Below, piece by piece: positions 1 to 64,000 of a DNA stretch of 64,000 nucleotides (its first letter is position 1; the number at the start of each line of letters is the position of its first letter). The position numbers and the translations under genes are program-made. This DNA is from Berryella intestinalis. Its GTDB lineage: Bacteria > Actinomycetota > Coriobacteriia > Coriobacteriales > Eggerthellaceae. The notes under the pieces are model-generated. The model ran no database searches. It was not told the origin of the DNA and was given only the letters and a program-made list of their open reading frames with translations. The stretch covers positions 62,001-126,000 of the forward strand of contig NZ_CP009302.1 of NCBI RefSeq assembly GCF_000814825.1, in the 5' to 3' direction.

Positions 1-957
1 GGGGTTGCCGTTCTCGTAGGAGAACGTGGCGGTCGCCCCGAATGCCGAGCACACTTCGACCACGATGCGCTTCAGGCGCTCGGGCACCTCCGAGCGCATC
101 TTGTCGCTCCAGGTGCGGATGGTTCCCGTGAGGTAGGCCGAGCCCGAAACGATGTTGCGGGCCTCTCCGGAGTGGAATTCGCCGACGGTCACCACCACCG
201 GCTCGAAGGGGGAGGTATCGCGGCTCACCAGCACCTGCAGGCCCGTGACCAGCTCGGCTCCGACCACGACGGCGTCGATTCCCTTGTGGGGCATCGACCC
301 GTGGGAGCTTACGCCCTTGATATCGATGCGGAACCAATCGGTGTGCGCCATGCGCTGCCCCGGTTCGCACGAGATGGTGCCCGCCTCCACTTCGCTCCAG
401 ATATGGGCCCCGTAAATCGCGTCGACGCCCTCGATGGCCCCTGCGCCGATCATCATCATGGCGCCGTCGGATATTTCCTCGGCAGGTTGGAAGATGATAC
501 GGACCTCGCCTCTGAGGTGGGTTTTCAGGCGGGTGATCATGTCGATGGCGCCCAGCATCATGGAGATGTGGCAGTCGTGTCCGCAGGCGTGCATGACTCC
601 TTCGTTGTACGACTCGTAGGCGACCCCGGTCCTTTCCGTCACGGGCAGCGCGTCGATGTCGGCGCGCAGGGCCACGCGCCGCCGCGGCTTTCCCTGGGCG
701 TCGTAGGCGTCGGGCGCTTCTCCCCGTATGGTGGCGATGATGCCGGTCCCGGCGACTCTTCTGTGCTCGACCCCCAGCTTGTCCAGGATGGTTTCGATGT
801 GGATGGCGGTGCGGAATTCCTGCCCGCTCAGCTCGGGATGCATGTGGAAGTAGCGCCGCATCTCGATGACCTGAGGCTCGATTTCCCCTGCTGTTCTTTT
901 GATTATCTGGGTCGTTTCGTCGCTTGCCGTGAATCGAACAGCTGAGTCCGCGCTCAT
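1..957 (-). CDS. M20 family amidohydrolase (HipO/N-acyl-amino-acid deacylase type), 3'-truncated by the window
   Basis: Zinc-dependent peptidase-like amidohydrolase, expected to remove an acyl group from an N-acylated amino acid or similar amide in the cytoplasm. About 319 residues are visible and the C-terminus lies outside the window. Reading from ATG 957, the protein contains RRYFHMHPELSGQE, the metal-binding MHACGHDCH motif, and FQPAEE followed by GAHIW, all characteristic of the M20D/HipO group. An AAAGGA ribosome site (964-970) supports this start. It faces away from the tRNA-Thr and appears to be a single gene. The exact substrate cannot be told from sequence. Confidence 0.93.
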   Translation of the reverse strand, partial: MSADSAVRFTASDETTQIIKRTAGEIEPQVIEMRRYFHMHPELSGQEFRTAIHIETILDKLGVEHRRVAGTGIIATIRGEAPDAYDAQGKPRRRVALRADIDALPVTERTGVAYESYNEGVMHACGHDCHISMMLGAIDMITRLKTHLRGEVRIIFQPAEEISDGAMMMIGAGAIEGVDAIYGAHIWSEVEAGTISCEPGQRMAHTDWFRIDIKGVSSHGSMPHKGIDAVVVGAELVTGLQVLVSRDTSPFEPVVVTVGEFHSGEARNIVSGSAYLTGTIRTWSDKMRSEVPERLKRIVVEVCSAFGATATFSYENGNP

Positions 958-1064
958 GAAGGGTCCTTTCGATGAGGTTTCCTGTGCCGATTATCGCATG
1001 TAGGTTTCGAGGTTCAAGGGGGGTTTGCGCACCGTAGGCTGGCAAGCTTCGCCTCCGCGAAACG

Positions 1065-1099
1065 AAAAGAGGCCAGACAAACGTCTGACCTCGTTTTTT
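1065..1099 (-). terminator. Terminator of tRNA-Thr, possibly bidirectional
   Basis: A 10-bp stem (1069-1078 with 1083-1092, one mismatch) is flanked by an A-rich tract on one side and a T-tract on the other. It can stop transcription of the tRNA on the minus strand and could also act in the opposite direction. Confidence 0.75.
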
Positions 1100-1100
1100 A

Positions 1101-1176
1101 TGGAGCCAACGAGCGGATTCGAACCGCTGACCTACGCATTACGAGTGCGTTGCTCTACCAGCTGAGCCACGTTGGC
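1101..1176 (-). tRNA. tRNA-Thr (CGT anticodon)
   Basis: A 76-nt cloverleaf: acceptor GCCAACG pairs with CGTTGGC, the D arm is GCTC/GAGC, the anticodon stem is ACGCA/TGCGT with loop CTCGTAA (anticodon CGT, reading ACG), and the T arm is AGCGG-TTCGAAT-CCGCT. CCA is encoded. It is followed by a stem-loop terminator on the same strand. Confidence 0.97.
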
Positions 1177-1439
1177 GCGCGCACTCTTTCAAGTGCAGGA
1201 ATGCAGTATACCCAACCGTCTGGCAACCTGCAAGGCATCGCCGTTCCTCACCAAGCCCGCACAAGTCTGCCTGTTTCCGCACGTAGGCAGGCTTGCGGGC
1301 GGTTTGCGGAAGCGCCGGTGCGCGATCGAGCCGCTTGGGAGCCGCTCCCGCCGACATCGAGGGCGCCGGGAGGCGACCGTGGCGCGGTCGGGCCGCCTGG
1401 GGGCCGTCCGCCTCGGGCGCGCGGCATCGGATGGCGCTG

Positions 1440-1580
1440 AAAAAAAGAGATGGCCCGCAGAGAAAGGGGGTTCTGCGGGCCATAGCTTGTTCGGGCAAAG
1501 GGGGTGCCCTGGTTGCGAGCAGGTTCAGGAGGGGGAAGGAAGGCCTGCTCGCCGTGTCAACGAAAGGAGGTTGTCAATCC
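1440..1580 (-). ncRNA. Candidate small RNA with repeated C-rich hairpin loops (6C-RNA-like)
   Basis: Read on the minus strand, this segment folds into four successive hairpins whose loops are pyrimidine-rich. CAAC/GTTG (1558-1573) has loop CTCCTTTC. A 9-bp stem (1515-1523 with 1544-1552) has a 20-nt loop containing TTCCCCCTCC. GGGC/GCCC (1493-1509) has loop ACCCCCTTT. A 12-bp stem (1450-1461 with 1472-1483) has loop ACCCCCTTTC and is followed by CTCTTTTTTT, a strong intrinsic terminator. C-rich loops that can pair with Shine-Dalgarno sequences are known in actinobacterial 6C RNA and in C-rich sRNAs of Firmicutes; here the longest C run is five. The 5' end is uncertain. A possible promoter (TCGACA, 16 nt, TATATA at 1770-1743) would give a transcript of about 300 nt. 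Confidence 0.6.
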
Positions 1581-1742
1581 GCTTCGGAAGGGGATTCGCT
1601 CCGCTTCCTTTGCGGTGGCTACACTCTCTCACGTTTTTCGATTGCGCACTATGGAATTGCGGGATCTTTACCGTGTCGAGACATTCTCGTCATCGGGGCG
1701 TTATTTTGGCCGCTCGTTTCCGGGGTGAGCCGCCCGCTTCTG

Positions 1743-1770
1743 TATATAGTGCTTCATTTCCCCTTGTCGA
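1743..1770 (-). promoter_or_regulatory. Possible promoter of the minus-strand small RNA
   Basis: On the minus strand, TCGACA (1770-1765) and TATATA (1748-1743) are 16 nt apart. The RNA start would fall near 1736, upstream of the hairpin array that ends at 1440. It overlaps the divergent murT-gatD promoter region. Confidence 0.35.
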
Positions 1771-1782
1771 CTCTCGTTCCCG

Positions 1783-1788
1783 TATAAT
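1783..1788 (+). promoter_or_regulatory. -10 element upstream of murT-gatD
   Basis: A perfect TATAAT lies 65 nt before the ATG at 1854. The -35 region is poor: TTGTCG at 1764-1769 is only 13 nt away. The predicted leader is about 60 nt. Confidence 0.45.
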
Positions 1789-1853
1789 TGACGGCACTGT
1801 ACCACCCGGTCTGGATCTCGACTGGAAACGAAGCAACCAAAACGGAGGAACGG

Positions 1854-4025
1854 ATGGGCTTGCGATTTGTCGGCGCCCGCGCTCTTAGCGCCTTGTCTAC
1901 CTGGGGATTGAAGAACGTGTTTCGGCGCCCTGCGGCGAACTTCCCCGGGAAGATCGCCCTGTACGCCGACCCCGCCCTCCTTGCGCACCTGCGCCCGCGC
2001 TTGTCGGCCGGATCGATTCTGGTGGTGGGGACGAACGGGAAAACCACCTGCACGAACCTCCTTGCCGATGCCGCAGAGCGGGCCGGTATGGAGGTGGTGT
2101 GCAATCGCACGGGGGCGAACCTCGACTCGGGCGTCGCCACCGCGCTGCTCCACACCAAGTCCGCCAACTGGGGCGTGTTCGAGACCGACGAGCTGTGGTT
2201 GGCGAAGATCCTGCCGTTTCTGCAGTCGAATTACGTGCTGCTTTTGAACCTGTTCCGCGACCAGCTCGATCGCGTAGGCGAGATCGACCATATCCAGGGT
2301 AGCATCGTCTCGGCGTTGGAGAAGTCGCCGGATACCGTCCTGATCTACAACGCCGACGATCCGCTGTGCCAGGCCATCGCCGATCGATGCCCCAACAAGA
2401 CGGTGGCGTTCGGGATCGGCCAGGATTTGGGGCTCGACCAGAACACGGTGGCCGACGCTCACATATGCCAGCAGTGCTCGTCGCTGCTGGAATACGACTA
2501 CCGCCAGTACGGCCAGTTGGGAAGCTATCGCTGCCCCCGGTGCGGCTTCTCGCGCGCGCATCTGGACTATGCGGCCGAGCATGTCGTGGTGGACGAGACG
2601 GGGTTGTCTTTCGGCGTTCAGGGGACATGCGCCCTCGATCATATCGCCGCCCCGTTCAGCGGGGTGTACATGGTGTACAACCTGCTTGCCGTGTACGTTG
2701 CGGCCCAGGCGCTGGGCGTTTCGGCGGGGATCCTCAACGAAACCATCGAGACGTTCGACCCGAAGAACGGCCGTTTGCAGGCTTATGACATCGCGGGGGT
2801 GCCGACTTTGCTGAACCTGGCCAAGAACCCGACGGGATTCAACCAGAACCTCAAGCTGATAACCCAGGGCGAGGGGAAGAAGGTCGTCGCGTTCTTCATC
2901 AACGACAAGGAGGCCGACGGGAAAGACGTTTCGTGGCTGTGGGACATCGACTTCCAGGAGCTTTTCCAGATCGAGGGACTGGTCGCGTTCGCCGGAGGTG
3001 CGCGCAAGCACGATATGCAGGTGCGCCTGAAGTATGCGGGCGTTGAATCGCGCCTGGTGGAAAGCGCGAGCGAGGTCCTTTCCCACGCCGCCTCGGAGTG
3101 CCCGGACGCCCGCGTCTACCTCATCGCGAACTACACGGCCCTTCCCGCGGTGAAGGCCGATCTCGATCGGCTCGCCCAGGCGAATTGCTCGCTCGACCAG
3201 ATTGCGCAGGCGCATCCGGTGCAGCCCCAGCCGGCGCCGATTCCGGCCCCCGCTGCAAACGAAGAGGTGCGCCCGCTGGTCATCGCGCACATGTTCCCCG
3301 ATCTGCTGAACCTGTATGGCGACGGCGGCAACGTGACCGTGCTTGCCCAGCGGCTGAGGCGCCGCGGATTGCCCGTAAGCGTCGTTCGCGTGGAGCGTCC
3401 GGGCGATCTCGATTTCTCGCAAGCGGATATCGTGTTCCTGGGAGGGGGTCCCGACCGCGAGCAGCGCCTCGCTTCCGACGGGCTCCTCGCCATGCGCGAC
3501 GACCTGGCTGCATACGTCGAAGACGGCGGCGTGGCCCTGGCCATCTGCGGAGGCTATCAGATCGCGGGATCGACGTGGCTGATGGGCGACGAGTCCGTCG
3601 CGGGCCTTTCCCTGCTCGATGTCGAGACGAAGCGCGCGGAAGGTGGCTCTCACAACCGCCTGATCGGCGACGTGGTGCTGGACACCGCCTGGGCGCGGAC
3701 CCCCGTGGTTGGATACGAGAACCATGCGGGCCGCACCTATCCCGCTGCGGGGCTCGCGCCGTTCGGAACGGTGCGTGCGCAGGTGGGAAACGGCAACAAC
3801 GACGCCGACCGTGCCGACGGGGCGGTGTACCGCAACATGCTGGGGACGTACCTGCACGGCCCCCTTCTGTCGAAGAACCCCGAGGTCGCCGACGAGCTTT
3901 TGCGTCGCGCGTACGAGCGCCGAGCCCGCCTCGACGGCACCGGGGAAGTGCGGCTGGCCGAGATCGACGATGCGGCCGAGCTTGCGGCGAACGGATTCAT
4001 GAGGAGGCGCCTGGGGGCGCTCTAG
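1854..4025 (+). CDS. murT-gatD: Fused lipid II isoglutaminyl synthase, MurT and GatD in one polypeptide
   Basis: Amidates the alpha-carboxyl of D-glutamate in lipid II; in most bacteria MurT (Mur-ligase-like) and GatD (glutaminase) are two proteins. Here both sit in one 723-aa chain. Residues 1 to about 460 are MurT, with P-loop GTNGKTT at 59-65 and the MurT zinc ribbon C205-x2-C208 and C227-x2-C230, followed by the DUF1727-type C-terminal part. A Pro/Ala-rich linker leads to GatD from about residue 472, with the class-I-like amidotransferase site AICGGYQ (Cys565) and YLHGP (His668). The ATG at 1854 is chosen because GGAGG (1844-1848) precedes it; an upstream in-frame start at 1788 would overlap the -10 box. 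A lone gene, followed after 72 nt by the LCP gene. Confidence 0.93.
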   Translation: MGLRFVGARALSALSTWGLKNVFRRPAANFPGKIALYADPALLAHLRPRLSAGSILVVGTNGKTTCTNLLADAAERAGMEVVCNRTGANLDSGVATALLHTKSANWGVFETDELWLAKILPFLQSNYVLLLNLFRDQLDRVGEIDHIQGSIVSALEKSPDTVLIYNADDPLCQAIADRCPNKTVAFGIGQDLGLDQNTVADAHICQQCSSLLEYDYRQYGQLGSYRCPRCGFSRAHLDYAAEHVVVDETGLSFGVQGTCALDHIAAPFSGVYMVYNLLAVYVAAQALGVSAGILNETIETFDPKNGRLQAYDIAGVPTLLNLAKNPTGFNQNLKLITQGEGKKVVAFFINDKEADGKDVSWLWDIDFQELFQIEGLVAFAGGARKHDMQVRLKYAGVESRLVESASEVLSHAASECPDARVYLIANYTALPAVKADLDRLAQANCSLDQIAQAHPVQPQPAPIPAPAANEEVRPLVIAHMFPDLLNLYGDGGNVTVLAQRLRRRGLPVSVVRVERPGDLDFSQADIVFLGGGPDREQRLASDGLLAMRDDLAAYVEDGGVALAICGGYQIAGSTWLMGDESVAGLSLLDVETKRAEGGSHNRLIGDVVLDTAWARTPVVGYENHAGRTYPAAGLAPFGTVRAQVGNGNNDADRADGAVYRNMLGTYLHGPLLSKNPEVADELLRRAYERRARLDGTGEVRLAEIDDAAELAANGFMRRRLGAL

Positions 4026-4097
4026 CGCGTCGGTGCCTTGTCGATAGATCTAACGGGCCATTGAAACGAACGAGAAACGTACGATAGGGGATGGCGC

Positions 4098-5678
4098 ATG
4101 GCAGCTTGGGATGATTGGGCTCGAAGAAACGGCGGAGTCGAACCCGAATACGGGGAAAACGGCTACGATCCTCGCTACGAGGAGGGCTTCGACGGCTTTC
4201 CCGAGGAAGGTTCGCCCCGTCGCGGTTCGCGGGCTTCGGCGCGCATGGCCCGTGAGTCCCGTGTGAAAGTGCCCGACGACAACCGCGCAGCCCGAACCAG
4301 GAGCAGCTATGGCCGCGAGAACTACGAGCGTCGCGGAGGTTCGGTCGCGCCTGGGAAGAAGCGCCGGGGCGGGAAGCTGCGCATAGCGGGCATCGCGCTT
4401 GCCGCGGTGCTGGTGGTAGGTGCGGGGCTGGCTTTCGCCGCGAACTGGTACCTCAACGGGAACCTCCATGGGTACCTGGGCGGATCGCTTGATAACGTCC
4501 TGGTGAAGACCGATATGGCGAACAAGCCCTTCTACGTGCTGCTGATGGGCACCGACGAGAGCGCCGAGCGCGATAACGACGAGTATTTCGGCGGGACGTT
4601 CCGCACCGACAGCATCATGCTGGCGCGGATCGATCCGGTGAACAAAAAGGTCGCCATGGTCTCGATTCACCGAGATACCTTGGTTGATCTGGGAGAATAT
4701 GGCGAACAGAAGCTGAATGCGGCCCATGCCTTCGGAGGTCCGGCTCTCAGCGTGAAAACCGTCTCGAAGATGGCGGGGGTCGATATCAACCACTACGCCG
4801 AGATCAACTTCGACGGATTCAAGGAAATCGTCGATGCTCTGGGCGGCATCGAGGTAGACGTCCCCGTCGAGATCAACGATTCCGACGCGGGCGGCCACCT
4901 CGACGCGGGCCTTCAAACCCTCAACGGCGATCAGGCCCTCATTCTGTGCCGTTCCCGCAACACCTACGGGGACTACGCCGATCCCGACTCCATGCGCGCC
5001 GCCAATCAGCGCCTGGTGCTTTCGGCCATTGCGAAAAAGATGCTGTCGTCCGATCCGGCCACCATCGCCTCGACCGTATCAGCGCTCACCAAGCACGTGA
5101 CCACCGACCTGAACGTGACCGACATCATCGGGTTGGCCCAGACGATGCGGGGGCTGGATCCCCAGACCGATATCTACACGGCTATGGAGCCGGTGACCTC
5201 GAAGTACGTTGACGGCGGTTGGTACACCTACACGAATGAGGCCGAGTGGAAGGCCATGATCGCGCGCATGAACAACGGCGAGCCGCCTTCGAGCGAGGCC
5301 ATCGTCGACGAGACGTCGGGCACGGTGATCGCTACTACGGGCGAGGAGCTTACGACGGCGCAGAAGAACGCCTCGGTTTCGGTGAGGAACGGATGCGGTG
5401 TGACGGGGTTGGGCGACAAGGCCGCGGCGAAGCTGAAGGAAGCCGGGTTCACGAACGTGTCCACCGGAAACGCCGAGAGCTTCGACTACGACAAGACCGT
5501 CGTCGTGTACAACAGCGCCACCAACAAGTACGAAGCCGAGCAGATAGCCGAAGCGCTGGGTGCGGGAAGCGCCATGATGAACGACGGTAACTACATCCTC
5601 TCTTCCGATTTCCTCGTGGTTCTGGGATCTGACTGGGCGGCCCTTTCCGAGTCGGGTTCGTCGGGAAAGGCCTCCTGA
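4098..5678 (+). CDS. LytR-CpsA-Psr (LCP) family transferase with LytR_C domain
   Basis: LCP enzymes transfer undecaprenyl-linked glycopolymers to peptidoglycan on the outer face of the membrane. The 526-aa protein has a long basic and acidic cytoplasmic tail (1-95), one membrane helix (about 97-116), an LCP catalytic domain with the GTDES (151-155) and FRTDSIMLARID (from 168) motifs, and a C-terminal LytR_C domain (about 425-520). AGGGGA (4086-4091) precedes the ATG. It follows the MurT-GatD gene, fitting an envelope role. It may attach the polymer made by the cluster at 41690-50170; that link is inferred only. Confidence 0.92.
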   Translation: MAAWDDWARRNGGVEPEYGENGYDPRYEEGFDGFPEEGSPRRGSRASARMARESRVKVPDDNRAARTRSSYGRENYERRGGSVAPGKKRRGGKLRIAGIALAAVLVVGAGLAFAANWYLNGNLHGYLGGSLDNVLVKTDMANKPFYVLLMGTDESAERDNDEYFGGTFRTDSIMLARIDPVNKKVAMVSIHRDTLVDLGEYGEQKLNAAHAFGGPALSVKTVSKMAGVDINHYAEINFDGFKEIVDALGGIEVDVPVEINDSDAGGHLDAGLQTLNGDQALILCRSRNTYGDYADPDSMRAANQRLVLSAIAKKMLSSDPATIASTVSALTKHVTTDLNVTDIIGLAQTMRGLDPQTDIYTAMEPVTSKYVDGGWYTYTNEAEWKAMIARMNNGEPPSSEAIVDETSGTVIATTGEELTTAQKNASVSVRNGCGVTGLGDKAAAKLKEAGFTNVSTGNAESFDYDKTVVVYNSATNKYEAEQIAEALGAGSAMMNDGNYILSSDFLVVLGSDWAALSESGSSGKAS

Positions 5679-5680
5679 TC

Positions 5681-6151
5681 ATGCGTTTCACCGTAGTCGC
5701 CGTTGGCAAGCTGAAGGAGCGGTTCTGGGTTTCCGCATGCGACGAGTACCTCAAGCGCCTGCAGCCCTACGCGAAGACGTCGGTGGCGGAAGTGGCCGAC
5801 GTCGATCCGCGAAAGGCGGGGGGAGAGTCCGAGGCGGTTGCGCGGGAGGGCTCGGCGATCCTGTCGGCTCTGGGGCCGCGCACGCATACGGTGCTTCTGG
5901 CCATCGACGGAAAGCAACGGTCAAGCGAATCTTTTTCGGAAAGGCTCGACGCGCTCGCCCTTTCGGGGGTAAGCGATATATCCTTTGTGATCGGCGGATC
6001 GTGCGGGGTGAGCAACGAGGTGCGCGCCCGTGCGGACGAGACGCTTTCGTTCGGGGCCATCACGCTGCCGCACAACCTGGCGCGGGTGGTGCTTCTCGAA
6101 CAGCTGTATCGAGCCCAGCGCATCTCGCGCGGCGAGCCGTACCATAAATAG
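5681..6151 (+). CDS. rlmH: 23S rRNA (pseudouridine1915-N3)-methyltransferase RlmH
   Basis: SPOUT-class methyltransferase that modifies helix 69 of 23S rRNA. It has 156 aa, the normal size. It starts MRFTVVAVGKLKE and ends with the SAM-binding knot, FVIGGSCGV, LPHNLARVVLLEQLYRA and the terminal RGEPYHK, all typical of RlmH. It starts 3 nt after the LCP gene stop, so it is probably co-transcribed and translationally coupled. Confidence 0.97.
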   Translation: MRFTVVAVGKLKERFWVSACDEYLKRLQPYAKTSVAEVADVDPRKAGGESEAVAREGSAILSALGPRTHTVLLAIDGKQRSSESFSERLDALALSGVSDISFVIGGSCGVSNEVRARADETLSFGAITLPHNLARVVLLEQLYRAQRISRGEPYHK

Positions 6152-6232
6152 CGCCTTCTCTGCGTTGCGGTCCCGGCTGAATCGGACGGGATTGCTCGGC
6201 GCAGCCGAAGGGTTCGGATAGGAAGGGAGCCC

Positions 6233-7021
6233 ATGCGCTTCGTGTCATGGAACGTGAACGGCCTGCGCGCCGTCGCGAAAAAGGGTTTCGACGACATATT
6301 CGCCGCGTTCGACGCCGACATCTTCGCCCTGCAGGAGACCAAGCTCCAGGAAGGCCAGATCGAGCTCGACCTGCCTCATCACCGCGATTACTGGAGCTAT
6401 GCGGAGAAGAAGGGCTATTCGGGGACGGCGGTGTTCTCGAAGCGCGAGCCTTTGCAGGTCGTGCATGGGCTGGGGATCGCCGAGCTCGACACCGAAGGGC
6501 GCATCGTGGCCTGCGAGTTCCCCGAATTCTGGTTCGTCGACGTGTACACGCCCAACGCGCAGAACGGCCTTGCCCGCATCGACCATCGTATGGCCTGGGA
6601 CGATGCGTTCCGGGACTTCTGCAAGGGCCTGGAGGCCGGGGTCGTTCCCGACGGCGCTGCAGCGTCGTCTCCGAAGCCTGTGGTGATGTGCGGCGACTTC
6701 AACGTGGCCCATAACGAGATCGACCTGAAGAACCCATCGTCAAACCGCGGTAATGCCGGTTTTTCCGACGAGGAGCGCGGCAAGTTCACCGAGCTGCTGG
6801 ACGCCGGGTTCACCGATACGTTCAGGAGTCTGTACCCCGATCGCGAGGGCATCTACTCGTGGTGGAGCTACCGGTTCAACGCGCGCGCCAACAACGCGGG
6901 ATGGCGTATCGACTATTTCCTGGTCAGCGACTCGGTTGCCGATAAGATCGAGGCGGCCAGCATCCACAACGAGGTGTTCGGGTCGGACCATTGCCCCGTT
7001 TCCCTCGAGATTTCGTTTTAA
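6233..7021 (+). CDS. xth: Exodeoxyribonuclease III / AP endonuclease
   Basis: Base-excision-repair nuclease acting at abasic sites, 262 aa, exonuclease-endonuclease-phosphatase fold. Visible motifs are FVSWNVNGLRA at the N-terminus, LQETKLQ (metal-binding Glu), YTPNAQ, GDFNVAHNEIDLKNP, WWSYRFNARANNAGWRIDYFLVS and the terminal GSDHCPV. The ATG follows GGAAGGGAGCCC. Located between rlmH and folE, same strand, probably one transcription unit. Confidence 0.97.
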   Translation: MRFVSWNVNGLRAVAKKGFDDIFAAFDADIFALQETKLQEGQIELDLPHHRDYWSYAEKKGYSGTAVFSKREPLQVVHGLGIAELDTEGRIVACEFPEFWFVDVYTPNAQNGLARIDHRMAWDDAFRDFCKGLEAGVVPDGAAASSPKPVVMCGDFNVAHNEIDLKNPSSNRGNAGFSDEERGKFTELLDAGFTDTFRSLYPDREGIYSWWSYRFNARANNAGWRIDYFLVSDSVADKIEAASIHNEVFGSDHCPVSLEISF

Positions 7022-7034
7022 GAAGGGCTGATCC

Positions 7035-7604
7035 ATGGATTTGCAGAAGATCGAAGCCGGCGTGCGGATGATCCTGGAGGGCGTGGGGGAAGACCCCGAT
7101 CGCGAGGGCCTGCAGAAGACGCCCGAGCGCGTCGCGCGCATGTACGAGGAGGTGTTCGCGGGCCTGACGCAGGACCCCCGCGAGCATTTCGAGACCCTGT
7201 TCGACGAGGGGCACGAGGAAATGGTCCTGGTCAAGGACATCCCCTTCTACTCGATGTGCGAGCATCACCTGGCCCCGTTTTTCGGGAAGGCCCACGTCGC
7301 CTACATCCCGTCGGCGGAGGGCAAGATCTGCGGGCTGTCGAAGCTCGCGCGCCTGGTGGAGGTGTTCGCCCGGCGTCCCCAGGTGCAAGAGCGCCTGACC
7401 TCGCAGATCGCCGACACGCTGGTGGAAGAGCTGGGGCCGCGGGGCGTGATCGTGGTCATCGAGGCCGAGCATATGTGCATGAGCATGCGCGGGGTGAAAA
7501 AGCCCGGTTCGTCCACGACCACCAGCGCGGTGCGCGGCGCGTTCAAGACGAATCAGGCCACGCGCAACGAGGCGATGCATCTGATCTTCGCTCGCCGCGA
7601 CTAG
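7035..7604 (+). CDS. folE: GTP cyclohydrolase I
   Basis: First enzyme of tetrahydrofolate synthesis, converting GTP to dihydroneopterin triphosphate. It has 189 aa, full length. Key stretches are [23 protein letters not shown] (zinc ligands Cys and His), [23 protein letters not shown] and [19 protein letters not shown] with the second zinc Cys and the catalytic His. It starts 13 nt after xth. Confidence 0.97.
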
Positions 7605-7695
7605 GTGCTCATCGCCCGCTTACCTCGCCGACGCGCTCGGCGCGGCGTGCGGGCGCTAGACTTACAGCAGTTGGTTTTCGTTGAAAGGGAGCTGT

Positions 7696-7965
7696 ATGAA
7701 GTGCGTTATTTCGGTTTTGGGCAAGGACCGCACGGGGATCGTCGCTGCCGTTTCAACGGCGCTGGGTGATTGCGGAGCGAACATCAACGATATCAGTCAG
7801 ACCATTCTGGGCGAGATGTTCTCGATGACCATGCTGGTCACGCTGGACGAGGCGGTCGCCGACTTCAACACGGTGCACGATCGGCTTGCCGAGACGGCCG
7901 AGCAGCTGGGCGTGCAGATCACGCTTCAGCGCGAAGACGTGTTCCAGTACATGTACAAGATCTAG
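7696..7965 (+). CDS. ACT-domain protein, UPF0237 family
   Basis: Small 89-aa stand-alone ACT domain, MKCVISVLGKDRTGIVAAVSTAL, like the UPF0237/glycine-cleavage-repressor-like ACT proteins thought to sense amino acids. ATG 7696 is preferred over the in-frame TTG at 7681 because AAAGGGAG (7684-7691) lies just before it. It is followed by a clear terminator. The ligand is unknown. Confidence 0.9.
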   Translation: MKCVISVLGKDRTGIVAAVSTALGDCGANINDISQTILGEMFSMTMLVTLDEAVADFNTVHDRLAETAEQLGVQITLQREDVFQYMYKI

Positions 7966-7993
7966 CTCGGTTCGGTCGCTGCCGTCTGAGATG

Positions 7994-8026
7994 AAAAGGC
8001 CCCGTCGATGCGGGGCCTTTTCTTTG
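7994..8026 (+). terminator. Intrinsic terminator after the ACT gene
   Basis: An 11-bp GC-rich stem (7994-8004 with 8011-8021) with a 6-nt loop, followed by TTCTTT. The A-tract on the opposite side lets it also serve mscL, which converges from the other strand. Confidence 0.85.
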
Positions 8027-8073
8027 GTGAAGCGGGTGTCCCTCCCGATAGGAGGGCGAATCTTCGCCTGATG

Positions 8074-8499
8074 CTAGGCGGCGGGGTGCTCGAACTCGCC
8101 GGCGCAATGCGGGCAGCGCGTCGCGCCCTCCTTGACCTCTTCCAGGCAGAAGGGGCAGGTGGGAGCAGCTTTTTCCTCGACCGGCTTCTTGCCGATGGTC
8201 ATGGCCTTGTTCACGGCCTTCACCAGGAAGAACACCACCAGAGCGATGATCAGGAAGTTGATGATAGCGGTGATGAAGGCGCCGAAGTCGATGCCCTTCT
8301 CGGTTCCGGCAACGGGGATGGTCAGGCCGGACACCTCGGTGCCGCCACCGGAGATCAGCACGATGAGCGGGTTGATGATGTCGCCCGTCAGCGATGCGAC
8401 GATCGCGGTGAACGCGCCGCCGATGATGATACCGACTGCCAGCTCCATGACGTTGCCGCGCATGATGAACTCTTTGAACTCGGCAAGAAGATTTTTCAC
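8074..8499 (-). CDS. mscL: Large-conductance mechanosensitive channel MscL with C-terminal zinc ribbon
   Basis: Homopentameric channel that releases osmolytes under hypo-osmotic stress. The 141-aa protein starts at a GTG after GAAAGGGA. Residues 1 to about 95 are a canonical MscL: FKEFIMRGNVMELAVGIIIGGAFTAIV, then the second helix FGAFITAIINFLIIALVVFFLVKAVN. The cytoplasmic tail then carries two Cys pairs, CPFCLEE and CPHCAGEF, that form a rubredoxin-like zinc ribbon. This tail is absent from standard MscL such as that of E. coli. Confidence 0.95.
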   Translation of the reverse strand: MKNLLAEFKEFIMRGNVMELAVGIIIGGAFTAIVASLTGDIINPLIVLISGGGTEVSGLTIPVAGTEKGIDFGAFITAIINFLIIALVVFFLVKAVNKAMTIGKKPVEEKAAPTCPFCLEEVKEGATRCPHCAGEFEHPAA

Positions 8500-8704
8500 G
8501 CAAGTCCCTTTCTCGTCTTGGGGGAGTATTCCCAGTTCGTTAGGCGGCTTGCCTCAAAATTCGCATGCGATTCTTGTGGCAAGCCGCCGATGCACACTAT
8601 ACGCTATTTAATTGCGGAAAAGCATCTGGTTGGGACACATTGGGCTCCAGGTGCCCCCAATAACGGTCGTTTTCGTGATTTTCTGCATACGACCTGCGGT
8701 TGTC

Positions 8705-8710
8705 TATAAT
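8705..8710 (+). promoter_or_regulatory. -10 element upstream of the CNNM/CBS gene
   Basis: TATAAT 46 nt before the ATG at 8756; no convincing -35 at the right distance. It lies in the 256-nt divergent region between mscL and the CNNM gene, where no other feature was recognised. Confidence 0.4.
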
Positions 8711-8755
8711 GGAGAAATTAAATCGAGCCCCTTTTCGAGGAGAGTCAAGCACCTT

Positions 8756-10087
8756 ATGCCGCTACCGCTCAGTCTGTTTCTGGTCGCGTTGTTCCTGGCG
8801 ATGAATGCGTTTTTCGTCGTCGCCGAGTTCGCAATGGTGCGCGTGCGCCCCTCGCAGGTCGACATCGCGGTGCAGGAGGGCAAGCCCGGGGCGAAGGCCA
8901 CGAAGGTGGTCACCGAGAACGTCAATGCGTACCTTTCGGCGTGTCAGCTGGGCATCACGCTTGCCTCTCTGGCGTTGGGCTGGTTGGGCGAGCCCGCGTT
9001 CGCGCACCTGATAACCCCGGCGTTCGAGGTTCTGGGGCTGCCCCAGGTCGCGATCGGTCCCACGGCGGTGGCGATCGGCTACATCATCATGACGTCTTTG
9101 CACGTGGTGGTGGGCGAGCTGATCCCTAAGTCGTTCGCCATCTACTCGACGGAGCGGTTCGCGCTCATGACGGCTCCGGTACTGAAGGTGTTCTACACCG
9201 TTACATACCCGATCATGGTGTGCTTCAATTCCATCACCGATTTCGTGATGCGGCTGGCGGGCCACGAGTCGGCCGACGAGCACGAGGTGTACACCGACGA
9301 GGAGATCAAGCTGCTGATCGACGAGTCGACCGAAAGCGGGCTGATCGATCCGGAGCGCAACGCGATCGTGGACAACGTGTTCGACATCGGCGACAAGGAC
9401 GCCGAGGCCATCATGACGCCGCGTACCGACGTGGTGTGCCTCGACTTGGAGGATTCGCTTGCGGAGAACATGCAGCTGGCGCGTAACTACAAGTACACGC
9501 GCTACCCGGTGTGTCGAGGGGACAAAGACCGCATCGTCGGGTTCATCCATGTGAAGGACCTGTTCACGGCGCCGAAGGGAACGCCGCTCGAGGATATGCG
9601 CATCCGTCCCATCGATGCGGTGCCCGAAGGGATTCCCGTGTCGAAGCTGCTGCAGATGCTTCAGCAGAGCAGCGGGAAGATCGTGGTGGTGGTCGACGAG
9701 CACGGCGGGACGTCGGGCATCGTGACCATGGCCGACATCATGGAGCAGATCGTCGGGCGCATGCAGGACGAATACCGGCATGGGGACGATGGTCGCGTCG
9801 AGACGCTGGAGGACGGCGCGGTGGTGATCGACGGCTTGCGGCCGATCGACGAGACCGTGGAGCTTCTGGGATTCGAGCCCGAAGAGGCGTCCGAGTGCGA
9901 AACGGCGGGCGGGTTGCTGCTGGTGCTGTTCGATCGCATTCCCGCCGAGGGCGACGAGGTGTCTGTGGAGGGAGGCGGCAAGCGCGCCCGCTTCACAGTG
10001 ATGGCGATGGACAAGCTGCGTATCGACAAGATCCGCGTGGAACTCGAGAGCGTTTCCGCTGATGATTCCGATGATGGCGGGCAGTAG
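8756..10087 (+). CDS. CNNM/CBS-pair membrane protein (hemolysin C/CorC type)
   Basis: Member of the CNNM-CBS-CorC_HlyC family, implicated in magnesium or cobalt efflux. From ATG 8756 the 443-aa protein has an N-terminal CNNM membrane domain (MPLPLSLFLVALFLAMNAFFVVAEFAMVR, then three more helices to about residue 150). Two CBS domains follow (IMTPRTDVVCLD; GFIHVKDLF; GKIVVVVDEHGGTSGIVTMADIMEQIVG) and a CorC_HlyC domain (from about residue 345). GAGGAGAG (8737-8744) precedes this start. An earlier in-frame start at 8612 would place the -10 box inside the gene and is unlikely. Confidence 0.93.
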   Translation: MPLPLSLFLVALFLAMNAFFVVAEFAMVRVRPSQVDIAVQEGKPGAKATKVVTENVNAYLSACQLGITLASLALGWLGEPAFAHLITPAFEVLGLPQVAIGPTAVAIGYIIMTSLHVVVGELIPKSFAIYSTERFALMTAPVLKVFYTVTYPIMVCFNSITDFVMRLAGHESADEHEVYTDEEIKLLIDESTESGLIDPERNAIVDNVFDIGDKDAEAIMTPRTDVVCLDLEDSLAENMQLARNYKYTRYPVCRGDKDRIVGFIHVKDLFTAPKGTPLEDMRIRPIDAVPEGIPVSKLLQMLQQSSGKIVVVVDEHGGTSGIVTMADIMEQIVGRMQDEYRHGDDGRVETLEDGAVVIDGLRPIDETVELLGFEPEEASECETAGGLLLVLFDRIPAEGDEVSVEGGGKRARFTVMAMDKLRIDKIRVELESVSADDSDDGGQ

Positions 10088-10186
10088 TTTCCGTGCGTTT
10101 CGTGCGTGATCCGGCGGTTTTCCGGGTGGTTTCGGATGGCGTGCGGGTCGGCAATTGTGAAGCTTTGAGGATGAGGACGCTTCTAT

Positions 10187-10215
10187 TTGCACGATAGCGG
10201 TGCTGCTGGTATCAT
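10187..10215 (+). promoter_or_regulatory. Promoter of the initiator tRNA
   Basis: TTGCAC (10187-10192), a 17-nt spacer, then TATCAT (10210-10215). The predicted start is about 30 nt before the tRNA. Confidence 0.7.
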
Positions 10216-10252
10216 ATCTCTTCGCTGGTTTGCACGAACCAGCCATACATAG

Positions 10253-10330
<78 letters not shown>

Positions 10331-10340
10331 AAACTTACAA

Positions 10341-10370
10341 GGTCGGAAGCAATAGCTTCCGACCTTTCTT
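10341..10370 (+). terminator. Intrinsic terminator after tRNA-fMet
   Basis: A 10-bp stem (10341-10350 with 10355-10364) with an AATA loop, followed by TTCTT. Confidence 0.85.
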
Positions 10371-10540
10371 ACTTCCGAGAGAATCCGACTCAAAATCCAA
10401 TCAGGGGGCTATGTTTCAAAAAGTGTATCTGCCTGATTATTCACTGCCTGTATTCCGTGGGCGTCTGGAACTCGCTCCAGGCGATTCCGGTGCCGTATTC
10501 CTCAGGTCTCCCGTCGTCCCTGCCAGGCTTGACTGACGCA

Positions 10541-10942
10541 GCTGCGAAGGAGCCGTTTACGTACACGAGTTAGAGAATGCGCACGAAATAGAGTGACCGC
10601 AATTGGATTTGGGCAAATCGAGAAGGATACGGAGCAGTTATTCCATATGCCGCTTCCGCTTGATTTCCGCACGGAGGTAATTGAGCGTCGGCTTCTAATC
10701 ACGTTGGCATATTTCTCGCCAGTGGTTTACAGCAGGAACGAGTCTGGTTTGATCGCGTTGGCCTCACAAAGGAACGACTTGTGCCGAAGAGGGAATGCAC
10801 GGACTATCAAGCGATGCAGAGAGGAACCTTGAAGCATCAATCCTTCATGGGTAGCGGTAGTTTCGCTTGGAACGAGGAATCGGACGGTGTCGATATTCTA
10901 ATCAGCTGCACAACTATCAACCATAGTAAGATGCGCTACTGA
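10541..10942 (+). pseudogene. Remnant of an S8-family (subtilisin-like) peptidase C-terminus
   Basis: Three frames must be joined to recover the protein. VYVHELENAHEIE stops at 10594-10596. VTAIGFGQIEKDTEQLFHMPLPLDF through LLITLAYFSPV continues in the next frame from 10593. WFDRVGLTKERLVPKRE, then YQAMQRGTLKHQSF and SDGVDILISC, follow in the third frame from 10745 to the stop at 10942. This order and wording match the C-terminal region of the S8 peptidases often paired with AAA ATPases in anti-phage islands (IteS-like); this is from family memory, not a search. The catalytic part is absent. The gene is clearly dead. Confidence 0.6.
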
Positions 10943-11214
10943 TGGGTCGATTCCGAAGATGGTCGCTGATGCGGTTCGCGCCGTCTCGCGCAATATGAAG
11001 TGCTGCACAATCGTAAAAAGCGCATTGCGTGAAAACACCTCCGGTCGTCCCTGCTCGTGATTCGCAAGGCGGTAGCGAACGTTCTTATGCGTCGTGATCA
11101 AAGGTAGTAGTATTTCAGATAGCCTGTGATAGCTCTAACAACATTTTTTATTGAAAAAAAGTTATTAAATACTACAATAAGCACTTAATGACTTTAAAGT
11201 GTTGTTAGGGGCAG
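10943..11214. other. Non-coding stretch before the Fic gene
   Basis: 10943-11130 shows no recognisable gene. A 67-codon open frame on the minus strand has no ribosome site or family resemblance. 11131-11214 is AT-rich and holds the Fic promoter and an inverted repeat. Confidence 0.5.
11135..11208 (+). promoter_or_regulatory. Fic promoter enclosed by a 9-bp inverted repeat
   Basis: TTGAAA (11151-11156) and TACAAT (11173-11178) are 16 nt apart. CTAACAACA (11135-11143) and its complement TGTTGTTAG (11200-11208) bracket this promoter; the second arm overlaps the ribosome site of the Fic gene. It could be an operator pair, perhaps for the winged helix at the end of the Fic protein itself, or a leader hairpin. 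Confidence 0.5.
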
Positions 11215-12387
11215 ATGATGCGCTACGAAAACAACGGACAAGGATACCTGAGGAAGAATCTTGCCGGTGAAGCGGCGGAATACACCTCTTTTGTTCCGGC
11301 GTCGCTCGCGAGCGTTGTTCCTGTTGAGTTGAGCGAGGAAACGGTAAGGTTGCTGAGCGCCTGCTCCAGAAAGCTCGGCGAGCTTGAGGGTATGCTCCGT
11401 TTCGTTCCGAACGCATCGATGTATCTTGCCATGTATGTGCGCAAGGAAGCGCTTCTCTCGGCACAGATCGAGGGAACCCAGTGCACGTTCGATGACATCC
11501 TGGATCCCGAAAATACTGAGTTGATCAAGCGCAATGTTGCCGATGTTGTTAGCTATATCAAGGCAACTGAATATGCGGTAGAGCGCATGCAGGAACTCCC
11601 GCTCTGCATGCGCCTGCTTAAAGAGGTTCATTCTCAATTACTGGCGGACACGCGCGGTGCGGAGAAGAGTCCTGGCCAAGTCAGATCGTCCCAGAATTGG
11701 ATTGGTCCAAACGGTTGCGGGCTGAGGGATGCGGCGTTTATTCCGCCGAACGTAGAAGACATGAACGAGGCACTTAGCGACCTGGAGAAGTTCATTAACG
11801 ATGCAGCTGATGTTGATCCCGTGGTCAAAGCGTCGCTCGTCCATTATCAGTTTGAGACCGTGCATCCATTCCTGGACGGCAACGGGCGTTTGGGGCGTTT
11901 GTTGGTAACTCTCTCCTTGATGAATGATGGCGCTCTTAGTGCCGCAGTGTTCTATCCGTCGTATCAGTTGAAGCTTCGTAGGAAGGAGTACTACGAGCGC
12001 CTCATGGCCGTAAGAGAAGAAGGCGAGTACGCGCAGTGGGTTGGCTTCTTCTGCGAATGCCTGCTGTCGAGTGCGCAAGACGCTATTGGCTCCCTCGAGA
12101 GGCTCGTTGATTTGCATGCGAAGAACACCAGCTTGATAAATGAATCCCTCGGTCGCTCCGTAGCGAATGGGCAGCGTTTGCTGGAACTTCTGGAAAGCAA
12201 CCCGATTGTTGACGTTTCGTACATTGCGAACAAGCTTGACACAGCGCGCACGACGGCTAGCAACTTAGTGAGTGATTTTGTTGAGCTGGGTATACTTGTA
12301 CAGCGTGATAAGGAAAAGCAACGCTATAGAACATTCCTGTACGAAGAATATCTAAGTATTCTCAGGCAAGGAAGCGATCCGCTGTAA
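11215..12387 (+). CDS. Fic family AMP/NMP-transferase with C-terminal winged helix
   Basis: Fic proteins transfer AMP or a related group to target proteins. The 390-aa chain (start at ATG 11215 or 11218) has the Fic_N-type N-terminal helices with the self-inhibitory motif S82-A-Q-I-E86-G and the catalytic motif HPFLDGNGRLGR (His217). The C-terminal region (about 310-375, SNPIVDVSYIANKLDTARTTASNLV) looks like a winged helix-turn-helix. All catalytic residues are present, so it looks intact. No partner antitoxin is seen. It stands between two decayed genes in a lower-GC patch, which suggests acquisition with a defence island. Confidence 0.93.
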   Translation: MMRYENNGQGYLRKNLAGEAAEYTSFVPASLASVVPVELSEETVRLLSACSRKLGELEGMLRFVPNASMYLAMYVRKEALLSAQIEGTQCTFDDILDPENTELIKRNVADVVSYIKATEYAVERMQELPLCMRLLKEVHSQLLADTRGAEKSPGQVRSSQNWIGPNGCGLRDAAFIPPNVEDMNEALSDLEKFINDAADVDPVVKASLVHYQFETVHPFLDGNGRLGRLLVTLSLMNDGALSAAVFYPSYQLKLRRKEYYERLMAVREEGEYAQWVGFFCECLLSSAQDAIGSLERLVDLHAKNTSLINESLGRSVANGQRLLELLESNPIVDVSYIANKLDTARTTASNLVSDFVELGILVQRDKEKQRYRTFLYEEYLSILRQGSDPL

Positions 12388-12604
12388 GGATAACCGAATG
12401 CGTTGTATCCGAACGCATGTGCTTCGATTGTGGGAATAATCGACCATTACCGAACTAAGGATACGGAATCGCACGCGAATGGGAGAGCGATTCAGCATTC
12501 TGTATTGGCTATACTCGATTAGAGAACCCGCTCATTTCTGTGGCTATTCGACAAGCTGCTAAGGTCAAGACGCCAAAGCCGCGGTTCTTTCGAGGTGGGT
12601 CACT
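12388..12604. other. Intergenic, no recognisable feature
   Basis: Short AT-richer sequence between the Fic gene and the helicase remnant; I see no promoter, terminator or coding signal. Confidence 0.4.
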
Positions 12605-12875
12605 CGCCTATTCTTTTCCAGGATTTCTTGACAGAGCTTGTCGAATTGCTGAATCAAGCCTTTCGTCCTCGCATGAGTCATCAGTGCGAAACCTTATGAG
12701 GGGAAGATCGTACTTTGCCGTGATTGCGTCTTTCAAGGTGTCTACCATAGTGGAAAGCCTTGTCAGGATTGCTTTTGAATACGACTCTCCACTTGTCTTC
12801 ATGCGGTTCGATTTGCAGGACCTCGTCAGTTCTATCTCTGCCGTTCAGTAATACCAACCTGTTGCTTTCCGTCAT
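12605..12875 (-). pseudogene. Internally deleted remnant of a superfamily I helicase with DUF2726-like C-terminus
   Basis: Two minus-strand pieces remain. The first, from ATG 12875, reads MTESNRLVLLNGRDRTDEV then KWRVVFKSNPDKAFHYG, which resembles the very N-terminus of large defence-associated helicases. It then runs out of frame. The second (around 12750-12608) reads KDAITAKYDLPLIRFRTDDS then LDSAIRQAL, resembling the end of a DUF2726 domain. Joining a gene's two ends while the middle is missing points to a large internal deletion plus frameshift. Assignment is from family memory and tentative. Confidence 0.45.
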
Positions 12876-13099
12876 GTTCGCCTCGGTTCAGCGCCTTATG
12901 AAATTATAGTGAACAAAGTGGGCGCTAAGCGACCAGCGTGGCAGCGGGCGTCGCCGTAGCGTTGTGTTCACGGTGAGTTCTATCGGCAAAGCGGTGCTGC
13001 TTACCTGCTATTCTTGGAAATATGAAAGTTTGCGTCTACTTTCGGACCGCTTGCAGAATGGGGTAGTATTGACAAAAAGAACGACCCATCGGAGGGCGT
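12876..13099. other. Upstream region of the XpaC gene
   Basis: No coding signal. A possible -10 (TAGTAT, 13064-13069) lies 31 nt before the GTG at 13100; the -35 is not clear. Confidence 0.35.
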
Positions 13100-14317
13100 G
13101 TGGCACAGCCGAAGAACATACCTGATCAGATTGGCGAAACGGTCCAGGACGCCTTAGATCACCAGGACTTCAGCAAGATCCAGGACATGGTGCAGCGAAG
13201 CATGGGCGCCGCAGTTAGGGGGATCGGCGTTGGTCTCTCGCAGGCTGCCGGGGCTTCTCACAGGGTATACGAAGATTACCGACGTTCCCAGGCCGAGCGT
13301 TTGGCGCGGGAGCAGGAGCGGCAAGAGATCGCGCGTGTTTCGCCCTCGCGGTTTGCGGAGCCGCGAAGCCAGAAGGCCTCCGGGGTCGTTATGGCTCTCC
13401 TCGGCGGGATTTTCTCCGGCCTGTTCGGGACCGTCGCGCTGGTTGCGTCCGTAGGTGCGCTGGCGGGTGCGGGCGACCTGTTCGCTTCGAGTGCTGCGGT
13501 TTTGCTGGCGCTTGCGGGCGCAAGCCTGGGAGTCGCCATCGTAGGGGGCAAGCGCCTGGGGATGATCAGCCGATTCTCTCGATACCGCCGGACCATCGGC
13601 GCATCCGAGGCGTTTTCTCTGACCGAGCTGGCAGGCAGCACGGGCCGCACGGCCGCGGCGGTTTCCAAGGACCTTTCGAAGATGATCGAAAGGGGTCTGT
13701 TTCTGCAGGCTCACGTCGACCAAAGTGCGGACACGCTGTTCCTTACGGATGCTGCTTACAACACGTTCCGAAATGACCGGGAGGAACAAGCAAAAGAAGA
13801 GTACCGCGAGCGCCTTCGTCAGCAGGCCTCAAACGGACGCTCGCAGGAGCGACCCCTCACCGATGCCGAGCGTGAAAAGCTGCGTGAGGGTCGTGAGTTT
13901 CTGGAACAGATCCGGGCGCGCATTCCCGACCTGGGATCCGAAGAAGCCAAGAAGAAAGCCGAGGCTATCAGCCTGGTTGCGGACAACATCTTCAACCGAG
14001 CCGAACAGGATCCGGACGTCATCGAGGGCCTGGATCAGATGGTGGGGTACTATCTGCCGCTGACCATCAAGCTGCTGGACGCGTACGCCGATCTGGTTTC
14101 GCAGCCCATCCAAAGCGAGAGCATCGGCGTGTCCCGACACGAGATAGAGGGCACACTGGAAACGCTGGTTGGCGCGTTCGCGAAGCTTCACGATTCCCTG
14201 TTCCGTGATATGACCTGGGACGTTTCCACCGATATATCGGTGTTGAACGCAATGTTGGCGCAAGACGGCTTGGCCGAAGATCCATTCGAGAGGAAAGCGG
14301 GACGCAACCATGAGTGA
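13100..14317 (+). CDS. XpaC-like protein (5-bromo-4-chloroindolyl phosphate hydrolysis family)
   Basis: Family PF10112-type protein, usually encoded next to telA; the true function is unknown and the family name derives from a colony phenotype. The 405-aa protein starts at a GTG just after GGAGGG (13091-13096). It has an amphipathic N-terminal region, two membrane helices (about 95-122 and 130-155), a winged-helix-like stretch (FSLTELAGSTGRTAAAVSKDLSKMIERGLF), and a C-terminal helical domain. It overlaps telA by 8 nt, so the two are translationally coupled. Confidence 0.85.
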   Translation: MAQPKNIPDQIGETVQDALDHQDFSKIQDMVQRSMGAAVRGIGVGLSQAAGASHRVYEDYRRSQAERLAREQERQEIARVSPSRFAEPRSQKASGVVMALLGGIFSGLFGTVALVASVGALAGAGDLFASSAAVLLALAGASLGVAIVGGKRLGMISRFSRYRRTIGASEAFSLTELAGSTGRTAAAVSKDLSKMIERGLFLQAHVDQSADTLFLTDAAYNTFRNDREEQAKEEYRERLRQQASNGRSQERPLTDAEREKLREGREFLEQIRARIPDLGSEEAKKKAEAISLVADNIFNRAEQDPDVIEGLDQMVGYYLPLTIKLLDAYADLVSQPIQSESIGVSRHEIEGTLETLVGAFAKLHDSLFRDMTWDVSTDISVLNAMLAQDGLAEDPFERKAGRNHE

Positions 14318-15482
14318 CGAAATCAAGCTTACGTTCGACACGGCCGATACCGGCGAGAGCGAGAACAAGGCGGCTGCCATAGTTCGCGAGATGAGCCAGG
14401 CCGATGTGCTTGCGCCTGATGCCGCCGCCTCTGTGAGCAAGTTCGAGGACGAGGGCGCCAGCTCGCTTTCCCCCGAGATGTTGGCGCAGGTAGATGCGTT
14501 TTCGAAGCAGATAGACCTGCATAGCACGAACGCCATCCTGCAGTACGGTTCGGGCGCGCAGAAGAAGATGGCGGACTTCTCGGAGACCGCATTGAGCAGC
14601 GTGCGTACGCAGAACCTGGGCGAGGTCGGAGATCTGCTGGCCGGCGTCGTCACCGATCTGCGCAGTTTCGACGCGGAGGACGAGAAGGGCATCCGCGGCT
14701 TCTTCAAACGGGGCGCCAACAAGATCGAGAGCCTGCGCGCGAGGTACGACGACGTCCAGGGCAACGTGGACAAGACCGTGAAAGAGCTCCAAACGCACCA
14801 GATCAAGCTGATGAAAGACTCGGCCATGCTGGACAAGCTGTACCAGCTGAACCTGGAATACTACAAGGAACTGACCATGTACATCATGGCGGGCAAGAAG
14901 CGTCTGGAGGAAGTGCGTACAGGCGAGCTTGCCGGCCTGGTAGCGAAGGCCCAGGCGTCGGGCAAGACCGAAGACGCGCAAGCGGCGCAGGACCTTGACG
15001 TGAAGTGCACGCGCCTGGAGAAGAAGATCTCCGACCTGCAGCTAACGCGGACCATCACGATGCAGACCGCGCCGCAGATTCGAATGGTGCAGGACGGCGA
15101 AGCGGTGATGATCGAAAAGATCCAGACCACCATCGTGAACACCATCCCGCTGTGGAAGAGCCAGATGATCCTGGCCCTGGGCATCGAGAACTCCGCGCAG
15201 GCCGTGAAGGCGCAGAACGCCGTAACGGATATGACGAACAACCTGTTGCGCAAGAACGCCGACATGCTGCATCAGTCGTCCGTGGACATCGCGCGCGAGA
15301 CGGAGCGCGGCATCGTGGACATCGAGACGCTGAAGCACACGAACGAGCAGCTGATCAAGACGTTCGACGAGGTTCTGCAGGTGCAGCAGGAAGGCCGCGA
15401 GAAGCGTCAGCAGGCCGAGGTGGAGATGCAGCGCATCGAAGACGAGCTGAAGGAGAAGCTGCTGAAGGCCAGCAGCAAGTAG
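14310..15482 (+). CDS. telA: TelA/toxic anion resistance family protein
   Basis: Helical PF05816 family, linked to tellurite, bacteriocin and envelope-stress resistance; the mechanism is unsettled. It has 390 aa, full length. Conserved stretches include TVKELQTHQIKLMKDSAMLDKLYQ, YYKELTMYIMAGKKRLEE and IPLWKSQMILALGIENSAQAVKAQNAV, with a C-terminal coiled coil (LIKTFDEVLQVQQEGREKRQQAE). It forms an operon with the XpaC-like gene. Confidence 0.93.
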   Translation: MSDEIKLTFDTADTGESENKAAAIVREMSQADVLAPDAAASVSKFEDEGASSLSPEMLAQVDAFSKQIDLHSTNAILQYGSGAQKKMADFSETALSSVRTQNLGEVGDLLAGVVTDLRSFDAEDEKGIRGFFKRGANKIESLRARYDDVQGNVDKTVKELQTHQIKLMKDSAMLDKLYQLNLEYYKELTMYIMAGKKRLEEVRTGELAGLVAKAQASGKTEDAQAAQDLDVKCTRLEKKISDLQLTRTITMQTAPQIRMVQDGEAVMIEKIQTTIVNTIPLWKSQMILALGIENSAQAVKAQNAVTDMTNNLLRKNADMLHQSSVDIARETERGIVDIETLKHTNEQLIKTFDEVLQVQQEGREKRQQAEVEMQRIEDELKEKLLKASSK

Positions 15483-15532
15483 CCGGCGTCGTTCAAAGCC
15501 GCTCCTCAGCGAGTCTTTTCTGGGGATCGGCC

Positions 15533-15985
15533 TCAGCTCCGTTCCGCCCCGCTGTCGCCTGCCCGCCTGCGGATCTCGGCCTCTATGTCTGCGAGGGTGA
15601 CGGCTTGGAGCTGGTCTTCGAGGGCTTGCTGCGCGCGTGCGAGGGGCCCTTCGATCGCTGCGTGGATGTTTCCCCCCACCGGGCATTGGGGGTGGGGGTT
15701 CTCGTGGAAGTGGAAAAGCGAGTCGGCCTCGCTTCGGTCGACCGCCTTCCAGAGATCCAGAAACGTGATATCGCTCAGCGGCCGCGCCACTTCGATACCG
15801 GACTTTCCCTTGCTCGAAACGATGATGCCCGCCTTCTTCAGCATGCTCATGATCGTGCGCACCATCACAGGGCTCGTGCCGAGGCTTCCCGCCAGGAAAG
15901 TGCTTGTGACAGGGCGCGAGTCGCTGAAGTAGTCGATGGCGCAAACCATGTGCGCCGCCATGGTGAGCCTGCTGGTTATCTGCAC
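15533..15985 (-). CDS. Rrf2 family transcriptional regulator
   Basis: 150-aa winged-helix regulator (Rrf2/YwnA type). From GTG 15985 it reads [20 protein letters not shown], then the recognition region TSTFLAGSLGTSPVMVRTIMSMLKKAGIIVSSKGKSG. It has Cys in FHENPHPQCPVGGNIHAAIE but not the three clustered Cys of iron-sulfur IscR/NsrR, so it probably senses by another route. The start overlaps the end of the ABC ATPase gene by 10 nt and its GGAGGA site lies inside that gene. As the last gene of the operon it is a good candidate to bind the tandem operator at 19014-19052. Confidence 0.88.
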   Translation of the reverse strand: MQITSRLTMAAHMVCAIDYFSDSRPVTSTFLAGSLGTSPVMVRTIMSMLKKAGIIVSSKGKSGIEVARPLSDITFLDLWKAVDRSEADSLFHFHENPHPQCPVGGNIHAAIEGPLARAQQALEDQLQAVTLADIEAEIRRRAGDSGAERS

Positions 15986-16821
15986 AGATCCTCCTTCTTT
16001 GCCGCAACCGCCGCCTCCGCCTGCGCCGCTCCGCTGTGCGTGCAGGAGCGCAGTTGCCCATCGTCCAAGTCGCAGGTGCGCCGCTTGCGGGAAACCAGAC
16101 GGGAGACGAACTCCGTCGCCGGGCGCGCCAGGATTTCTTGCGGCGCGGCATGCTGCTGGATCGCTCCCGCGTCCATCACCAGGACCTTGGTCCCAAGGCG
16201 CAGCGCTTCGCCGATATCGTGCGTGACGAACAGGACCGTGATGCCGCACTCCTTGTGGATGCGCGCGATCTCCTCTTGAAGCTGCTCGCGGGTTATCTCG
16301 TCCACAGCGCCGAAGGGTTCGTCCATGAGAAGGATGTCGGGAGAGGCGGCAAGGGCGCGGGCGATTCCCACGCGCTGCTGCTGGCCGCCCGAAAGCTCTG
16401 CCGGATAGCGCTCGCGCATCTCCCCGGGCAATCCCACGATGTCCATCCATTTGCCGACCGCCTCGTCGGTGCGCTTGCGGTCGCGTCCGTTCAACAGGTC
16501 GGGCACATATGAGATGTTCTCCCCGACCGTCATATGGGGGAAGAGGACGCTTCCCTGGATCGCGTAGCCGATATTGCGGCGCAGTGCGATGGCGTCGATG
16601 TCGCGCACGTTCGTCCCGCCCACCAACACATCGCCAGAGGAGGGTTCGACCAGGCGGTTCACCATTTTGAGGGCCGTGGTTTTGCCGCATCCCGAAGACC
16701 CGACGATGGTTAGGAACTCGCCGCGCGCGACGCGCAGGTTGAAGTCGTGTAGGACGCGTTTCTCGCCGTATGACTTGCTGACGTGCCGGTATTCGATTGC
16801 GATATCAGCCGATGCGCTCAT
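15976..16821 (-). CDS. ABC transporter ATPase, glycine betaine/choline/carnitine (OpuCA/ProV) type
   Basis: Energises osmoprotectant uptake. It has 281 aa. Walker [15 protein letters not shown]-loop [17 protein letters not shown], signature [15 protein letters not shown], Walker [17 protein letters not shown] and H-loop VTHD are all present. It lacks the C-terminal CBS pair of many OpuCA proteins; instead it ends in a short Cys-containing tail. Its ATG overlaps the stop of the permease gene (ATGA). Confidence 0.94.
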
Positions 16822-18362
16822 TGCAACAGCTCCTTTCCGCGTAGGAACTCCTCCGCCACGTCCTCCGGGCTTCTGCCCATTTCCTCAACTTCGTAGTTCA
16901 TCTGCGCCATGTCCTGCTCGGTGATGATACCGTCAAGTTTTTCCAATACACCGCGCAGCTCGGGGTGCTCGTCCAGAACCTGGTTGCGCACCACGTTTCC
17001 GCACTCGTACGAGGGGAAGAAACGGAGGTCGTCTTCAAGCGTCACGGCATCTGCCGTGCTCAGCTTGCCGTCTGTGGTGAATACCACGAGCGCATCGGCG
17101 CTGCCCCGTTCGAGCGCATCGTATTTTAGCCCGATATCGAGCTGTATGGTGCCGCCGAATCGCATGCCGTAGGCTTGGCACAGGGCTTCGTAGCCGTCTT
17201 CGCGCTCGAAGAAGTCGGCCTCGGCGCCCAGGCGCAGATCGCCTGCGACTTTCGCGAGGTCGGAGTAAGTTTTCAGGTCGTACTTCTCGGCAACGTCGCT
17301 TCTCACGGCTATGCCGTAGGTGTTGCCGAAGCCGTACATGCCCACCCAGCTCAGACCCTTCTTTTCGTAACCGGCCCGAAGCTCTGAGAACTGGTCTTCA
17401 GAATAGGTGCCGCCGTTCTTCAGCACCGCGGCCCAACCGGTGCCGGTGTATTCGGGGTACAAATCGAAGCTGCCCGACTCCAGCGCGGGCTCGATGTTGG
17501 AAGTGCCCCCGCCTACGCCCTGGGTCACATCGACGTCGAGGTCCGTGTCCTGCTCGATGAGGCGTTCGAGCATGTTTCCCATGATGTACTGCTCGGTCAT
17601 GGGCTTGGTTGCGATGTGGATAGTCGCGGGCGGCGCGGTGAAGATCCCGGGCAAAAGGATGCATGCCGCAGCGATTCCGCAGATAGCGAGCGCGCCCGCG
17701 GCAAGTCGGCGGTTGGTCTTCTTCGCGGCGCGGCTGCGCATCTGCATGCGCTTTTCGGCGAATCCGAGGATGAGGTCGACTACCAGCGCGAGGCCGGCGA
17801 TAAGGAGGCTTCCCGCCACCGTCATAGCGGCGTTGTTGGTGGTGATGCCGCGGTATATCGCCACGCCCAGTCCGCCCGCGCCGATGAAAGACGCGATGCC
17901 CGCCAGCGCTATCGTCATGACCGCCATGTTCCGTATGCCGCTCATGACGACGGGAAGGGCCAGGGGAACCTTTATCCGAACGAGGGTCTGCAAACGCGTT
18001 CCGCCCATGCCCTTCGCCGCCTCGATCAAGGCGGGGTCGATGTTGGTTATACCGGTGTGGGTGGCTCTCACCATGGGCAGCAGGGCATAGATCGTGAGGG
18101 CGATGATCGCAGTGGCATTACCCACTCCGCTGAGCGGGATCAGGAAGCCCAGCATGCTGATCGAGGGAATCGTGTAGAGGAAGTTCACGGCGGCGAGGGT
18201 GGGCTTCGCCGTGCGCTGGCATTCGCTTATCAGGATGCCGGCGACTCCGCCCACGACGATGGCGATCGCAATCGATGCCAGGGAGATCGCGATATGTTCG
18301 ACCAGCAGTCCGGAGAAGAAATCCCCGCGCGTGGCGAAAAGATTCCAGGTGTCGGCGAGCAT
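16818..18362 (-). CDS. Fused permease and substrate-binding protein of an OpuB/OpuC-type ABC transporter
   Basis: 514 aa. Residues 1 to about 215 are a ProW/OpuCB permease with about five helices and the EAA-like loop EAAKGMGGTRLQTLVRIKVPLALPVVMSG. After another helix (about 222-243), residues 250-514 form an OpuAC-type binding domain (IHIATKPMTEQYIMGNMLERLIEQ; the YPEYTGTGWAAVLK stretch typical of quaternary-ammonium binding proteins). Fusion places the receptor outside, tethered to the channel. Together with the ATPase it makes a two-gene importer. The substrate is inferred as betaine, choline or a similar compound. Confidence 0.93.
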   Translation of the reverse strand: MLADTWNLFATRGDFFSGLLVEHIAISLASIAIAIVVGGVAGILISECQRTAKPTLAAVNFLYTIPSISMLGFLIPLSGVGNATAIIALTIYALLPMVRATHTGITNIDPALIEAAKGMGGTRLQTLVRIKVPLALPVVMSGIRNMAVMTIALAGIASFIGAGGLGVAIYRGITTNNAAMTVAGSLLIAGLALVVDLILGFAEKRMQMRSRAAKKTNRRLAAGALAICGIAAACILLPGIFTAPPATIHIATKPMTEQYIMGNMLERLIEQDTDLDVDVTQGVGGGTSNIEPALESGSFDLYPEYTGTGWAAVLKNGGTYSEDQFSELRAGYEKKGLSWVGMYGFGNTYGIAVRSDVAEKYDLKTYSDLAKVAGDLRLGAEADFFEREDGYEALCQAYGMRFGGTIQLDIGLKYDALERGSADALVVFTTDGKLSTADAVTLEDDLRFFPSYECGNVVRNQVLDEHPELRGVLEKLDGIITEQDMAQMNYEVEEMGRSPEDVAEEFLRGKELLQ

Positions 18363-18365
18363 ACG

Positions 18366-18980
18366 CTAACTCCTCCGTTTGATGGCGGATACCGGGCAGT
18401 TCTCGTAGCACAGGCCGCAGTGCAGGCAGTGCTCCTGTTGGATCTCGAACGGCTTGCTGGGCACGATGCATTGCTGCGGGCAGTTGCGCGCGCATTTTCC
18501 GCAGGAGATGCAGGATTCGGTGATGGTGAATCCCTGTACGTGCGCGGGTGCGCCTCCGAGCGAGAAGGTCTGGCGGAAGATGGGGGAGACGCCGAGGTCG
18601 AAAAGCTCCGCGCACCCGCTGTCGATGCGGAAGGGGTCGAGCACGTAGCGGGAGTCTTTCGGATACACGTCGTTCATGGAGGGGTTCTCGTCGAAGATAC
18701 GGTCTATCCAGCCATGCGGATCGTCTTCGATCTTCTTGGCGACGCCGGCCAGTCGAACCATTTTCCAATCCCTGGTCATTCCCACGATGGCCACATGCGG
18801 GTTGCGCAACAGCTGGGCGTGGAAGTCCTTGCCTCGCGAGGTGCAGAAGTAAAGCGACCCCTCGTCCACGAGCATCACGTCGATGATGCGGATCTGCGGG
18901 AGGCCCTTCTCGTCTACTGTGGCAAATGAAACGTCCTTGATCTCTCGCAGCAAATCAAGGCAGTGCTGTGCATCCGTCAT
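18366..18980 (-). CDS. Pyridoxamine-phosphate-oxidase-fold flavoprotein fused to a two-cluster ferredoxin
   Basis: 204 aa. Residues 1 to about 130 form a PNPOx-like split barrel (LREIKDVSFATVDEKGLPQIRIIDVMLVDEGSLYF), which normally binds FMN or F420. The C-terminus has two [4Fe-4S] motifs, CISCGKCARNCPQQC and CLHCGLCYENCP. This suggests electron transfer between ferredoxin centres and a flavin-bound substrate. It is the first gene of an operon with the importer genes (3-nt gap), so it may act on the imported compound; this is inference. ATG 18980 follows GGGGGA. Confidence 0.9.
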   Translation of the reverse strand: MTDAQHCLDLLREIKDVSFATVDEKGLPQIRIIDVMLVDEGSLYFCTSRGKDFHAQLLRNPHVAIVGMTRDWKMVRLAGVAKKIEDDPHGWIDRIFDENPSMNDVYPKDSRYVLDPFRIDSGCAELFDLGVSPIFRQTFSLGGAPAHVQGFTITESCISCGKCARNCPQQCIVPSKPFEIQQEHCLHCGLCYENCPVSAIKRRS

Positions 18981-19013
18981 GCATATCCCCCGCTTCTCCG
19001 TCGTTTCTGGATG

Positions 19014-19055
19014 ACACCTTACGTGTAAGGTAAATTGTTACATGTAAGGTGTCAA
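19014..19055 (-). promoter_or_regulatory. Promoter with tandem palindromic operators for the PNPOx-Opu-Rrf2 operon
   Basis: The minus-strand promoter has TTGACA (19055-19050), a 17-nt spacer and TACCTT (19032-19027). It is covered by two related palindromes: ACCTTAC-GT-GTAAGGT (19016-19031) and GTTAC-AT-GTAAGGT (19037-19050). Their centres are about 19 bp apart, on nearly the same helical face. Such placement would block RNA polymerase when bound. The operon's own Rrf2 protein is the natural candidate repressor. Confidence 0.8.
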
Positions 19056-19376
19056 TAAAAATATAGCAGGTGTGTTAAGATCTCCACGATCAGGTCAGAT
19101 CGAAGGATCCAGCAGCTCATTTTCGGGGTCCGAGGGTATATAAGAACGAGAAACCTTAGCGCGGAGGGTGTTGTTGCCGCGTTGTCCAGAAGAGCCGAAG
19201 CCGGTCTTTGTCTAGCGAGTTTCATAAGGTCTTAGATGTCTTTAACCCTGGGTTTCAGGGAGCCGAAAAAGCAAAAATATCTTATTCTTTTAGGTGTGCT
19301 AATTCTTTGGGTGAGAAAGGTTCATGTAACGAAAGAAGCAGGTGAAAGCGATAAAATAATAGGAGCGTGATCGGAG
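19056..19376. other. Upstream region of cas3
   Basis: About 320 nt without a gene. AT-rich runs (19268-19290 and 19350-19365) could hold a cas3 promoter but no box pair stands out. A small inverted repeat CCCTG/CAGGG lies at 19246-19260. No CRISPR-repeat-like element was seen here. Confidence 0.4.
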
Positions 19377-21692
19377 ATGTCTTCGTATGTATCTCATGTT
19401 AGCGAGGACGGTTCAAGGCGCGAGCCCATCGAAGTCCATCTAAGAGAAGTGGCGGACATGGCTGCGGAGTTCGCACGTCCGTTTGAGGCTGAAGCTTGGG
19501 CTTATGCAGCTGGAATAGCTCATGATATCGGGAAGTACTCTACTGAATTCCAGAATCGCATCTTGCATAACGGGCCAAAGGTCGATCACTCCACAGCTGG
19601 CGCGTTCGAGCTTTCGAAAAACCCAATGGCATGGCCTCTGTCTTACTGTGTTGCGGGGCATCATGGTGGGCTCCCCGATAGCGGCGTGCGCGAAGACGAT
19701 GGCGTTACGTTATTCGGTCGCTTAAGGAAAGCCGAGGAAGGCGACATCCCCTCGTATTCCTCCTTTGCCGAGAGTGTTGAGATCCCGGTCGTTACCGGCC
19801 TTCCTTCGGTTTTGTCGAGTCACAAGCAATCTGCCGGCCAGGAAAAAGGGGCAAGGGATCTGAAATTTTCGGCGGCATTCTTCACGCGAATGCTATTTAG
19901 CTGCCTGGTCGATGCGGATTTTCTCTGCACGGAGCGCTTCATGAAAGGAGCTGGTCGTTCTGAGCTTTCAGCTAAAAGTATTCCCGAGCTATGCGATATG
20001 CTCGAAAACCGACTTGAAAGCTTTTATCCTCCCAAAACGGATCTGAACAAAATCCGCTGTGGAATCCTTGATGATTGCCTGCGCGCCGCGACTGGGCGCG
20101 CTGGCGTGTATTCGCTTACCGTGCCGACGGGCGGAGGCAAAACGCTTGCAGCTATGCGTTTCGCCCTACAGCATTCACTCCGGTCGAATGGGGAAACAAG
20201 GCGTGTAATCATTGCTGAGCCCTACACCTCGATTATCGAACAGAACGCGGATGTGTACAGGGATATTTTCGGGAAAGAGAATGTTCTCGAGCATCATATG
20301 AATTTCGATTTCGATGAGAAGGAGGAGTTGGATTCTTGTAGCGATGCCGATCTCGTTTCCCGATTGAAGCTTGCAACCGAGAATTGGGATGTTCCCATTG
20401 TAGTGACGACTAACGTCCAGTTGTTCGAGTCGCTGCATTCAAACAAAACCTCGCGTTGCAGGAAGCTTCACAACATAGCGGGAAGCGTCATTGTCCTGGA
20501 TGAGGCGCAGATGATCCCCGCCCCGTTCTTGGCTCCATGCGTAAAAGTCCTCGCCGAGCTGGTTAAGTATTATCACTGTAGCGTGGTTCTCTGCTCAGCT
20601 ACGCAGCCAGCTCTCGAGCGCTTCTTCGAGGAGGAGGGGCTTTCGGTTTCCGAGATAGCAACGAGCGCGAAGGGGCTGTTCGATGCGATGCGTCGTGTAA
20701 CGTATCGAACCATTGGCGCCATCAACGATCACGATTTAGCCGAGCGCCTTTCTGAATGCGAACAGGTGCTCTGCATCGTTAATAGCCGAAAGCAGGCACG
20801 ATCCCTTTATGAGCGCATGGCGAATGAGGTCGATGGAAACCAGGATGATCGGGGGATTTATCATCTTTCGACTCTCATGTACCCAGACCACCGCCGCCGT
20901 GTCATCGAAAAAATCCGCATGCGTGTGAAATCTTCAGGAGGCTCGTGCGAGGCCTGCCGCGTGGTTTCTACCAGCTTGGTCGAGGCTGGTGTCGACCTGG
21001 ATTTCCCTGTTGTATATAGGGCCTTGGCTGGAATCGACTCTATTGTTCAGGCTGGTGGTCGTTGCAATCGCGAGGGAAAGAGGGGCTTGGATGATAGCAA
21101 GGTCTACGTATTCTGCCCGGCAGAAGCGTACGCCATTCCTCCAGAAGTGAAGCAACGGGCGTCTATCGCGCAGGGTTTTCTAGCCGAAGCTTCGGAATAT
21201 GTTGGGTTAGTCAAGGATGGAGATGCTGAATTCGATTTCGGCCTTCCCGAGACGATACGAAGCTTTTTCGATCGTCTGTACTTCTTTAAGAGAGCAAATG
21301 GAAGCGGGGGCGTAAACGGCCTGGATCGAGAGGGAATACTTGAGCTGCTTTGTCGCTATACGGCTTCAAAGAAGGGGGTGTTCATTCAGTTCGCGGAGGT
21401 TGCACGGAAGTTCCAGCTCATAGACCAGGGGTCGTGCCCGGTCATTATACCCGTCCCTGAAATCATGGACGAACTGAGAGCTTTGAAAGAGGGTTGCATA
21501 TCTCGCATTCCCCTGCGCAAGCTCACCAGATTCTCTGTGAGCGTGTACGACCATGACGTCAAAGCACTGCTGGGGGCTGGTGCCATCGAAGCTGTGTCAG
21601 AAGGGGTTTACGTGCTTGCAGATAAGAAGCGCTATCGCGAGGATACTGGTCTTGACCTGGAGGTGCAGGGAGGTGAGGGGATTTGCTGGTGA
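19377..21692 (+). CDS. cas3: CRISPR-associated nuclease/helicase Cas3, type I-C
   Basis: Degrades DNA marked by Cascade. It has 771 aa. The N-terminal HD nuclease domain has His21 and GIAHDIGKY (His49-Asp50). Walker A TGGGKT is near residue 251, the DEAQ box is at residues 375-378, and the helicase C-terminal motifs include the STSLVEAGVDLDFPVVYR stretch and QAGGRCNREGK. ATG 19377 follows a weak GGAG. It is separated from cas5 by 230 nt that hold a crRNA-like element and a new promoter, so it is probably transcribed apart from the rest. Confidence 0.97.
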   Translation: MSSYVSHVSEDGSRREPIEVHLREVADMAAEFARPFEAEAWAYAAGIAHDIGKYSTEFQNRILHNGPKVDHSTAGAFELSKNPMAWPLSYCVAGHHGGLPDSGVREDDGVTLFGRLRKAEEGDIPSYSSFAESVEIPVVTGLPSVLSSHKQSAGQEKGARDLKFSAAFFTRMLFSCLVDADFLCTERFMKGAGRSELSAKSIPELCDMLENRLESFYPPKTDLNKIRCGILDDCLRAATGRAGVYSLTVPTGGGKTLAAMRFALQHSLRSNGETRRVIIAEPYTSIIEQNADVYRDIFGKENVLEHHMNFDFDEKEELDSCSDADLVSRLKLATENWDVPIVVTTNVQLFESLHSNKTSRCRKLHNIAGSVIVLDEAQMIPAPFLAPCVKVLAELVKYYHCSVVLCSATQPALERFFEEEGLSVSEIATSAKGLFDAMRRVTYRTIGAINDHDLAERLSECEQVLCIVNSRKQARSLYERMANEVDGNQDDRGIYHLSTLMYPDHRRRVIEKIRMRVKSSGGSCEACRVVSTSLVEAGVDLDFPVVYRALAGIDSIVQAGGRCNREGKRGLDDSKVYVFCPAEAYAIPPEVKQRASIAQGFLAEASEYVGLVKDGDAEFDFGLPETIRSFFDRLYFFKRANGSGGVNGLDREGILELLCRYTASKKGVFIQFAEVARKFQLIDQGSCPVIIPVPEIMDELRALKEGCISRIPLRKLTRFSVSVYDHDVKALLGAGAIEAVSEGVYVLADKKRYREDTGLDLEVQGGEGICW

Positions 21693-21696
21693 GAGT

Positions 21697-21783
21697 GGGC
21701 CGCCGAAGCGGTCCAGACTCCGACCATTGAACGCTAACAAATTATTTCAACCCACGCTGCGCATTAGGGGACGCAGCGACGCG
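21697..21783 (-). ncRNA. Candidate crRNA-like RNA (degenerate repeat plus pseudo-spacer) targeting the cas5 promoter region
   Basis: On the minus strand, 21780-21744 is a degenerate CRISPR repeat. It has the 5' GT, a 7-bp stem CGCTGCG/CGCAGCG (21778-21772 with 21761-21755), a 10-nt loop, and then TGGGTTGAAAT. The last 11 nt and the 5' GT are identical to the array repeat, while the stem sequence differs but still pairs. The following sequence AATTTGTTAGC (21743-21733) is found again at 21900-21890 beside TTC. A UUCG-capped hairpin (21714-21697) may close the RNA. Cas5 of type I-C cleaves at the base of this stem, so a short crRNA with a normal handle could be made. Expression is not shown. 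Confidence 0.75.
21744..21780 (-). repeat. Degenerate CRISPR repeat between cas3 and cas5
   Basis: 37 nt against 33 nt in the array. The 5' GT and the terminal TGGGTTGAAAT are unchanged, and both have a stem starting at the third base and ending directly before that 11-mer. It is in the opposite direction to the array and to the cas genes. No other copy was found in the window outside the array. Confidence 0.85.
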
Positions 21784-21789
21784 CAGCCA

Positions 21790-21798
21790 ATCATGCCA
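21790..21798 (-). promoter_or_regulatory. Possible extended -10 promoter for the crRNA-like RNA
   Basis: The minus strand reads TGG-CATGAT, an extended -10 (TGn) form. Transcription would start around 21783, just before the degenerate repeat. The -35 (TTTCTT) is weak; an inverted repeat CTTTCT/AGAAAG (21804-21819) overlaps it. Confidence 0.4.
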
Positions 21799-21843
21799 GA
21801 TCTCTTTCTCAAAAGAAAGGGTGCCAGGCCGTAAGAAAGCCTC

Positions 21844-21872
21844 TTGACATTCTAATGCGAGAGGAATAGATT
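21844..21872 (+). promoter_or_regulatory. Promoter of the cas5-8c-7-4-1-2 operon
   Basis: TTGACA (21844-21849), a 17-nt spacer, and TAGATT (21867-21872). The predicted start is near 21879, about 44 nt before the cas5 GTG. The -35 is flanked by a 5-bp inverted repeat CCTCT/AGAGG (21840-21864). Confidence 0.65.
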
Positions 21873-21889
21873 GCAGAGTATATTTAAAT

Positions 21890-21903
21890 GCTAACAAATT
21901 GAA
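21890..21903 (-). promoter_or_regulatory. Target of the crRNA-like RNA with TTC PAM
   Basis: The minus strand reads TTC (21903-21901) followed by AATTTGTTAGC (21900-21890), identical to positions 1-11 of the pseudo-spacer. Beyond this, positions 13, 14, 16 and 17 also match; 12, 15 and 18 do not. Positions 12 and 18 are among those flipped out in Cascade-bound guides. A full protospacer would run to about 21866, covering the transcription start and the -10 of the cas5 promoter. Confidence 0.75.
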
Positions 21904-21922
21904 ATTGAAAGGAGGTATAAAA

Positions 21923-22588
21923 GTGGCTTTTGGAGTTAAGGTCGAGGTCTGGGGTTCGAACGCCTTGATTGCGAGGCCGGAGCTGTCGGTCGAGCGAATG
22001 ACTTACGACGTCCTCACCCCGAGCGCAGCTCGGGGTATCCTCGAGTCGGTGTACTGGCATCCAGGGATGCGCTATGTCATCGACCGCATTCACGTACTGA
22101 ACGAGATCAAGCGGACGAGCGTTCGTCGTAACGAGATATCTTCGAAGGCTCAGGCTTCGGCGATGAGGTCGGCGTTAATCAACGGGGGCGCCGCTCCCTA
22201 CGTTAACGCCAAATCGGATATAGTTCAACGTGCATCGGTGGTGCTTGTCGATGTGCGCTACATCATCGAAGCCCACTTCGAGATGACGGATGCCGCGGGA
22301 TCGTGCGATAACCCCGGGAAGTTTTGTGATATATTGCGTCGCCGCCTGCGAAAAGGGCAGTGTTATTCGCAACCTTATCTGGGGACGCGAGAATTTGCCT
22401 GTCATTGCAGGTTGCTCGAAGACGAGGATATTCCAACGGGGTTTTATGCTCGTGATGGCGAGCGAGACCTTGGATTGATGCTGTTCGATATGGATTACAG
22501 CGATCCGAGCGACATCGTTCCGATGTTTTTCCGTGCGGTGATGAAAAACGGAGTCATCGACGTTGCGGGAAGCGAGGTGTATCGCTGA
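21923..22588 (+). CDS. cas5c: Cas5 (type I-C, Cas5c/Cas5d), crRNA-processing subunit
   Basis: In type I-C, Cas5 replaces Cas6 and cuts the repeat hairpin; it then stays at the crRNA 5' handle. It has 221 aa from GTG 21923, chosen because AGGAGG (21910-21915) precedes it; earlier in-frame codons lie over the guide target. It reads AFGVKVEVWGSNALIARPELSVERMTYDVLTPSAARGILESVYWHPGMRYVID-type sequence through a RAMP fold with YSQPYLGTREF. It overlaps cas8c by one base (TGATG). Confidence 0.95.
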   Translation: MAFGVKVEVWGSNALIARPELSVERMTYDVLTPSAARGILESVYWHPGMRYVIDRIHVLNEIKRTSVRRNEISSKAQASAMRSALINGGAAPYVNAKSDIVQRASVVLVDVRYIIEAHFEMTDAAGSCDNPGKFCDILRRRLRKGQCYSQPYLGTREFACHCRLLEDEDIPTGFYARDGERDLGLMLFDMDYSDPSDIVPMFFRAVMKNGVIDVAGSEVYR

Positions 22589-24396
22589 TGTTGGCAGCGT
22601 TGGCAAGGTATTACGATCAACTTCTCGAAACCCATCCGGAAAAAGTGGCGCGCCCGGGTTGGTGCGCCCGGAAGGTGAAATTCGTTATTCAGCTTTCGAG
22701 CGAGGGATCGGTTTACTCCATCGTTCGCGATAGCGAGAAAAACGGCCTTGAAAGAGTCGTTCCCGAGCAAGTGAAGCGTTCGTCGGGCGTTTCTGCGAAC
22801 TTTCTCTGCGACAACTCTTCGTACTTGCTGGGGATTGATGCGAAGGGTAAGCCCGAGCGTTCGGAGAAGTGTTTTGCGGCAGCTAGAGAGCTCCATTGCG
22901 ACATTCTCAGGGAGACGGATTCCGTTTGCGCCCGCGCTCTGAGGCTGTTTTTTGAAACGTGGGATGTCGCATCCGCTCGAGAGCACCCCGCAGTTGTTGC
23001 GGCTGGAGATGAATTACTTACGGGTGGCAATATTGTGTTCGTAGTAACGCACGGCGGCTCTTCTGAAAGCGCCTTGGATGATGGGGAGATCGTCGAGGCA
23101 TGGGACAAGCGTTCTGCGCATTCAGACTCCGACGACTCCCCTGTCATGCGTTGTCTTGTCACGGGGGAAAAAGGACCCATCGCGCGCCTTCATCCGATAA
23201 TTCAAGGGGTTTATGGCGCACAGTCCTCGGGGGCTTCATTGGTGGGGTTTAATTCTCGCGCTTTCGAATCCTATGGGCATGAGGAAGAACAGGGCAGAAA
23301 CGCACCCGTGAGCATTCGGGCTGCGCGAGCGTATTCTACGGCGCTTAACTATTTACTGAAGGATCGCAATCATCATACGCGTCTCGGCGATACAACGTTG
23401 GTGTACTGGGCCGAGCGCTCCGATGATGAAAACTCGGAGCTTTTCGGCATAGCTCTCGGAGACCTAGGCGGAGAGGGCGCATCGAACGTAGAGTTGACGG
23501 AGAAGTCGCTGCACGAAACCTTGCAGTCGGTTGCGGAAGGGAAGCACCGTGCTCGGCCCGAGCTCGACACCACGTTCTACGTGGCCGGCCTGGCTCCTAA
23601 TGCGGCGCGTTTGTCGGTGCGCTTTTTCTTTAAGGATAACTTCGGCGATATCTTGGAGAACATCGCCCAGCATTACAGGCGCATTGCGATTGCGCATCAT
23701 CCGCAAGATCGAGAATACTTAACGCCTTACCAGTTGCTTCATTCTCTGGAAAACCCTAACGCGAAAAAACCGACAGTAATGTCTGTTTTGAGCGAGCCGC
23801 TTATGAGGGCGATCTTGTTCAATGCGCGCTATCCGGAAGCGGCTTACATGCAGGCGCTGCAAAGGACGTTTTCCTCTCAAGATAATGAGGATAAGCGAAC
23901 GAAAAAAGTTTCAAGGGCGCGCGTTGCGCTTATCAAGGCGTGTTTGCTTAGAAATTATGGTTATGACGAAGAGGAGGTTACGGTGGATCTTAATGAAGGA
24001 AGGAGCAGCACAGCGTACGCTCTTGGTCGGACGTTTGCTTTGCTCGAGCAGATTCAGGAAACTGCCAACAAAAGCTCGAACATCTCGGGGCGGTATTTCA
24101 ATTCTGCATGCGCCACGCCGGGGGTAGCGTTCCCTGCGTTGCTGAGGCTTACCAGTGCCCATCTTCAAAAGATCGGGCGAGATAACCCCGGGCTTGCTCA
24201 CTACTTCCGAACCCAGCTTGCCGGCATGATCAAAGAAGATAGAGTGTCTGCGTTCCCCAAACGGCTTTCTTCCGCTGAACAGGGAAATTTCTTGCTTGGG
24301 TATTGGCATCAGCAGCAAAAGCGTTACGAGAAGAAGGAGAAAGTCGGCTCCGATTCTTCCGATCAGGTTCAGTCCGATCAACCTTCCGACGTTTAA
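22588..24396 (+). CDS. cas8c: Cas8c (Csd1), large subunit of type I-C Cascade
   Basis: Recognises the PAM and helps open target DNA. It has 602 aa, the usual size. It starts MLAALARYYDQLLE and has the Csd1 features GLAPNAARLSVRFF and YFNSACATPGVAFPALLRL near the C-terminus. In type I-C an internal start produces the small subunit Cas11c; the C-terminal third here could do the same, but I did not single out a start codon. Translationally coupled to cas5. Confidence 0.96.
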   Translation: MLAALARYYDQLLETHPEKVARPGWCARKVKFVIQLSSEGSVYSIVRDSEKNGLERVVPEQVKRSSGVSANFLCDNSSYLLGIDAKGKPERSEKCFAAARELHCDILRETDSVCARALRLFFETWDVASAREHPAVVAAGDELLTGGNIVFVVTHGGSSESALDDGEIVEAWDKRSAHSDSDDSPVMRCLVTGEKGPIARLHPIIQGVYGAQSSGASLVGFNSRAFESYGHEEEQGRNAPVSIRAARAYSTALNYLLKDRNHHTRLGDTTLVYWAERSDDENSELFGIALGDLGGEGASNVELTEKSLHETLQSVAEGKHRARPELDTTFYVAGLAPNAARLSVRFFFKDNFGDILENIAQHYRRIAIAHHPQDREYLTPYQLLHSLENPNAKKPTVMSVLSEPLMRAILFNARYPEAAYMQALQRTFSSQDNEDKRTKKVSRARVALIKACLLRNYGYDEEEVTVDLNEGRSSTAYALGRTFALLEQIQETANKSSNISGRYFNSACATPGVAFPALLRLTSAHLQKIGRDNPGLAHYFRTQLAGMIKEDRVSAFPKRLSSAEQGNFLLGYWHQQQKRYEKKEKVGSDSSDQVQSDQPSDV

Positions 24397-24423
24397 GTCC
24401 GATTGCACGACAGGAGATAAATT

Positions 24424-25332
24424 ATGTCTGATCCGATTAAGAACCGCTACGATTTCGTCGTTTATTTCGATGTCGAGAACGGAAACCCAAATGGTGACCC
24501 CGATGCGGGCAATATGCCGCGCGTTGACTCTGAGACGGGGTACGGCTTGGTAACCGATGTGTGCTTGAAGCGGAAGATTCGCAACTACGTTGAAATGGTG
24601 CGCGAGGGTCAAAAAGGGTTCGAGATCTACATCAAAGACGGGGTGCCGCTCAACCGTAGCGATATGCGCGCTTTCGAGAGCCAGGGGATTGAGGCTGGCG
24701 AGGTTACCAAAGATTCGATCAAGAAACTTAAGAAGGACGACCCGGAGCTTGATGCAAAACTGCGGGACTACATGTGCCAAACTTTCTTCGATGTTCGCAC
24801 GTTCGGTGCGGTTATGACCACGTTCGTTAAGAATTCCCTGAACTGCGGTCAGGTGAGAGGTCCCGTGCAGCTTACGTTCGCCCGAAGCGTCGACCCCATT
24901 GTGCAGCAGGAGGTCACAATCACACGCGTAGCCATCACAACGGAAGAAGCGGCAGAAAAGAAAGAAACGGAGATGGGCCGAAAGTGCATCGTTCCTTATG
25001 CTCTGTATCGATGCGAAGGGTTCGTGTCCGCCAACCTCGCTCGTAAGACAACGGGCTTCTCTGAAGATGACCTGGAGCTTCTTTGGGAAAGCATCATAAA
25101 CATGTTCGAACATGATCGCTCTGCGGCTCGTGGGAAAATGGCGATCAGGAAGCTTGTTGTTTTTAAGCACGATTCGGAATTCGGAAACGCTCCGGCGCAT
25201 AGCTTGTTTGATTTGGTGCGTGTTCAGCGGAAAGAGGGAATGGAGGCTCCCCGGTCGTTTTCGGATTACGAGGGCATCGTTGTTGACGAAGCCGCTGTCC
25301 CCGAGGGGGTTGAGGTTATTCTCAAGCTATAG
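24424..25332 (+). CDS. cas7c: Cas7 (Csd2), backbone subunit of type I-C Cascade
   Basis: Forms the helical backbone along the crRNA. It has 302 aa. The N-terminus NRYDFVVYFDVENGNPNGDPDAGNMPR is the Csd2 signature; FFDVRTFGAVMTTF and RGPVQLTFARSVDPI follow. The ATG follows CAGGAGATAAATT. Highest-copy subunit of the complex. Confidence 0.97.
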   Translation: MSDPIKNRYDFVVYFDVENGNPNGDPDAGNMPRVDSETGYGLVTDVCLKRKIRNYVEMVREGQKGFEIYIKDGVPLNRSDMRAFESQGIEAGEVTKDSIKKLKKDDPELDAKLRDYMCQTFFDVRTFGAVMTTFVKNSLNCGQVRGPVQLTFARSVDPIVQQEVTITRVAITTEEAAEKKETEMGRKCIVPYALYRCEGFVSANLARKTTGFSEDDLELLWESIINMFEHDRSAARGKMAIRKLVVFKHDSEFGNAPAHSLFDLVRVQRKEGMEAPRSFSDYEGIVVDEAAVPEGVEVILKL

Positions 25333-25340
25333 GAACCCTT

Positions 25341-25997
25341 ATGTTTGACGAAGATAGGTACCTGGCTCTTTCCGGTATCCAGCATTTCTCATTTTGCCGA
25401 AGACAGTGGGCCCTCATACACATCGAACGAGTTTGGGCTGAGAATCTGCTCACCGTGCAGGGGTCCCTTATGCACGATCGGGCTCATGATGAGGGTATTC
25501 GAGAGCGCCGAGGCAGCATGATCTCGGTGCGGGGGCTCAACGTTCATTCGCGAAGGCTTGGCATTTGGGGTAAATGCGATGTCGTCGAATTTCATCTTGA
25601 TCCTGAAGGCCATCCTCTCGCTGGGGAGGATGGCCTTTGGCGCACGGTGCCCATCGAATACAAGCGCGGATCGGCGAAGCTTGTCGATGCAGATCGTTTG
25701 CAACTTTGCGCGCAAGCAATGTGCCTTGAGGAGATGTTCGCCGAAGATATAAAGGTGGGATATCTTTTCTACGGGCAGACAAGATCTCGTGAACGCGTTG
25801 ATATGACCGACGGCTTGCGGACCGAGGTCGAGGGTCTGCTCTCTGAGATGCAAGGTCTTTATGATAAGCGATACGTTCCCCGCGTTAAGCCGTTTGCGGC
25901 GTGCAGGTCGTGCTCTCTTTGCAAGTTATGCCTTCCGAAAACGAGCGGAATGCAGGTCGGGTCTTACATAGAGAAGAGTTTGGAGGGCTCGCTATGA
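25341..25997 (+). CDS. cas4: Cas4 PAM-selecting exonuclease
   Basis: Trims prespacers and sets PAM choice and spacer orientation. It has 218 aa. Four Cys expected to hold the [4Fe-4S] cluster are visible: FSFCRRQWAL near the N-terminus, and CRSCSLCKLCLP near the C-terminus. The RecB-type nuclease motif VPIEYKRGSAKL is present. Its stop overlaps the cas1 ATG (ATGA). Confidence 0.96.
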   Translation: MFDEDRYLALSGIQHFSFCRRQWALIHIERVWAENLLTVQGSLMHDRAHDEGIRERRGSMISVRGLNVHSRRLGIWGKCDVVEFHLDPEGHPLAGEDGLWRTVPIEYKRGSAKLVDADRLQLCAQAMCLEEMFAEDIKVGYLFYGQTRSRERVDMTDGLRTEVEGLLSEMQGLYDKRYVPRVKPFAACRSCSLCKLCLPKTSGMQVGSYIEKSLEGSL

Positions 25998-27025
25998 GGC
26001 GCCTGTTGAACACCCTGTATATTCTGACGGAGGATGCCTATCTTGCCCTCGATGGAGACAACGTTGTCGCAAAGCAAGGAGGGGCCGAGTTGGGGAGGGT
26101 TCCCCTTCATACGCTCGAAGGTATTCAGGTGTTTTCATATGCGGGCGCGAGTCCCGCTCTGATGGGGGCGTGCGCCGCAAAAGGCATAGCGATGGGGTTT
26201 TACGATCGGCATGGTAGGTTTCTTGCGGATGTCCAAGGGGAGTTCGTGGGTAATGTGCTGTTGCGGAAAGCTCAGTACGAAAGCGCCTTTGACGAGGAGA
26301 GATGCTTGGCGATCGCTCGGAATTTCATTCTTGGAAAGGTGTTCAATTGCAAGTGGATCTTAGAAAGGGCGCTGCGAGACCATGGCTTACGGATCGATGC
26401 TTCGTCGGTGAAGGAAGCTTCTAGTAGGCTGAGTGCCTCGTTAACGGAAATTCGCTCATGTCGCTCTCTCGAGAGTCTACGTGGGATAGAAGGAGACGCG
26501 GCGGCCGTTTACTTCGGTGTTTTCGATGAGCTGATTTTGCGAGAAAAAGAGACCTTTTACTTCAGAGGCCGCACGAGACGGCCCCCTCTTGATGCGGTAA
26601 ATGCAATGCTGTCTTTGTTCTATACCGTGTTGGCTCGAGATTGTTCAGCTGCTTTGCGCGGGGTAGGCTTGGATCCTTACATGGGGTTCTTGCACGTTGA
26701 AAGGCCGGGACGTCGCTCCCTTGCTTTGGATTGCATGGAAGAGCTGAGGCCGGTTTTGGTTGATCGATTCGTTCTTTCGGCGGTAAATAACCGGGTGGTG
26801 AATTCCAGCCATTTTCAAATGCGAGAGACGGGCGAGGTGGGTCTGAATTCGGAAGGACGGCGGGTGCTTTTCGATGCCTGGCAGAACAAGAAACGGGAAA
26901 GTATGACGCATCCGTTCGTAAAGGAGAAGATCCCGTGGGGGCTGGTTCCGTTTGTTCAAGCCCAATTATTCGGGAAGTTTCTTCGAGGGGACCTCGATCA
27001 GTATCCTCCGGTATTTTGGAAGTAA
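25994..27025 (+). CDS. cas1: Cas1 integrase
   Basis: Inserts new spacers together with Cas2. It has 343 aa from ATG 25994 (GGAGGG upstream); the longer open frame in front lies within cas4. Characteristic parts are LNTLYILTEDAYLALDGDNVVAK, GRTRRPPLDAVNAMLSLFYTVLARDC with the active-site region, and GLDPYMGFLHVERPGRRSLALDCMEELRPVLVD-like sequence with the metal-binding His and Asp. Confidence 0.97.
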   Translation: MRRLLNTLYILTEDAYLALDGDNVVAKQGGAELGRVPLHTLEGIQVFSYAGASPALMGACAAKGIAMGFYDRHGRFLADVQGEFVGNVLLRKAQYESAFDEERCLAIARNFILGKVFNCKWILERALRDHGLRIDASSVKEASSRLSASLTEIRSCRSLESLRGIEGDAAAVYFGVFDELILREKETFYFRGRTRRPPLDAVNAMLSLFYTVLARDCSAALRGVGLDPYMGFLHVERPGRRSLALDCMEELRPVLVDRFVLSAVNNRVVNSSHFQMRETGEVGLNSEGRRVLFDAWQNKKRESMTHPFVKEKIPWGLVPFVQAQLFGKFLRGDLDQYPPVFWK

Positions 27026-27036
27026 GGAGGACGGCT

Positions 27037-27327
27037 ATGATGCTTCTCGTTACGTACGACGTTGACACCGCCGATTTAGCGGGCGAGAGACGTCTTCGAA
27101 AGGTCGCCAGGGTATGTGTGAGTTACGGGCAGCGAGTTCAAAACTCGGTTTTCGAGTGCGTTGGCGACGCTTCAGTAATTGAGAAGATGAAGTCCGAGCT
27201 TCTTTCAGTTATCGATACGGATAAGGATAGCTTACGGTTCTATAATTTAGGAAACGGCTACCATTCCAAGATCGAACATCACGGGGCCAAACCGTCTTAC
27301 GATGCCGAAGGGTTCTTAGCGCTATAG
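27037..27327 (+). CDS. cas2: Cas2
   Basis: Structural partner of Cas1 in adaptation. It has 96 aa, from ATG 27037 or 27040 behind AAGGAGG. It starts MMLLVTYDVDTAD with the conserved Asp, then RRLRKVARVCVSYGQRVQNSVFEC, typical of the type I-C Cas2. The leader follows directly. Confidence 0.96.
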   Translation: MMLLVTYDVDTADLAGERRLRKVARVCVSYGQRVQNSVFECVGDASVIEKMKSELLSVIDTDKDSLRFYNLGNGYHSKIEHHGAKPSYDAEGFLAL

Positions 27328-27499
27328 CTCTCAAATTCGGTGGGATGCCGGTGCGAACAGGGGGCTGTCAGGGTTTTCCTGGGAGGTTCGCACCGGTCTT
27401 TACGCTTAATGTTGCCGAAAAAAAATCTCGATGAGCGTTTTTCTTCCTAGGTAGGTCAAGATATAGGGTCGACTAGGCTCTTTGCTACAATTTGTAGCG
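27328..27499 (+). promoter_or_regulatory. CRISPR leader with 11-bp inverted repeat
   Basis: 172 nt between cas2 and the first repeat. It holds a perfect 11-bp inverted repeat CCGGTGCGAAC (27348-27358) and GTTCGCACCGG (27386-27396), a form I recall from other type I-C leaders, and an A-tract (27418-27426). TACAAT (27486-27491) lies 9 nt before the first repeat and could be the -10 of the array promoter. Confidence 0.75.
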
Positions 27500-28610
27500 G
27501 TCTCCCTCCTCACGGAGGGAGTGGGTTGAAATTTTTTACATAAGTAGTACACGAAATCCGCATAATCGTCTCCCTCCTCACGGAGGGAGTGGGTTGAAAT
27601 GGCCTCAACCCCCAGTATAGAAAATAAGGGTTGGTCTCCCTCCTCACGGAGGGAGTGGGTTGAAATTTATCGACCTTGGCGGAAAGGTTGGAGAGCGTGG
27701 TCTCCCTCCTCACGGAGGGAGTGGGTTGAAATTGGCGCTGCGCTTCCTCGTTTGCTGCGTTCGCGGGTCTCCCTCCTCACGGAGGGAGTGGGTTGAAATT
27801 AGAGCAGAGGGCCTTTTTGGCGTCGCTGGAGCCGTCTCCCTCCTCACGGAGGGAGTGGGTTGAAATTCCCTTCGATCGAGCCAGTTGTTGAACACTTGGG
27901 TCTCCCTCCTCACGGAGGGAGTGGGTTGAAATCGCTCGCCCCTCCGCGAAGCGTCGGCGACTCGTCGTCTCCCTCCTCACGGAGGGAGTGGGTTGAAATG
28001 AAACCGATTTCACGCGTCCAAAAATGCTCTAAAAGTCTCCCTCCTCACGGAGGGAGTGGGTTGAAATCCGCCGCCGCGAACCCGTCACGCGGCTCCATTA
28101 GGTCTCCCTCCTCACGGAGGGAGTGGGTTGAAATACCTCCTCTACCTCGTTGTTTACTCAATTGAGTAAGTCTCCCTCCTCACGGAGGGAGTGGGTTGAA
28201 ATGCGCGTCGGCCTCCCTCCGCTGGGAGGAGCTGTCCGTCTCCCTCCTCACGGAGGGAGTGGGTTGAAATGTGCCCGACTTCGTCGTCATGAACACGCTC
28301 TTGCCGTCTCCCTCCTCACGGAGGGAGTGGGTTGAAATCCGCAGTCGGTGCATCGTCCCTTGGTGCGCTCGATGTCTCCCTCCTCACGGAGGGAGTGGGT
28401 TGAAATGGAGCGTGGTGCGAGTCCGAGGGCCTGCAGATCAGTCTCCCTCCTCACGGAGGGAGTGGGTTGAAATCTGACGGCGCTCATCGTCTACCAGGCG
28501 ATCGACCTGTCTCCCTCCTCACGGAGGGAGTGGGTTGAAATATCTGGCCTTCGTATGAGCCTTACCTATCGCGCTACGTCTCCCTCTTCACGGAGGGGGA
28601 GTTCCGAAAT
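27500..28610 (+). CRISPR. Type I-C CRISPR array, 17 repeats and 16 spacers
   Basis: The repeat is 33 nt: GT, an 8-bp stem CTCCCTCC/GGAGGGAG with loop TCAC, and the 3' tail TGGGTTGAAAT. Repeats start at 27500, 27568, 27634, 27700, 27767, 27834, 27900, 27967, 28035, 28102, 28170, 28238, 28306, 28374, 28441, 28509 and 28578. The first 16 are identical; the last (28578-28610) is degenerate in its 3' half, so it marks the leader-distal end. Spacers are 33-36 nt. I saw no spacer with an evident match elsewhere in the window. Transcription should run from the leader on the plus strand. Confidence 0.99.
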
Positions 28611-28684
28611 GAATGCTGGTTGAGAGTTGCATGATTCTGGAGATGTGTTCCGCATTAAAAATATTACGGAGCGCAATAAACCTT

Positions 28685-28712
28685 TTGTCTAATTATTGTG
28701 TGACGCTATAAT
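28685..28712 (+). promoter_or_regulatory. hicAB promoter
   Basis: TTGTCT (28685-28690), a 16-nt spacer, then TATAAT (28707-28712); the start of hicA follows 26 nt later. Confidence 0.65.
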
Positions 28713-28738
28713 TATATCGGCAGGAGAGGAGGAGGGGG

Positions 28739-28924
28739 ATGCCGCTAACAGCGAGGGAGGCTGCGAGGCTAATCAGAAGGAACGGCGGCAGGTTTGTAAG
28801 GCACGGCGGTAGGCATGATATCTACGAGACCGCAGATGGGACGGAGATACAGGTGCCGCGCCACGCGAAAGACCTAAGCCCAGGGGTGGAGCGGGACATA
28901 AAGGAAAAGCTGGGACTGAGATAA
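28739..28924 (+). CDS. hicA: HicA toxin (mRNA interferase)
   Basis: 61-aa double-stranded-RNA-binding-fold ribonuclease of a type II toxin-antitoxin pair. It reads ARLIRRNGGRFVRHGGRHDIYETADG with the catalytic His in GGRHDIY, and ends PRHAKDLSPGVERDIKEKLGL. Ribosome site GGAGGGGG lies immediately before the ATG. The antitoxin gene follows after 39 nt. Confidence 0.93.
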   Translation: MPLTAREAARLIRRNGGRFVRHGGRHDIYETADGTEIQVPRHAKDLSPGVERDIKEKLGLR

Positions 28925-28963
28925 GTTCCGGCACCACCCTCTTTCGAACGATAGGAGAGATCG

Positions 28964-29416
28964 ATGAAGTACATATACGAGGCGATCATAGAGCCCAGTG
29001 GGAATTGGCTCGAGGTCCGTTTCCCCGACTTCGGTATTATCACGCAGGGCGAGGATATGCAGGACGCAGCGTACATGGCGCAAGACCTCCTTGAGAACCA
29101 CATCGTCATGGCATTACGGAAGGGCCGCTCTCTTCCTGCGCCCACATTCGGTAACGATTGCAGCGATGCGGGGTATCGTATGGGCATTGTGGTGGATTGC
29201 GATGAAAGCACACCGCAGGTCGATACGATGACCGTAAACGAGGCGGCTGATATTCTCGATGTATCCCCGACCCGTATCAGGGCGATGATAAGTAGCGGCA
29301 TTCTCAAGAGCCAGAAGGTCGGCATGGTTCACATGGTGGACGCGCAGAGCGTCATGAACAGGTTCAACGAACCCGCGCGCGCGGGTCGGCCCAAGCGTGA
29401 GGCAGCGCTGGCATAG
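28964..29416 (+). CDS. hicB: HicB antitoxin with C-terminal DNA-binding domain
   Basis: 150 aa. Residues 1 to about 75 are the HicB partial RNase-H fold (YEAIIEPSGNWLEVRFPDFGIITQGEDMQDA). The C-terminal part MTVNEAADILDVSPTRIRAMISSGILKSQKVG is a MerR/excisionase-type helix-turn-helix, likely used for autorepression. The pair sits just beyond the distal end of the CRISPR array. AGGAGAG precedes the ATG. Confidence 0.92.
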   Translation: MKYIYEAIIEPSGNWLEVRFPDFGIITQGEDMQDAAYMAQDLLENHIVMALRKGRSLPAPTFGNDCSDAGYRMGIVVDCDESTPQVDTMTVNEAADILDVSPTRIRAMISSGILKSQKVGMVHMVDAQSVMNRFNEPARAGRPKREAALA

Positions 29417-29776
29417 CGTGAGCGGGACGAGGGCGCATGGTCCTTACTGCGACAGCATCGTTCTAGCAGGGAGCGATACCGTTGCCGCTTACGTCCGACA
29501 TTCCTCGTGGAGGGAGGCCAATTGGATATCGGAGCGCTATCGCTGTGATTCCGGTTCGTCCTTTGCGGAAATGCCGGGAAGATCATTCCCGGCTTCCATC
29601 GAAGGCTTTTCGAAACGTCGGTGATCCTGCTTTTTCTTCTACCCGCCTATAGTTTTAGTCATCTTTCATGATTCCGCCACAAGTTGCGAAGTTGTATAAT
29701 TCCGATTTAACACCAGATCCGTCGAAGGAATCATGGAAGAGACGCAATCGCTTGCTTCTGGGAGGAGATGCGCTTT
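29417..29776. other. Intergenic region upstream of the C69 dipeptidase
   Basis: 360 nt. An 8-bp hairpin GCCGGGAA/TTCCCGGC (29573-29593) without a T-tract lies in the middle. TATAAT at 29695-29700 is a good -10 for the dipeptidase, with an unclear -35. Nothing coding was recognised. Confidence 0.45.
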
Positions 29777-31921
29777 ATGAGTACGACGATGAAATGGGGC
29801 AAGGGGAGTTTCGGGAAGGTTATCGCTGCGGCATCCGCCACAGCGCTGGCGTTTTCCCTGGCGTTCCCCCTAAGCGCACTTGCTTGTACGCAGGTCTACG
29901 TCGGCCCTGGTCTTACGGACACCGGCGACGTCTACGTCGGTCGCGCGGAGGATTATGCGGCCCGCCACCCCAAGGCGTTCGGGATCCAGGAGCCTCGCGT
30001 TAACCCCGAGTTCTCATCCGACGAATCCAACTTCAAGTGGACCTATCCCAAGACGACGTTCCGCTACACGTATGTGCGCGACCTTCCTTCCGGCTGGGAT
30101 AACCGCACCGACGCCTACTCCGAAGCGGGCACCAACGAGAAGGGCGTCAGCGTTTCGGCCACCCTCACCACGGATTACAACGACAAGGTCAAAGCCGTCG
30201 ATCCCTGTGGCAGCGAGAGCTACTCCGACATCAGCGGCTTGGGCGAATACACCATCGCCGATATCGTGCTGGCGTGCAGCTCCACGGCCCGCGAAGGCGT
30301 TGAGCTCCTGGGTTCGATCATCGACACCCACGGCAGCTACGACTGCAATCAGATCATCATCGCCGACAACACCGAAACCTGGTTGTTCGCCCAGCTCTCG
30401 GGACATCAGTGGATCGGCATCAACCTGACGGCGGCCTATCCCGACAAGGTTTCGGTGAATCCCAACATCGGGCAGCTCAAATACAAGATCGACCTCTCCG
30501 ACAAGAACGTCTGCCTGCACTCCGAAAAACTCGAGGAGACCGCTAAGGCGGCCGGCAGCGCTGTCTATTTCGATGACGGCTCCCTCGATGTCGCCACCTC
30601 GTACGGCAGCGACAAGCCCGGGACCTCCCAATACACGCGCCTCGCACAGGGCCGCGTCTACTTCGGCTCCCCGTTGGCTGACGGAAGCTACACGATGGGT
30701 GACAAGGGCGTGACCTCCGTGAGCGACCCCCAGCTTCTGTTCGCCCCCGGGAACGGCAAGATCGACCTGTTCACCGCGCTGCGCTCTTTCGCTGCGCGCG
30801 GCGAGCAGGATAGCACCCTCAACGCCAACACCAACGCCGGCTTCTACGCCATCGGCAACAACCGCACGGTTGAAACCCATATGTACCAGATCCGCAAGGG
30901 CCTGAGCGCCGATATCGCCACCATCCAGTGGGAAAACCTCTCGCGCTCCGAGTTCGGCATCGCGGTTCCCAGCTACTCTGCTCTGCTTACCCAGGTCAAC
31001 AAGGATATCTATCCTGCTATCGACAGCTGGGACGAAAAGCATACGGGCACTAAGGAATCGGTTGACAGCGTCGATGCCGCTATGGACGCCTCGACTGATA
31101 ACGGCTCCCTCGACTACGTGCTGATGGACATCAACACGCTTGCCTACAACAACCGCGACAAGCTTGCCGGCAGCACCCGCACCTACCTCGACGCTCTGCA
31201 AAAGCAGCTGATCGCCCAGCAGGCGGTGGTCGACGAGATCATGCAGAAGACGCCTGCCGCCGAGCGCACGGATCTGGCCAACAAGCTGCACGATCGGGCG
31301 AGCTCCGAGACGTATGCGAAGGCGAAGGCCCTGCTTGATGACATGCGGGCATACCTGAAGGGCGATCAGTCGGCTCCCTTCGTCCCCAGCGATCTTGACG
31401 AAGCCACCGGGCTTCCGAAGACCCCGATCAGCTATGCGACCCCCTTCGTCGCTCCCGTCTTTGTCGCCGAACCCGCAGATGCGACCGTTGAAAAGGGAAG
31501 CGCCATCACGCTCAGTGCTCAGGCGAACATCCCCGACGGCGTCGAGGGAAGCGAGTCTCATCTCGCGTACGAGTGGTTCGATGCGGATAATCCTGCCGCC
31601 CCCATCGCTACGGGAAGCAAGCTGGACATCGACACTTCGACGGTTGGTTCGGCCAGTTACTACTGCGTGGCCACTAACGATACTTCCGGCCTGAAGGCGA
31701 CGTCGCGAACCGCTGCCATCACCGTGTCCGAGCCCCAGGCGGCTCCCGGCACGAAGACGGAAACGACGCAGAAAACGATGGCTTCCTCGGGTGACAAGGG
31801 TGCCCACAAAGCCCCTCAGACGTCCGATCCTCTGAGCCCCGTGGCCCCGATCGCTCTGACGGCTGTTGGCGCAGCGCTTGCCGCCGCGGCCTCCCTTCGC
31901 GCAAGGAAGGACGGGAAGTAG
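29777..31921 (+). CDS. Exported C69-family dipeptidase with C-terminal anchor
   Basis: Ntn-hydrolase dipeptidase (PepD family). From ATG 29777, 9 nt behind GGGAGGAG, the 714-aa protein has a signal peptide (1-36, ATALAFSLAFPLSALA) whose removal would expose catalytic Cys37 (CTQVYVG). DVYVGRAEDY and TEWLFAQLS-like WLFAQLSGHQW stretches of C69 follow. Residues about 560-660 look like an Ig-like domain (VFVAEPADATVEKGSAITL). The end, APQTSD then a hydrophobic helix then RARKDGK, resembles a degenerate LPxTG sorting signal. It would act at the cell surface on peptides. The upstream ATG at 29768 has no room for a ribosome site. Confidence 0.92.
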   Translation: MSTTMKWGKGSFGKVIAAASATALAFSLAFPLSALACTQVYVGPGLTDTGDVYVGRAEDYAARHPKAFGIQEPRVNPEFSSDESNFKWTYPKTTFRYTYVRDLPSGWDNRTDAYSEAGTNEKGVSVSATLTTDYNDKVKAVDPCGSESYSDISGLGEYTIADIVLACSSTAREGVELLGSIIDTHGSYDCNQIIIADNTETWLFAQLSGHQWIGINLTAAYPDKVSVNPNIGQLKYKIDLSDKNVCLHSEKLEETAKAAGSAVYFDDGSLDVATSYGSDKPGTSQYTRLAQGRVYFGSPLADGSYTMGDKGVTSVSDPQLLFAPGNGKIDLFTALRSFAARGEQDSTLNANTNAGFYAIGNNRTVETHMYQIRKGLSADIATIQWENLSRSEFGIAVPSYSALLTQVNKDIYPAIDSWDEKHTGTKESVDSVDAAMDASTDNGSLDYVLMDINTLAYNNRDKLAGSTRTYLDALQKQLIAQQAVVDEIMQKTPAAERTDLANKLHDRASSETYAKAKALLDDMRAYLKGDQSAPFVPSDLDEATGLPKTPISYATPFVAPVFVAEPADATVEKGSAITLSAQANIPDGVEGSESHLAYEWFDADNPAAPIATGSKLDIDTSTVGSASYYCVATNDTSGLKATSRTAAITVSEPQAAPGTKTETTQKTMASSGDKGAHKAPQTSDPLSPVAPIALTAVGAALAAAASLRARKDGK

Positions 31922-31952
31922 GCGGAAGCAAAGCGGACGGAATACCGTTTGA

Positions 31953-31992
31953 CGGCGCGGGAGGGGACGTTTCCTCCCGCGCCGATTTTTTT
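31953..31992 (+). terminator. Intrinsic terminator after the C69 dipeptidase
   Basis: A 12-bp GC-rich stem (31953-31964 with 31973-31984), 8-nt loop, then ATTTTTTT. It separates this gene from the converging LuxR regulator. Confidence 0.9.
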
Positions 31993-32009
31993 GATGCCCG
32001 CCGCGCGAG

Positions 32010-33422
32010 CTACCGGCCTCCCTCCAAGAGGTCGAACAGCTCGCCCTTGCTGTGGATGCCGATCTTCCTGTAGATGTGGCTGATATGGGCCTTCACGGTG
32101 CCCTGCGAGACGAACAGCGCCCGCTCGATATCGGCTACGGTCATGTGCTGGGCAAGCAGCTGCAGCACCTCTTCCTCGCGCGGGGTGAGTCCGAACGAGC
32201 GCGACAGGTCCGAGGCCCGCATGGCGGACTGGCTTGCCTTCGATTCGTCTTCGAGCGAGTCGTCCAGCACGATGCCCCACTTCGCCGACAGCCCGCGCTC
32301 GGTGAAGAAGATAACCAGGAACGCCAACACCACGACGATCGCGATCGCATCGTACAGCGTGCCGCTTTCGTTTTGTCCCAAGTGGGACGACGCAACGAAG
32401 AAGGTGAGCCAGCCCGCCAGCTCGACTAGGTAGCGAATGCCGCGCTCGATGCCGTTCAGCCACACGGCGCTGACGCCGAATCGATACGTGATGTTGCTGA
32501 GGACGATCATGATGTACATCGACAGCATGGTGTAGCCGGCGTCATAGCAGAAGGCCATGATCTGGCCGTTTCCCCCGAATGCGGGCATGACGAACAGAAA
32601 GCCGACAATGAACAGGGGGAATGCGAGCTGGTACACCGTGTCGAAGTTGAACCACTTCGAAGCGGACAGCACGCCGAAGAACACCAGCGCCGTAACGAAC
32701 AGGGCTCCGGCGATATTGCCGCCGACCAGCGGTTGGTTGGGCAGCGCCCCGAATGCGGCGGCGAAGGTGCATGTCGCCATGAGCACGATGGGCTTCCAGG
32801 GGATCGACTTCGCGTCCCCGGTGACAGACGGGCGCCCCAGCTGCTTTTCGGGCAGCCGCTTCATGCTGGCGTGAACGCAGGCGAAGCATACAGGCGGCAA
32901 AGCGATCGCGAATATCACGAGATGAGACGTGTCGAGCCCCATGAACAGCCATTTGATGGCCTCGCCAAGCGAGATCGCGAGGGCATGGTACAAGGCGACC
33001 CTCAGCGGGTTGAGCGAGCCGTAGAACTCGGCCCACATGAGAATGAGCGCTCCCAGACCGGCTCCGCCCAGCACCAACCCGCCTATGCGAAGGGCGGGGG
33101 ATTCGAGCGCGAAGCATCCGAACGAGAGCAAAGCGGCCCCCGCAGTCATGAGCGCGGCGCATGCGACGTGGGTGCGCGGGCGCTGCCAGAGAGGTCCCAT
33201 CCTGCCGGCGGCGAATGCAAGCGCCAGCGACGCGATGCCGATGGCGCTTTCGAACAGGAAGTAATCGGACACGCCGATGCCGGGGAAGGCGTCGAAGCGA
33301 AAGAATATGGACAGCCAGGCGCGATAGAGGCCAACGCCGAGGAACACGAAGGGAATGGCCGATACGCGCCCGAAAGCCGACCTCCAGTGGGCGGCGAATT
33401 CTCGATGCTGATGCGCGTCCAT
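32010..33422 (-). CDS. Membrane-bound LuxR family transcriptional regulator
   Basis: 470 aa. About twelve hydrophobic segments fill residues 15-365; the C-terminus holds a LuxR/GerE helix-turn-helix (FGLTPREEEVLQLLAQHMTVADIERALFVSQGTVKAHISHIYRKIGIHSKGEL). This architecture is abundant in Eggerthellaceae and lies next to respiratory or reductase genes. It is divergent from the flavocytochrome gene at 33661 and probably controls it in response to a signal sensed in the membrane. The signal is unknown. Confidence 0.93.
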   Translation of the reverse strand: MDAHQHREFAAHWRSAFGRVSAIPFVFLGVGLYRAWLSIFFRFDAFPGIGVSDYFLFESAIGIASLALAFAAGRMGPLWQRPRTHVACAALMTAGAALLSFGCFALESPALRIGGLVLGGAGLGALILMWAEFYGSLNPLRVALYHALAISLGEAIKWLFMGLDTSHLVIFAIALPPVCFACVHASMKRLPEKQLGRPSVTGDAKSIPWKPIVLMATCTFAAAFGALPNQPLVGGNIAGALFVTALVFFGVLSASKWFNFDTVYQLAFPLFIVGFLFVMPAFGGNGQIMAFCYDAGYTMLSMYIMIVLSNITYRFGVSAVWLNGIERGIRYLVELAGWLTFFVASSHLGQNESGTLYDAIAIVVVLAFLVIFFTERGLSAKWGIVLDDSLEDESKASQSAMRASDLSRSFGLTPREEEVLQLLAQHMTVADIERALFVSQGTVKAHISHIYRKIGIHSKGELFDLLEGGR

Positions 33423-33541
33423 ACCCCTCCTGCATGAAACGACGGCGCCGGTTCCGCTTCGATCGGGCGACCTCGTGCGAACGAGCCTTCATTGTAGGGG
33501 TTTTTCACGGGAACCGTCACCTGAAAGTCGAGGTCGTCGCA

Positions 33542-33571
33542 GGGTTAATCCGGGGTTATCCCATTTAACCC
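33542..33571. promoter_or_regulatory. Inverted repeat in the LuxR-flavocytochrome divergent region
   Basis: GGGTTAA (33542-33548) and TTAACCC (33565-33571), with a third GGGTTA copy inside (33554-33559). It lies between the two start codons and is a candidate LuxR-type operator. Confidence 0.45.
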
Positions 33572-33660
33572 GGGTGGACGATTGCGCGTGCGGGGCGGCT
33601 GCGGCATGGTTTTCAGCAGGTTGTAGGGGCCCGCTTGTGCGGGAAACCGAAGGAGGAAGC

Positions 33661-35469
33661 ATGAGTCAGTTTTCACGGCGCCAGTTCCTTATGGGCGGCT
33701 CGATCGCCGCGATTGGCACGACCCTCGCATTGACGGGTTGCGCGCCCAGCGGGAAGAAAGACGCGAAGGGTTCGAGTGCCACCGGCATTGCGGTGGGCTC
33801 GGGCATGGGCAAGCACGGCAGCTTCACCATCGAAGTGTCGGCCAAGGAAGGGAAGATCGACCGCATATCGGTGCTCGATTCCCGCGAGACGCCGGGCATG
33901 GGCGATGTTGCCATGGAGAAGCTCACGAAGCAGATCATCGACGGGCAGACGCTGAACGTGGATGCCGTCTCGGGCGCGACGCTTACCAGCATGGCGTTCG
34001 TCGGCGCGGTTGCGAGCGCTCTGGACGAGATCGGCATGAAGTCCGACGAGTGGAAGAAGCGCGACAAGGCCGATTACGTTAGCGAGAGCTCCGTTCCCGC
34101 TCAGGCCGACGTGGTCGTCATCGGCGCGGGCGGCGCCGGTTTCGCGGCGGCCATCACGGCTGCCAACGAGGGCCGCACCGTGGTGCTGATGGAGAAGATG
34201 GGCGTGCTCGGGGGCGATACCGCCCTGTCCGGCGGGGAAATGGCCGTTCCCGGCAACTGGATCCAGGCGAAAGAGGGTATCTCCGATAGCCCCGATGCCC
34301 TTGCGGCCGACATGCTGAAGGGCGGCGACAACTTGGGAGATCCCGAGTTGGTCCAGATCGTGGCCGAAGGCGCCCTTGAAAGCTCGCAGTGGCTGACCTT
34401 CGAGGGCGGGGTGTCGTGGAAGCACGACCTGATGCAGTTCGGCGGGCACCACACCAAGCGTTCGCTCATCCCGCTTACCCATTCCGGTTCCGAAATGACC
34501 ACGAAGCTGACGAGGCGCGCTCGGGAGATCGACGCGATCACGCTGGTGGACTGCATGCGCGCGACCGAGCTGGTGAAGAAGGACGGAGCTGTGGTGGGGG
34601 TCAAGGCGACCAACACCGTGACCGGCGAGCAGGTGAGCGTGTCGTGCAAGGCCGTGGTCATGACCACCGGCGGTTTCGGGTCGAACGTCGAGATGCGCAC
34701 GAAGTACAACCCCGCCATGAACGAGAAGTTCCTGTCCACCGATTCGGTGGGCGTGACCGGCGACGGTATCGAGATGGGCGAGAAGGTGGGCGCGAATCTG
34801 CTGGATATGGAGCACATCCAGACGTATCCGGTGTGCGATCCGGGCACGGGCGCGCTCCTGTACGTGGGCGATGTGCGCCTCGAGTACCAGGCGATCATGG
34901 TCAACAAGGAAGGCGAGCGTTTCGTCGAGGAGCTCGAGCGCCGCGACGTTATTTCCAATGCGATCCTGAAGCAGACCGGAGAGCAGGGGTACCTCCTGTT
35001 CAACCAGAAGGGCGCCGATGCGACGGGGCTTCTCGAGACGCATGCCGACGAATACGAGAACATCCTGTCGCGCAAGGTGATCGTGAAGGCCGACACCTTG
35101 GAAGAGGTCTGCGACGGCATGGGCGTGGACGCCGAGGGCGCCAAAAAGACGCTGGAGAAGTGGAACGCGTACTGCAAAGACGGCAAGGACGCCGACTTCA
35201 ACTACCGCGGGAAGATGAACCCCATCGAGGACGGTCCGTTCTATCTGATGGCCTGCAAGCCCGCGGTCCATTACACGATGGGCGGCCTGCAGATCGACAC
35301 CGAGGCGCGCGTCATCGACACGGATGGTTCGGCCATTCCCGGGCTGTACGCTGCGGGCGAGGTGACGGGCCATATCATGGGAACGAACCGGCTGGGATCC
35401 TGCTCGATGACCGACATCTTCACGTTCGGGCGCATCGCGGGCAGAAACGCCGCCCAGCACTCCGCCTAG
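33661..35469 (+). CDS. Tat-exported FAD/FMN flavoprotein reductase (flavocytochrome c / fumarate reductase type)
   Basis: 602 aa from ATG 33661 (GAAGGAGGAAGC upstream). It has a Tat motif SRRQFLMGG with a lipobox-like LTGC (Cys27) and an FMN-binding domain (about 50-122) with the DAVSGATLTS flavinylation motif. A FAD_binding_2 domain starts at ADVVVIGAGGAGFAAA (GAGGAG 155-160) and ends with GLYAAGEVTGHIMGTNRLGSCSMTDIFTFGRIAGRNAA. It would reduce an unsaturated or similar substrate outside the membrane using electrons passed through FMN. The substrate is not predictable; fumarate, urocanate, cinnamate-like and steroid-like acceptors are all used in this family. Confidence 0.93.
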   Translation: MSQFSRRQFLMGGSIAAIGTTLALTGCAPSGKKDAKGSSATGIAVGSGMGKHGSFTIEVSAKEGKIDRISVLDSRETPGMGDVAMEKLTKQIIDGQTLNVDAVSGATLTSMAFVGAVASALDEIGMKSDEWKKRDKADYVSESSVPAQADVVVIGAGGAGFAAAITAANEGRTVVLMEKMGVLGGDTALSGGEMAVPGNWIQAKEGISDSPDALAADMLKGGDNLGDPELVQIVAEGALESSQWLTFEGGVSWKHDLMQFGGHHTKRSLIPLTHSGSEMTTKLTRRAREIDAITLVDCMRATELVKKDGAVVGVKATNTVTGEQVSVSCKAVVMTTGGFGSNVEMRTKYNPAMNEKFLSTDSVGVTGDGIEMGEKVGANLLDMEHIQTYPVCDPGTGALLYVGDVRLEYQAIMVNKEGERFVEELERRDVISNAILKQTGEQGYLLFNQKGADATGLLETHADEYENILSRKVIVKADTLEEVCDGMGVDAEGAKKTLEKWNAYCKDGKDADFNYRGKMNPIEDGPFYLMACKPAVHYTMGGLQIDTEARVIDTDGSAIPGLYAAGEVTGHIMGTNRLGSCSMTDIFTFGRIAGRNAAQHSA

Positions 35470-35564
35470 GCAGCTCGCTGCACCATCCTTTCGATCTGGT
35501 GGAGAGGCCGCGCACGGCTTCCGAGAGCTCCGCCATCGCAAGGGTTCGGGCCCGATACAGGTTG

Positions 35565-35607
35565 AAAGAAGGGGCCGCTCGTCGCACACCCCGCGACGAG
35601 CGGCCCC
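35565..35607 (-). terminator. Terminator after purL
   Basis: A 15-bp perfect stem (35571-35585 with 35593-35607) with a 7-nt loop, followed on the minus strand by TTCTTTC. It stands between two converging genes. Confidence 0.8.
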
Positions 35608-35629
35608 TGTATGTTTCGAGGCGCTGAAA

Positions 35630-38600
35630 CTAGGCGAAGTAGTTCACGCCGCCTTCTATGAGCGGCTGGAAGGTATTGTCGGGTATGTTGAGGTACGTGC
35701 CGTTGCCGGTTCGCTCGGTGTGGCCCATCTTGCCCAGCACGCGCCCGTCGGGGCTGGTGATTCCCTCGACTGCCAAAACGGAGCCGTTCGGGTTCACCGA
35801 CCAGTCCATAGACGGCCGTCCGTGCTCGTCGACGTATTGGGTGGCGATCTGCCCGGTGGCTTTCAGCTGCTCGATCAGCTGATCGCTCGCCACGAAACGT
35901 CCCTCTCCGTGGCTGATGGCCACGGTGTGGATATCTCCCGGCTCGCACAAGCTCAGCCACGGGCTGAGGTTCGACGAGACACGGGTGCGCGCGATGCGGC
36001 TTTGGTGGCGCCCGATGGTGTTGAAGGTGAGCGTGGGGCAGTCCTCGTCCATGGGACGGATGTCGCCGTACGGCACTAGTCCCAGCTTGATGAGCGCCTG
36101 GAATCCGTTGCAGATGCCCAGCATCAGGCCGTCGCGCTGCTGCAGCAGGTTGCGGACGGCTTCGGTCACCTCGGGGTTGCGGAAGAAAGCGGTGATGAAC
36201 TTGGCCGATCCGTCGGGTTCGTCGCCGCCCGAGAAACCGCCCGGGATCATGACGATCTGGCTTGAGCGGATCTGCTCGGCCAGTTCGCGCGCGCTTTCGG
36301 CGATGTGTGCGGGCGTGAGGTTGTTCACCACCATGATGTGCGGTTCGGCTCCCGCGCGCTCGAATGCGCGAGCGACGTCGAACTCGCAGTTGTTGCCGGG
36401 AAACACCGGAATGATCACGCGGGGCTTGGCGATGGTTCCGCTGTAGACCAGCGGCGTTCCCTGCGCGTAAGTGACCGTCTCGACCTCGTCGCCGGCCTGG
36501 CGATAGGGAAACACCGGTTCCAGCTTGGCCTCCCAGGCCTCCTGCATCTGGGCAAGGGAGATGCTCTCTCCCGCCGCATCGAGGTGATAGGCGCCCTGCG
36601 TGCTTCCCAGGGAGATGGTGCGCACGCGGGGGAGCTGGGGGATATCGGCGCCGTCGGCTATTTCCACGATGAAGGACCCGTATGAGGGTTCGAACAGCTC
36701 ATCGACGTCGAACGAGCTGCTCAACGCCAGTCCAACCTGGTTTCCCAGGCACATCTTGAACACGGATTCGGCCCAGCAGCCGTAACCCGGAGTGGATACG
36801 GACAAGGCTGCGCCGCTTTGAATAAGCGACTCCACTCCGTCGAGCGACGCGCGCAGCGAGGTTGCATCGGGGAGGAGTCCGTCGCGGTACACGGGGCAGA
36901 TCGCGATGACGCGATGTCCGGCTTCCTTGAACTCGGGGGACACGATCGTATCGAGCTTGCCTACGGCTGCGGCGAAGCTGACGAGGGTGGGGGGAACGTC
37001 CAGATCCTCGAAGCTCCCGCTCATCGAGTCCTTTCCGCCGATCGCCCCGACTTCCAGATCGAGCTGGGCCGCGAGGGCGCCCAGGAGCGACCCGACGGGA
37101 AGCCCCCACCGAGCGGGATCGTTGCGCAGGCTGCCGAAGTATTCCTGGAACGTGAGATAGGCCGACTCGCGCTTGAAGCCGGTTGCCACCAGCTTGGACA
37201 CGCTTTCCACAACGGCGAGGTAGGCGCCGGTGTACTGGTTTCTCTCGGACAGATGGGGGTTGAATCCCCAGGCCATGCCCGAAACCGTGGAGGTCTCGCC
37301 ATCGACGGGGAACTTCGCGACCATCGAGAGCGAGGGCGTGAGCTGGTATTTCCCACCGAAGGGCATGAGCACGGTCCCTGCGCCGATGGTGGAGTCGAAC
37401 CGTTCGGACAAGCCCTTGTTGGAGCAGACGTTGAGGTCGGTGACCACGTTGGTCAGGCGTTCCTCGAGGGTTGACCCCTCGAACCCGGGCGCGAACGAGC
37501 GGGCGGCCGCCACGTGGGCGGTTGCCTGCTTGGGGGCGCCGTTCGAGGCGAGGAAGTCGCGGCTGATGTCGACGATGGTATCCCCCTGCCAGGTCATGAC
37601 CACGCGCGGTTCGGCGGTGACGGTGGCGATGGGGGTCGCTTCCAGGTTCTCCTCGTGGGCGTAGCGGATGAATTCGTCCACGTCGGCGGCGGCGACATCG
37701 ACGGCCATGCGCTCCTGGCTCTCGGATAGGGCTATCTCGGTGCCGTCGAGGCCCTCGTATTTTTTGGGAACGCGGTCCAGATCGATGGACAGGCCGTCTG
37801 CCAGCTCGCCCACGGCGACCGACACGCCTCCCGCTCCGAAGTCGTTGCAGCGCTTGATGAGGCGCGTCGCCTCGCCGCGGCGGAACAGGCGCTGGATCTT
37901 GCGCTCGATGGGCGCATTGCCCTTCTGGACCTCGGCACCGCACGATTCGAGGCTTTCGACGTCGTGCGCTTTAGACGACCCGGTGGCGCCCCCGATGCCG
38001 TCGCGCCCGGTGCGGCCTCCCAGCAAGATGATGACGTCTCCGGGGGCGGGGGTTTCGCGGCGGACGTTGCGCGCCGGCGCGGCTCCCACCACAGCTCCGA
38101 TCTCCATGCGCTTTGCGGCATAGCCCGGATGATAGAGCTCGTTTACCTGGCCGGTTGCAAGACCGATCTGGTTTCCGTAGGAAGCGTAGCCCGCAGCGGC
38201 GGTGGTGACCAGCTTGCGCTGGGGAAGCTTTCCCGGAATGGTGGCGCTTACCGGAACCAGCGGGTCGGCGGCGCCGGTGAGGCGCATGGCCTGGTACACG
38301 TAGCTGCGTCCCGACAAAGGATCGCGGATGCAGCCTCCCACGCAGGTGGCCGCGCCTCCGAACGGCTCGATCTCGGTGGGATGGTTGTGCGTTTCGTTTT
38401 TGAACAGGAACAGCCAGTCTTCGTCGACCCCGTCCACATCGACGGTGGCCTTCACGGTGCAGGCGTTGATCTCCTCGGATTCGTCGAGGCCCTTCAGGAC
38501 GCCCTTGCTTTTCAGGTAGCGGGCTCCGATGGTGCCCAGGTCCATCAGACAGACGGGCTTTTCCTCGCGCCCCAGTTCGCGGCGTATTTCCAGGTAGCGT

Positions 38601-39340
38601 TCGAAGGTCTGCCGAGCCAGGTCGTCATCGATGGCGATATCGGTGAGCTCGGTGCCGAACGTGGTGTGGCGGCAGTGATCCGACCAGTAGGTGTCGATCA
38701 TCTTCATCTCGGTGATCGTGGGGTTGCGGCCTTCGTCGGCGAAGTACTGCTGGCACAGTTTCGCGTCGGCGAGGTCCATGGCAAGCCCTCGATCGGACAC
38801 GAACGCAGAGAGCTCGTCGTCGCCCAGATTAAGGAACCCGTCGATAACCTCGACTTTCTCGGGGTTGGGCTGCTCGGTGCGCACGGTGGTTTTGACGGCC
38901 AGCGAAGCCTCCCGCGCCTCGACCGGGTTGATGACGTAGTCTTTGATGCGCTCGATGTCGGCTGCGTCGAGGTCGCCTTCCAGGAAGTACAGCTTCGCGG
39001 TGGCGATTTCGGGACGCTCGCCCTGGCTGATCAGCTGGACGCACTCGGCGGCGCTGTCGGCGCGCTGGTCGAACTGGCCGGGGAGGAATTCCACGGCGAA
39101 CACCGCCGCCCCGTTCGACTGGGGAAGCGCATACGTGGCGATGTCCGTTTGAGGCTCGCTGAACACGGTGGGGACGCATCGCTCGAACAGGTCGCCCGAG
39201 ATCCCCTCCACGTCGTAGCGGTTGACGATGCGCAGGCCCGTGAGCGATTCGACCCCCAAGATGGTTCGGAGTTCATGGGCGAGCTGGTGCGATTCGACGT
39301 CGAATCCGGGCTTTTTCTCTACGTAAACGCGGGAGACCAT
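35630..39340 (-). CDS. purL: Phosphoribosylformylglycinamidine synthase, single-chain form
   Basis: Purine-synthesis enzyme that converts FGAR to FGAM with glutamine. The 1236-aa protein joins PurS/PurL-like and PurQ-like parts. The N-terminal ATP-binding halves carry YWSDHCRHTTF, FKNETHNHPTEIEPFGGAATCVGGCIRDPLS and GSIGGKDS-like AIGGKDSMSGSF. The C-terminal glutaminase has MIPGGFSGGDE, the nucleophile in LGICNGFQAL and ISHGEGRF. It resembles the single-chain form found in Clostridia and related bacteria. A 7-bp leader hairpin lies at 39369-39384. Monocistronic. Confidence 0.96.
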   Translation of the reverse strand: MVSRVYVEKKPGFDVESHQLAHELRTILGVESLTGLRIVNRYDVEGISGDLFERCVPTVFSEPQTDIATYALPQSNGAAVFAVEFLPGQFDQRADSAAECVQLISQGERPEIATAKLYFLEGDLDAADIERIKDYVINPVEAREASLAVKTTVRTEQPNPEKVEVIDGFLNLGDDELSAFVSDRGLAMDLADAKLCQQYFADEGRNPTITEMKMIDTYWSDHCRHTTFGTELTDIAIDDDLARQTFERYLEIRRELGREEKPVCLMDLGTIGARYLKSKGVLKGLDESEEINACTVKATVDVDGVDEDWLFLFKNETHNHPTEIEPFGGAATCVGGCIRDPLSGRSYVYQAMRLTGAADPLVPVSATIPGKLPQRKLVTTAAAGYASYGNQIGLATGQVNELYHPGYAAKRMEIGAVVGAAPARNVRRETPAPGDVIILLGGRTGRDGIGGATGSSKAHDVESLESCGAEVQKGNAPIERKIQRLFRRGEATRLIKRCNDFGAGGVSVAVGELADGLSIDLDRVPKKYEGLDGTEIALSESQERMAVDVAAADVDEFIRYAHEENLEATPIATVTAEPRVVMTWQGDTIVDISRDFLASNGAPKQATAHVAAARSFAPGFEGSTLEERLTNVVTDLNVCSNKGLSERFDSTIGAGTVLMPFGGKYQLTPSLSMVAKFPVDGETSTVSGMAWGFNPHLSERNQYTGAYLAVVESVSKLVATGFKRESAYLTFQEYFGSLRNDPARWGLPVGSLLGALAAQLDLEVGAIGGKDSMSGSFEDLDVPPTLVSFAAAVGKLDTIVSPEFKEAGHRVIAICPVYRDGLLPDATSLRASLDGVESLIQSGAALSVSTPGYGCWAESVFKMCLGNQVGLALSSSFDVDELFEPSYGSFIVEIADGADIPQLPRVRTISLGSTQGAYHLDAAGESISLAQMQEAWEAKLEPVFPYRQAGDEVETVTYAQGTPLVYSGTIAKPRVIIPVFPGNNCEFDVARAFERAGAEPHIMVVNNLTPAHIAESARELAEQIRSSQIVMIPGGFSGGDEPDGSAKFITAFFRNPEVTEAVRNLLQQRDGLMLGICNGFQALIKLGLVPYGDIRPMDEDCPTLTFNTIGRHQSRIARTRVSSNLSPWLSLCEPGDIHTVAISHGEGRFVASDQLIEQLKATGQIATQYVDEHGRPSMDWSVNPNGSVLAVEGITSPDGRVLGKMGHTERTGNGTYLNIPDNTFQPLIEGGVNYFA

Positions 39341-39528
39341 GCAAGCGCCTTTCAGAAGGTGGGTTCCGGCGTCCGTGCGGACGCATTCTGACGTATGTCC
39401 AGTATAAAGGTCGCGGCAGCTGTTTTTTCCGTCCGCCTCGCCGCGTCGGTATTTTGCGTACGATCTGCATCATGGCGGGTGGAATACGGTAGGATTCTCG
39501 TCAGATGGAACGAGGTGGAGGAGAGCGT

Positions 39529-40563
39529 GTGATCAGGTTCAACAACGATTATAGCCAAACGGGCCATCCCCGTGTCATCGAGGCTGTCGCCCGCACGGCA
39601 GGCGAGTCGCACCCCGGTTACGGGTTGGACGAGCATTGCGATCGGGCGCGTCAGATTATCAGACGCGTCATCGGGAACCCGTCGGCTGATGTGCACTTCG
39701 TAGCGGGTGGAACTCAGGCGAATGCCCTGGTCATCCGTTCGCTTTTGGCACCGTACCAGGGGGTGCTCAGTGCGTCTGACGGGCATATCAACGTGCACGA
39801 GACCGGGGCTATCGAATTCGGCGGCACTAAGGTGATCGCCGTGCCCGCTGAAGATGGCAAGATCACGGCGACCGATATCGAGCGGCATGCGGTCGAGTTC
39901 GAAACCAGTCCGGTTCCCGAGCACGTGGTCGAGCCCAAGATGGCGTATCTGTCGTTCCCAAACGAGTTCGGAGCGCTGTTTTCGGCTGCCGAGCTGCGAG
40001 AAATCGCCGATGCCTGCCATCGTCACGGCTGGTATCTGTTCATCGACGGGGCGCGGCTGGGATACGGGCTGGGATCTCCGGCGTGCGATGCGACCATCCA
40101 GGACGTCGCCCGAGCGGCCGACGTGTTCACCATCGGGGGCACGAAGTGCGGCGCGCTGTTCGGGGAGGCCATCGTGTTTTCCCACGAGGGACTGGTGCCC
40201 CGGTTCCGCAGCTACATAAAGCAGCAAGGCGGCATGCTCGCGAAAGGTTGGCTGCTGGGGGCGCAGTTCGAAGAGCTGTTCTCGGACGGGCTGTACTTCG
40301 GCATAACCGCCCATGCAACCGAGCTGGGCCTGCGCATCCGCGACGCCTTCGCGGCGGCGGGCATCCCCTTCCAAGTTGCCAGTGAGACGAACCAGCAGTT
40401 CGTGGTGTTGTCCGACTGCCAGGCCGAGCGGTTGGCCGAGCGCTACGTCTTCGAGCCCGAGGGCGCTGCGGGCGAGGGCCGCGTGTGCGTGCGGTTCTGC
40501 ACGTCGTGGGCTACTACCGACGAGGAGGTCGACCAGCTGGTGGAGGACATCGCAGTTCTGTAA
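39529..40563 (+). CDS. Threonine aldolase-like PLP-dependent beta-eliminating lyase
   Basis: Low-specificity threonine/allo-threonine aldolase family, making glycine and acetaldehyde. From GTG 39529 (GGAGGAGAG just before) the 344-aa protein reads IRFNNDYSQTGHPRV, FVAGGTQANALVI, YLFIDGARLGYGL and the PLP-lysine region FTIGGTKCGALFGEA. An ATG at 39505 is in frame but has no ribosome site. The formamidase gene follows after 64 nt. Confidence 0.92.
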   Translation: MIRFNNDYSQTGHPRVIEAVARTAGESHPGYGLDEHCDRARQIIRRVIGNPSADVHFVAGGTQANALVIRSLLAPYQGVLSASDGHINVHETGAIEFGGTKVIAVPAEDGKITATDIERHAVEFETSPVPEHVVEPKMAYLSFPNEFGALFSAAELREIADACHRHGWYLFIDGARLGYGLGSPACDATIQDVARAADVFTIGGTKCGALFGEAIVFSHEGLVPRFRSYIKQQGGMLAKGWLLGAQFEELFSDGLYFGITAHATELGLRIRDAFAAAGIPFQVASETNQQFVVLSDCQAERLAERYVFEPEGAAGEGRVCVRFCTSWATTDEEVDQLVEDIAVL

Positions 40564-40627
40564 CGTGCGGCTCCGAGTGATACGATGACGTGATACGCGC
40601 GGGAGCGCTTCGATGAAGGAGGACGGC

Positions 40628-41524
40628 ATGATCGAATTGGGCAACGAGCGGGTTATGTACGCGTTCGACAAGAGCCTTGAGGCGGCGCTGACGGTCGAAT
40701 CGGGGGATACGGTGCGCATACGCACGTCCGACTGTTTCGGCGACCAGGTGAAAAGCCAGGCAGATGCGCTTGATGCCATCGATTGGGACCGCATCAACCC
40801 GGCCACCGGCCCAGTGTACGTGAACGGGGCCGTAGCGGGCGGTGCGCTGAAGGTGCGCATCGATGCGATCGAGTTCGACGGTTGCGCGGTTGCCGCTACG
40901 GGCAAGGACGAAGGCGTTCTGGGCGACCGTTTCGACGACTGGTCAACGATGTTCGGAACGATCGAGGGCGATCGCCTGGTGTTCTCCGACAAGCTCAGCC
41001 TCCCTTTGAACCCGATGATCGGCGTGATCGGGGTCGCTCCTGCAGGCGCGCCCGTGAACTGCGGAACTCCCGGGTCGCACGGCGGCAACATGGACAACAA
41101 GGCGGTCACCGTCGGGGCGACCCTGTACTTCCCGGTGGCGGTCGACGGCGCGCTGTTCGGATGCGGCGACATGCATGCGTGCATGGGCGACGGGGAAATC
41201 GGCGTATCGGGGGCCGAGGCGGCGGGCCATGCGACGGTGACGCTTACGGCGCTGCCCGACTTGTCCCTTGAAAACCCCCTGATCGAGAACGAGACGCATT
41301 TCGGAACCATCGCCTCGGCCGACACGTTGGACGAGGCGGCCGATAGGGCCGTTCACGATATGCTCGACCTGGTGTGCTCCCGTACGGAAGCCACCGAGGC
41401 CGAGGCGGCCATGCTGTTCTCGCTTCAGGGCGATGTGCAGGTGTGCCAGATGGTTGACCCGCAGAAAACCGTCCGCTTCATGATGCCCAAAGAAGTGCTG
41501 GACGTCCTGGGCTTCAAGCTGTAG
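40628..41524 (+). CDS. Acetamidase/formamidase family protein
   Basis: Amidase that releases ammonia from formamide, acetamide or a related small amide. It has 298 aa from ATG 40628 behind AAGGAGG. It includes GDTVRIRTSDCFGDQ, NPATGPVYVNGAVAGGALKVRIDAIE, the GVAPAGAPVNCGTPGSHGGNMDNK stretch and GCGDMHACMGDGEIG with metal-binding His/Asp, all typical of FmdA/AmdA. Same direction as the aldolase gene; ends in a strong terminator. Confidence 0.94.
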   Translation: MIELGNERVMYAFDKSLEAALTVESGDTVRIRTSDCFGDQVKSQADALDAIDWDRINPATGPVYVNGAVAGGALKVRIDAIEFDGCAVAATGKDEGVLGDRFDDWSTMFGTIEGDRLVFSDKLSLPLNPMIGVIGVAPAGAPVNCGTPGSHGGNMDNKAVTVGATLYFPVAVDGALFGCGDMHACMGDGEIGVSGAEAAGHATVTLTALPDLSLENPLIENETHFGTIASADTLDEAADRAVHDMLDLVCSRTEATEAEAAMLFSLQGDVQVCQMVDPQKTVRFMMPKEVLDVLGFKL

Positions 41525-41548
41525 GGTTTCCCGCCGCGGAAGAACCGA

Positions 41549-41586
41549 CGGGCGACGCGCTTTCCAAGCTGCGTCGCCCGTTTTTT
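41549..41586 (+). terminator. Intrinsic terminator after the formamidase
   Basis: A 10-bp stem (41549-41558 with 41571-41580) directly followed by TTTTTT. Confidence 0.92.
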
Positions 41587-41689
41587 CATTCCCGATCTTC
41601 GGTGCTTGATCGGATGCGTTGCGTTCGCTTTCGCTCTCCCGCCGGTCGGGTGCTGTTTCCCGAAGTGCGGGCCGCTTGCCGGCCGTGCG

Positions 41690-43825
41690 CTAGTCGTGGT
41701 CTCCCTTGGCCTTCGATCCTTCGCCCACGTCCCATGAAACCCCGGTGAGCTTCCAGTTCGCGAAGTCCAGCGAGTCGCCGTTCACCTCGTACTGGATGAT
41801 CTTGTAGTCCTTCGCGTCGCGGTCGAGCGTCATGTTGAAGAAACGCGGCCGCTGCAGGCCCTCGGGAATCTCGTCCATCGAGTAGCCGGGATAGGTCGAG
41901 TAGTCGCCGCCCATGTACTTGATGCAGGTGGGAAGCACGTCTTCGGCCGCAACCGGCGCCTGCGACACCTTGTAGGGCTGGGAATCCAGCTCGGCGGACT
42001 GCGCGGGCTTCACCAGCATGTAGGGCACCGTGACCTTTTCGAGGGGGTTCTCGGTGAGGTACCAGTCGCCGTGGTCGGCCGTGATGATGATGGTGGTATT
42101 GTCGTAGACCCCCATCTCCTTCAGCTGGTTTATGTAATGCTGGACGGGCTTCATGCAGCCGCGCGCCTGCTGGGTGAGGTTCGCGTTGTGCAGTCCGATG
42201 TCGTTGCCGTTTTCGTCCAGGTTGTAGGGCCAGTGGGTTCCCGTCATATGGATGAAGCGGAAAGCGCCGTCGTACTGGTCGTCGTTTTCCTGGAAGGTCA
42301 GCCCGCGCTGCTTCAGCGAGTTGTAGTACCCGGCGTCGTTCATGATGTAGGGCTTGTTCGCCGGGTCGATGTCGGGATTGTCCGCGTTGGTGGCCTGGTT
42401 GATCTCGTCGGTGTAGAACCAGAAGAAGGGCTTGAGCATCCAGGGCATATCGCGGTAGAGGGCGCACTTGGCAAGCGCTTTGAGGGTGCTGTTCCAGCTG
42501 GTGATGGTGTTCGAAGCGGGGTGGACGTTGATGGTCTTGCTGTTGACCAGGCTGTTCGCCTCTTCATCCGAGAGGAACTGCGTTCCGAGCGTATCGGTGT
42601 AGATGCCGGTCGAGAAGTTCAGGTTCTGAACATCTTGCAGGAAATGCGCGCGCTTGTAGCGCTGGTTCAGGTAGGTGCCGAAGTCTTCGTCGGGCTGGGG
42701 ATACTGGCCGTGCAGGAGGAACGACAGGCCGTAGCGCGTGGGGATCATCGAGCCCAGCGAGTCCCGGTACCAGGTGAACCCCTTAAAATCGTCCAGCAGG
42801 TCGGGGGCGGCCTGAAGCGTGCTCTGGAGGAACTGGGTGTCGTAGGTGTCCAGAACGAACACCACCACGTTTTTCTTGGAAGACACGTCGTAGAGACCCT
42901 GCTCGGTGACGACGGCCTTGTCGCCCGACGTTCCCGCCGTGGCTGCGTTGGTAAACAGGCTTCCCACGCCAACACCCTGCACGATGACCAGCGCCAGGGA
43001 AAGCGCGGCAGCTCCCAGCTGCGTGCGCTGGCGGTTCACCTTGCTGAGCTGCAAAGGACCGATGATGAGGACCAGCCAGACGATGCCCGACACGACCATC
43101 GGCCTGCGGTAGTCGTTCCAGGTGATGCTGTGGCCGTCCGAAGGGGGAAGTCCCCCGTTGAGGAACAGGGCCTGCGCATAACATCCCAGGCCGATTCCGA
43201 ACACCAGCAGAAGAGCCAGGTTGAACGCGCGTCCGCGCAGAAGGGAGAGCAAGCACGCGAGCGCGGCGATCATCGCCGCCGCAACCACCGCGATAGGTTG
43301 CCAGACATCGTTCAGCGAGAAGAAGACGCTGCCGGCGCTTGCCGCGACGATCTCGTACGGGGCGACGACGAACAGGGTGAACACGAAGAAGGTCGACGTG
43401 ACCAGGGCGAGGGGGATGCGGGTTTTCCAGCCGGGAGCGTATCTGCGATCGCGGGCCTTTCCCGGGGCCTTGCAGGGTGCCTGTGCGGCCGCGCCGACCG
43501 TTTCGCTTTTGACGGGCTTTCCCGTCTCGGGATCGATGCGGCAGACGTCGGCCTCGACCTCTTTATTGCGGTTCACATCGATATTCAGGGCTTTGAGCAG
43601 GGCTTTGCGCGTGCGGCGCATCGCCACGCCCGCCACGGCCGACAGCGCCACGGCCACGCCCGCGAGCGCCTGGATGGTGTAGGTCATCACCGACGGGTCC
43701 ACGTAGGCCCAGGCGGGCTGGGCGAAGGCGAACGACAGCGGGATCGCGGCGAGGGCGCAGGCTGCGAGGTCGAAGGCCGCGATGCACAGGTGCGCGCGAA
43801 GCCGGGAGGCCGGATGGTTCATCAT
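41690..43825 (-). CDS. LtaS-like membrane phosphotransferase/sulfatase-fold enzyme, paralogue 1
   Basis: Alkaline-phosphatase-superfamily enzyme with an outward-facing catalytic domain, 711 aa from ATG 43825 (GAGGAA site; ATG 43843 or 43864 also possible). The N-terminal third has about seven helices, including AFAQPAWAYVDPSVMTYTIQALAGVAVALSAVAGVAMRR. The extracellular domain has VVVFVLDTYDTQF (metal-binding Asp), GSMIPTRYGLSFLLHGQ (candidate nucleophile Thr), MTGTHWPYN (His) and IITADHGDWY (metal-binding Asp-His). The spacing follows lipoteichoic-acid synthase, which moves glycerol phosphate. Last of three tandem paralogues. No phosphate donor can be proven from sequence. Confidence 0.88.
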   Translation of the reverse strand: MMNHPASRLRAHLCIAAFDLAACALAAIPLSFAFAQPAWAYVDPSVMTYTIQALAGVAVALSAVAGVAMRRTRKALLKALNIDVNRNKEVEADVCRIDPETGKPVKSETVGAAAQAPCKAPGKARDRRYAPGWKTRIPLALVTSTFFVFTLFVVAPYEIVAASAGSVFFSLNDVWQPIAVVAAAMIAALACLLSLLRGRAFNLALLLVFGIGLGCYAQALFLNGGLPPSDGHSITWNDYRRPMVVSGIVWLVLIIGPLQLSKVNRQRTQLGAAALSLALVIVQGVGVGSLFTNAATAGTSGDKAVVTEQGLYDVSSKKNVVVFVLDTYDTQFLQSTLQAAPDLLDDFKGFTWYRDSLGSMIPTRYGLSFLLHGQYPQPDEDFGTYLNQRYKRAHFLQDVQNLNFSTGIYTDTLGTQFLSDEEANSLVNSKTINVHPASNTITSWNSTLKALAKCALYRDMPWMLKPFFWFYTDEINQATNADNPDIDPANKPYIMNDAGYYNSLKQRGLTFQENDDQYDGAFRFIHMTGTHWPYNLDENGNDIGLHNANLTQQARGCMKPVQHYINQLKEMGVYDNTTIIITADHGDWYLTENPLEKVTVPYMLVKPAQSAELDSQPYKVSQAPVAAEDVLPTCIKYMGGDYSTYPGYSMDEIPEGLQRPRFFNMTLDRDAKDYKIIQYEVNGDSLDFANWKLTGVSWDVGEGSKAKGDHD

Positions 43826-43853
43826 ATGCTGGTCATTCCTCATTTCAGATCCG

Positions 43854-45977
43854 TTAGCCGACATCCCACGAGACGCCGGTGAGCTTCCAGTTGGTGAAGT
43901 CGAGGGAGTCGCCCTTGACGGAGTATTCGATCACGCGGTAGTCGCGGCCCGATCGCACGAGGGTCATGTTGAAATGGCGCGTGCGGTCGAGCCCGGCCGG
44001 CACTTCGTCGACGGCGAAGCCGTCGTAGCCGGAATAGTCGCCTCCCATGTACTTGATGCAGGTGGGGAGCACGTCTTCGGCCGCGATGGGAGCGTGGGAC
44101 ACCTGATAGGGCCTCGCGTCCAGATCGGCGGACTGGGCGGGCTTCACCAGCATGTAGGGCGTGGTGGGCTTTTCCAAGGGGGTCTCGGTCATGTACCAGT
44201 CGCCGTGGTCGGCCGTGATGATGACCGTGGTTTTGTCGTATACGCCCAGCTCTTTGAGCTGGTTAAGGTATTCCTGCACGATTCTCATGCTTCCGCGCCC
44301 CTGCCTGACGAGGGTCGAGTTGCCCATGCCGACGTTGTTGCCGTTCTCGTCCAGGTTGTACGGGGGATGCGTGCCGGTCATGTGGATGAACCGGAATGCT
44401 CCGGCGCGCTGGTCGTCGTCTTCCTGGAAGCTGAGCCGCGTGTCTTTGAGCGCCGCGAAATAGCGGGCGTCGTCCATGATATAGGGCGTGTTTCCGGGGG
44501 CGAGCTCTTCCCCTTCGACATGGGTTGCCTGCGTGATTTCGTCGGAGTAGAACCAGAAGTAGGGTTTGGCGAGCCAGGGAAGGTCGCGGAACAGAGCACA
44601 CTTGAACAGGGCCTTCAGCGTGCCGGGCCAGTTCGTGACGGTATGGTCGACGGGGTGCACGTTCACCGTCCGATCGTTCACGTATTCGTCGGCCTCTTCC
44701 CGGGTGAGGAACTGCGTGCTGATCGAATCGGTGTAGACGCCCGTCGAGTAGCCCAAGTTCTGGATATCGGCGAGGAAGGGGCTGCGTTTGTAGCGTTCCG
44801 CCAAGTACGTGCCCATGCTTTCCTCGGCTTTGGGGTACTGGCCGTGCAGGAGGAACGACAGGCCGTAGCGCGTGGGGATCATCGAGCCCAGCGAGTCTTG
44901 GTACCACGTGAAGCCGGTGAAGTCGTCCAACATGTCGGTCGATGTCTGGAAGGTGTCGAGCAGCATCTGGGTGTCGTAGGTGTCCAGCACGAACACGACC
45001 ACGTTGCTTTTGCTGGAGACGGTGTGCAGGCCCTGCTCGGTGACGACGGCCTCCCCCTGGGGCGAGGCCGTTTCGTTGGCCTTGGAGGCGAGGCTGGCGA
45101 TGCCGACTCCCTGCACGATGACCAGGGCGAGGGACAAGGCGCATGCTCCCATCTGGGTGGCCTTGCGGTTGCGTTTGCTCAGCTGCAGGGGGATGGCGAC
45201 GAGTGCGGCCCATACCAGCGTTGACACGAGCATGGGCTTGCGCAGTTCGTTCCAAGAGACCGTGCCCCCGTCGGCGGTCGGCAGGCCTCCGTTGAGGAAC
45301 AGGGCCTGCACGTAGCATCCCAGCCCGAAGGCGAACAGCACGAGCAGGGCGGCGTTGAACACCCGTCCGCGCAGCATCGTGAGCACCGCTGTCAGGGCGA
45401 ATGCGATTCCGGCCGCCACCAGGGCGATGGGCGCCCAGACGTCGTTCAGGGTGAAGAAGATGCTGCCGGCGCTTCCCACGACCGTCTCGTACGGGGCGAC
45501 CACCAGCAAGGTAAGCACCGCGAAGGTCGAAACGGCCAGCGAGAGCGCTGCGCGCTGAGCCCAGGTCGGGGTGAAGCCGCTTTCGCCGCGCCCGGCCTGG
45601 TTGCGAACCGCACTTCCCGAGCGTCGGTCCTCCCGTTTTTCTCCCTTGGCGGGCAGCCCGACCGCTTTGCGCGTCTCGGGATCGACGCGGTGCACGTCGG
45701 CCTCGACGTCTTTGCGGGCGTTCTCGTCGACGTTCAGGGCGCGCAGCAGCTTCTTGCGCGTGCGGCGCATCGCCACGCCCGCCACGGCCGACAGCGCCAC
45801 GGCCACGCCCGCGATAGCCTGGATGGTGTAGGTCATCACCGACGGATCCACGTAGGCCCAGGCGGGCTGGGTGAGGGAAAACGACAGGAGGCAGGCGAGC
45901 AGCGTGCAGCAGGCGATGTCGAACGTCGCGAGCAGCAGCGCTCGGCGTCGTTTCCTCGGGGCGCCGGTGTCGCCCAT
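43854..45977 (-). CDS. LtaS-like membrane phosphotransferase/sulfatase-fold enzyme, paralogue 2
   Basis: 707 aa, ATG 45977 behind AAGGAGG. Same plan as its neighbours: about seven helices to residue 298, then the catalytic domain with Asp332 (LDTYDTQ), Thr369 (SMIPTRYG), His537 (MTGTHPPY) and Asp590-His591 (TADHGDW). It also keeps the linker motif RRTRKKLLRALNVDEN shared by the family, after the membrane hairpin. Many stretches (GLSFLLHGQYP, ADHGDWYMTETPLEKPTTPYMLVKPAQSA) are nearly identical to the flanking copies, showing duplication. Confidence 0.9.
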   Translation of the reverse strand: MGDTGAPRKRRRALLLATFDIACCTLLACLLSFSLTQPAWAYVDPSVMTYTIQAIAGVAVALSAVAGVAMRRTRKKLLRALNVDENARKDVEADVHRVDPETRKAVGLPAKGEKREDRRSGSAVRNQAGRGESGFTPTWAQRAALSLAVSTFAVLTLLVVAPYETVVGSAGSIFFTLNDVWAPIALVAAGIAFALTAVLTMLRGRVFNAALLVLFAFGLGCYVQALFLNGGLPTADGGTVSWNELRKPMLVSTLVWAALVAIPLQLSKRNRKATQMGACALSLALVIVQGVGIASLASKANETASPQGEAVVTEQGLHTVSSKSNVVVFVLDTYDTQMLLDTFQTSTDMLDDFTGFTWYQDSLGSMIPTRYGLSFLLHGQYPKAEESMGTYLAERYKRSPFLADIQNLGYSTGVYTDSISTQFLTREEADEYVNDRTVNVHPVDHTVTNWPGTLKALFKCALFRDLPWLAKPYFWFYSDEITQATHVEGEELAPGNTPYIMDDARYFAALKDTRLSFQEDDDQRAGAFRFIHMTGTHPPYNLDENGNNVGMGNSTLVRQGRGSMRIVQEYLNQLKELGVYDKTTVIITADHGDWYMTETPLEKPTTPYMLVKPAQSADLDARPYQVSHAPIAAEDVLPTCIKYMGGDYSGYDGFAVDEVPAGLDRTRHFNMTLVRSGRDYRVIEYSVKGDSLDFTNWKLTGVSWDVG

Positions 45978-46040
45978 AGACGGTTCGCCTCCTTACATCG
46001 GTTGCTTCGGTTCCCGCGGTCGATCGCTCGATCCAGTTTG

Positions 46041-46098
46041 GGCCTTCCCTCCGATCGCTCGGCCGACCGCTTGCAACCGAGCGCCCGGAGGGAAGGCC
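46041..46098. repeat. Long inverted repeat between paralogues 2 and 3
   Basis: A 13-bp arm GGCCTTCCCTCCG (46041-46053) pairs with CGGAGGGAAGGCC (46086-46098). Inside it, CGCTCGG (46056-46062) pairs with CCGAGCG (46077-46083), giving an almost continuous 22-bp stem with a 14-nt loop. It is not followed by a T-tract, so it may serve as an RNA processing or stability element in the operon transcript instead of a simple terminator. A further GC-rich hairpin (46096-46117) abuts it. Confidence 0.75.
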
Positions 46099-46131
46099 GC
46101 CCGCACAGGCGGGCGGCTGGGGTGATGGGGT

Positions 46132-48237
46132 TTACTCCCAGATCCTCCACTCTTTTCCGGTGAGCTGCCAGCTGTTCATATCCAGGGCGTCTCCGTTGAC
46201 GGCGTACTGAAGGGCCGCCACATCGCCGGTATCGTTGTTGATGGTCTCCAGGTAGAAGCGCTCGCGCGGCTGGTCTTCCGGGATGTCGAACAGGGTGGGG
46301 CCGTACTTGGTCGCGTCGCCCCCCATGGACTTGATGACCGTGGGGAGGATGTCGCCGGCCCAGATGGGCGCATGGTTCACCTTCATGGGCTGGGAATCCA
46401 GCTCGGCGGACTGCGCGGGCTTCACCATGACGATGGGGCTTGTCGGCTTGTCCAACGGGCCGGTGATGGGGTAGTAGTCCCCGTGGTCGGCCGTGATGAC
46501 GATGGTGGTGTTGTCGTAGGTGCCGTTTTCCTTCAGCTTGCGGATGTAGTCGCTGACGATCTTGGTGATGCCGCGGGTCTGCTGGTCGAGCGTGGCGTTG
46601 TACAGCCCGATATCCTCGCCCTTCTCGTTGACGTTGTAGGGCCAGTGGGTTCCCGTCATATGGATGTAACGGAACGACCCGGCCTCGCCGGAGTTCGCAT
46701 CGTTCACCTTGACGCCCAGGCGGTTCACATCGTTGCCCCATTTTGCGTCGTTCATGACGTAGGGGATGGACGCGAGGCCCTTCGCTTCGGACACGTCGCT
46801 CATGCGCTGGTTGATCTCGTCGGTGTAGAACCAGAAGAAGGGCTTGCCGAACCAGGGCATGTCGCGGTAAAGCGCGCATTGGGCCAGCGCGATGAGCGAG
46901 CCCTTGACGTCCATCGTCGATTCGGTGGTGGGGCGGATGTTGATGGTGCGGTCGTAGATGAGGCGCTTGGTGTCCTCTGCGCTGAGGTGCTGTTGGCCCA
47001 GCGTGTCGGAGTAGATGCCGATGGAGTATCCGAGGTTTTGGATATCGCTCAGATAGCTGCTGTTCTGGTAGCGCGTGGCCAGGAAGTCTCCCCAGCGCTG
47101 GCCTTCCTGCGGCATAGTGCCCGTAAGTAGGAACACGTTGCCGTAGCGCGTGGGGATCATCGAGCCGACCGAGTTGTCGAACCAGGTGAATCCGGACAGC
47201 TCGTCGAACATAGCGGGGTCTTTCGCCAGCGAGTCCTTGGCGAACTGGGTGTCGTAGGTGTCCAGGACGAAGAAGACCACGTTGTGCTTCGACGAGACGT
47301 CGAAGAGCCCCTCTTCGCTCATCAGGTACTCGGATAGATCGGAGCTGTCGCCGTCGCCGGTGGTCGACCCCTTCTGGATGGCCTCGGGCGCGAACAGGCT
47401 TGCCACCGCCACGGTTTGGACGATGATCAGCGCTGCGCATAGGGCCCCGCAGACGAATTGGGTGGCCTGGCGCTTGAGGGAGCTCAGCATGAACGGAACG
47501 GCCACGATGAGCGCCCACACGATTGCGGAGATGGAGCCGATGGTTTTGTAGTCGGTCCACTTCACGGTGCCGCCGTTTGCGGCGGGGAGGCCGTGGTTGA
47601 GGAACATCGCCTGCACCCAGCAGCCCAGCCCCAGAGAGAAGACCAGCATCAGGAGCAGGTTGAACGCCCGCCCGCGCAGCACGGTGAGGAAGGCGGTGAG
47701 CGCGGCCGTCAGCGCCAGCGCGCTGAGGACGACCGGCTGCCAGACATCGGTCAGCCCGTAGGTGAGGCTTCCCTTGGATGCGGCCACGATCTCGAGGGGC
47801 GCGACGATGAGCAGCGTTCCCACCGAGAACAGCGACACGAGAAGCGACAGCACCAGGCGCGTGGTCCAGGCGGGGGCGTATCCCTTGGCCGGGGCGCCCG
47901 AGCGTTTGGGGGTTCGGCGCGGCTTGGGAGCCGCAGCGCTCGAGGCGACCGGCTTCCCGGTGTTCGGGTCGATGCGGCTGACGTTCGCTTCGACTTCCTT
48001 GTTCCGGTTCTCGTCGACGTTCAGGGCGCGCAGCAGCTTCTTGCGGGTGCGCCTCATGAGCACGCCCATGACGGTCGAGAGCGCCACGGCCACGCCCGCG
48101 AGCGCCTGGATGGTGTAGGTCATCACCGACGGGTCCACGTAGGCCCAGGCGGGCTGGGTGAAGGCGAACGTCAGGACGAAAGCGGTGAGCGCGAAGCCGG
48201 CGGCGTCGAACGCGATCAGTGCAAAGCGCCTATTCAT
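46132..48237 (-). CDS. LtaS-like membrane phosphotransferase/sulfatase-fold enzyme, paralogue 3
   Basis: 701 aa from ATG 48237; AAGGAGG ends 9 nt earlier, inside the end of the preceding gene. Same family as the next two genes: membrane part with AFTQPAWAYVDPSVMTYTIQALAGVAVALS, then VVFFVLDTYDTQFAKDS, GSMIPTRYGNVFLLTGTMP, MTGTHWPYNV and VITADHGDYYPITG. It is the most divergent of the three, with a longer loop (GSTTGDGDSSDLSEYL) before the catalytic domain. It overlaps the YidC-fusion gene by 8 nt, so the two are translationally coupled. Confidence 0.9.
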   Translation of the reverse strand: MNRRFALIAFDAAGFALTAFVLTFAFTQPAWAYVDPSVMTYTIQALAGVAVALSTVMGVLMRRTRKKLLRALNVDENRNKEVEANVSRIDPNTGKPVASSAAAPKPRRTPKRSGAPAKGYAPAWTTRLVLSLLVSLFSVGTLLIVAPLEIVAASKGSLTYGLTDVWQPVVLSALALTAALTAFLTVLRGRAFNLLLMLVFSLGLGCWVQAMFLNHGLPAANGGTVKWTDYKTIGSISAIVWALIVAVPFMLSSLKRQATQFVCGALCAALIIVQTVAVASLFAPEAIQKGSTTGDGDSSDLSEYLMSEEGLFDVSSKHNVVFFVLDTYDTQFAKDSLAKDPAMFDELSGFTWFDNSVGSMIPTRYGNVFLLTGTMPQEGQRWGDFLATRYQNSSYLSDIQNLGYSIGIYSDTLGQQHLSAEDTKRLIYDRTINIRPTTESTMDVKGSLIALAQCALYRDMPWFGKPFFWFYTDEINQRMSDVSEAKGLASIPYVMNDAKWGNDVNRLGVKVNDANSGEAGSFRYIHMTGTHWPYNVNEKGEDIGLYNATLDQQTRGITKIVSDYIRKLKENGTYDNTTIVITADHGDYYPITGPLDKPTSPIVMVKPAQSAELDSQPMKVNHAPIWAGDILPTVIKSMGGDATKYGPTLFDIPEDQPRERFYLETINNDTGDVAALQYAVNGDALDMNSWQLTGKEWRIWE

Positions 48238-50170
48238 CGTCGCCATCCTCCTTGGCGGCGCGCTCCTGCTGATGCGCGAGGATGGCTTCCAGCAGGTACT
48301 CGCCCGCAGCTTCGCGTCCGCGGCCGATGTTGTAGATGGTCTTGTCGCGCACGGCGCGGATGGCGTCGCTCCAGCGCTCGGCATTGTCGATCATGTCGGC
48401 CACGGCGTCGCCCAAGCCCTCGAGCTTCTCGGGATCGAACGATACGCCCACCTCGTTTCTCAGCGTGATGTCGGTGGGTTCGATGCCGAGGTCTTTGTAG
48501 CTTTTGTTCCCCACCTTCATGGGCGTGTCGATGAACACGGTGGGTTTGAGGGTGGAGAAGGAGAACTCGCAGAACACCGACGACCAGTCCGTGATGATGA
48601 GATCGGAGGTGAAGATGGTGTTGTTGGACGAGAAGTCGCGCTCGAAGTAGAGGTCGGCCTCGTCAACGTGGGCGTAGCGCTTCTGCAGGGCCTCCCAGCG
48701 GGCGTGGTAGCGCTTGGTGTATTCGGGATGGGGGCGCACGATGATGCGCCAACCGCGGTTCAGCAGGGACTTCATCATGTCGTCGAAGCACAGGTCCAGC
48801 AGGTTGCTTTCCTGCCACGACGGGGCGATCAGCACCACCGGGCGCTCGTTTTTCGCGCGCTTGCCCGATTTCTGGTCCTCGACCAGCTGCGCATACGAGG
48901 CGATGTTCTCATCGAGTAGGTCGTAGCCGCATTCCACCAGGTTCTTCGCAGGCAGCCCGTACAGCTCTTCGGCGCGGCGGATCTCCTGCTTTTGGTGCGG
49001 TCCGACGCACAGCAGCGTGTCGTAGTGGTCGTAGGCCTCCTTGGTGGGGGTGAGGTGCGTAGACGTCATGTGATGGAACATGAACACGTACTCGGTGTCG
49101 TGGCGCACGTAGGAGCGCTTGATGTAGTAGTTGTCCAGATCCTCCAGGGTGGACACCACCACGTCGGCGTCCATCTTCATCATGAGGGTGATGGCGCGCT
49201 GCTGGGCGATGTAGTAGGGGCGGATGCGGGGCTGCTCTTTCGCGATCTCGAAGATCTGGTCGTTCGGATCGTTCGTCACGTAGTGGATGACGCAGTCGGA
49301 ATGGACCAGCAGGTGCTCGATGGCCCCCTTGAAGTACTTGTAGAAGCCGCTGCCCTCGGAGTAGAACACGATGTGCTTGTTCACCACGTTGAAGAAGCGC
49401 TTGTAGTCGGCCTTCTCGCGCTTGGCGAGGGGGTTGCGCTGGTACCACTTCGACTTGTTGCTGTCGAGCTTGTTCAGCTCGTCGAGCTCGACGCGGCTTG
49501 CCGCCAAGTCGTCGTAGTCGATGTACTTCTCGGGCTTGATCATGATGTTCATGAGCGCCTGGATGGCGATGGAGGTGAGGTTCGAGCAGATCCAGTAGAA
49601 GCACATGCCGGCGGCGACGAACACGCCCAGCACGAGCGACAATCCGATGGACAGGCCGTTGGTCATGTTCTTCTCGGCCCGGGACTGCTCTTTCTGAAGA
49701 GGGTTGATGTGGTTTTGCGCGTAGCCCATGATCACGGCGGACAAGCCGGCCAAAACGGGCATGATCCACGACAGGCCCCCGTCGGTTATGGGCACCATCC
49801 CCAAGAACTCGGTTCCGGGGGCGCCGTGGTCGGTGATGGAGTGGATGACGTCGACGAGACCGAACAGGATGATGATCTGGACGGCCAGGGGCACGAGGCT
49901 GAGCAGCGGGTGGTAGTGCTTCTGCTTGAACAGCTCGCTTTGCTTCTCGCCGATGGTCTCGCTGTCGCCGAAGTAGCGGACTTTGATGCGGTTGATCTCC
50001 GGCATGACGTCGACCATGACGATGCTGTTCTTCTGGCACCACAGCGACATCGGGATGAGGATGATCTTGATGATGACGGTGAACAGCAGGATGGCGATCC
50101 ACCAGTTCCCGGTGAGGTCGTAGCACGGTTGGACGATCAATGCCAAAAGATCGGCAATGGGTGCGAACAT
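48230..50170 (-). CDS. Fusion of a YidC/Oxa1-like insertase domain with a CDP-glycerol glycerophosphotransferase (TagF/TagB-like) domain
   Basis: 646 aa. Residues 1 to about 215 follow YidC/Oxa1: an initial helix, WWIAILLFTVIIKIILIPMSLW, the cytosolic hairpin NRIKVRYFGDSETIGEKQSELFKQ, and three more helices (PLAVQIIILFGLVDVI; LSWIMPVLAGLSAVI; FVAAGMCFYWICSNLTSIAIQA). Residues about 265-625 follow the teichoic-acid glycerophosphotransferase fold (FYSEGSGFYKYFKGAIEHLL; FMFHHMTSTHL; VVLIAPSWQESNLLD; LIITDWSSVFCEFSF with Asp528). The known Tag enzymes add glycerol phosphate from CDP-glycerol on a lipid carrier inside the cell. Its neighbours are LtaS-like enzymes that act outside. Whether the YidC part inserts proteins or anchors or helps move the polymer is unknown. 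Confidence 0.9.
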   Translation of the reverse strand: MFAPIADLLALIVQPCYDLTGNWWIAILLFTVIIKIILIPMSLWCQKNSIVMVDVMPEINRIKVRYFGDSETIGEKQSELFKQKHYHPLLSLVPLAVQIIILFGLVDVIHSITDHGAPGTEFLGMVPITDGGLSWIMPVLAGLSAVIMGYAQNHINPLQKEQSRAEKNMTNGLSIGLSLVLGVFVAAGMCFYWICSNLTSIAIQALMNIMIKPEKYIDYDDLAASRVELDELNKLDSNKSKWYQRNPLAKREKADYKRFFNVVNKHIVFYSEGSGFYKYFKGAIEHLLVHSDCVIHYVTNDPNDQIFEIAKEQPRIRPYYIAQQRAITLMMKMDADVVVSTLEDLDNYYIKRSYVRHDTEYVFMFHHMTSTHLTPTKEAYDHYDTLLCVGPHQKQEIRRAEELYGLPAKNLVECGYDLLDENIASYAQLVEDQKSGKRAKNERPVVLIAPSWQESNLLDLCFDDMMKSLLNRGWRIIVRPHPEYTKRYHARWEALQKRYAHVDEADLYFERDFSSNNTIFTSDLIITDWSSVFCEFSFSTLKPTVFIDTPMKVGNKSYKDLGIEPTDITLRNEVGVSFDPEKLEGLGDAVADMIDNAERWSDAIRAVRDKTIYNIGRGREAAGEYLLEAILAHQQERAAKEDGDDE

Positions 50171-50226
50171 GATTCCCCTTCGTGGTTCGAGGGCGCAAAA
50201 GGCCCGTGCGTATGCAGCGACCGAAC

Positions 50227-50232
50227 ATTATA
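50227..50232 (-). promoter_or_regulatory. -10 element upstream of the YidC-transferase gene
   Basis: TATAAT on the minus strand, 57 nt before the ATG; the -35 is unclear. It suggests that the fusion gene and the three paralogues form one transcript. Confidence 0.45.
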
Positions 50233-50333
50233 GCAATTCGTTGGGGAATGGGGAGAGTTTGCCCAGATTGCAGGCGTGAATTAACAGGAATTGGAGTTCA
50301 TTTAGGAAGAAAAGTTATAGAAATTGAACATCT

Positions 50334-50768
50334 CTAGAAAGTCGCGCGGGTGTCCGCTTCGGCATAACGCTGGAAGCGGACGAGATACAGCACGTAGCTG
50401 ACGCCTGCGAGGAACAGGGCGGATCCCAGCCCCACGTAAAAGAACGCGATGAAGAACCGAGGGACGGCGGGGATGCTGCGCAGCACGATGCCCAGCGTCA
50501 TCATGAACGCGATGATGACGTACGACCGGACGGTGAAGAACGTGAGGGGGTTGTTCCTCTCCGTCGGCATGTTCGAGATGCGCACGCGGTTTTTCCGTGC
50601 GAGTTTTTGGAACATGACGAAGAAGGGCGCGAACACCAGGGCGGTGAGGGCGAAGGCGACGGGTCCGACGAAGGGGCTGTATTCGGCGACTCCGATGCGC
50701 AGGACGGAGTACCCGGCCCACAGCCATACCAGGGCGGATATTCCGATGAGGGCTCGGCGGGAAACCAC
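50334..50768 (-). CDS. Small four-helix membrane protein of unknown function
   Basis: 144 aa with helices at about 7-25, 33-53, 76-97 and 103-126 and a basic cytoplasmic loop (KLARKNRVRISN). I do not recognise a family. It lies 163 nt upstream of the YidC-transferase fusion on the same strand, so it may assist the envelope cluster, but the fusion gene has its own -10 element. Confidence 0.75.
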   Translation of the reverse strand: MVSRRALIGISALVWLWAGYSVLRIGVAEYSPFVGPVAFALTALVFAPFFVMFQKLARKNRVRISNMPTERNNPLTFFTVRSYVIIAFMMTLGIVLRSIPAVPRFFIAFFYVGLGSALFLAGVSYVLYLVRFQRYAEADTRATF

Positions 50769-50822
50769 GGCGGTCTTCTTTCGTTCGAGGGGGATTGGGC
50801 TTGGGCGCGGCGGGGCTCGACC

Positions 50823-51278
50823 CTACACGCGCACCTTAACGACGACCTTCTTCACGGTTCCGCGGAACAGGCCGTCGGAAAGCCCGGGCTTATGCGCCTC
50901 TCCGGGCCAGACGATGGCGAACGTTCCCGCTTGAAGATGGACGATGCTGGGGACCGACCCCGGGTCGTCGCACAGGGCGCAGTCGCCTTCGAGGGCCTGG
51001 TCGCGATAGTCGTCGGGATCGCAGGGGGCTTCGATGAGGAATTCGGACCCCTCCACCACGAACTGAACGTCGGCGTACTCGAAATGCTGCTCGTACTGCT
51101 TTCGATCCTGGGGGACCGGCTCGTACGAGGCGATGTTGGCGAACACCCCTTCGGCGATGTCGACGCGGCCGCATTCGAGGCTGCCCAGGTCGTCGCGCTG
51201 AAGGAAGGCGAGGGCCTGCTGGAATCCCTCCGGGAGGCCGGCATAGCGCGCTGCATTCGAGATGTGGTCTTTGATCAT
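50823..51278 (-). CDS. YhcH/YjgK/YiaL family protein (DUF386)
   Basis: 151 aa cupin-like family associated with sugar-acid or sialic-acid metabolism (beta-subunit-like isomerase or anomerase). Signature parts are FEYADVQFVVEGSEFL and FAIVWPGEAHKPGLSDG followed by KKVVVKV. From ATG 51278, after AAGGAAC. No sugar genes are near, so the substrate is open. Confidence 0.9.
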   Translation of the reverse strand: MIKDHISNAARYAGLPEGFQQALAFLQRDDLGSLECGRVDIAEGVFANIASYEPVPQDRKQYEQHFEYADVQFVVEGSEFLIEAPCDPDDYRDQALEGDCALCDDPGSVPSIVHLQAGTFAIVWPGEAHKPGLSDGLFRGTVKKVVVKVRV

Positions 51279-51524
51279 GGGGGTTCCTTGCTCCGCCGAT
51301 ATCGAACTGAGGCGAGTATAGGCGCTAACCCGAAGCGGCGTAAATCGGCGTCGTGGTTTCTCCAAAGTTGTCGTTTGCCTTACACCTTGCGTGTGATCGG
51401 GGGAGATGTCGTGCAGGTCCCGATCGGGCCGGATAAGATTGTGTACAATGCGTCGAAACGGTTGGCAGACCGTCACGCTGAATCGGACGAAAGCGGGGCT
51501 TTCGTCAACGGATCGAGGTTGAAG

Positions 51525-53597
51525 ATGGAATTCGGGGCAGAGCCAGGCGATCAGGCGTCCGACGCGAACTATCGCGAGGCGAACCGGCGCAAGCTGGTCG
51601 ATTTCTTCCAGGCGGGAGCCAAGCAGAGCCGCATGTTCGGCTACGAGCTCGAGCATATCGTCTTGCATAAGAACACCGAAGGACCGGTGTCGTACGCGGA
51701 GGAAAACGGCGTGCGCGAGGTGCTGCGCCGCATGAGCCCCCTGTACGAGCGTGAGGTGTACGACGGCGACGACCTGGTTGGCCTGGCGCGCGGCAACGAA
51801 TACGTCTCGCTCGAACCGGCCGCTCAGATCGAGGTATCGGCGGGCCCCTTCGAGAAGGTGGGCGAGGCCGAGGCTTCCTACCTGGCCTTTCGCGAGGCAC
51901 TCGATCCGGTCCTCGAAGAGCTGGGCCTGTTCACGCCCATGGTGGGCTACAACCCCAGCGCAAAAGCATCCGATCTCGAGCTGATCCCCAAGTTCCGCTA
52001 CGACAGCATGAACCGCTTTCTGGGAAACGAGGCGTACGCCGGGGTCACCATGATGCGCGGATCGGCGTCCCTGCAGGTTTCCATCGACTTCGTGGACGAA
52101 GCCGACGCCATGCTGAAGTTCAGGGTGGCCCAGCTGATCTCCCCCGTTCTGGCCTTCATGTGCGACAACTCCCCGTTCTACGAGGCCGAGCCGCGCACCG
52201 AGCAGATGGTGCGCACGGGCATCTGGAACGGCATGCGCCAAGACCGCGTGGGAACGGTGCCGGGGTCTTTGGCGCCCGGCTTCTCGTTCGAGCGGTATGC
52301 GGACTACATCCTCAGCCGGGGCGCCATCTTGGTGCCGGACGGCGCGGGTTCGTGGGAATACGTGGGGGACAAGACGTTTTACGAGGTGTACGCCGACCGC
52401 GTGATGACCGACGCGGAGGTCGAGCACGCGCTTTCCATGGTTTGGCCCGATGCGCGGCTGAAGAACTTCGTCGAGATCCGCCCCGCAGACGCGATGCCGT
52501 TCGATTTCAGCCTCGCTTACGTCACACTGATCAAGAACCTGTTCTACGGCGAGCGCAACCTCGCCGTTCTCGACGCGCTGCTGGTTGGTCTTGACGAGCA
52601 GGACGTGCGCGACGCCAAGCGCTCGCTCATCGAGCGAGGGCACGCGGGGCGCGTGTACGGGCGCTCGGCCGAGTTCTGGGTCGATCTGCTGGTGAACCTC
52701 GCGGCGGGGACGGCCGGCGTCGACGAGGCGTTCTACCTCGAGCCGCTGCAGACGATGACGAAGAACCGCTTCACGCTGGCCGATGCCTACCAGGATCCTA
52801 AAAAGCGAGAACCCGCTTACGACCAGGCGATTCAGGCGATCACAGGCCAGGGAGGCGCTCCGCGCATTGGCATCTTCCCGCGCTACGACTTCGAGCTGAC
52901 GGGGCTTTCCCTGTCCGAGGGCTACACGACGGGCGTGCTTGCGGCGGGCGGGTTGCCGGTCGTGCTCCCGCTGACCGACAACCCCCATATGCTCGACAAG
53001 ATCGTCGAGGTGTGCGATGCCTTCATCATCCCAGGTGGTCAGGATATCGATCCGAACCACTACGGACAGAAGCGTAACCTGCGGCTGCATCGCGTGACCC
53101 GCCAGCGCGACGAGATGGAGCTCGCCCTGATCCCCCGCGTGCTGCGCGCGGGCAAGCCTATCCTGGGCATCTGCCGCGGCATGCAGGCGCTCGCGGTGGC
53201 CCACGGGGGGTCGCTCTACCAAGATATCCACCTCACCCATCCCGAGTCGAAGATCCATCATGTGCAGGCCCGACCGTTCTCCGATCCGGTCCACGAGGTG
53301 GAGGTGGTCGCCGGAACCCGTCTGGCCCAGATCACGGGCTGCGAGCGGTTCGGGGTGAACACCATCCACCACCAAAGCGTCCAAGATCCCGGGAAGAACA
53401 TGATCGTGTCCGCCTACGCTCCCGACGGGGTGGTCGAAGCCATCGAGCTTCGGGGCGAGTGCTTCGTCATGGGAGTGCAATGGCATCCCGAGCTGATGTG
53501 GCGAACCAGTGAACAGGCCCAGAAGCTGTTCGGCGCGCTGGTCGAAGAGGCGTCGTCCAAGCGCAGGCTGGAGTCCTACGCGTCCTCCGAGCTGTAG
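51525..53597 (+). CDS. Fusion of glutamate-cysteine ligase (GCS2 type) and a C26 gamma-glutamyl hydrolase/amidotransferase
   Basis: 690 aa from ATG 51525 (GAGGTTGAAG before it). Residues 1 to about 415 follow the GCS2 carboxylate-amine ligase family (MFGYELEHIVLHK; GNEYVSLEPAAQIEVSAGPF; MMRGSASLQVSIDF; VEIRPADAMPFDFSLAY), which makes gamma-glutamyl-cysteine or a related gamma-glutamyl amide. Residues about 435-675 follow peptidase C26/PuuD (DAFIIPGGQDIDPNHYG; LGICRGMQALAVAHGG with Cys550; HHQSVQDPG; GVQWHPE with His654 and Glu656), which hydrolyses gamma-glutamyl bonds. A ligase and a hydrolase in one chain is unusual. The true substrate is unknown. Confidence 0.9.
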   Translation: MEFGAEPGDQASDANYREANRRKLVDFFQAGAKQSRMFGYELEHIVLHKNTEGPVSYAEENGVREVLRRMSPLYEREVYDGDDLVGLARGNEYVSLEPAAQIEVSAGPFEKVGEAEASYLAFREALDPVLEELGLFTPMVGYNPSAKASDLELIPKFRYDSMNRFLGNEAYAGVTMMRGSASLQVSIDFVDEADAMLKFRVAQLISPVLAFMCDNSPFYEAEPRTEQMVRTGIWNGMRQDRVGTVPGSLAPGFSFERYADYILSRGAILVPDGAGSWEYVGDKTFYEVYADRVMTDAEVEHALSMVWPDARLKNFVEIRPADAMPFDFSLAYVTLIKNLFYGERNLAVLDALLVGLDEQDVRDAKRSLIERGHAGRVYGRSAEFWVDLLVNLAAGTAGVDEAFYLEPLQTMTKNRFTLADAYQDPKKREPAYDQAIQAITGQGGAPRIGIFPRYDFELTGLSLSEGYTTGVLAAGGLPVVLPLTDNPHMLDKIVEVCDAFIIPGGQDIDPNHYGQKRNLRLHRVTRQRDEMELALIPRVLRAGKPILGICRGMQALAVAHGGSLYQDIHLTHPESKIHHVQARPFSDPVHEVEVVAGTRLAQITGCERFGVNTIHHQSVQDPGKNMIVSAYAPDGVVEAIELRGECFVMGVQWHPELMWRTSEQAQKLFGALVEEASSKRRLESYASSEL

Positions 53598-53621
53598 GGT
53601 TTGTTTCATTCGGGTGAACCT

Positions 53622-53659
53622 TTGCCCCGAAACCCCCGTTCGCGGCGGCTTCGGGGCAA
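53622..53659. repeat. 10-bp hairpin downstream of the ligase-hydrolase fusion
   Basis: TTGCCCCGAA (53622-53631) pairs with TTCGGGGCAA (53650-53659). There is no T-tract, so it is not a clear intrinsic terminator. Confidence 0.5.
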
Positions 53660-53775
53660 CGGATGCGCGGGCGGGTGCGCCCGTGTGCTAAAGTTCTCCT
53701 ACTTCGATATAAGAATCGCGAGGGCCGTCCGTCGAGGCGCCCCGCGTGCGCGTAACCGACAGAGGGTTTGATTTC

Positions 53776-55362
53776 ATGTCCGACAAAGCACAGAAAGAGC
53801 CGCAGACGTGGCATAAGAGCATCTACATCGACGAGGTGCAGCAGAATCAGAACCGATTCCAGAAGTTCATGACGTTCACGTACTCGTCGACCAAGGCCTC
53901 CGCCCTCATGCTGCTGGCCGCCGTGGTGGCGCTGATCGTGGCGAACACCGGCCTGTACGCCGACTTCCTGGGATTCTGGGATACCGAGATCGGGTTTTCG
54001 GTGGGTGAGCGGTACGCGGGCATGTCGCTTGCCAACATCATCAACGACATCTTCATGGCGGTGTTCTTCCTGCTGGTGGGTCTCGAGATCAAGTACGAGA
54101 TGACCGCCGGCGACCTGACCAACTTCCGCCAGGCGCTCCTGCCCATCATCGGCGCGGTCGGAGGCGTGGTCGCGCCCATCCTCATATACATGTCGTTCAA
54201 CGGGGGCTTCCCCGACACCCAGCACGGCTGGGGCATTCCCACGGCAACCGATATTGCGTTCGCCCTGGGCGTTCTGTCGCTTCTGGGCAACCGCGTCCCC
54301 AACGGCGTGCGCGTGTTCCTCAGCACGCTCGCGGTCGCCGACGACATCATCGCGATCATCGTGATCGCCGTGTTCTACGGGCATTCCCCCTCCATCGTGT
54401 GGCTGGCGTGCGTCGTCGCGGTGGTCTTGGTGCTGGTGGCTATGAACCGCATGCACGTGTACTCGCTGCTGCCCTACCTCCTGGTGGGTGTCGTGCTGTG
54501 GTACTGCGTGTTCATGTCGGGCGTCCATTCGACCATCGCCGGCGTCCTTTTGGCGTTCACCATCCCCGCGGGCTCGCGCATCAACCTGCGCCAGTTCATC
54601 GGCTGGAGCGCGTACGAGGCGAAGAAGGCGGGCGAGTCGTACAACCCCGACGTCCACGTGTCGGCGCAGGAGGAGTACATCGAGACGGTCAGCAACCTCA
54701 GCCACGTCGCACGTCAGGTGGTTCCCCCGGCGACGAGGCTCGAGCACAAGCTGTACCCGTGGGTGTACTTCGGCATCCTTCCGCTGTTCGCCCTCACGAA
54801 TGCGGACGTTTCCCTGTTGGGCAGCGGCGTGATGGAGCTGGTGGACAACCCGGTGTTTTTCGGGGTGTTCTTCGGGCTTTTGGTTGGAAAACCGTTGGGT
54901 ATCCTGCTGTTCAGTTTCGTGGTGGTCAAGCTGGGCGTTTCGAAGTTGCCCGAGAACACCACCTGGATCCACATGGTAGGGGCGGGCCTTCTGGGCGGCG
55001 TCGGCTTCACCATGGCCATCTTCGTTGCGAACCTGGCGTTCCCGGACGCCGGCCATGTGGTCAATGCCAAGCTGGCCATCCTTCTCGCATCGGCGACCGC
55101 CGGCGTGGTGGGGTTCACCTTCCTGGCGGCCAAGGCCAAGGTCGAACAGCGCCGCGGCATCGCGTACCTTACCACCAACCCCGCCTCCACCGTGCGCCAG
55201 ACGGCGGGCACCGAGGCGGCTGAGCGCAGCAAGGAGCTGCTGGATAGCATCGACAGCCCTCTTGCGCGCCAGGAGATCGAGGAAGCTCAGAAGAACAGTC
55301 CGCGGGGCGTGGCCGAGGTCGTGGTCGAACTGGGAGAAGACCAGAAGTTCGGCGATCAGTAG
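53776..55362 (+). CDS. nhaA: Na+/H+ antiporter NhaA
   Basis: Electrogenic sodium/proton antiporter. It has 528 aa from ATG 53776 (AGAGGG upstream), longer than the about 390 aa of E. coli NhaA because of a hydrophilic N-terminus and an approximately 90-residue C-terminal tail. Core motifs are NDIFMAVFFLLVGLEIKYEM, GWGIPTATDIAFALGVL and LAVADDIIAIIVIAVFY with the transport Asp pair. A preceding TATAAG (53709-53714) may be a -10. Confidence 0.95.
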   Translation: MSDKAQKEPQTWHKSIYIDEVQQNQNRFQKFMTFTYSSTKASALMLLAAVVALIVANTGLYADFLGFWDTEIGFSVGERYAGMSLANIINDIFMAVFFLLVGLEIKYEMTAGDLTNFRQALLPIIGAVGGVVAPILIYMSFNGGFPDTQHGWGIPTATDIAFALGVLSLLGNRVPNGVRVFLSTLAVADDIIAIIVIAVFYGHSPSIVWLACVVAVVLVLVAMNRMHVYSLLPYLLVGVVLWYCVFMSGVHSTIAGVLLAFTIPAGSRINLRQFIGWSAYEAKKAGESYNPDVHVSAQEEYIETVSNLSHVARQVVPPATRLEHKLYPWVYFGILPLFALTNADVSLLGSGVMELVDNPVFFGVFFGLLVGKPLGILLFSFVVVKLGVSKLPENTTWIHMVGAGLLGGVGFTMAIFVANLAFPDAGHVVNAKLAILLASATAGVVGFTFLAAKAKVEQRRGIAYLTTNPASTVRQTAGTEAAERSKELLDSIDSPLARQEIEEAQKNSPRGVAEVVVELGEDQKFGDQ

Positions 55363-55471
55363 CTCGTCGGTCCCGCATGGCGGGAGAGCGCCCGTCGTCG
55401 AGGTCGGCTATCGATATTTCCGGAGCCCGGCGATTCGCGCAAGGTCCGCTTCGATCCGCCGGCTCGCCCGC

Positions 55472-56713
55472 CTACGATTCGCCGATGAACTCTTCTCCGC
55501 GCAGCAGCTCGACCTCTATCGTCGAGCCGGCCTCGAGGGCGCCTTCTCCCAAGGGGGAGACCCGCTGGGCGTTGCTTGCGAGGGCGGCGCCCAGGGAGGA
55601 TCCCTTCCTGGGATCGAGGAAGCGCGCGACGAATTCCCGTCCGTCGCGATGCAGTTCGATGCGGGAGAGGTTTGCCATGAAGGGCGGGTTGTCCCTGCGC
55701 TCTTCGACGCGCGCGGTCACGCGGGGAAGCGTCTTCGTTTTCGTGCCCAGCATGCGCGCTGTGACCGATTGGATGCACCATTGCATGCCGTAGAAGGCGG
55801 CGACGGCGGGTCCGGGCAGGTCGATGACGGGTTTCCCCTCGATGACGCCCAACAGCATGGGCCGGCCGGGAACGGCGGCGATGTCGTGGTGGACGACGCG
55901 TCCGCGCTCTTCGATGATGTGGACGTTGAAGTCTTCGGATCCGACGGCCGACCCGCCGTTCACGACGACCGCATCGCATGATTCCAGCGCGCGGTCGAGC
56001 GCTTCGCGCAGCTTGTCGGGATCGTCTTCGACTATGGGGAACATGACGGGATCGGCCCCGTATTCGATGAGCAGATGTTTGACCATCGGGCTGTTTCCGT
56101 CAATGGTCTGGCCCCGCTTCACCGAACAGCCTGCGGGGACCAACTCGCTTCCCGTGGGGATGAAGGCGACGCGCGGTTTGCGGCGCACGGCAACCATGCC
56201 GGCTCCTCCCATGGCCAGCGCGGCCAGGTCGGTGGGGCGTATCGGCATCCCTTCCGCGATCAGGCGGATGCCCGGCCTCATCGTGCTTCCCGCTGCGCGG
56301 ATGCCGTCTCCTGCCTTAACGCGCAGGTCGCTTGGGAACGAAGGCGCGCCCTCGTCGGACAGGACGACGCTTTCTATCCTCACCACCGCGTCGAATTCGT
56401 CGGGAAAGTCGTCTCCGGTGTCTGCTCGGACGAAATCGCGGCCGCAGATCCAGCCCGCTGTGTCGGGGGATCCCGCTTCGAAGTCGGAAGAGCGAACGCC
56501 CACCCCGTCGAACCCCGATGCGCGCACGACCGGCAGGGTCGTGGAGGAAAAGACGTCGCATGCCGCGATGCGTCCCGCCGCATCGTCGAGGGAAACGAGC
56601 TCGGCGGCCTTCAGATGCGGGGGAACCTCCCACGCCTCGAAGAAATCCCGCAGGGCCCGTTCGCGTGAAACAAGGCCTTCCACCTGGGGTGCGGTCGCTG
56701 TTCGCGGTTCCAT
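55472..56713 (-). CDS. moeA: Molybdopterin molybdotransferase MoeA
   Basis: Inserts molybdate into adenylylated molybdopterin. It has 413 aa from ATG 56713, directly behind AAGGAG; an ATG at 56740 is also in frame. MoeA features are SGFDGVGVRSSDF, a GSTMRPG stretch, FIPTGSELVPAG, GQTIDGNSPMV, the NGGSAVGSEDF loop and LPGPAVAAFYGMQW. The usual SGTGD-type loop is altered, so it may belong to a MoeA subgroup tied to selected molybdoenzymes. Neighbours are unrelated. Confidence 0.92.
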   Translation of the reverse strand: MEPRTATAPQVEGLVSRERALRDFFEAWEVPPHLKAAELVSLDDAAGRIAACDVFSSTTLPVVRASGFDGVGVRSSDFEAGSPDTAGWICGRDFVRADTGDDFPDEFDAVVRIESVVLSDEGAPSFPSDLRVKAGDGIRAAGSTMRPGIRLIAEGMPIRPTDLAALAMGGAGMVAVRRKPRVAFIPTGSELVPAGCSVKRGQTIDGNSPMVKHLLIEYGADPVMFPIVEDDPDKLREALDRALESCDAVVVNGGSAVGSEDFNVHIIEERGRVVHHDIAAVPGRPMLLGVIEGKPVIDLPGPAVAAFYGMQWCIQSVTARMLGTKTKTLPRVTARVEERRDNPPFMANLSRIELHRDGREFVARFLDPRKGSSLGAALASNAQRVSPLGEGALEAGSTIEVELLRGEEFIGES

Positions 56714-56735
56714 CCGATCTCCTTCCCGTATGTTC

Positions 56736-56755
56736 CTCAATTGAGAATAATTATA
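56736..56755 (-). promoter_or_regulatory. moeA -10 element and adjoining palindrome
   Basis: TATAAT (56755-56750) is followed by the 10-bp palindrome CTCAATTGAG (56745-56736), located at the expected transcription start. It is a candidate operator. Confidence 0.5.
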
Positions 56756-56949
56756 CTCCCGCTATTCTGCGCGGATCCGCGGGACCGATCTTCGACACAA
56801 GGTCGGCACCAGTGTTTCGAATCGATAAAGATTGCGTATTCGTTGTGCGAAAACCCTCGGCTTCTTCAGGGAAAACGGCGGGTGTTGGTAACATATTCGG
56901 AATATCTAGAATCGGCCGGAACCGGCTTGCACAGAAGGGGTAGAGGGCT

Positions 56950-58305
56950 ATGGCGCTTCCCGCATCCGATCGCTCAAAGCAACCTGACAACCGCACCGCG
57001 ATGGAGCTGGGGGCGGTTCTTCCGCTTACGGCCGAGGTGCGCGGAGATCACCTGTTCGTCGGCGGCATCGACATGGTCGAGCTCGCCCGTGAGCAGGGGA
57101 CGGCGCTGTACGTGTACGATGAGGCCGACCTTCGTTCGCGCATGTCGCGCTACCGCGAGGCGTTTGCCCGGGAATACCCCGATTCAGGGGTCCTGTACGC
57201 CAGCAAGGCGTTCATGAACAAGGAAGTCGTGCGCATAGCCGCCGAGGAGGGAATGGAGCTCGACGTGTCGGGCGGCGGCGAACTCGCCGTGGCCATCGCC
57301 GCGGGCTTTCCCATGGAGCGCGTGCACGTGCACGGCAACAACAAGACGCCCCAGGAGCTGCTTGAGGCCATTTCGGCCGGCGTCGGCATCATCGTCGCAG
57401 ATAGCCGCATCGAGGCGGCGCGCATTTCTCAGATCGCCGGAGAGTTGGGGCGCACCCAGCGCATCTACATGCGCATCACTCCGGGCGTCGAGGCCGACAC
57501 GCACGAGTACATCCGCACCGGATGCGAAGACTCAAAGTTCGGCTTCACCATGCTGGACGATTTCGCGTTCAAATGCGTGAAAGACGTCATGGCCATGCCC
57601 AACCTCGATCTGGTCGGGTTTCACTGCCACATCGGTTCGCAGATCTTCGCCCTGCATTCGTTCGACGAAGCCGCCGAGGTCATGATCCGGTTCGCCGCAC
57701 GCGTGAAGGACGCGTACGGCCTCGAGGTGTCCGAGCTCGATCTGGGAGGCGGCCTGGGTGTTGCCTACGTTGCCGACGACCAGCCCTCGACTATCGAGGA
57801 TTTCGCCCGCATCACGGCGGAGTCGGTGAAGAGGCACTGCGCGGAGCTGGGCGTCTCCCAGCCGCGCCTGCTGGTCGAACCCGGCCGCAGCTTGGTGGCC
57901 ACCGCCGGGATCACCCTGTACACGGTGGGCATCCTGAAAACCCTTCCGGGCATCCGCAAGTACGTGGCCGTCGACGGCGGCATGTCGGACAACATCCGCA
58001 CGGCGCTGTACCACGCTTCCTACGAGCCGGTGATCGCGAACAAGGCCTCGCAGCCGCGCACCGAGATCGTCACGCTGTGCGGCAAGCACTGCGAAAGCGG
58101 TGACGCGGTGGTCGTTGACATGCCGATTCAGACCCCCGACCTGGGAGATATCGTCGCCGTGTTCGGCACGGGGGCATATTGCTATAGCATGGCATCCAAC
58201 TATAACGGCCAGCCCCGTCCCGCGATAGTGTTCGTGAAGGATGGAGAGGCGCGCGTGGTGACGCGTCGCGAGACGTATGCCGACATCATGAGCCGCGACC
58301 TGTAG
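56950..58305 (+). CDS. lysA: Diaminopimelate decarboxylase
   Basis: Last step of lysine synthesis, PLP-dependent. It has 451 aa. It contains LYASKAFMNKEVVRI with the PLP lysine, ELDVSGGGELAVAI, GFHCHIGSQIFALHSF, LDLGGGLGVAY, LLVEPGRSLVATAG and LCGKHCESGDAVV with the active-site Cys from the second subunit. AGAGGG precedes the ATG. The homoserine dehydrogenase gene follows after 68 nt, so an aspartate-family operon is likely. Confidence 0.96.
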   Translation: MALPASDRSKQPDNRTAMELGAVLPLTAEVRGDHLFVGGIDMVELAREQGTALYVYDEADLRSRMSRYREAFAREYPDSGVLYASKAFMNKEVVRIAAEEGMELDVSGGGELAVAIAAGFPMERVHVHGNNKTPQELLEAISAGVGIIVADSRIEAARISQIAGELGRTQRIYMRITPGVEADTHEYIRTGCEDSKFGFTMLDDFAFKCVKDVMAMPNLDLVGFHCHIGSQIFALHSFDEAAEVMIRFAARVKDAYGLEVSELDLGGGLGVAYVADDQPSTIEDFARITAESVKRHCAELGVSQPRLLVEPGRSLVATAGITLYTVGILKTLPGIRKYVAVDGGMSDNIRTALYHASYEPVIANKASQPRTEIVTLCGKHCESGDAVVVDMPIQTPDLGDIVAVFGTGAYCYSMASNYNGQPRPAIVFVKDGEARVVTRRETYADIMSRDL

Positions 58306-58373
58306 GGGGCTTGCCTGCGAGGCCGCCCTCAAGCGAGCGGCCGGAGGCGTCGGAGGAAACGAAAGGAACAGTC

Positions 58374-59657
58374 ATGACGGTAAGACTCGGCCTGATCGGA
58401 ACCGGTACGGTGGGCGGAGGGTGCCTTGACATCCTTCGCAACCACAAAGACGAGTTCCGCCGCCACTACGGCGTGGATCTCGAGGTTGTGCGCGTGTGCT
58501 CGCGCGAGCCCGAGGTCGCCCGCTCGTTCGGCTTCGCAGACGTGTTCACCTCCGATTACCGCGAAGTGGTGACCGATCCGAACGTCGATCTGGTGATCGA
58601 GCTCATCGGCGGCACCACAGTGGCCCACGATGCGGTGTGCGAGGCGCTGCGCAACGGCAAGGCGGTGGTTACTGCCAACAAGGCGCTCATGGCCACGGCG
58701 GGCGAAGAGGTGTTCTCGCTGGCCGAAGAGCATGGGGTCGAGGTCGCGTTCGAGGCAAGCGTCGGCGGCGGGATCCCCATCATCGATCCTTTGAAGCACT
58801 CCCTCATCGCCAACCGCATCAGCAAGGTCATGGGCATCGTCAACGGCACGACGAACTACATGCTCACCCGTATGGACGAAGAGGGCGCGAGCTACGAGGA
58901 GGCGCTGGCGGATGCCCAGGCGCGCGGTTTCGCCGAAGCCGATCCGTCGGCCGACGTCGACGGCCTCGATGCCGCGGCCAAAATCGCCATCCTATCCTCC
59001 ATCGCGTTCAACTCGCGCGTGAACCTAAGCGACGTTCATGCCGAGGGTATCCGCAACATCACCACCACGGACCTCCAGACGGCCCGCGATATGGGTTACT
59101 GCGTGAAGCTGATGGCCATCGGCCACCGCACGGACGACGGTGTGGACGTGCGCGTCCATCCGACGATGATCCCGCTGTCTCACCAGATGGCGAAGGTCAA
59201 CGGAGTGTACAACGCCATCTACGTCGTGGGCGACGCGGTGGGCGAGACCATGTTCTTCGGCGAGGGCGCGGGCGCAGGTCCCGCCGCCAGCGCCGTTATG
59301 GGCGATGTTTTGGAGGTCGCGCGCCATATCGAGACGGGCGTGACGTCGTTTGTGGGCTGCACCTGCACCGACAGCCTGCCCATCGTTCCCATGGACGACC
59401 TGGAGACGAAATACTACATCCGCTTCCCGGTTGCCGACCGCCCGGGCGTCCTCGCGTCGATGGCGGGCATCTTCGCCGACTTCGGAGTGAGCATCTACTC
59501 GGTCGTTCAGCGGGGTCAGAAGGAGGCGGGCACCGTCGAGGTCGTCTACGTCACCCATGTGGCGCGCGAGCGCGACATCCGCGCGGTTGTGGCTAAGATC
59601 GCCTCGCTCGATGACGTGCTCCACTCCGAGCCCTCCATCATCCGCGTCGAGGACTAG
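58374..59657 (+). CDS. hom: Homoserine dehydrogenase with ACT domain
   Basis: Reduces aspartate semialdehyde to homoserine for threonine and methionine synthesis. It has 427 aa from ATG 58374 (GAAAGGAAC upstream). NAD-binding LGLIGTGTVGGGC, VVTANKALMA, the FEASVGGGIPII and GIVNGTTNYMLTRM motifs, and a C-terminal ACT domain (YYIRFPVADRPGVLASMAGIFADFGVSIYSVVQ) that commonly gives threonine feedback. The HAD gene starts 3 nt after its stop. Confidence 0.96.
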   Translation: MTVRLGLIGTGTVGGGCLDILRNHKDEFRRHYGVDLEVVRVCSREPEVARSFGFADVFTSDYREVVTDPNVDLVIELIGGTTVAHDAVCEALRNGKAVVTANKALMATAGEEVFSLAEEHGVEVAFEASVGGGIPIIDPLKHSLIANRISKVMGIVNGTTNYMLTRMDEEGASYEEALADAQARGFAEADPSADVDGLDAAAKIAILSSIAFNSRVNLSDVHAEGIRNITTTDLQTARDMGYCVKLMAIGHRTDDGVDVRVHPTMIPLSHQMAKVNGVYNAIYVVGDAVGETMFFGEGAGAGPAASAVMGDVLEVARHIETGVTSFVGCTCTDSLPIVPMDDLETKYYIRFPVADRPGVLASMAGIFADFGVSIYSVVQRGQKEAGTVEVVYVTHVARERDIRAVVAKIASLDDVLHSEPSIIRVED

Positions 59658-59660
59658 CCC

Positions 59661-60326
59661 ATGGCCGACCTTGCATCGACGGGTTTCATCTTCGACTGCG
59701 ACGGGACGCTCATCGATTCGATCGAGGCCTGGCTCGACGCCGAGGGCGAGGTTGCGCGCGGGGCGGGAGTCGTCCTGTCCAAGGAGCAGCGCGACGAGCT
59801 GAATACGCTGACGCTTCCCGAGGCGGGCGACTTCTTCCACGAGCGCTTCGGCATCGGGGAAAGCGGTGCGGCCGTCGTGGCGCAGATCGATGCGTTCATG
59901 TTGGATTTCTATCGCGAGCGCGCCGAGGGTCGCCCCGGGGCGCTCGCGTTCGTGCGGAGCCTGCGCGAACAGGGGGCCCGCATCACCGTGGCGTCGTCCA
60001 GCCCGAGGGCGTTTCTCGAGGCCGGTCTCGAGCGGGCGGGTTTCGCCCCCTACCTCGACGCCATCGTGTCGGTCGACGACGTGGAGGGGTCGAAGCGCGA
60101 TCCGTTCATCTTTCGGCGCTGCTGCGCAATCATGGGCGTTGATCCGCAGCGTACCTGGGGGTTCGACGACTCGGTGTACGCGCTTGAGAGCATGGCGTCC
60201 GAAGGCATGCGCTGCGTGGGCGTGTACAGCTCCCCGCTGTGCTCGACCGAGGATGAGCTGGCCGGGGCCTCCGAGCTCGTGATCGGCGATTTCGTCGGCC
60301 TGGATCCGCAGCGCTTCGCCCTGTGA
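59661..60326 (+). CDS. HAD-superfamily phosphatase (beta-phosphoglucomutase-like)
   Basis: 221 aa. It has the nucleophile motif FIFDCDGTLIDSIEAW, the motif II Ser in ITVASSSPRAFLEAGL, the motif III region SKRDPFIFRRCC and motif IV WGFDDSVYALESM. In line with hom and lysA it may dephosphorylate a metabolite such as homoserine phosphate or a sugar phosphate; this is a guess from position only. Confidence 0.9.
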   Translation: MADLASTGFIFDCDGTLIDSIEAWLDAEGEVARGAGVVLSKEQRDELNTLTLPEAGDFFHERFGIGESGAAVVAQIDAFMLDFYRERAEGRPGALAFVRSLREQGARITVASSSPRAFLEAGLERAGFAPYLDAIVSVDDVEGSKRDPFIFRRCCAIMGVDPQRTWGFDDSVYALESMASEGMRCVGVYSSPLCSTEDELAGASELVIGDFVGLDPQRFAL

Positions 60327-60399
60327 GCCTGTGAGCTTGAGCCACTGTGACGTTGCTTTTGCCGCCTGCCTGTTTGACCGATAACCCGATGGAGCTATG

Positions 60400-60437
60400 A
60401 AAAGCCCCCGGTTGCAGGGAAGGGGGCAACCGGGGGC
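60400..60437 (-). terminator. Terminator of the FAD-reductase gene
   Basis: A 12-bp stem (60404-60415 with 60426-60437) with a 10-nt loop, followed on the minus strand by TTTTC. Confidence 0.75.
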
Positions 60438-60458
60438 GATAGAGGGCGGGGTCGTCTG

Positions 60459-62192
60459 CTACTTGATGTCTCCCGCCATGTGGCGCACGGCGTGGCGGCT
60501 GAACGTGAGGGTTCGTCCGCAGGCGCAGCCCACGATGTATTCAGGGTAGTTGTTCGCGAACATGCTTCCCGAGCAGTCTCCCGCAGCGTACAGGCCCTCG
60601 ATCACGCGTCCCTTGGCATCGAGCGCCTGCATATGCTCGTTGATGCGGATGCCATCGACCGTGGTGAGGATGGAGCCGCCGAACCAGGTCCCGTAAAACG
60701 GCGCGGTCTTGATGGCGGAGAGGCGGTAGGCTTCCTTGCCGAAATCAGCATCTTCCTGTTTGTCGTAGAAGCCGTTGTACTTCTCGACCTCGCTGAGAAA
60801 CGCCTGTTTGGCTTCTCCTGCGAAACCGAGCTTGTCGGCCAGTTCGTCAAGCGTATCGGCTTTGACCATGGTTCCCTTGTCAAGCTGATCGGCATAGATC
60901 GCGTCCAGGGGGGTGTCGGCTTCTTTCGCCAGAAGCTGCTGGGTCTGGCGCGAGCAGCCGATGGTCGAGAAGCGCTTGACGTCCTCTTTCAGATTGGAGT
61001 CGAAGATCTGGGCGAACACGCCTCCTTCGTTTGCGGCAGCCGCAAAGCAGCAGAAATCGTACGGCGTGGACTCGTTGCAGAACCTCTTCCCGTTACGGGC
61101 CACTTTCATAAGGGGCTGCGAACCCAGATTGAATTGCTTATCGGTCCCGACGAAGGTTGCGGGTTCGCCCGGCTCGCTGGCGATGCCGGCGTCTTGACCG
61201 GGGAGAACGGCTCCACGATCGAAGATCATCGGCGCCCCGACAGCGTCTTTCTGGGCACCTGCCCACAGGGCCGCCCGAATGCCGTCGCCGACGTTGTTGG
61301 GCGATCCGTACTGCAGAGTCACGCATCGGTCGACCATGGGGTTGCACGCGCGGAGCATAGCGTCGTTGCTGACGTATCCTCCCGTCGTGAGCAGAACTCC
61401 CTTTTTGGAGTTGATCTGCACATATCCGGAACCCGTCTGGAAGATGGCGCCGGTGACCTTGCCGGATTCGCTCTGCACCAGCTTTACCAGCGCGTGGTCG
61501 TAGGTGACGTCGTGCCCCTTGTCGTTGATGTACTTCAGCAGCACGGTATTGCGCTCGAGCTTTTCGCCGTTCGCGTCGGTTCCGGAATAATAGTGCTCCA
61601 TGGGAGCCACGTAGAAATCAGTGCCGCCGGTTTTGTGGTCGATGTTGCCGTCGAACGCGCATTTCATGCCAGCTGAGGTGAGGATGGGGTCGATCCAGTC
61701 GACGACATCGGAGCTTTCGTCGATCCACACCTTTACGACGCGCTGATCGGCCTGCCCTGAAGCGTATCGGGTGAACTCGTTCAGCAGCTTTCCGGTATCG
61801 ACGCGCAACCCGGCGGCTTCGGTGTACTTCGTGTTGATCGCGCCGAACCAGTGGCGGGATCTCTGGATCTTCGACGCCTTTTCGCACAGGGTGAAGTCGA
61901 TGCCGAGATCGGCTGCCGTTGCGGCAGCGGCCATCCCGCCGTTGCCCGCCCCGATGATCAGCAGGTCGGTTTCGCGGGTCTCTTTGATATCCGCGCTTGC
62001 GATCTCAGGGGCGCTGCCCAGCCAATCGCTCGCGTTCGAGGCGCTTTTCTGATCCGATGCGGCGGTTTCGGTTTTTTCGGTAGCCGTCTTCTTCGGCGAG
62101 CAACCGGCAAGGCCGAATGCGGCCAGAGCGCTGGCCGTTGCGGCTCCGGTGATGAACCCGCGTCGCGAAAGGCTGTGGTTCGAAATCCCCAT
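60459..62192 (-). CDS. Tat-exported FAD-dependent reductase without an FMN domain
   Basis: 577 aa. Tat motif LSRRGFITGAATASALAAFGLAGC, with a lipobox Cys; then a FAD_binding_2 domain (RETDLLIIGAGNGGMAAAATAADLGIDFTLCEK; GVLLTTGGYVSNDAML; GLYAAGDCSGSMFANNYPEYIVGCACGRTLTFSRHAV). The final GTNRxG-type active-site region seen in fumarate reductases is replaced by ANNYPEY, so it probably works on a different acceptor. It has no FMN-binding or heme part; a separate electron donor is needed. Divergent from the LuxR gene. Confidence 0.92.
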   Translation of the reverse strand: MGISNHSLSRRGFITGAATASALAAFGLAGCSPKKTATEKTETAASDQKSASNASDWLGSAPEIASADIKETRETDLLIIGAGNGGMAAAATAADLGIDFTLCEKASKIQRSRHWFGAINTKYTEAAGLRVDTGKLLNEFTRYASGQADQRVVKVWIDESSDVVDWIDPILTSAGMKCAFDGNIDHKTGGTDFYVAPMEHYYSGTDANGEKLERNTVLLKYINDKGHDVTYDHALVKLVQSESGKVTGAIFQTGSGYVQINSKKGVLLTTGGYVSNDAMLRACNPMVDRCVTLQYGSPNNVGDGIRAALWAGAQKDAVGAPMIFDRGAVLPGQDAGIASEPGEPATFVGTDKQFNLGSQPLMKVARNGKRFCNESTPYDFCCFAAAANEGGVFAQIFDSNLKEDVKRFSTIGCSRQTQQLLAKEADTPLDAIYADQLDKGTMVKADTLDELADKLGFAGEAKQAFLSEVEKYNGFYDKQEDADFGKEAYRLSAIKTAPFYGTWFGGSILTTVDGIRINEHMQALDAKGRVIEGLYAAGDCSGSMFANNYPEYIVGCACGRTLTFSRHAVRHMAGDIK

Positions 62193-62312
62193 AATGATCC
62201 CTCCTGTGATTGACGGAGCGTCTCTTCCCCTGGACGCTTTTCCGATAAGGGGATCATCCCGCGATCGGGCGAGGAGATCATCACCACGCCGATACCATTT
62301 TCAGGTTGAGGA

Positions 62313-62334
62313 GGGGGTGCGACCGCTCACCCCC
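62313..62334. promoter_or_regulatory. Perfect inverted repeat in the reductase-LuxR divergent region
   Basis: GGGGGTG (62313-62319), 8 nt, then CACCCCC (62328-62334). It lies between the two divergent start codons; a candidate binding site for the adjacent LuxR protein. It differs in sequence from the repeat at 33542-33571. Confidence 0.5.
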
Positions 62335-62395
62335 GTGGTACGAGATTCGTCGTTTTACCTTGTCGTAAGCTTGTTGTTGCGATAAGCTCGCTCGA

Positions 62396-63847
62396 ATGGG
62401 GGAGAGTGTTGCACAGCATCGTGAGAAGTTCTCGATCGAATCCGCTTGGATTCGCTGCTTTGCTGCGCTTTCGGCGCTGCTCGTTGAAACGTGGTTGGTG
62501 AATTCCGTTCTGTACCCGCAGGTTTCCATGGTGATTCCCGAAGCCCGCGATGCCGCGTCTTTAGTGGGCGTTGCGGGCTTCGTCGCGTTCGCCGTTGCGG
62601 CCTCGAAGCGCCCCTCGCTGCTTGACGAGCGCAGGCTCGCGATAGGGTCGTTCGCAGGTTATGGAACAGGGCTTTCCCTCATCGCGGGAGGGTTGCTGTA
62701 CGGCAATCCGGCGCTTGTTTTTGCAGGGGCATGCCTTAGGACCCTGTCCACGCGCTGGTTCGTCATTCAGACGGGTCTTGCTCTGTGCAACCTCGGCGGT
62801 CGATCGTGCATGCTCTGCATAGCATCGTCGTTCGTGGCTTCCTACCTCCTGCGCATTCCCTTCGAGATGGCGGGAGGGGTCGTTTCCGGTGCGGTCCTCG
62901 CTGCGATTCCCTGCGTCGTATTCTTCCTGGTCAGGGGTTTAGCTGGAGAAACGCTTTCCTATGTGCGCAGCGGATCTCCCCGCTCTGAGCTTTCCATAAC
63001 CCAACCTGAAACCTACGTGCCGTTCGCGCATGCTCTGTTCGCTTCGTTTTTCGTGTTCCGCATCGCCTACGGATTCGCCTTGGCCTTCGGTTCGACCGAA
63101 GGCAACCCTCATCAGACGCTGTTCGGCCTTATTCCGGTCGCTCTGGTGTGCGCTATGGTTTTCCTTCCCAAGATGCCGAAGGCCGATATGCTGTTCCAGG
63201 CGGCGGCCCTGTTGGTGATAGCGGGCTTCCTTGTGGCGGTTGCGTTCGGGGGATATCGGGATGGATGGCCGTTCCATTCAGTGGTCAACGGCTTGCTTTA
63301 CGCGGGAAGCGAATGCTTCGAGATTCTGATGTGGTTCGTTTTGGTGTCCATTGGCTCTCGGAACAAAGCGAATTCGCTGGTTGTTTTCGCCTGGGGTAGA
63401 GCGGCCTGTTCGGCAGGGCTTCTGGCGGGCGTCACGATAGGCCATGCGGTGAACGGGTTCGACGGCGCAATCGCTGGTTCGGCGGCCATAGCGGTAGTCC
63501 TGTTCTCATTCGTGGCCGTAAACATGACCGTCTTCAAGAACCTGGGTTTTCAGGCGACCATCGAAGGCGTGCGAAGTGAGAAAGCGCTGGTCGTGCCAGC
63601 TCGCTCGGAAAGCGGTTTGGCGGAGAAGAGCCTGTGCGCGGCTCAATGCTATGCGCTCACGAAACGGGAAACTGAGATCTTGGGTATGCTTGCTCGGGGC
63701 CGTAACGCGTCGTTTGTGCAAGAGCAGCTGACCGTATCGCGCAACACCGTCAAAACGCACGTGGCGAACATCTACGCGAAGCTCGGCGTTCATTCTCAGC
63801 AAGAGCTTATCGATCTGGTAGAGCAGATAGAGACCGTCCGCCTGTAG
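62396..63847 (+). CDS. Membrane-bound LuxR family transcriptional regulator
   Basis: 483 aa with about twelve hydrophobic segments (residues 20-380) and a C-terminal LuxR/GerE domain (YALTKRETEILGMLARGRNASFVQEQLTVSRNTVKTHVANIYAKLGVHSQQELIDLV). Same design as the protein at 32010-33422 and likewise divergent from a flavin reductase. No Shine-Dalgarno sequence precedes ATG 62396; with TTGTCG (62360-62365) and GATAAG (62381-62386) as possible promoter elements, the mRNA may be leaderless. Confidence 0.9.
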   Translation: MGESVAQHREKFSIESAWIRCFAALSALLVETWLVNSVLYPQVSMVIPEARDAASLVGVAGFVAFAVAASKRPSLLDERRLAIGSFAGYGTGLSLIAGGLLYGNPALVFAGACLRTLSTRWFVIQTGLALCNLGGRSCMLCIASSFVASYLLRIPFEMAGGVVSGAVLAAIPCVVFFLVRGLAGETLSYVRSGSPRSELSITQPETYVPFAHALFASFFVFRIAYGFALAFGSTEGNPHQTLFGLIPVALVCAMVFLPKMPKADMLFQAAALLVIAGFLVAVAFGGYRDGWPFHSVVNGLLYAGSECFEILMWFVLVSIGSRNKANSLVVFAWGRAACSAGLLAGVTIGHAVNGFDGAIAGSAAIAVVLFSFVAVNMTVFKNLGFQATIEGVRSEKALVVPARSESGLAEKSLCAAQCYALTKRETEILGMLARGRNASFVQEQLTVSRNTVKTHVANIYAKLGVHSQQELIDLVEQIETVRL

Positions 63848-63878
63848 CTCAGCGCGCTCGGTTGCGCTGGGTTTGCGC

Positions 63879-63998
63879 TCAGTTCCAGGGGTCGCGCTCG
63901 AACAGCGGAGGCTCGCTTCGGCGGTCCGAGTAGGGGTCGTACCCGTCGTCATCTTCGTTTTCCGCTCGGAGGTAGGGGGAATCCGGTTTCAGCCGAGC
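63879..63998 (-). CDS. C-terminal end of a protein extending beyond the window
   Basis: The minus strand reads an open frame into the window with end RAENEDDDGYDPYSDRRSE then PPLFERDPWN and a TGA at 63879-63881. The tail is acidic and proline-rich. It is too short to assign a family. Confidence 0.55.
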   Translation of the reverse strand, partial: ARLKPDSPYLRAENEDDDGYDPYSDRRSEPPLFERDPWN

Positions 63999-64000
63999 TG

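Follow-up and report, generated by a model that had tools for sequence, protein, structure and literature searches.

A one-repeat crRNA-like element between cas3 and cas5 as a probable CreR-type autorepressor of a type I-C cas operon

A type I-C CRISPR-Cas locus of Berryella intestinalis, situated within the 64,000-nucleotide stretch of DNA analysed here (the window), carries between its cas3 and cas5 genes an element that is very probably a type I-C CreR, that is, a Cas-autorepressing crRNA-like RNA for the cas5-cas8c-cas7-cas4-cas1-cas2 operon. Its guide most likely serves the CRISPR system as a dimmer switch of the system's own making. An earlier note on this DNA had proposed that the CreA/CreR principle is at work here, and this principle turns out to be the right one, with guide and target changing together across 40 type I-C loci.

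The locus in the window is complete and is encoded on the plus strand. It consists of cas3 (19377–21692), which lies upstream of the element and likely forms its own transcription unit, cas5c (21923–22588; TIGR01876), which has a GTG start, encodes the repeat-processing subunit and heads the putatively repressed operon, cas8c (22588–24396; TIGR01863), cas7c (24424–25332; TIGR02589), and cas4, cas1c and cas2 (25341–27327, with the true cas1 and cas2 starts inside the listed open reading frames). The CRISPR array follows at 27500–28610 (repeat GTCTCCCTCCTCACGGAGGGAGTGGGTTGAAAT) and comprises 16 intact repeats and one degenerate terminal repeat. In the latter (28578–28610) the 3' part is degenerate and the handle is lost; degenerate terminal repeats are usual in CRISPR arrays.

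The element itself is located on the minus strand of the 230 bp that separate cas3 from cas5, outside the array and inside the cas locus. It starts with a degenerate, solitary type I-C repeat (psi-repeat; GTCGCTGCGTCCCCTAATGCGCAGCGTGGGTTGAAAT, 21744–21780), composed of GTC, a stem of 7–8 bp, a loop and a handle, a layout that is the same in 40 loci. The bases of the stem differ from those of the array repeat yet still pair, and the psi-repeat folds into a stem-loop of -14.2 kcal/mol, compared with -15.4 kcal/mol for the array repeat with its other stem bases. The 11-nt 5' handle TGGGTTGAAAT (21744–21754) is identical to the 3' end of the array repeat, so that both the stem and the handle needed for processing are kept. 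Within the window, copies of this handle occur only in the psi-repeat and the 16 array repeats, and the same 17 places are the only ones in the 1.97-Mb genome at which GTGGGTTGAAAT is found with at most one mismatch. The handle is followed by a guide (psi-spacer) of up to 29 nt, AATTTGTTAGCGTTCAATGGTCGGAGTCT (21715–21743), whose positions 1–17, AATTTGTTAGCGTTCAA (21727–21743), carry the complementarity to the target, and the guide is closed by a GC-rich hairpin, GGACCGC-TTCG-GCGGCCC (21697–21714). The position and letters of the repeat, its paired stem of other bases and its exact 11-nt tail had all been read correctly before; the hairpin is an additional part of the element that had gone unnamed. 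A search of the element against Rfam gave no match at the gathering score.

Relatives of the element indicate how its transcription unit may be organized. When they are aligned on the first base of the repeat, they show a TATAAT-like box, conserved in its spacing, at -12 together with a TTGACA-like one close to -35, and the guide RNA is therefore expected to start with the repeat. Nearly all relatives have a stable hairpin after the guide (median z -5.7). Both features are weaker in the window than in the relatives: the possible -10 of the guide RNA's own promoter (CATGAT, 21795–21790) departs from the consensus and is weak, and promoter scoring gave no sigma-70 site on the minus strand there, whereas the hairpin, which is likely the 3' end or terminator-like, has no T-run and is not more stable than dinucleotide shuffles.

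The guide finds its counterpart upstream of cas5. Its first 11-mer, GCTAACAAATT, occurs only twice in the window, 157 bp apart, and the second copy belongs to a 17-nt target (protospacer seed; AATTTGTTAGCATTTAA, 21884–21900, minus strand) with the PAM TTC directly on its 5' side (21901–21903). Guide and target are identical at positions 1–11, 13, 14, 16 and 17, that is, at 15 of 17 positions, as the earlier note had stated. In the 1.97-Mb genome, TTC followed by the guide pattern has one perfect site, with three mismatches in the next real site, and when the 230-bp gap was subjected to 5000 dinucleotide shuffles, no shuffled sequence equalled the 14 of 15 non-flipped positions matched in the window. 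TTC has been shown to be the type I-C PAM in Xanthomonas (PMC8406640). The complementarity is limited and lies beside the PAM of the subtype, at a cas promoter: promoter scoring predicts a good sigma-70 promoter of the cas5 operon at 21844–21872 (TTGACA-17-TAGATT, with TTGACA from 21844 and TAGATT from 21867). Relative to the predicted start, the 17-nt paired stretch occupies about +5 to +21. The ribosome-binding site and the GTG at 21923 follow just downstream, with 22 bp between target and cas5 start. The target had been described as covering the transcription start and the -10; given the place of the paired stretch, the -10 is reached only by the unpaired part of the footprint, which if full-length would extend to 21866.

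A search for the exact repeat in other genomes of the order gave no match, and comparison with other loci therefore rests on layout, not letters. The sample consisted of 80 named loci with Cas5c relatives, together with 14 oriented loci from the family to which the window belongs. Forty type I-C loci, mostly from Coriobacteriia and Clostridia, have one handle-bearing stem-loop with a solitary degenerate repeat, and each has a different guide and a matching TTC-flanked site upstream of cas5 or cas3. Across these loci guide and target agree in 97–100% at positions 1–5, 38% at position 6, 90–97% at positions 7–11, 15% at position 12 and 62–82% at positions 13–17, and from position 18 onward at about chance. 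As the target search had scored positions 1–5, 7–11 and 13–17, targets were chosen again on smaller sets of positions. With targets chosen by positions 1–5 alone, the match was 79–95% at 7–11, 51–82% at 13–17, 36% at 6 and 18% at 12, and the positional pattern also persisted with targets chosen by 7–11 and 13–17 alone. When no PAM was required, the best-matching site within 5 kb had TTC in front of it for 27 of 29 elements, about five ties having been settled in favour of TTC by sorting, and TTT for the other two (L049 and L108), which suggests a relaxed PAM for these regulatory guides. In the case of CreA, pairing at positions 1–5 and 7–11 beside TTC suffices for repression by Cascade, with 6 and 12 free (PMC8501985). 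Constrained positions 1–5, 7–11 and 13–17 next to unconstrained positions 6 and 12 are what pairing within Cascade would predict. At three loci (L023, L030 and L036) the match beyond position 10 or 11 goes on with an apparent one-base offset, as though the guide passed over one of its bases close to position 12, which is flipped.

The presence of the element in the cas3-cas5 gap follows the length of that gap. It lies there in 33 of 40 loci with a gap of at least 190 bp (a recognisable element is missing in the remaining seven) and in none of 44 with a shorter gap; in a second sample from the order, 6 of 7 loci with a gap above 160 bp carry it, as opposed to 0 of 11 with a short gap. Seven of eight distant plasmid-borne I-C loci lack an element and one has a borderline match, and for this reason the element appears to be a lineage-bound trait of some I-C loci only. 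In several short-gap loci the element instead precedes cas3 and is directed at a site in that region; at L017, L088, L095 and L104–L107 it lies about 2.5–2.9 kb upstream of cas5. One locus (L052) has two elements with different guides, at -2530 (cas3 side) and -143 (cas5 side) relative to cas5. The earlier suggestion that cas3 escapes repression accordingly fits the window, in which no second element was found within 5 kb upstream of cas5 at up to one mismatch in the handle, but does not hold generally.

In four Clostridia loci (L024, L028, L031 and L032) two genes are inserted between the element and cas5, at about -1100 to 0. The first encodes a DUF3990 protein (PF13151; E 1e-46 to 1e-52 in the three loci tested), a family belonging to the ADP-ribosyltransferase clan (PMC7955679), and the second a partner of about 150 aa; decayed remnants of this module are present at L023, L025, L030 and L036. 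The guides of the four loci match a TTC-flanked site that precedes the DUF3990 gene, and they face the promoter of the module, an arrangement resembling CRISPR-regulated toxin-antitoxin coupling. The element could on this basis be an antitoxin-like guide of the CreA kind, with a toxin rather than the cas genes as primary target, but for the window we regard this as very improbable: the gap of 230 bp, with the target 22 bp from the cas5 start, has no room taken by an extra gene of the DUF3990 kind.

The degenerate and solitary repeat could alternatively be the functionless relic of a decaying array or a self-targeting spacer, and the gap is indeed able to hold arrays, as one locus (L029) illustrates. 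Such a relic would hardly be expected to keep a stem paired with new bases, a pairing that ends at about position 17, unlike that of an acquired spacer, or a -10 spacing that is conserved among relatives, nor would its guide and target be expected to co-change. Own guide-target pairs reached at least 12 of 15 matches at 22 of 32 loci, compared with 8 of 2912 pairs in which guides and targets had been swapped between loci; the exceptions are few and mostly concern close orthologues, and L003–L016 served as decoys only. Close pairs of loci display the changes one by one: position 10 goes from G/G to A/A in guide and target between L058 and L060 (94% Cas5 identity), paired changes are seen at positions 8, 9 and 17 between L067 and L075 (94%), and at positions 7, 8 and 15 between L138 and L139 (70%). 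By the swap control and the close pairs alike, guide and target co-evolve. The earlier note had named independent drift of the two in relatives as the outcome that would speak against its reading; this drift was looked for and not seen in close relatives, guide and target changing together both in the 40 loci and in the close pairs. We give a functionless relic very little chance. Least probable of all is a direct-repeat operator for a protein regulator, in which the two copies of GCTAACAAATT would be the binding sites and the resemblance to a CRISPR repeat accidental. Operators do commonly consist of two such direct repeats on either side of a promoter, in this case 11 bp long and 157 bp apart. 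Against this, the 11-mer varies in every species while handle, stem and TTC neighbour stay constant, the mismatches fall at the flipped positions of Cascade, and the guides fail against the promoters of other species. The operator-repeat and dead-array readings were both rejected on the evidence of the swap control and the co-changes.

Under the preferred reading, CreR-type autorepression, the element would be a gene in its own right, encoding a crRNA-like RNA that is loaded into the locus's own Cascade. Transcription of the minus strand would start at about 21780–21784, and a Cas5c cut on the 3' side of the degenerate stem would leave the 11-nt handle in place. The TTC-flanked site would then be bound by the Cas5-Cas8c-Cas7 complex, at 21900–21884, through about 15 paired bases, probably enough for binding of the site and too few for destruction of the chromosome by Cas3. 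Killing by the Xanthomonas I-C system requires at least 27 matched bases (PMC8406640), and 15–17 should therefore allow binding without cleavage. A degenerate repeat is known to guard against recombination and to tie the guide that it accompanies to its own Cas proteins (PMC9458426). Competition by array crRNAs and relief by anti-CRISPR proteins have been described for CreR (PMC12737573) and may, by analogy, apply to the element in the window. At the cas5 promoter, the bound complex would block transcription when it initiates or in early elongation, and repression would be relieved when array crRNAs become more abundant or when Cascade is scarce or inhibited.

With the element, cas autorepression by a guide RNA would extend to type I-C, a subtype that is common and is the one used for editing in gut Actinobacteria. 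Where a strain is edited with its own I-C system, Cas levels should rise once the guide RNA is removed or titrated. In addition, dozens of natural guide-target pairs make it possible to read, on the basis of sequence alone, how little pairing is needed for repression by Cascade. A broader proposal is more tentative, and we hold it as possible, somewhat short of an even chance: that the I-C loci of Coriobacteriia and Clostridia harbour an undescribed lineage of one-repeat, hairpin-ended CreR that moves with the operon promoter and is in part coupled to an in-locus DUF3990 gene, one guide linking cas autoregulation and addiction. No published type I-C CreR was found in the literature searched, outside of which lay the original CreR paper and a 2023 survey of CRISPR-derived regulatory elements; an earlier published I-C prediction may exist. 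The distinguishing trait of the probable CreR in the window is its one-repeat I-C layout.

Three groups of known RNAs come close to the element. Racrs, or solitary repeat units (PMC10651486), likewise have a solitary repeat that mimics the array repeat and include an I-C example, RacrIC1, but they are encoded by viruses or prophages, do not carry a guide for a cas promoter and inhibit CRISPR through aberrant complexes, whereas the element is chromosomal, has a targeting guide and sits in a complete I-C locus, flanked by cas3 and cas5. CreA of the type I-B CreTA modules of haloarchaea (PMC8501985, PMC9458426) shares with it the degenerate repeat, pairing at positions 1–5 and 7–11 with 6 and 12 free, and the TTC PAM, and is also known in a comparable one-repeat form ending with a terminator. 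CreA represses an RNA toxin; the only genomic target of the element is the cas5 promoter, no additional gene is present in the gap, and it is thus the cas operon itself that is targeted. The third group is CreR, the cas-regulating RNA (Liu et al. 2023, Cell Host Microbe 31:1481, as cited in PMC13131331 and PMC12737573), for which autorepression has been reported in types I-B, I-E and V-A (PMC13131331). In contrast to the reported examples, the element belongs to type I-C, has one repeat in place of a two-repeat mini-CRISPR and would be processed by Cas5c instead of Cas6. Both are crRNA-like, with a degenerate repeat near the cas genes and partial complementarity to a cas promoter, and for both Cascade-mediated autorepression is to be expected.
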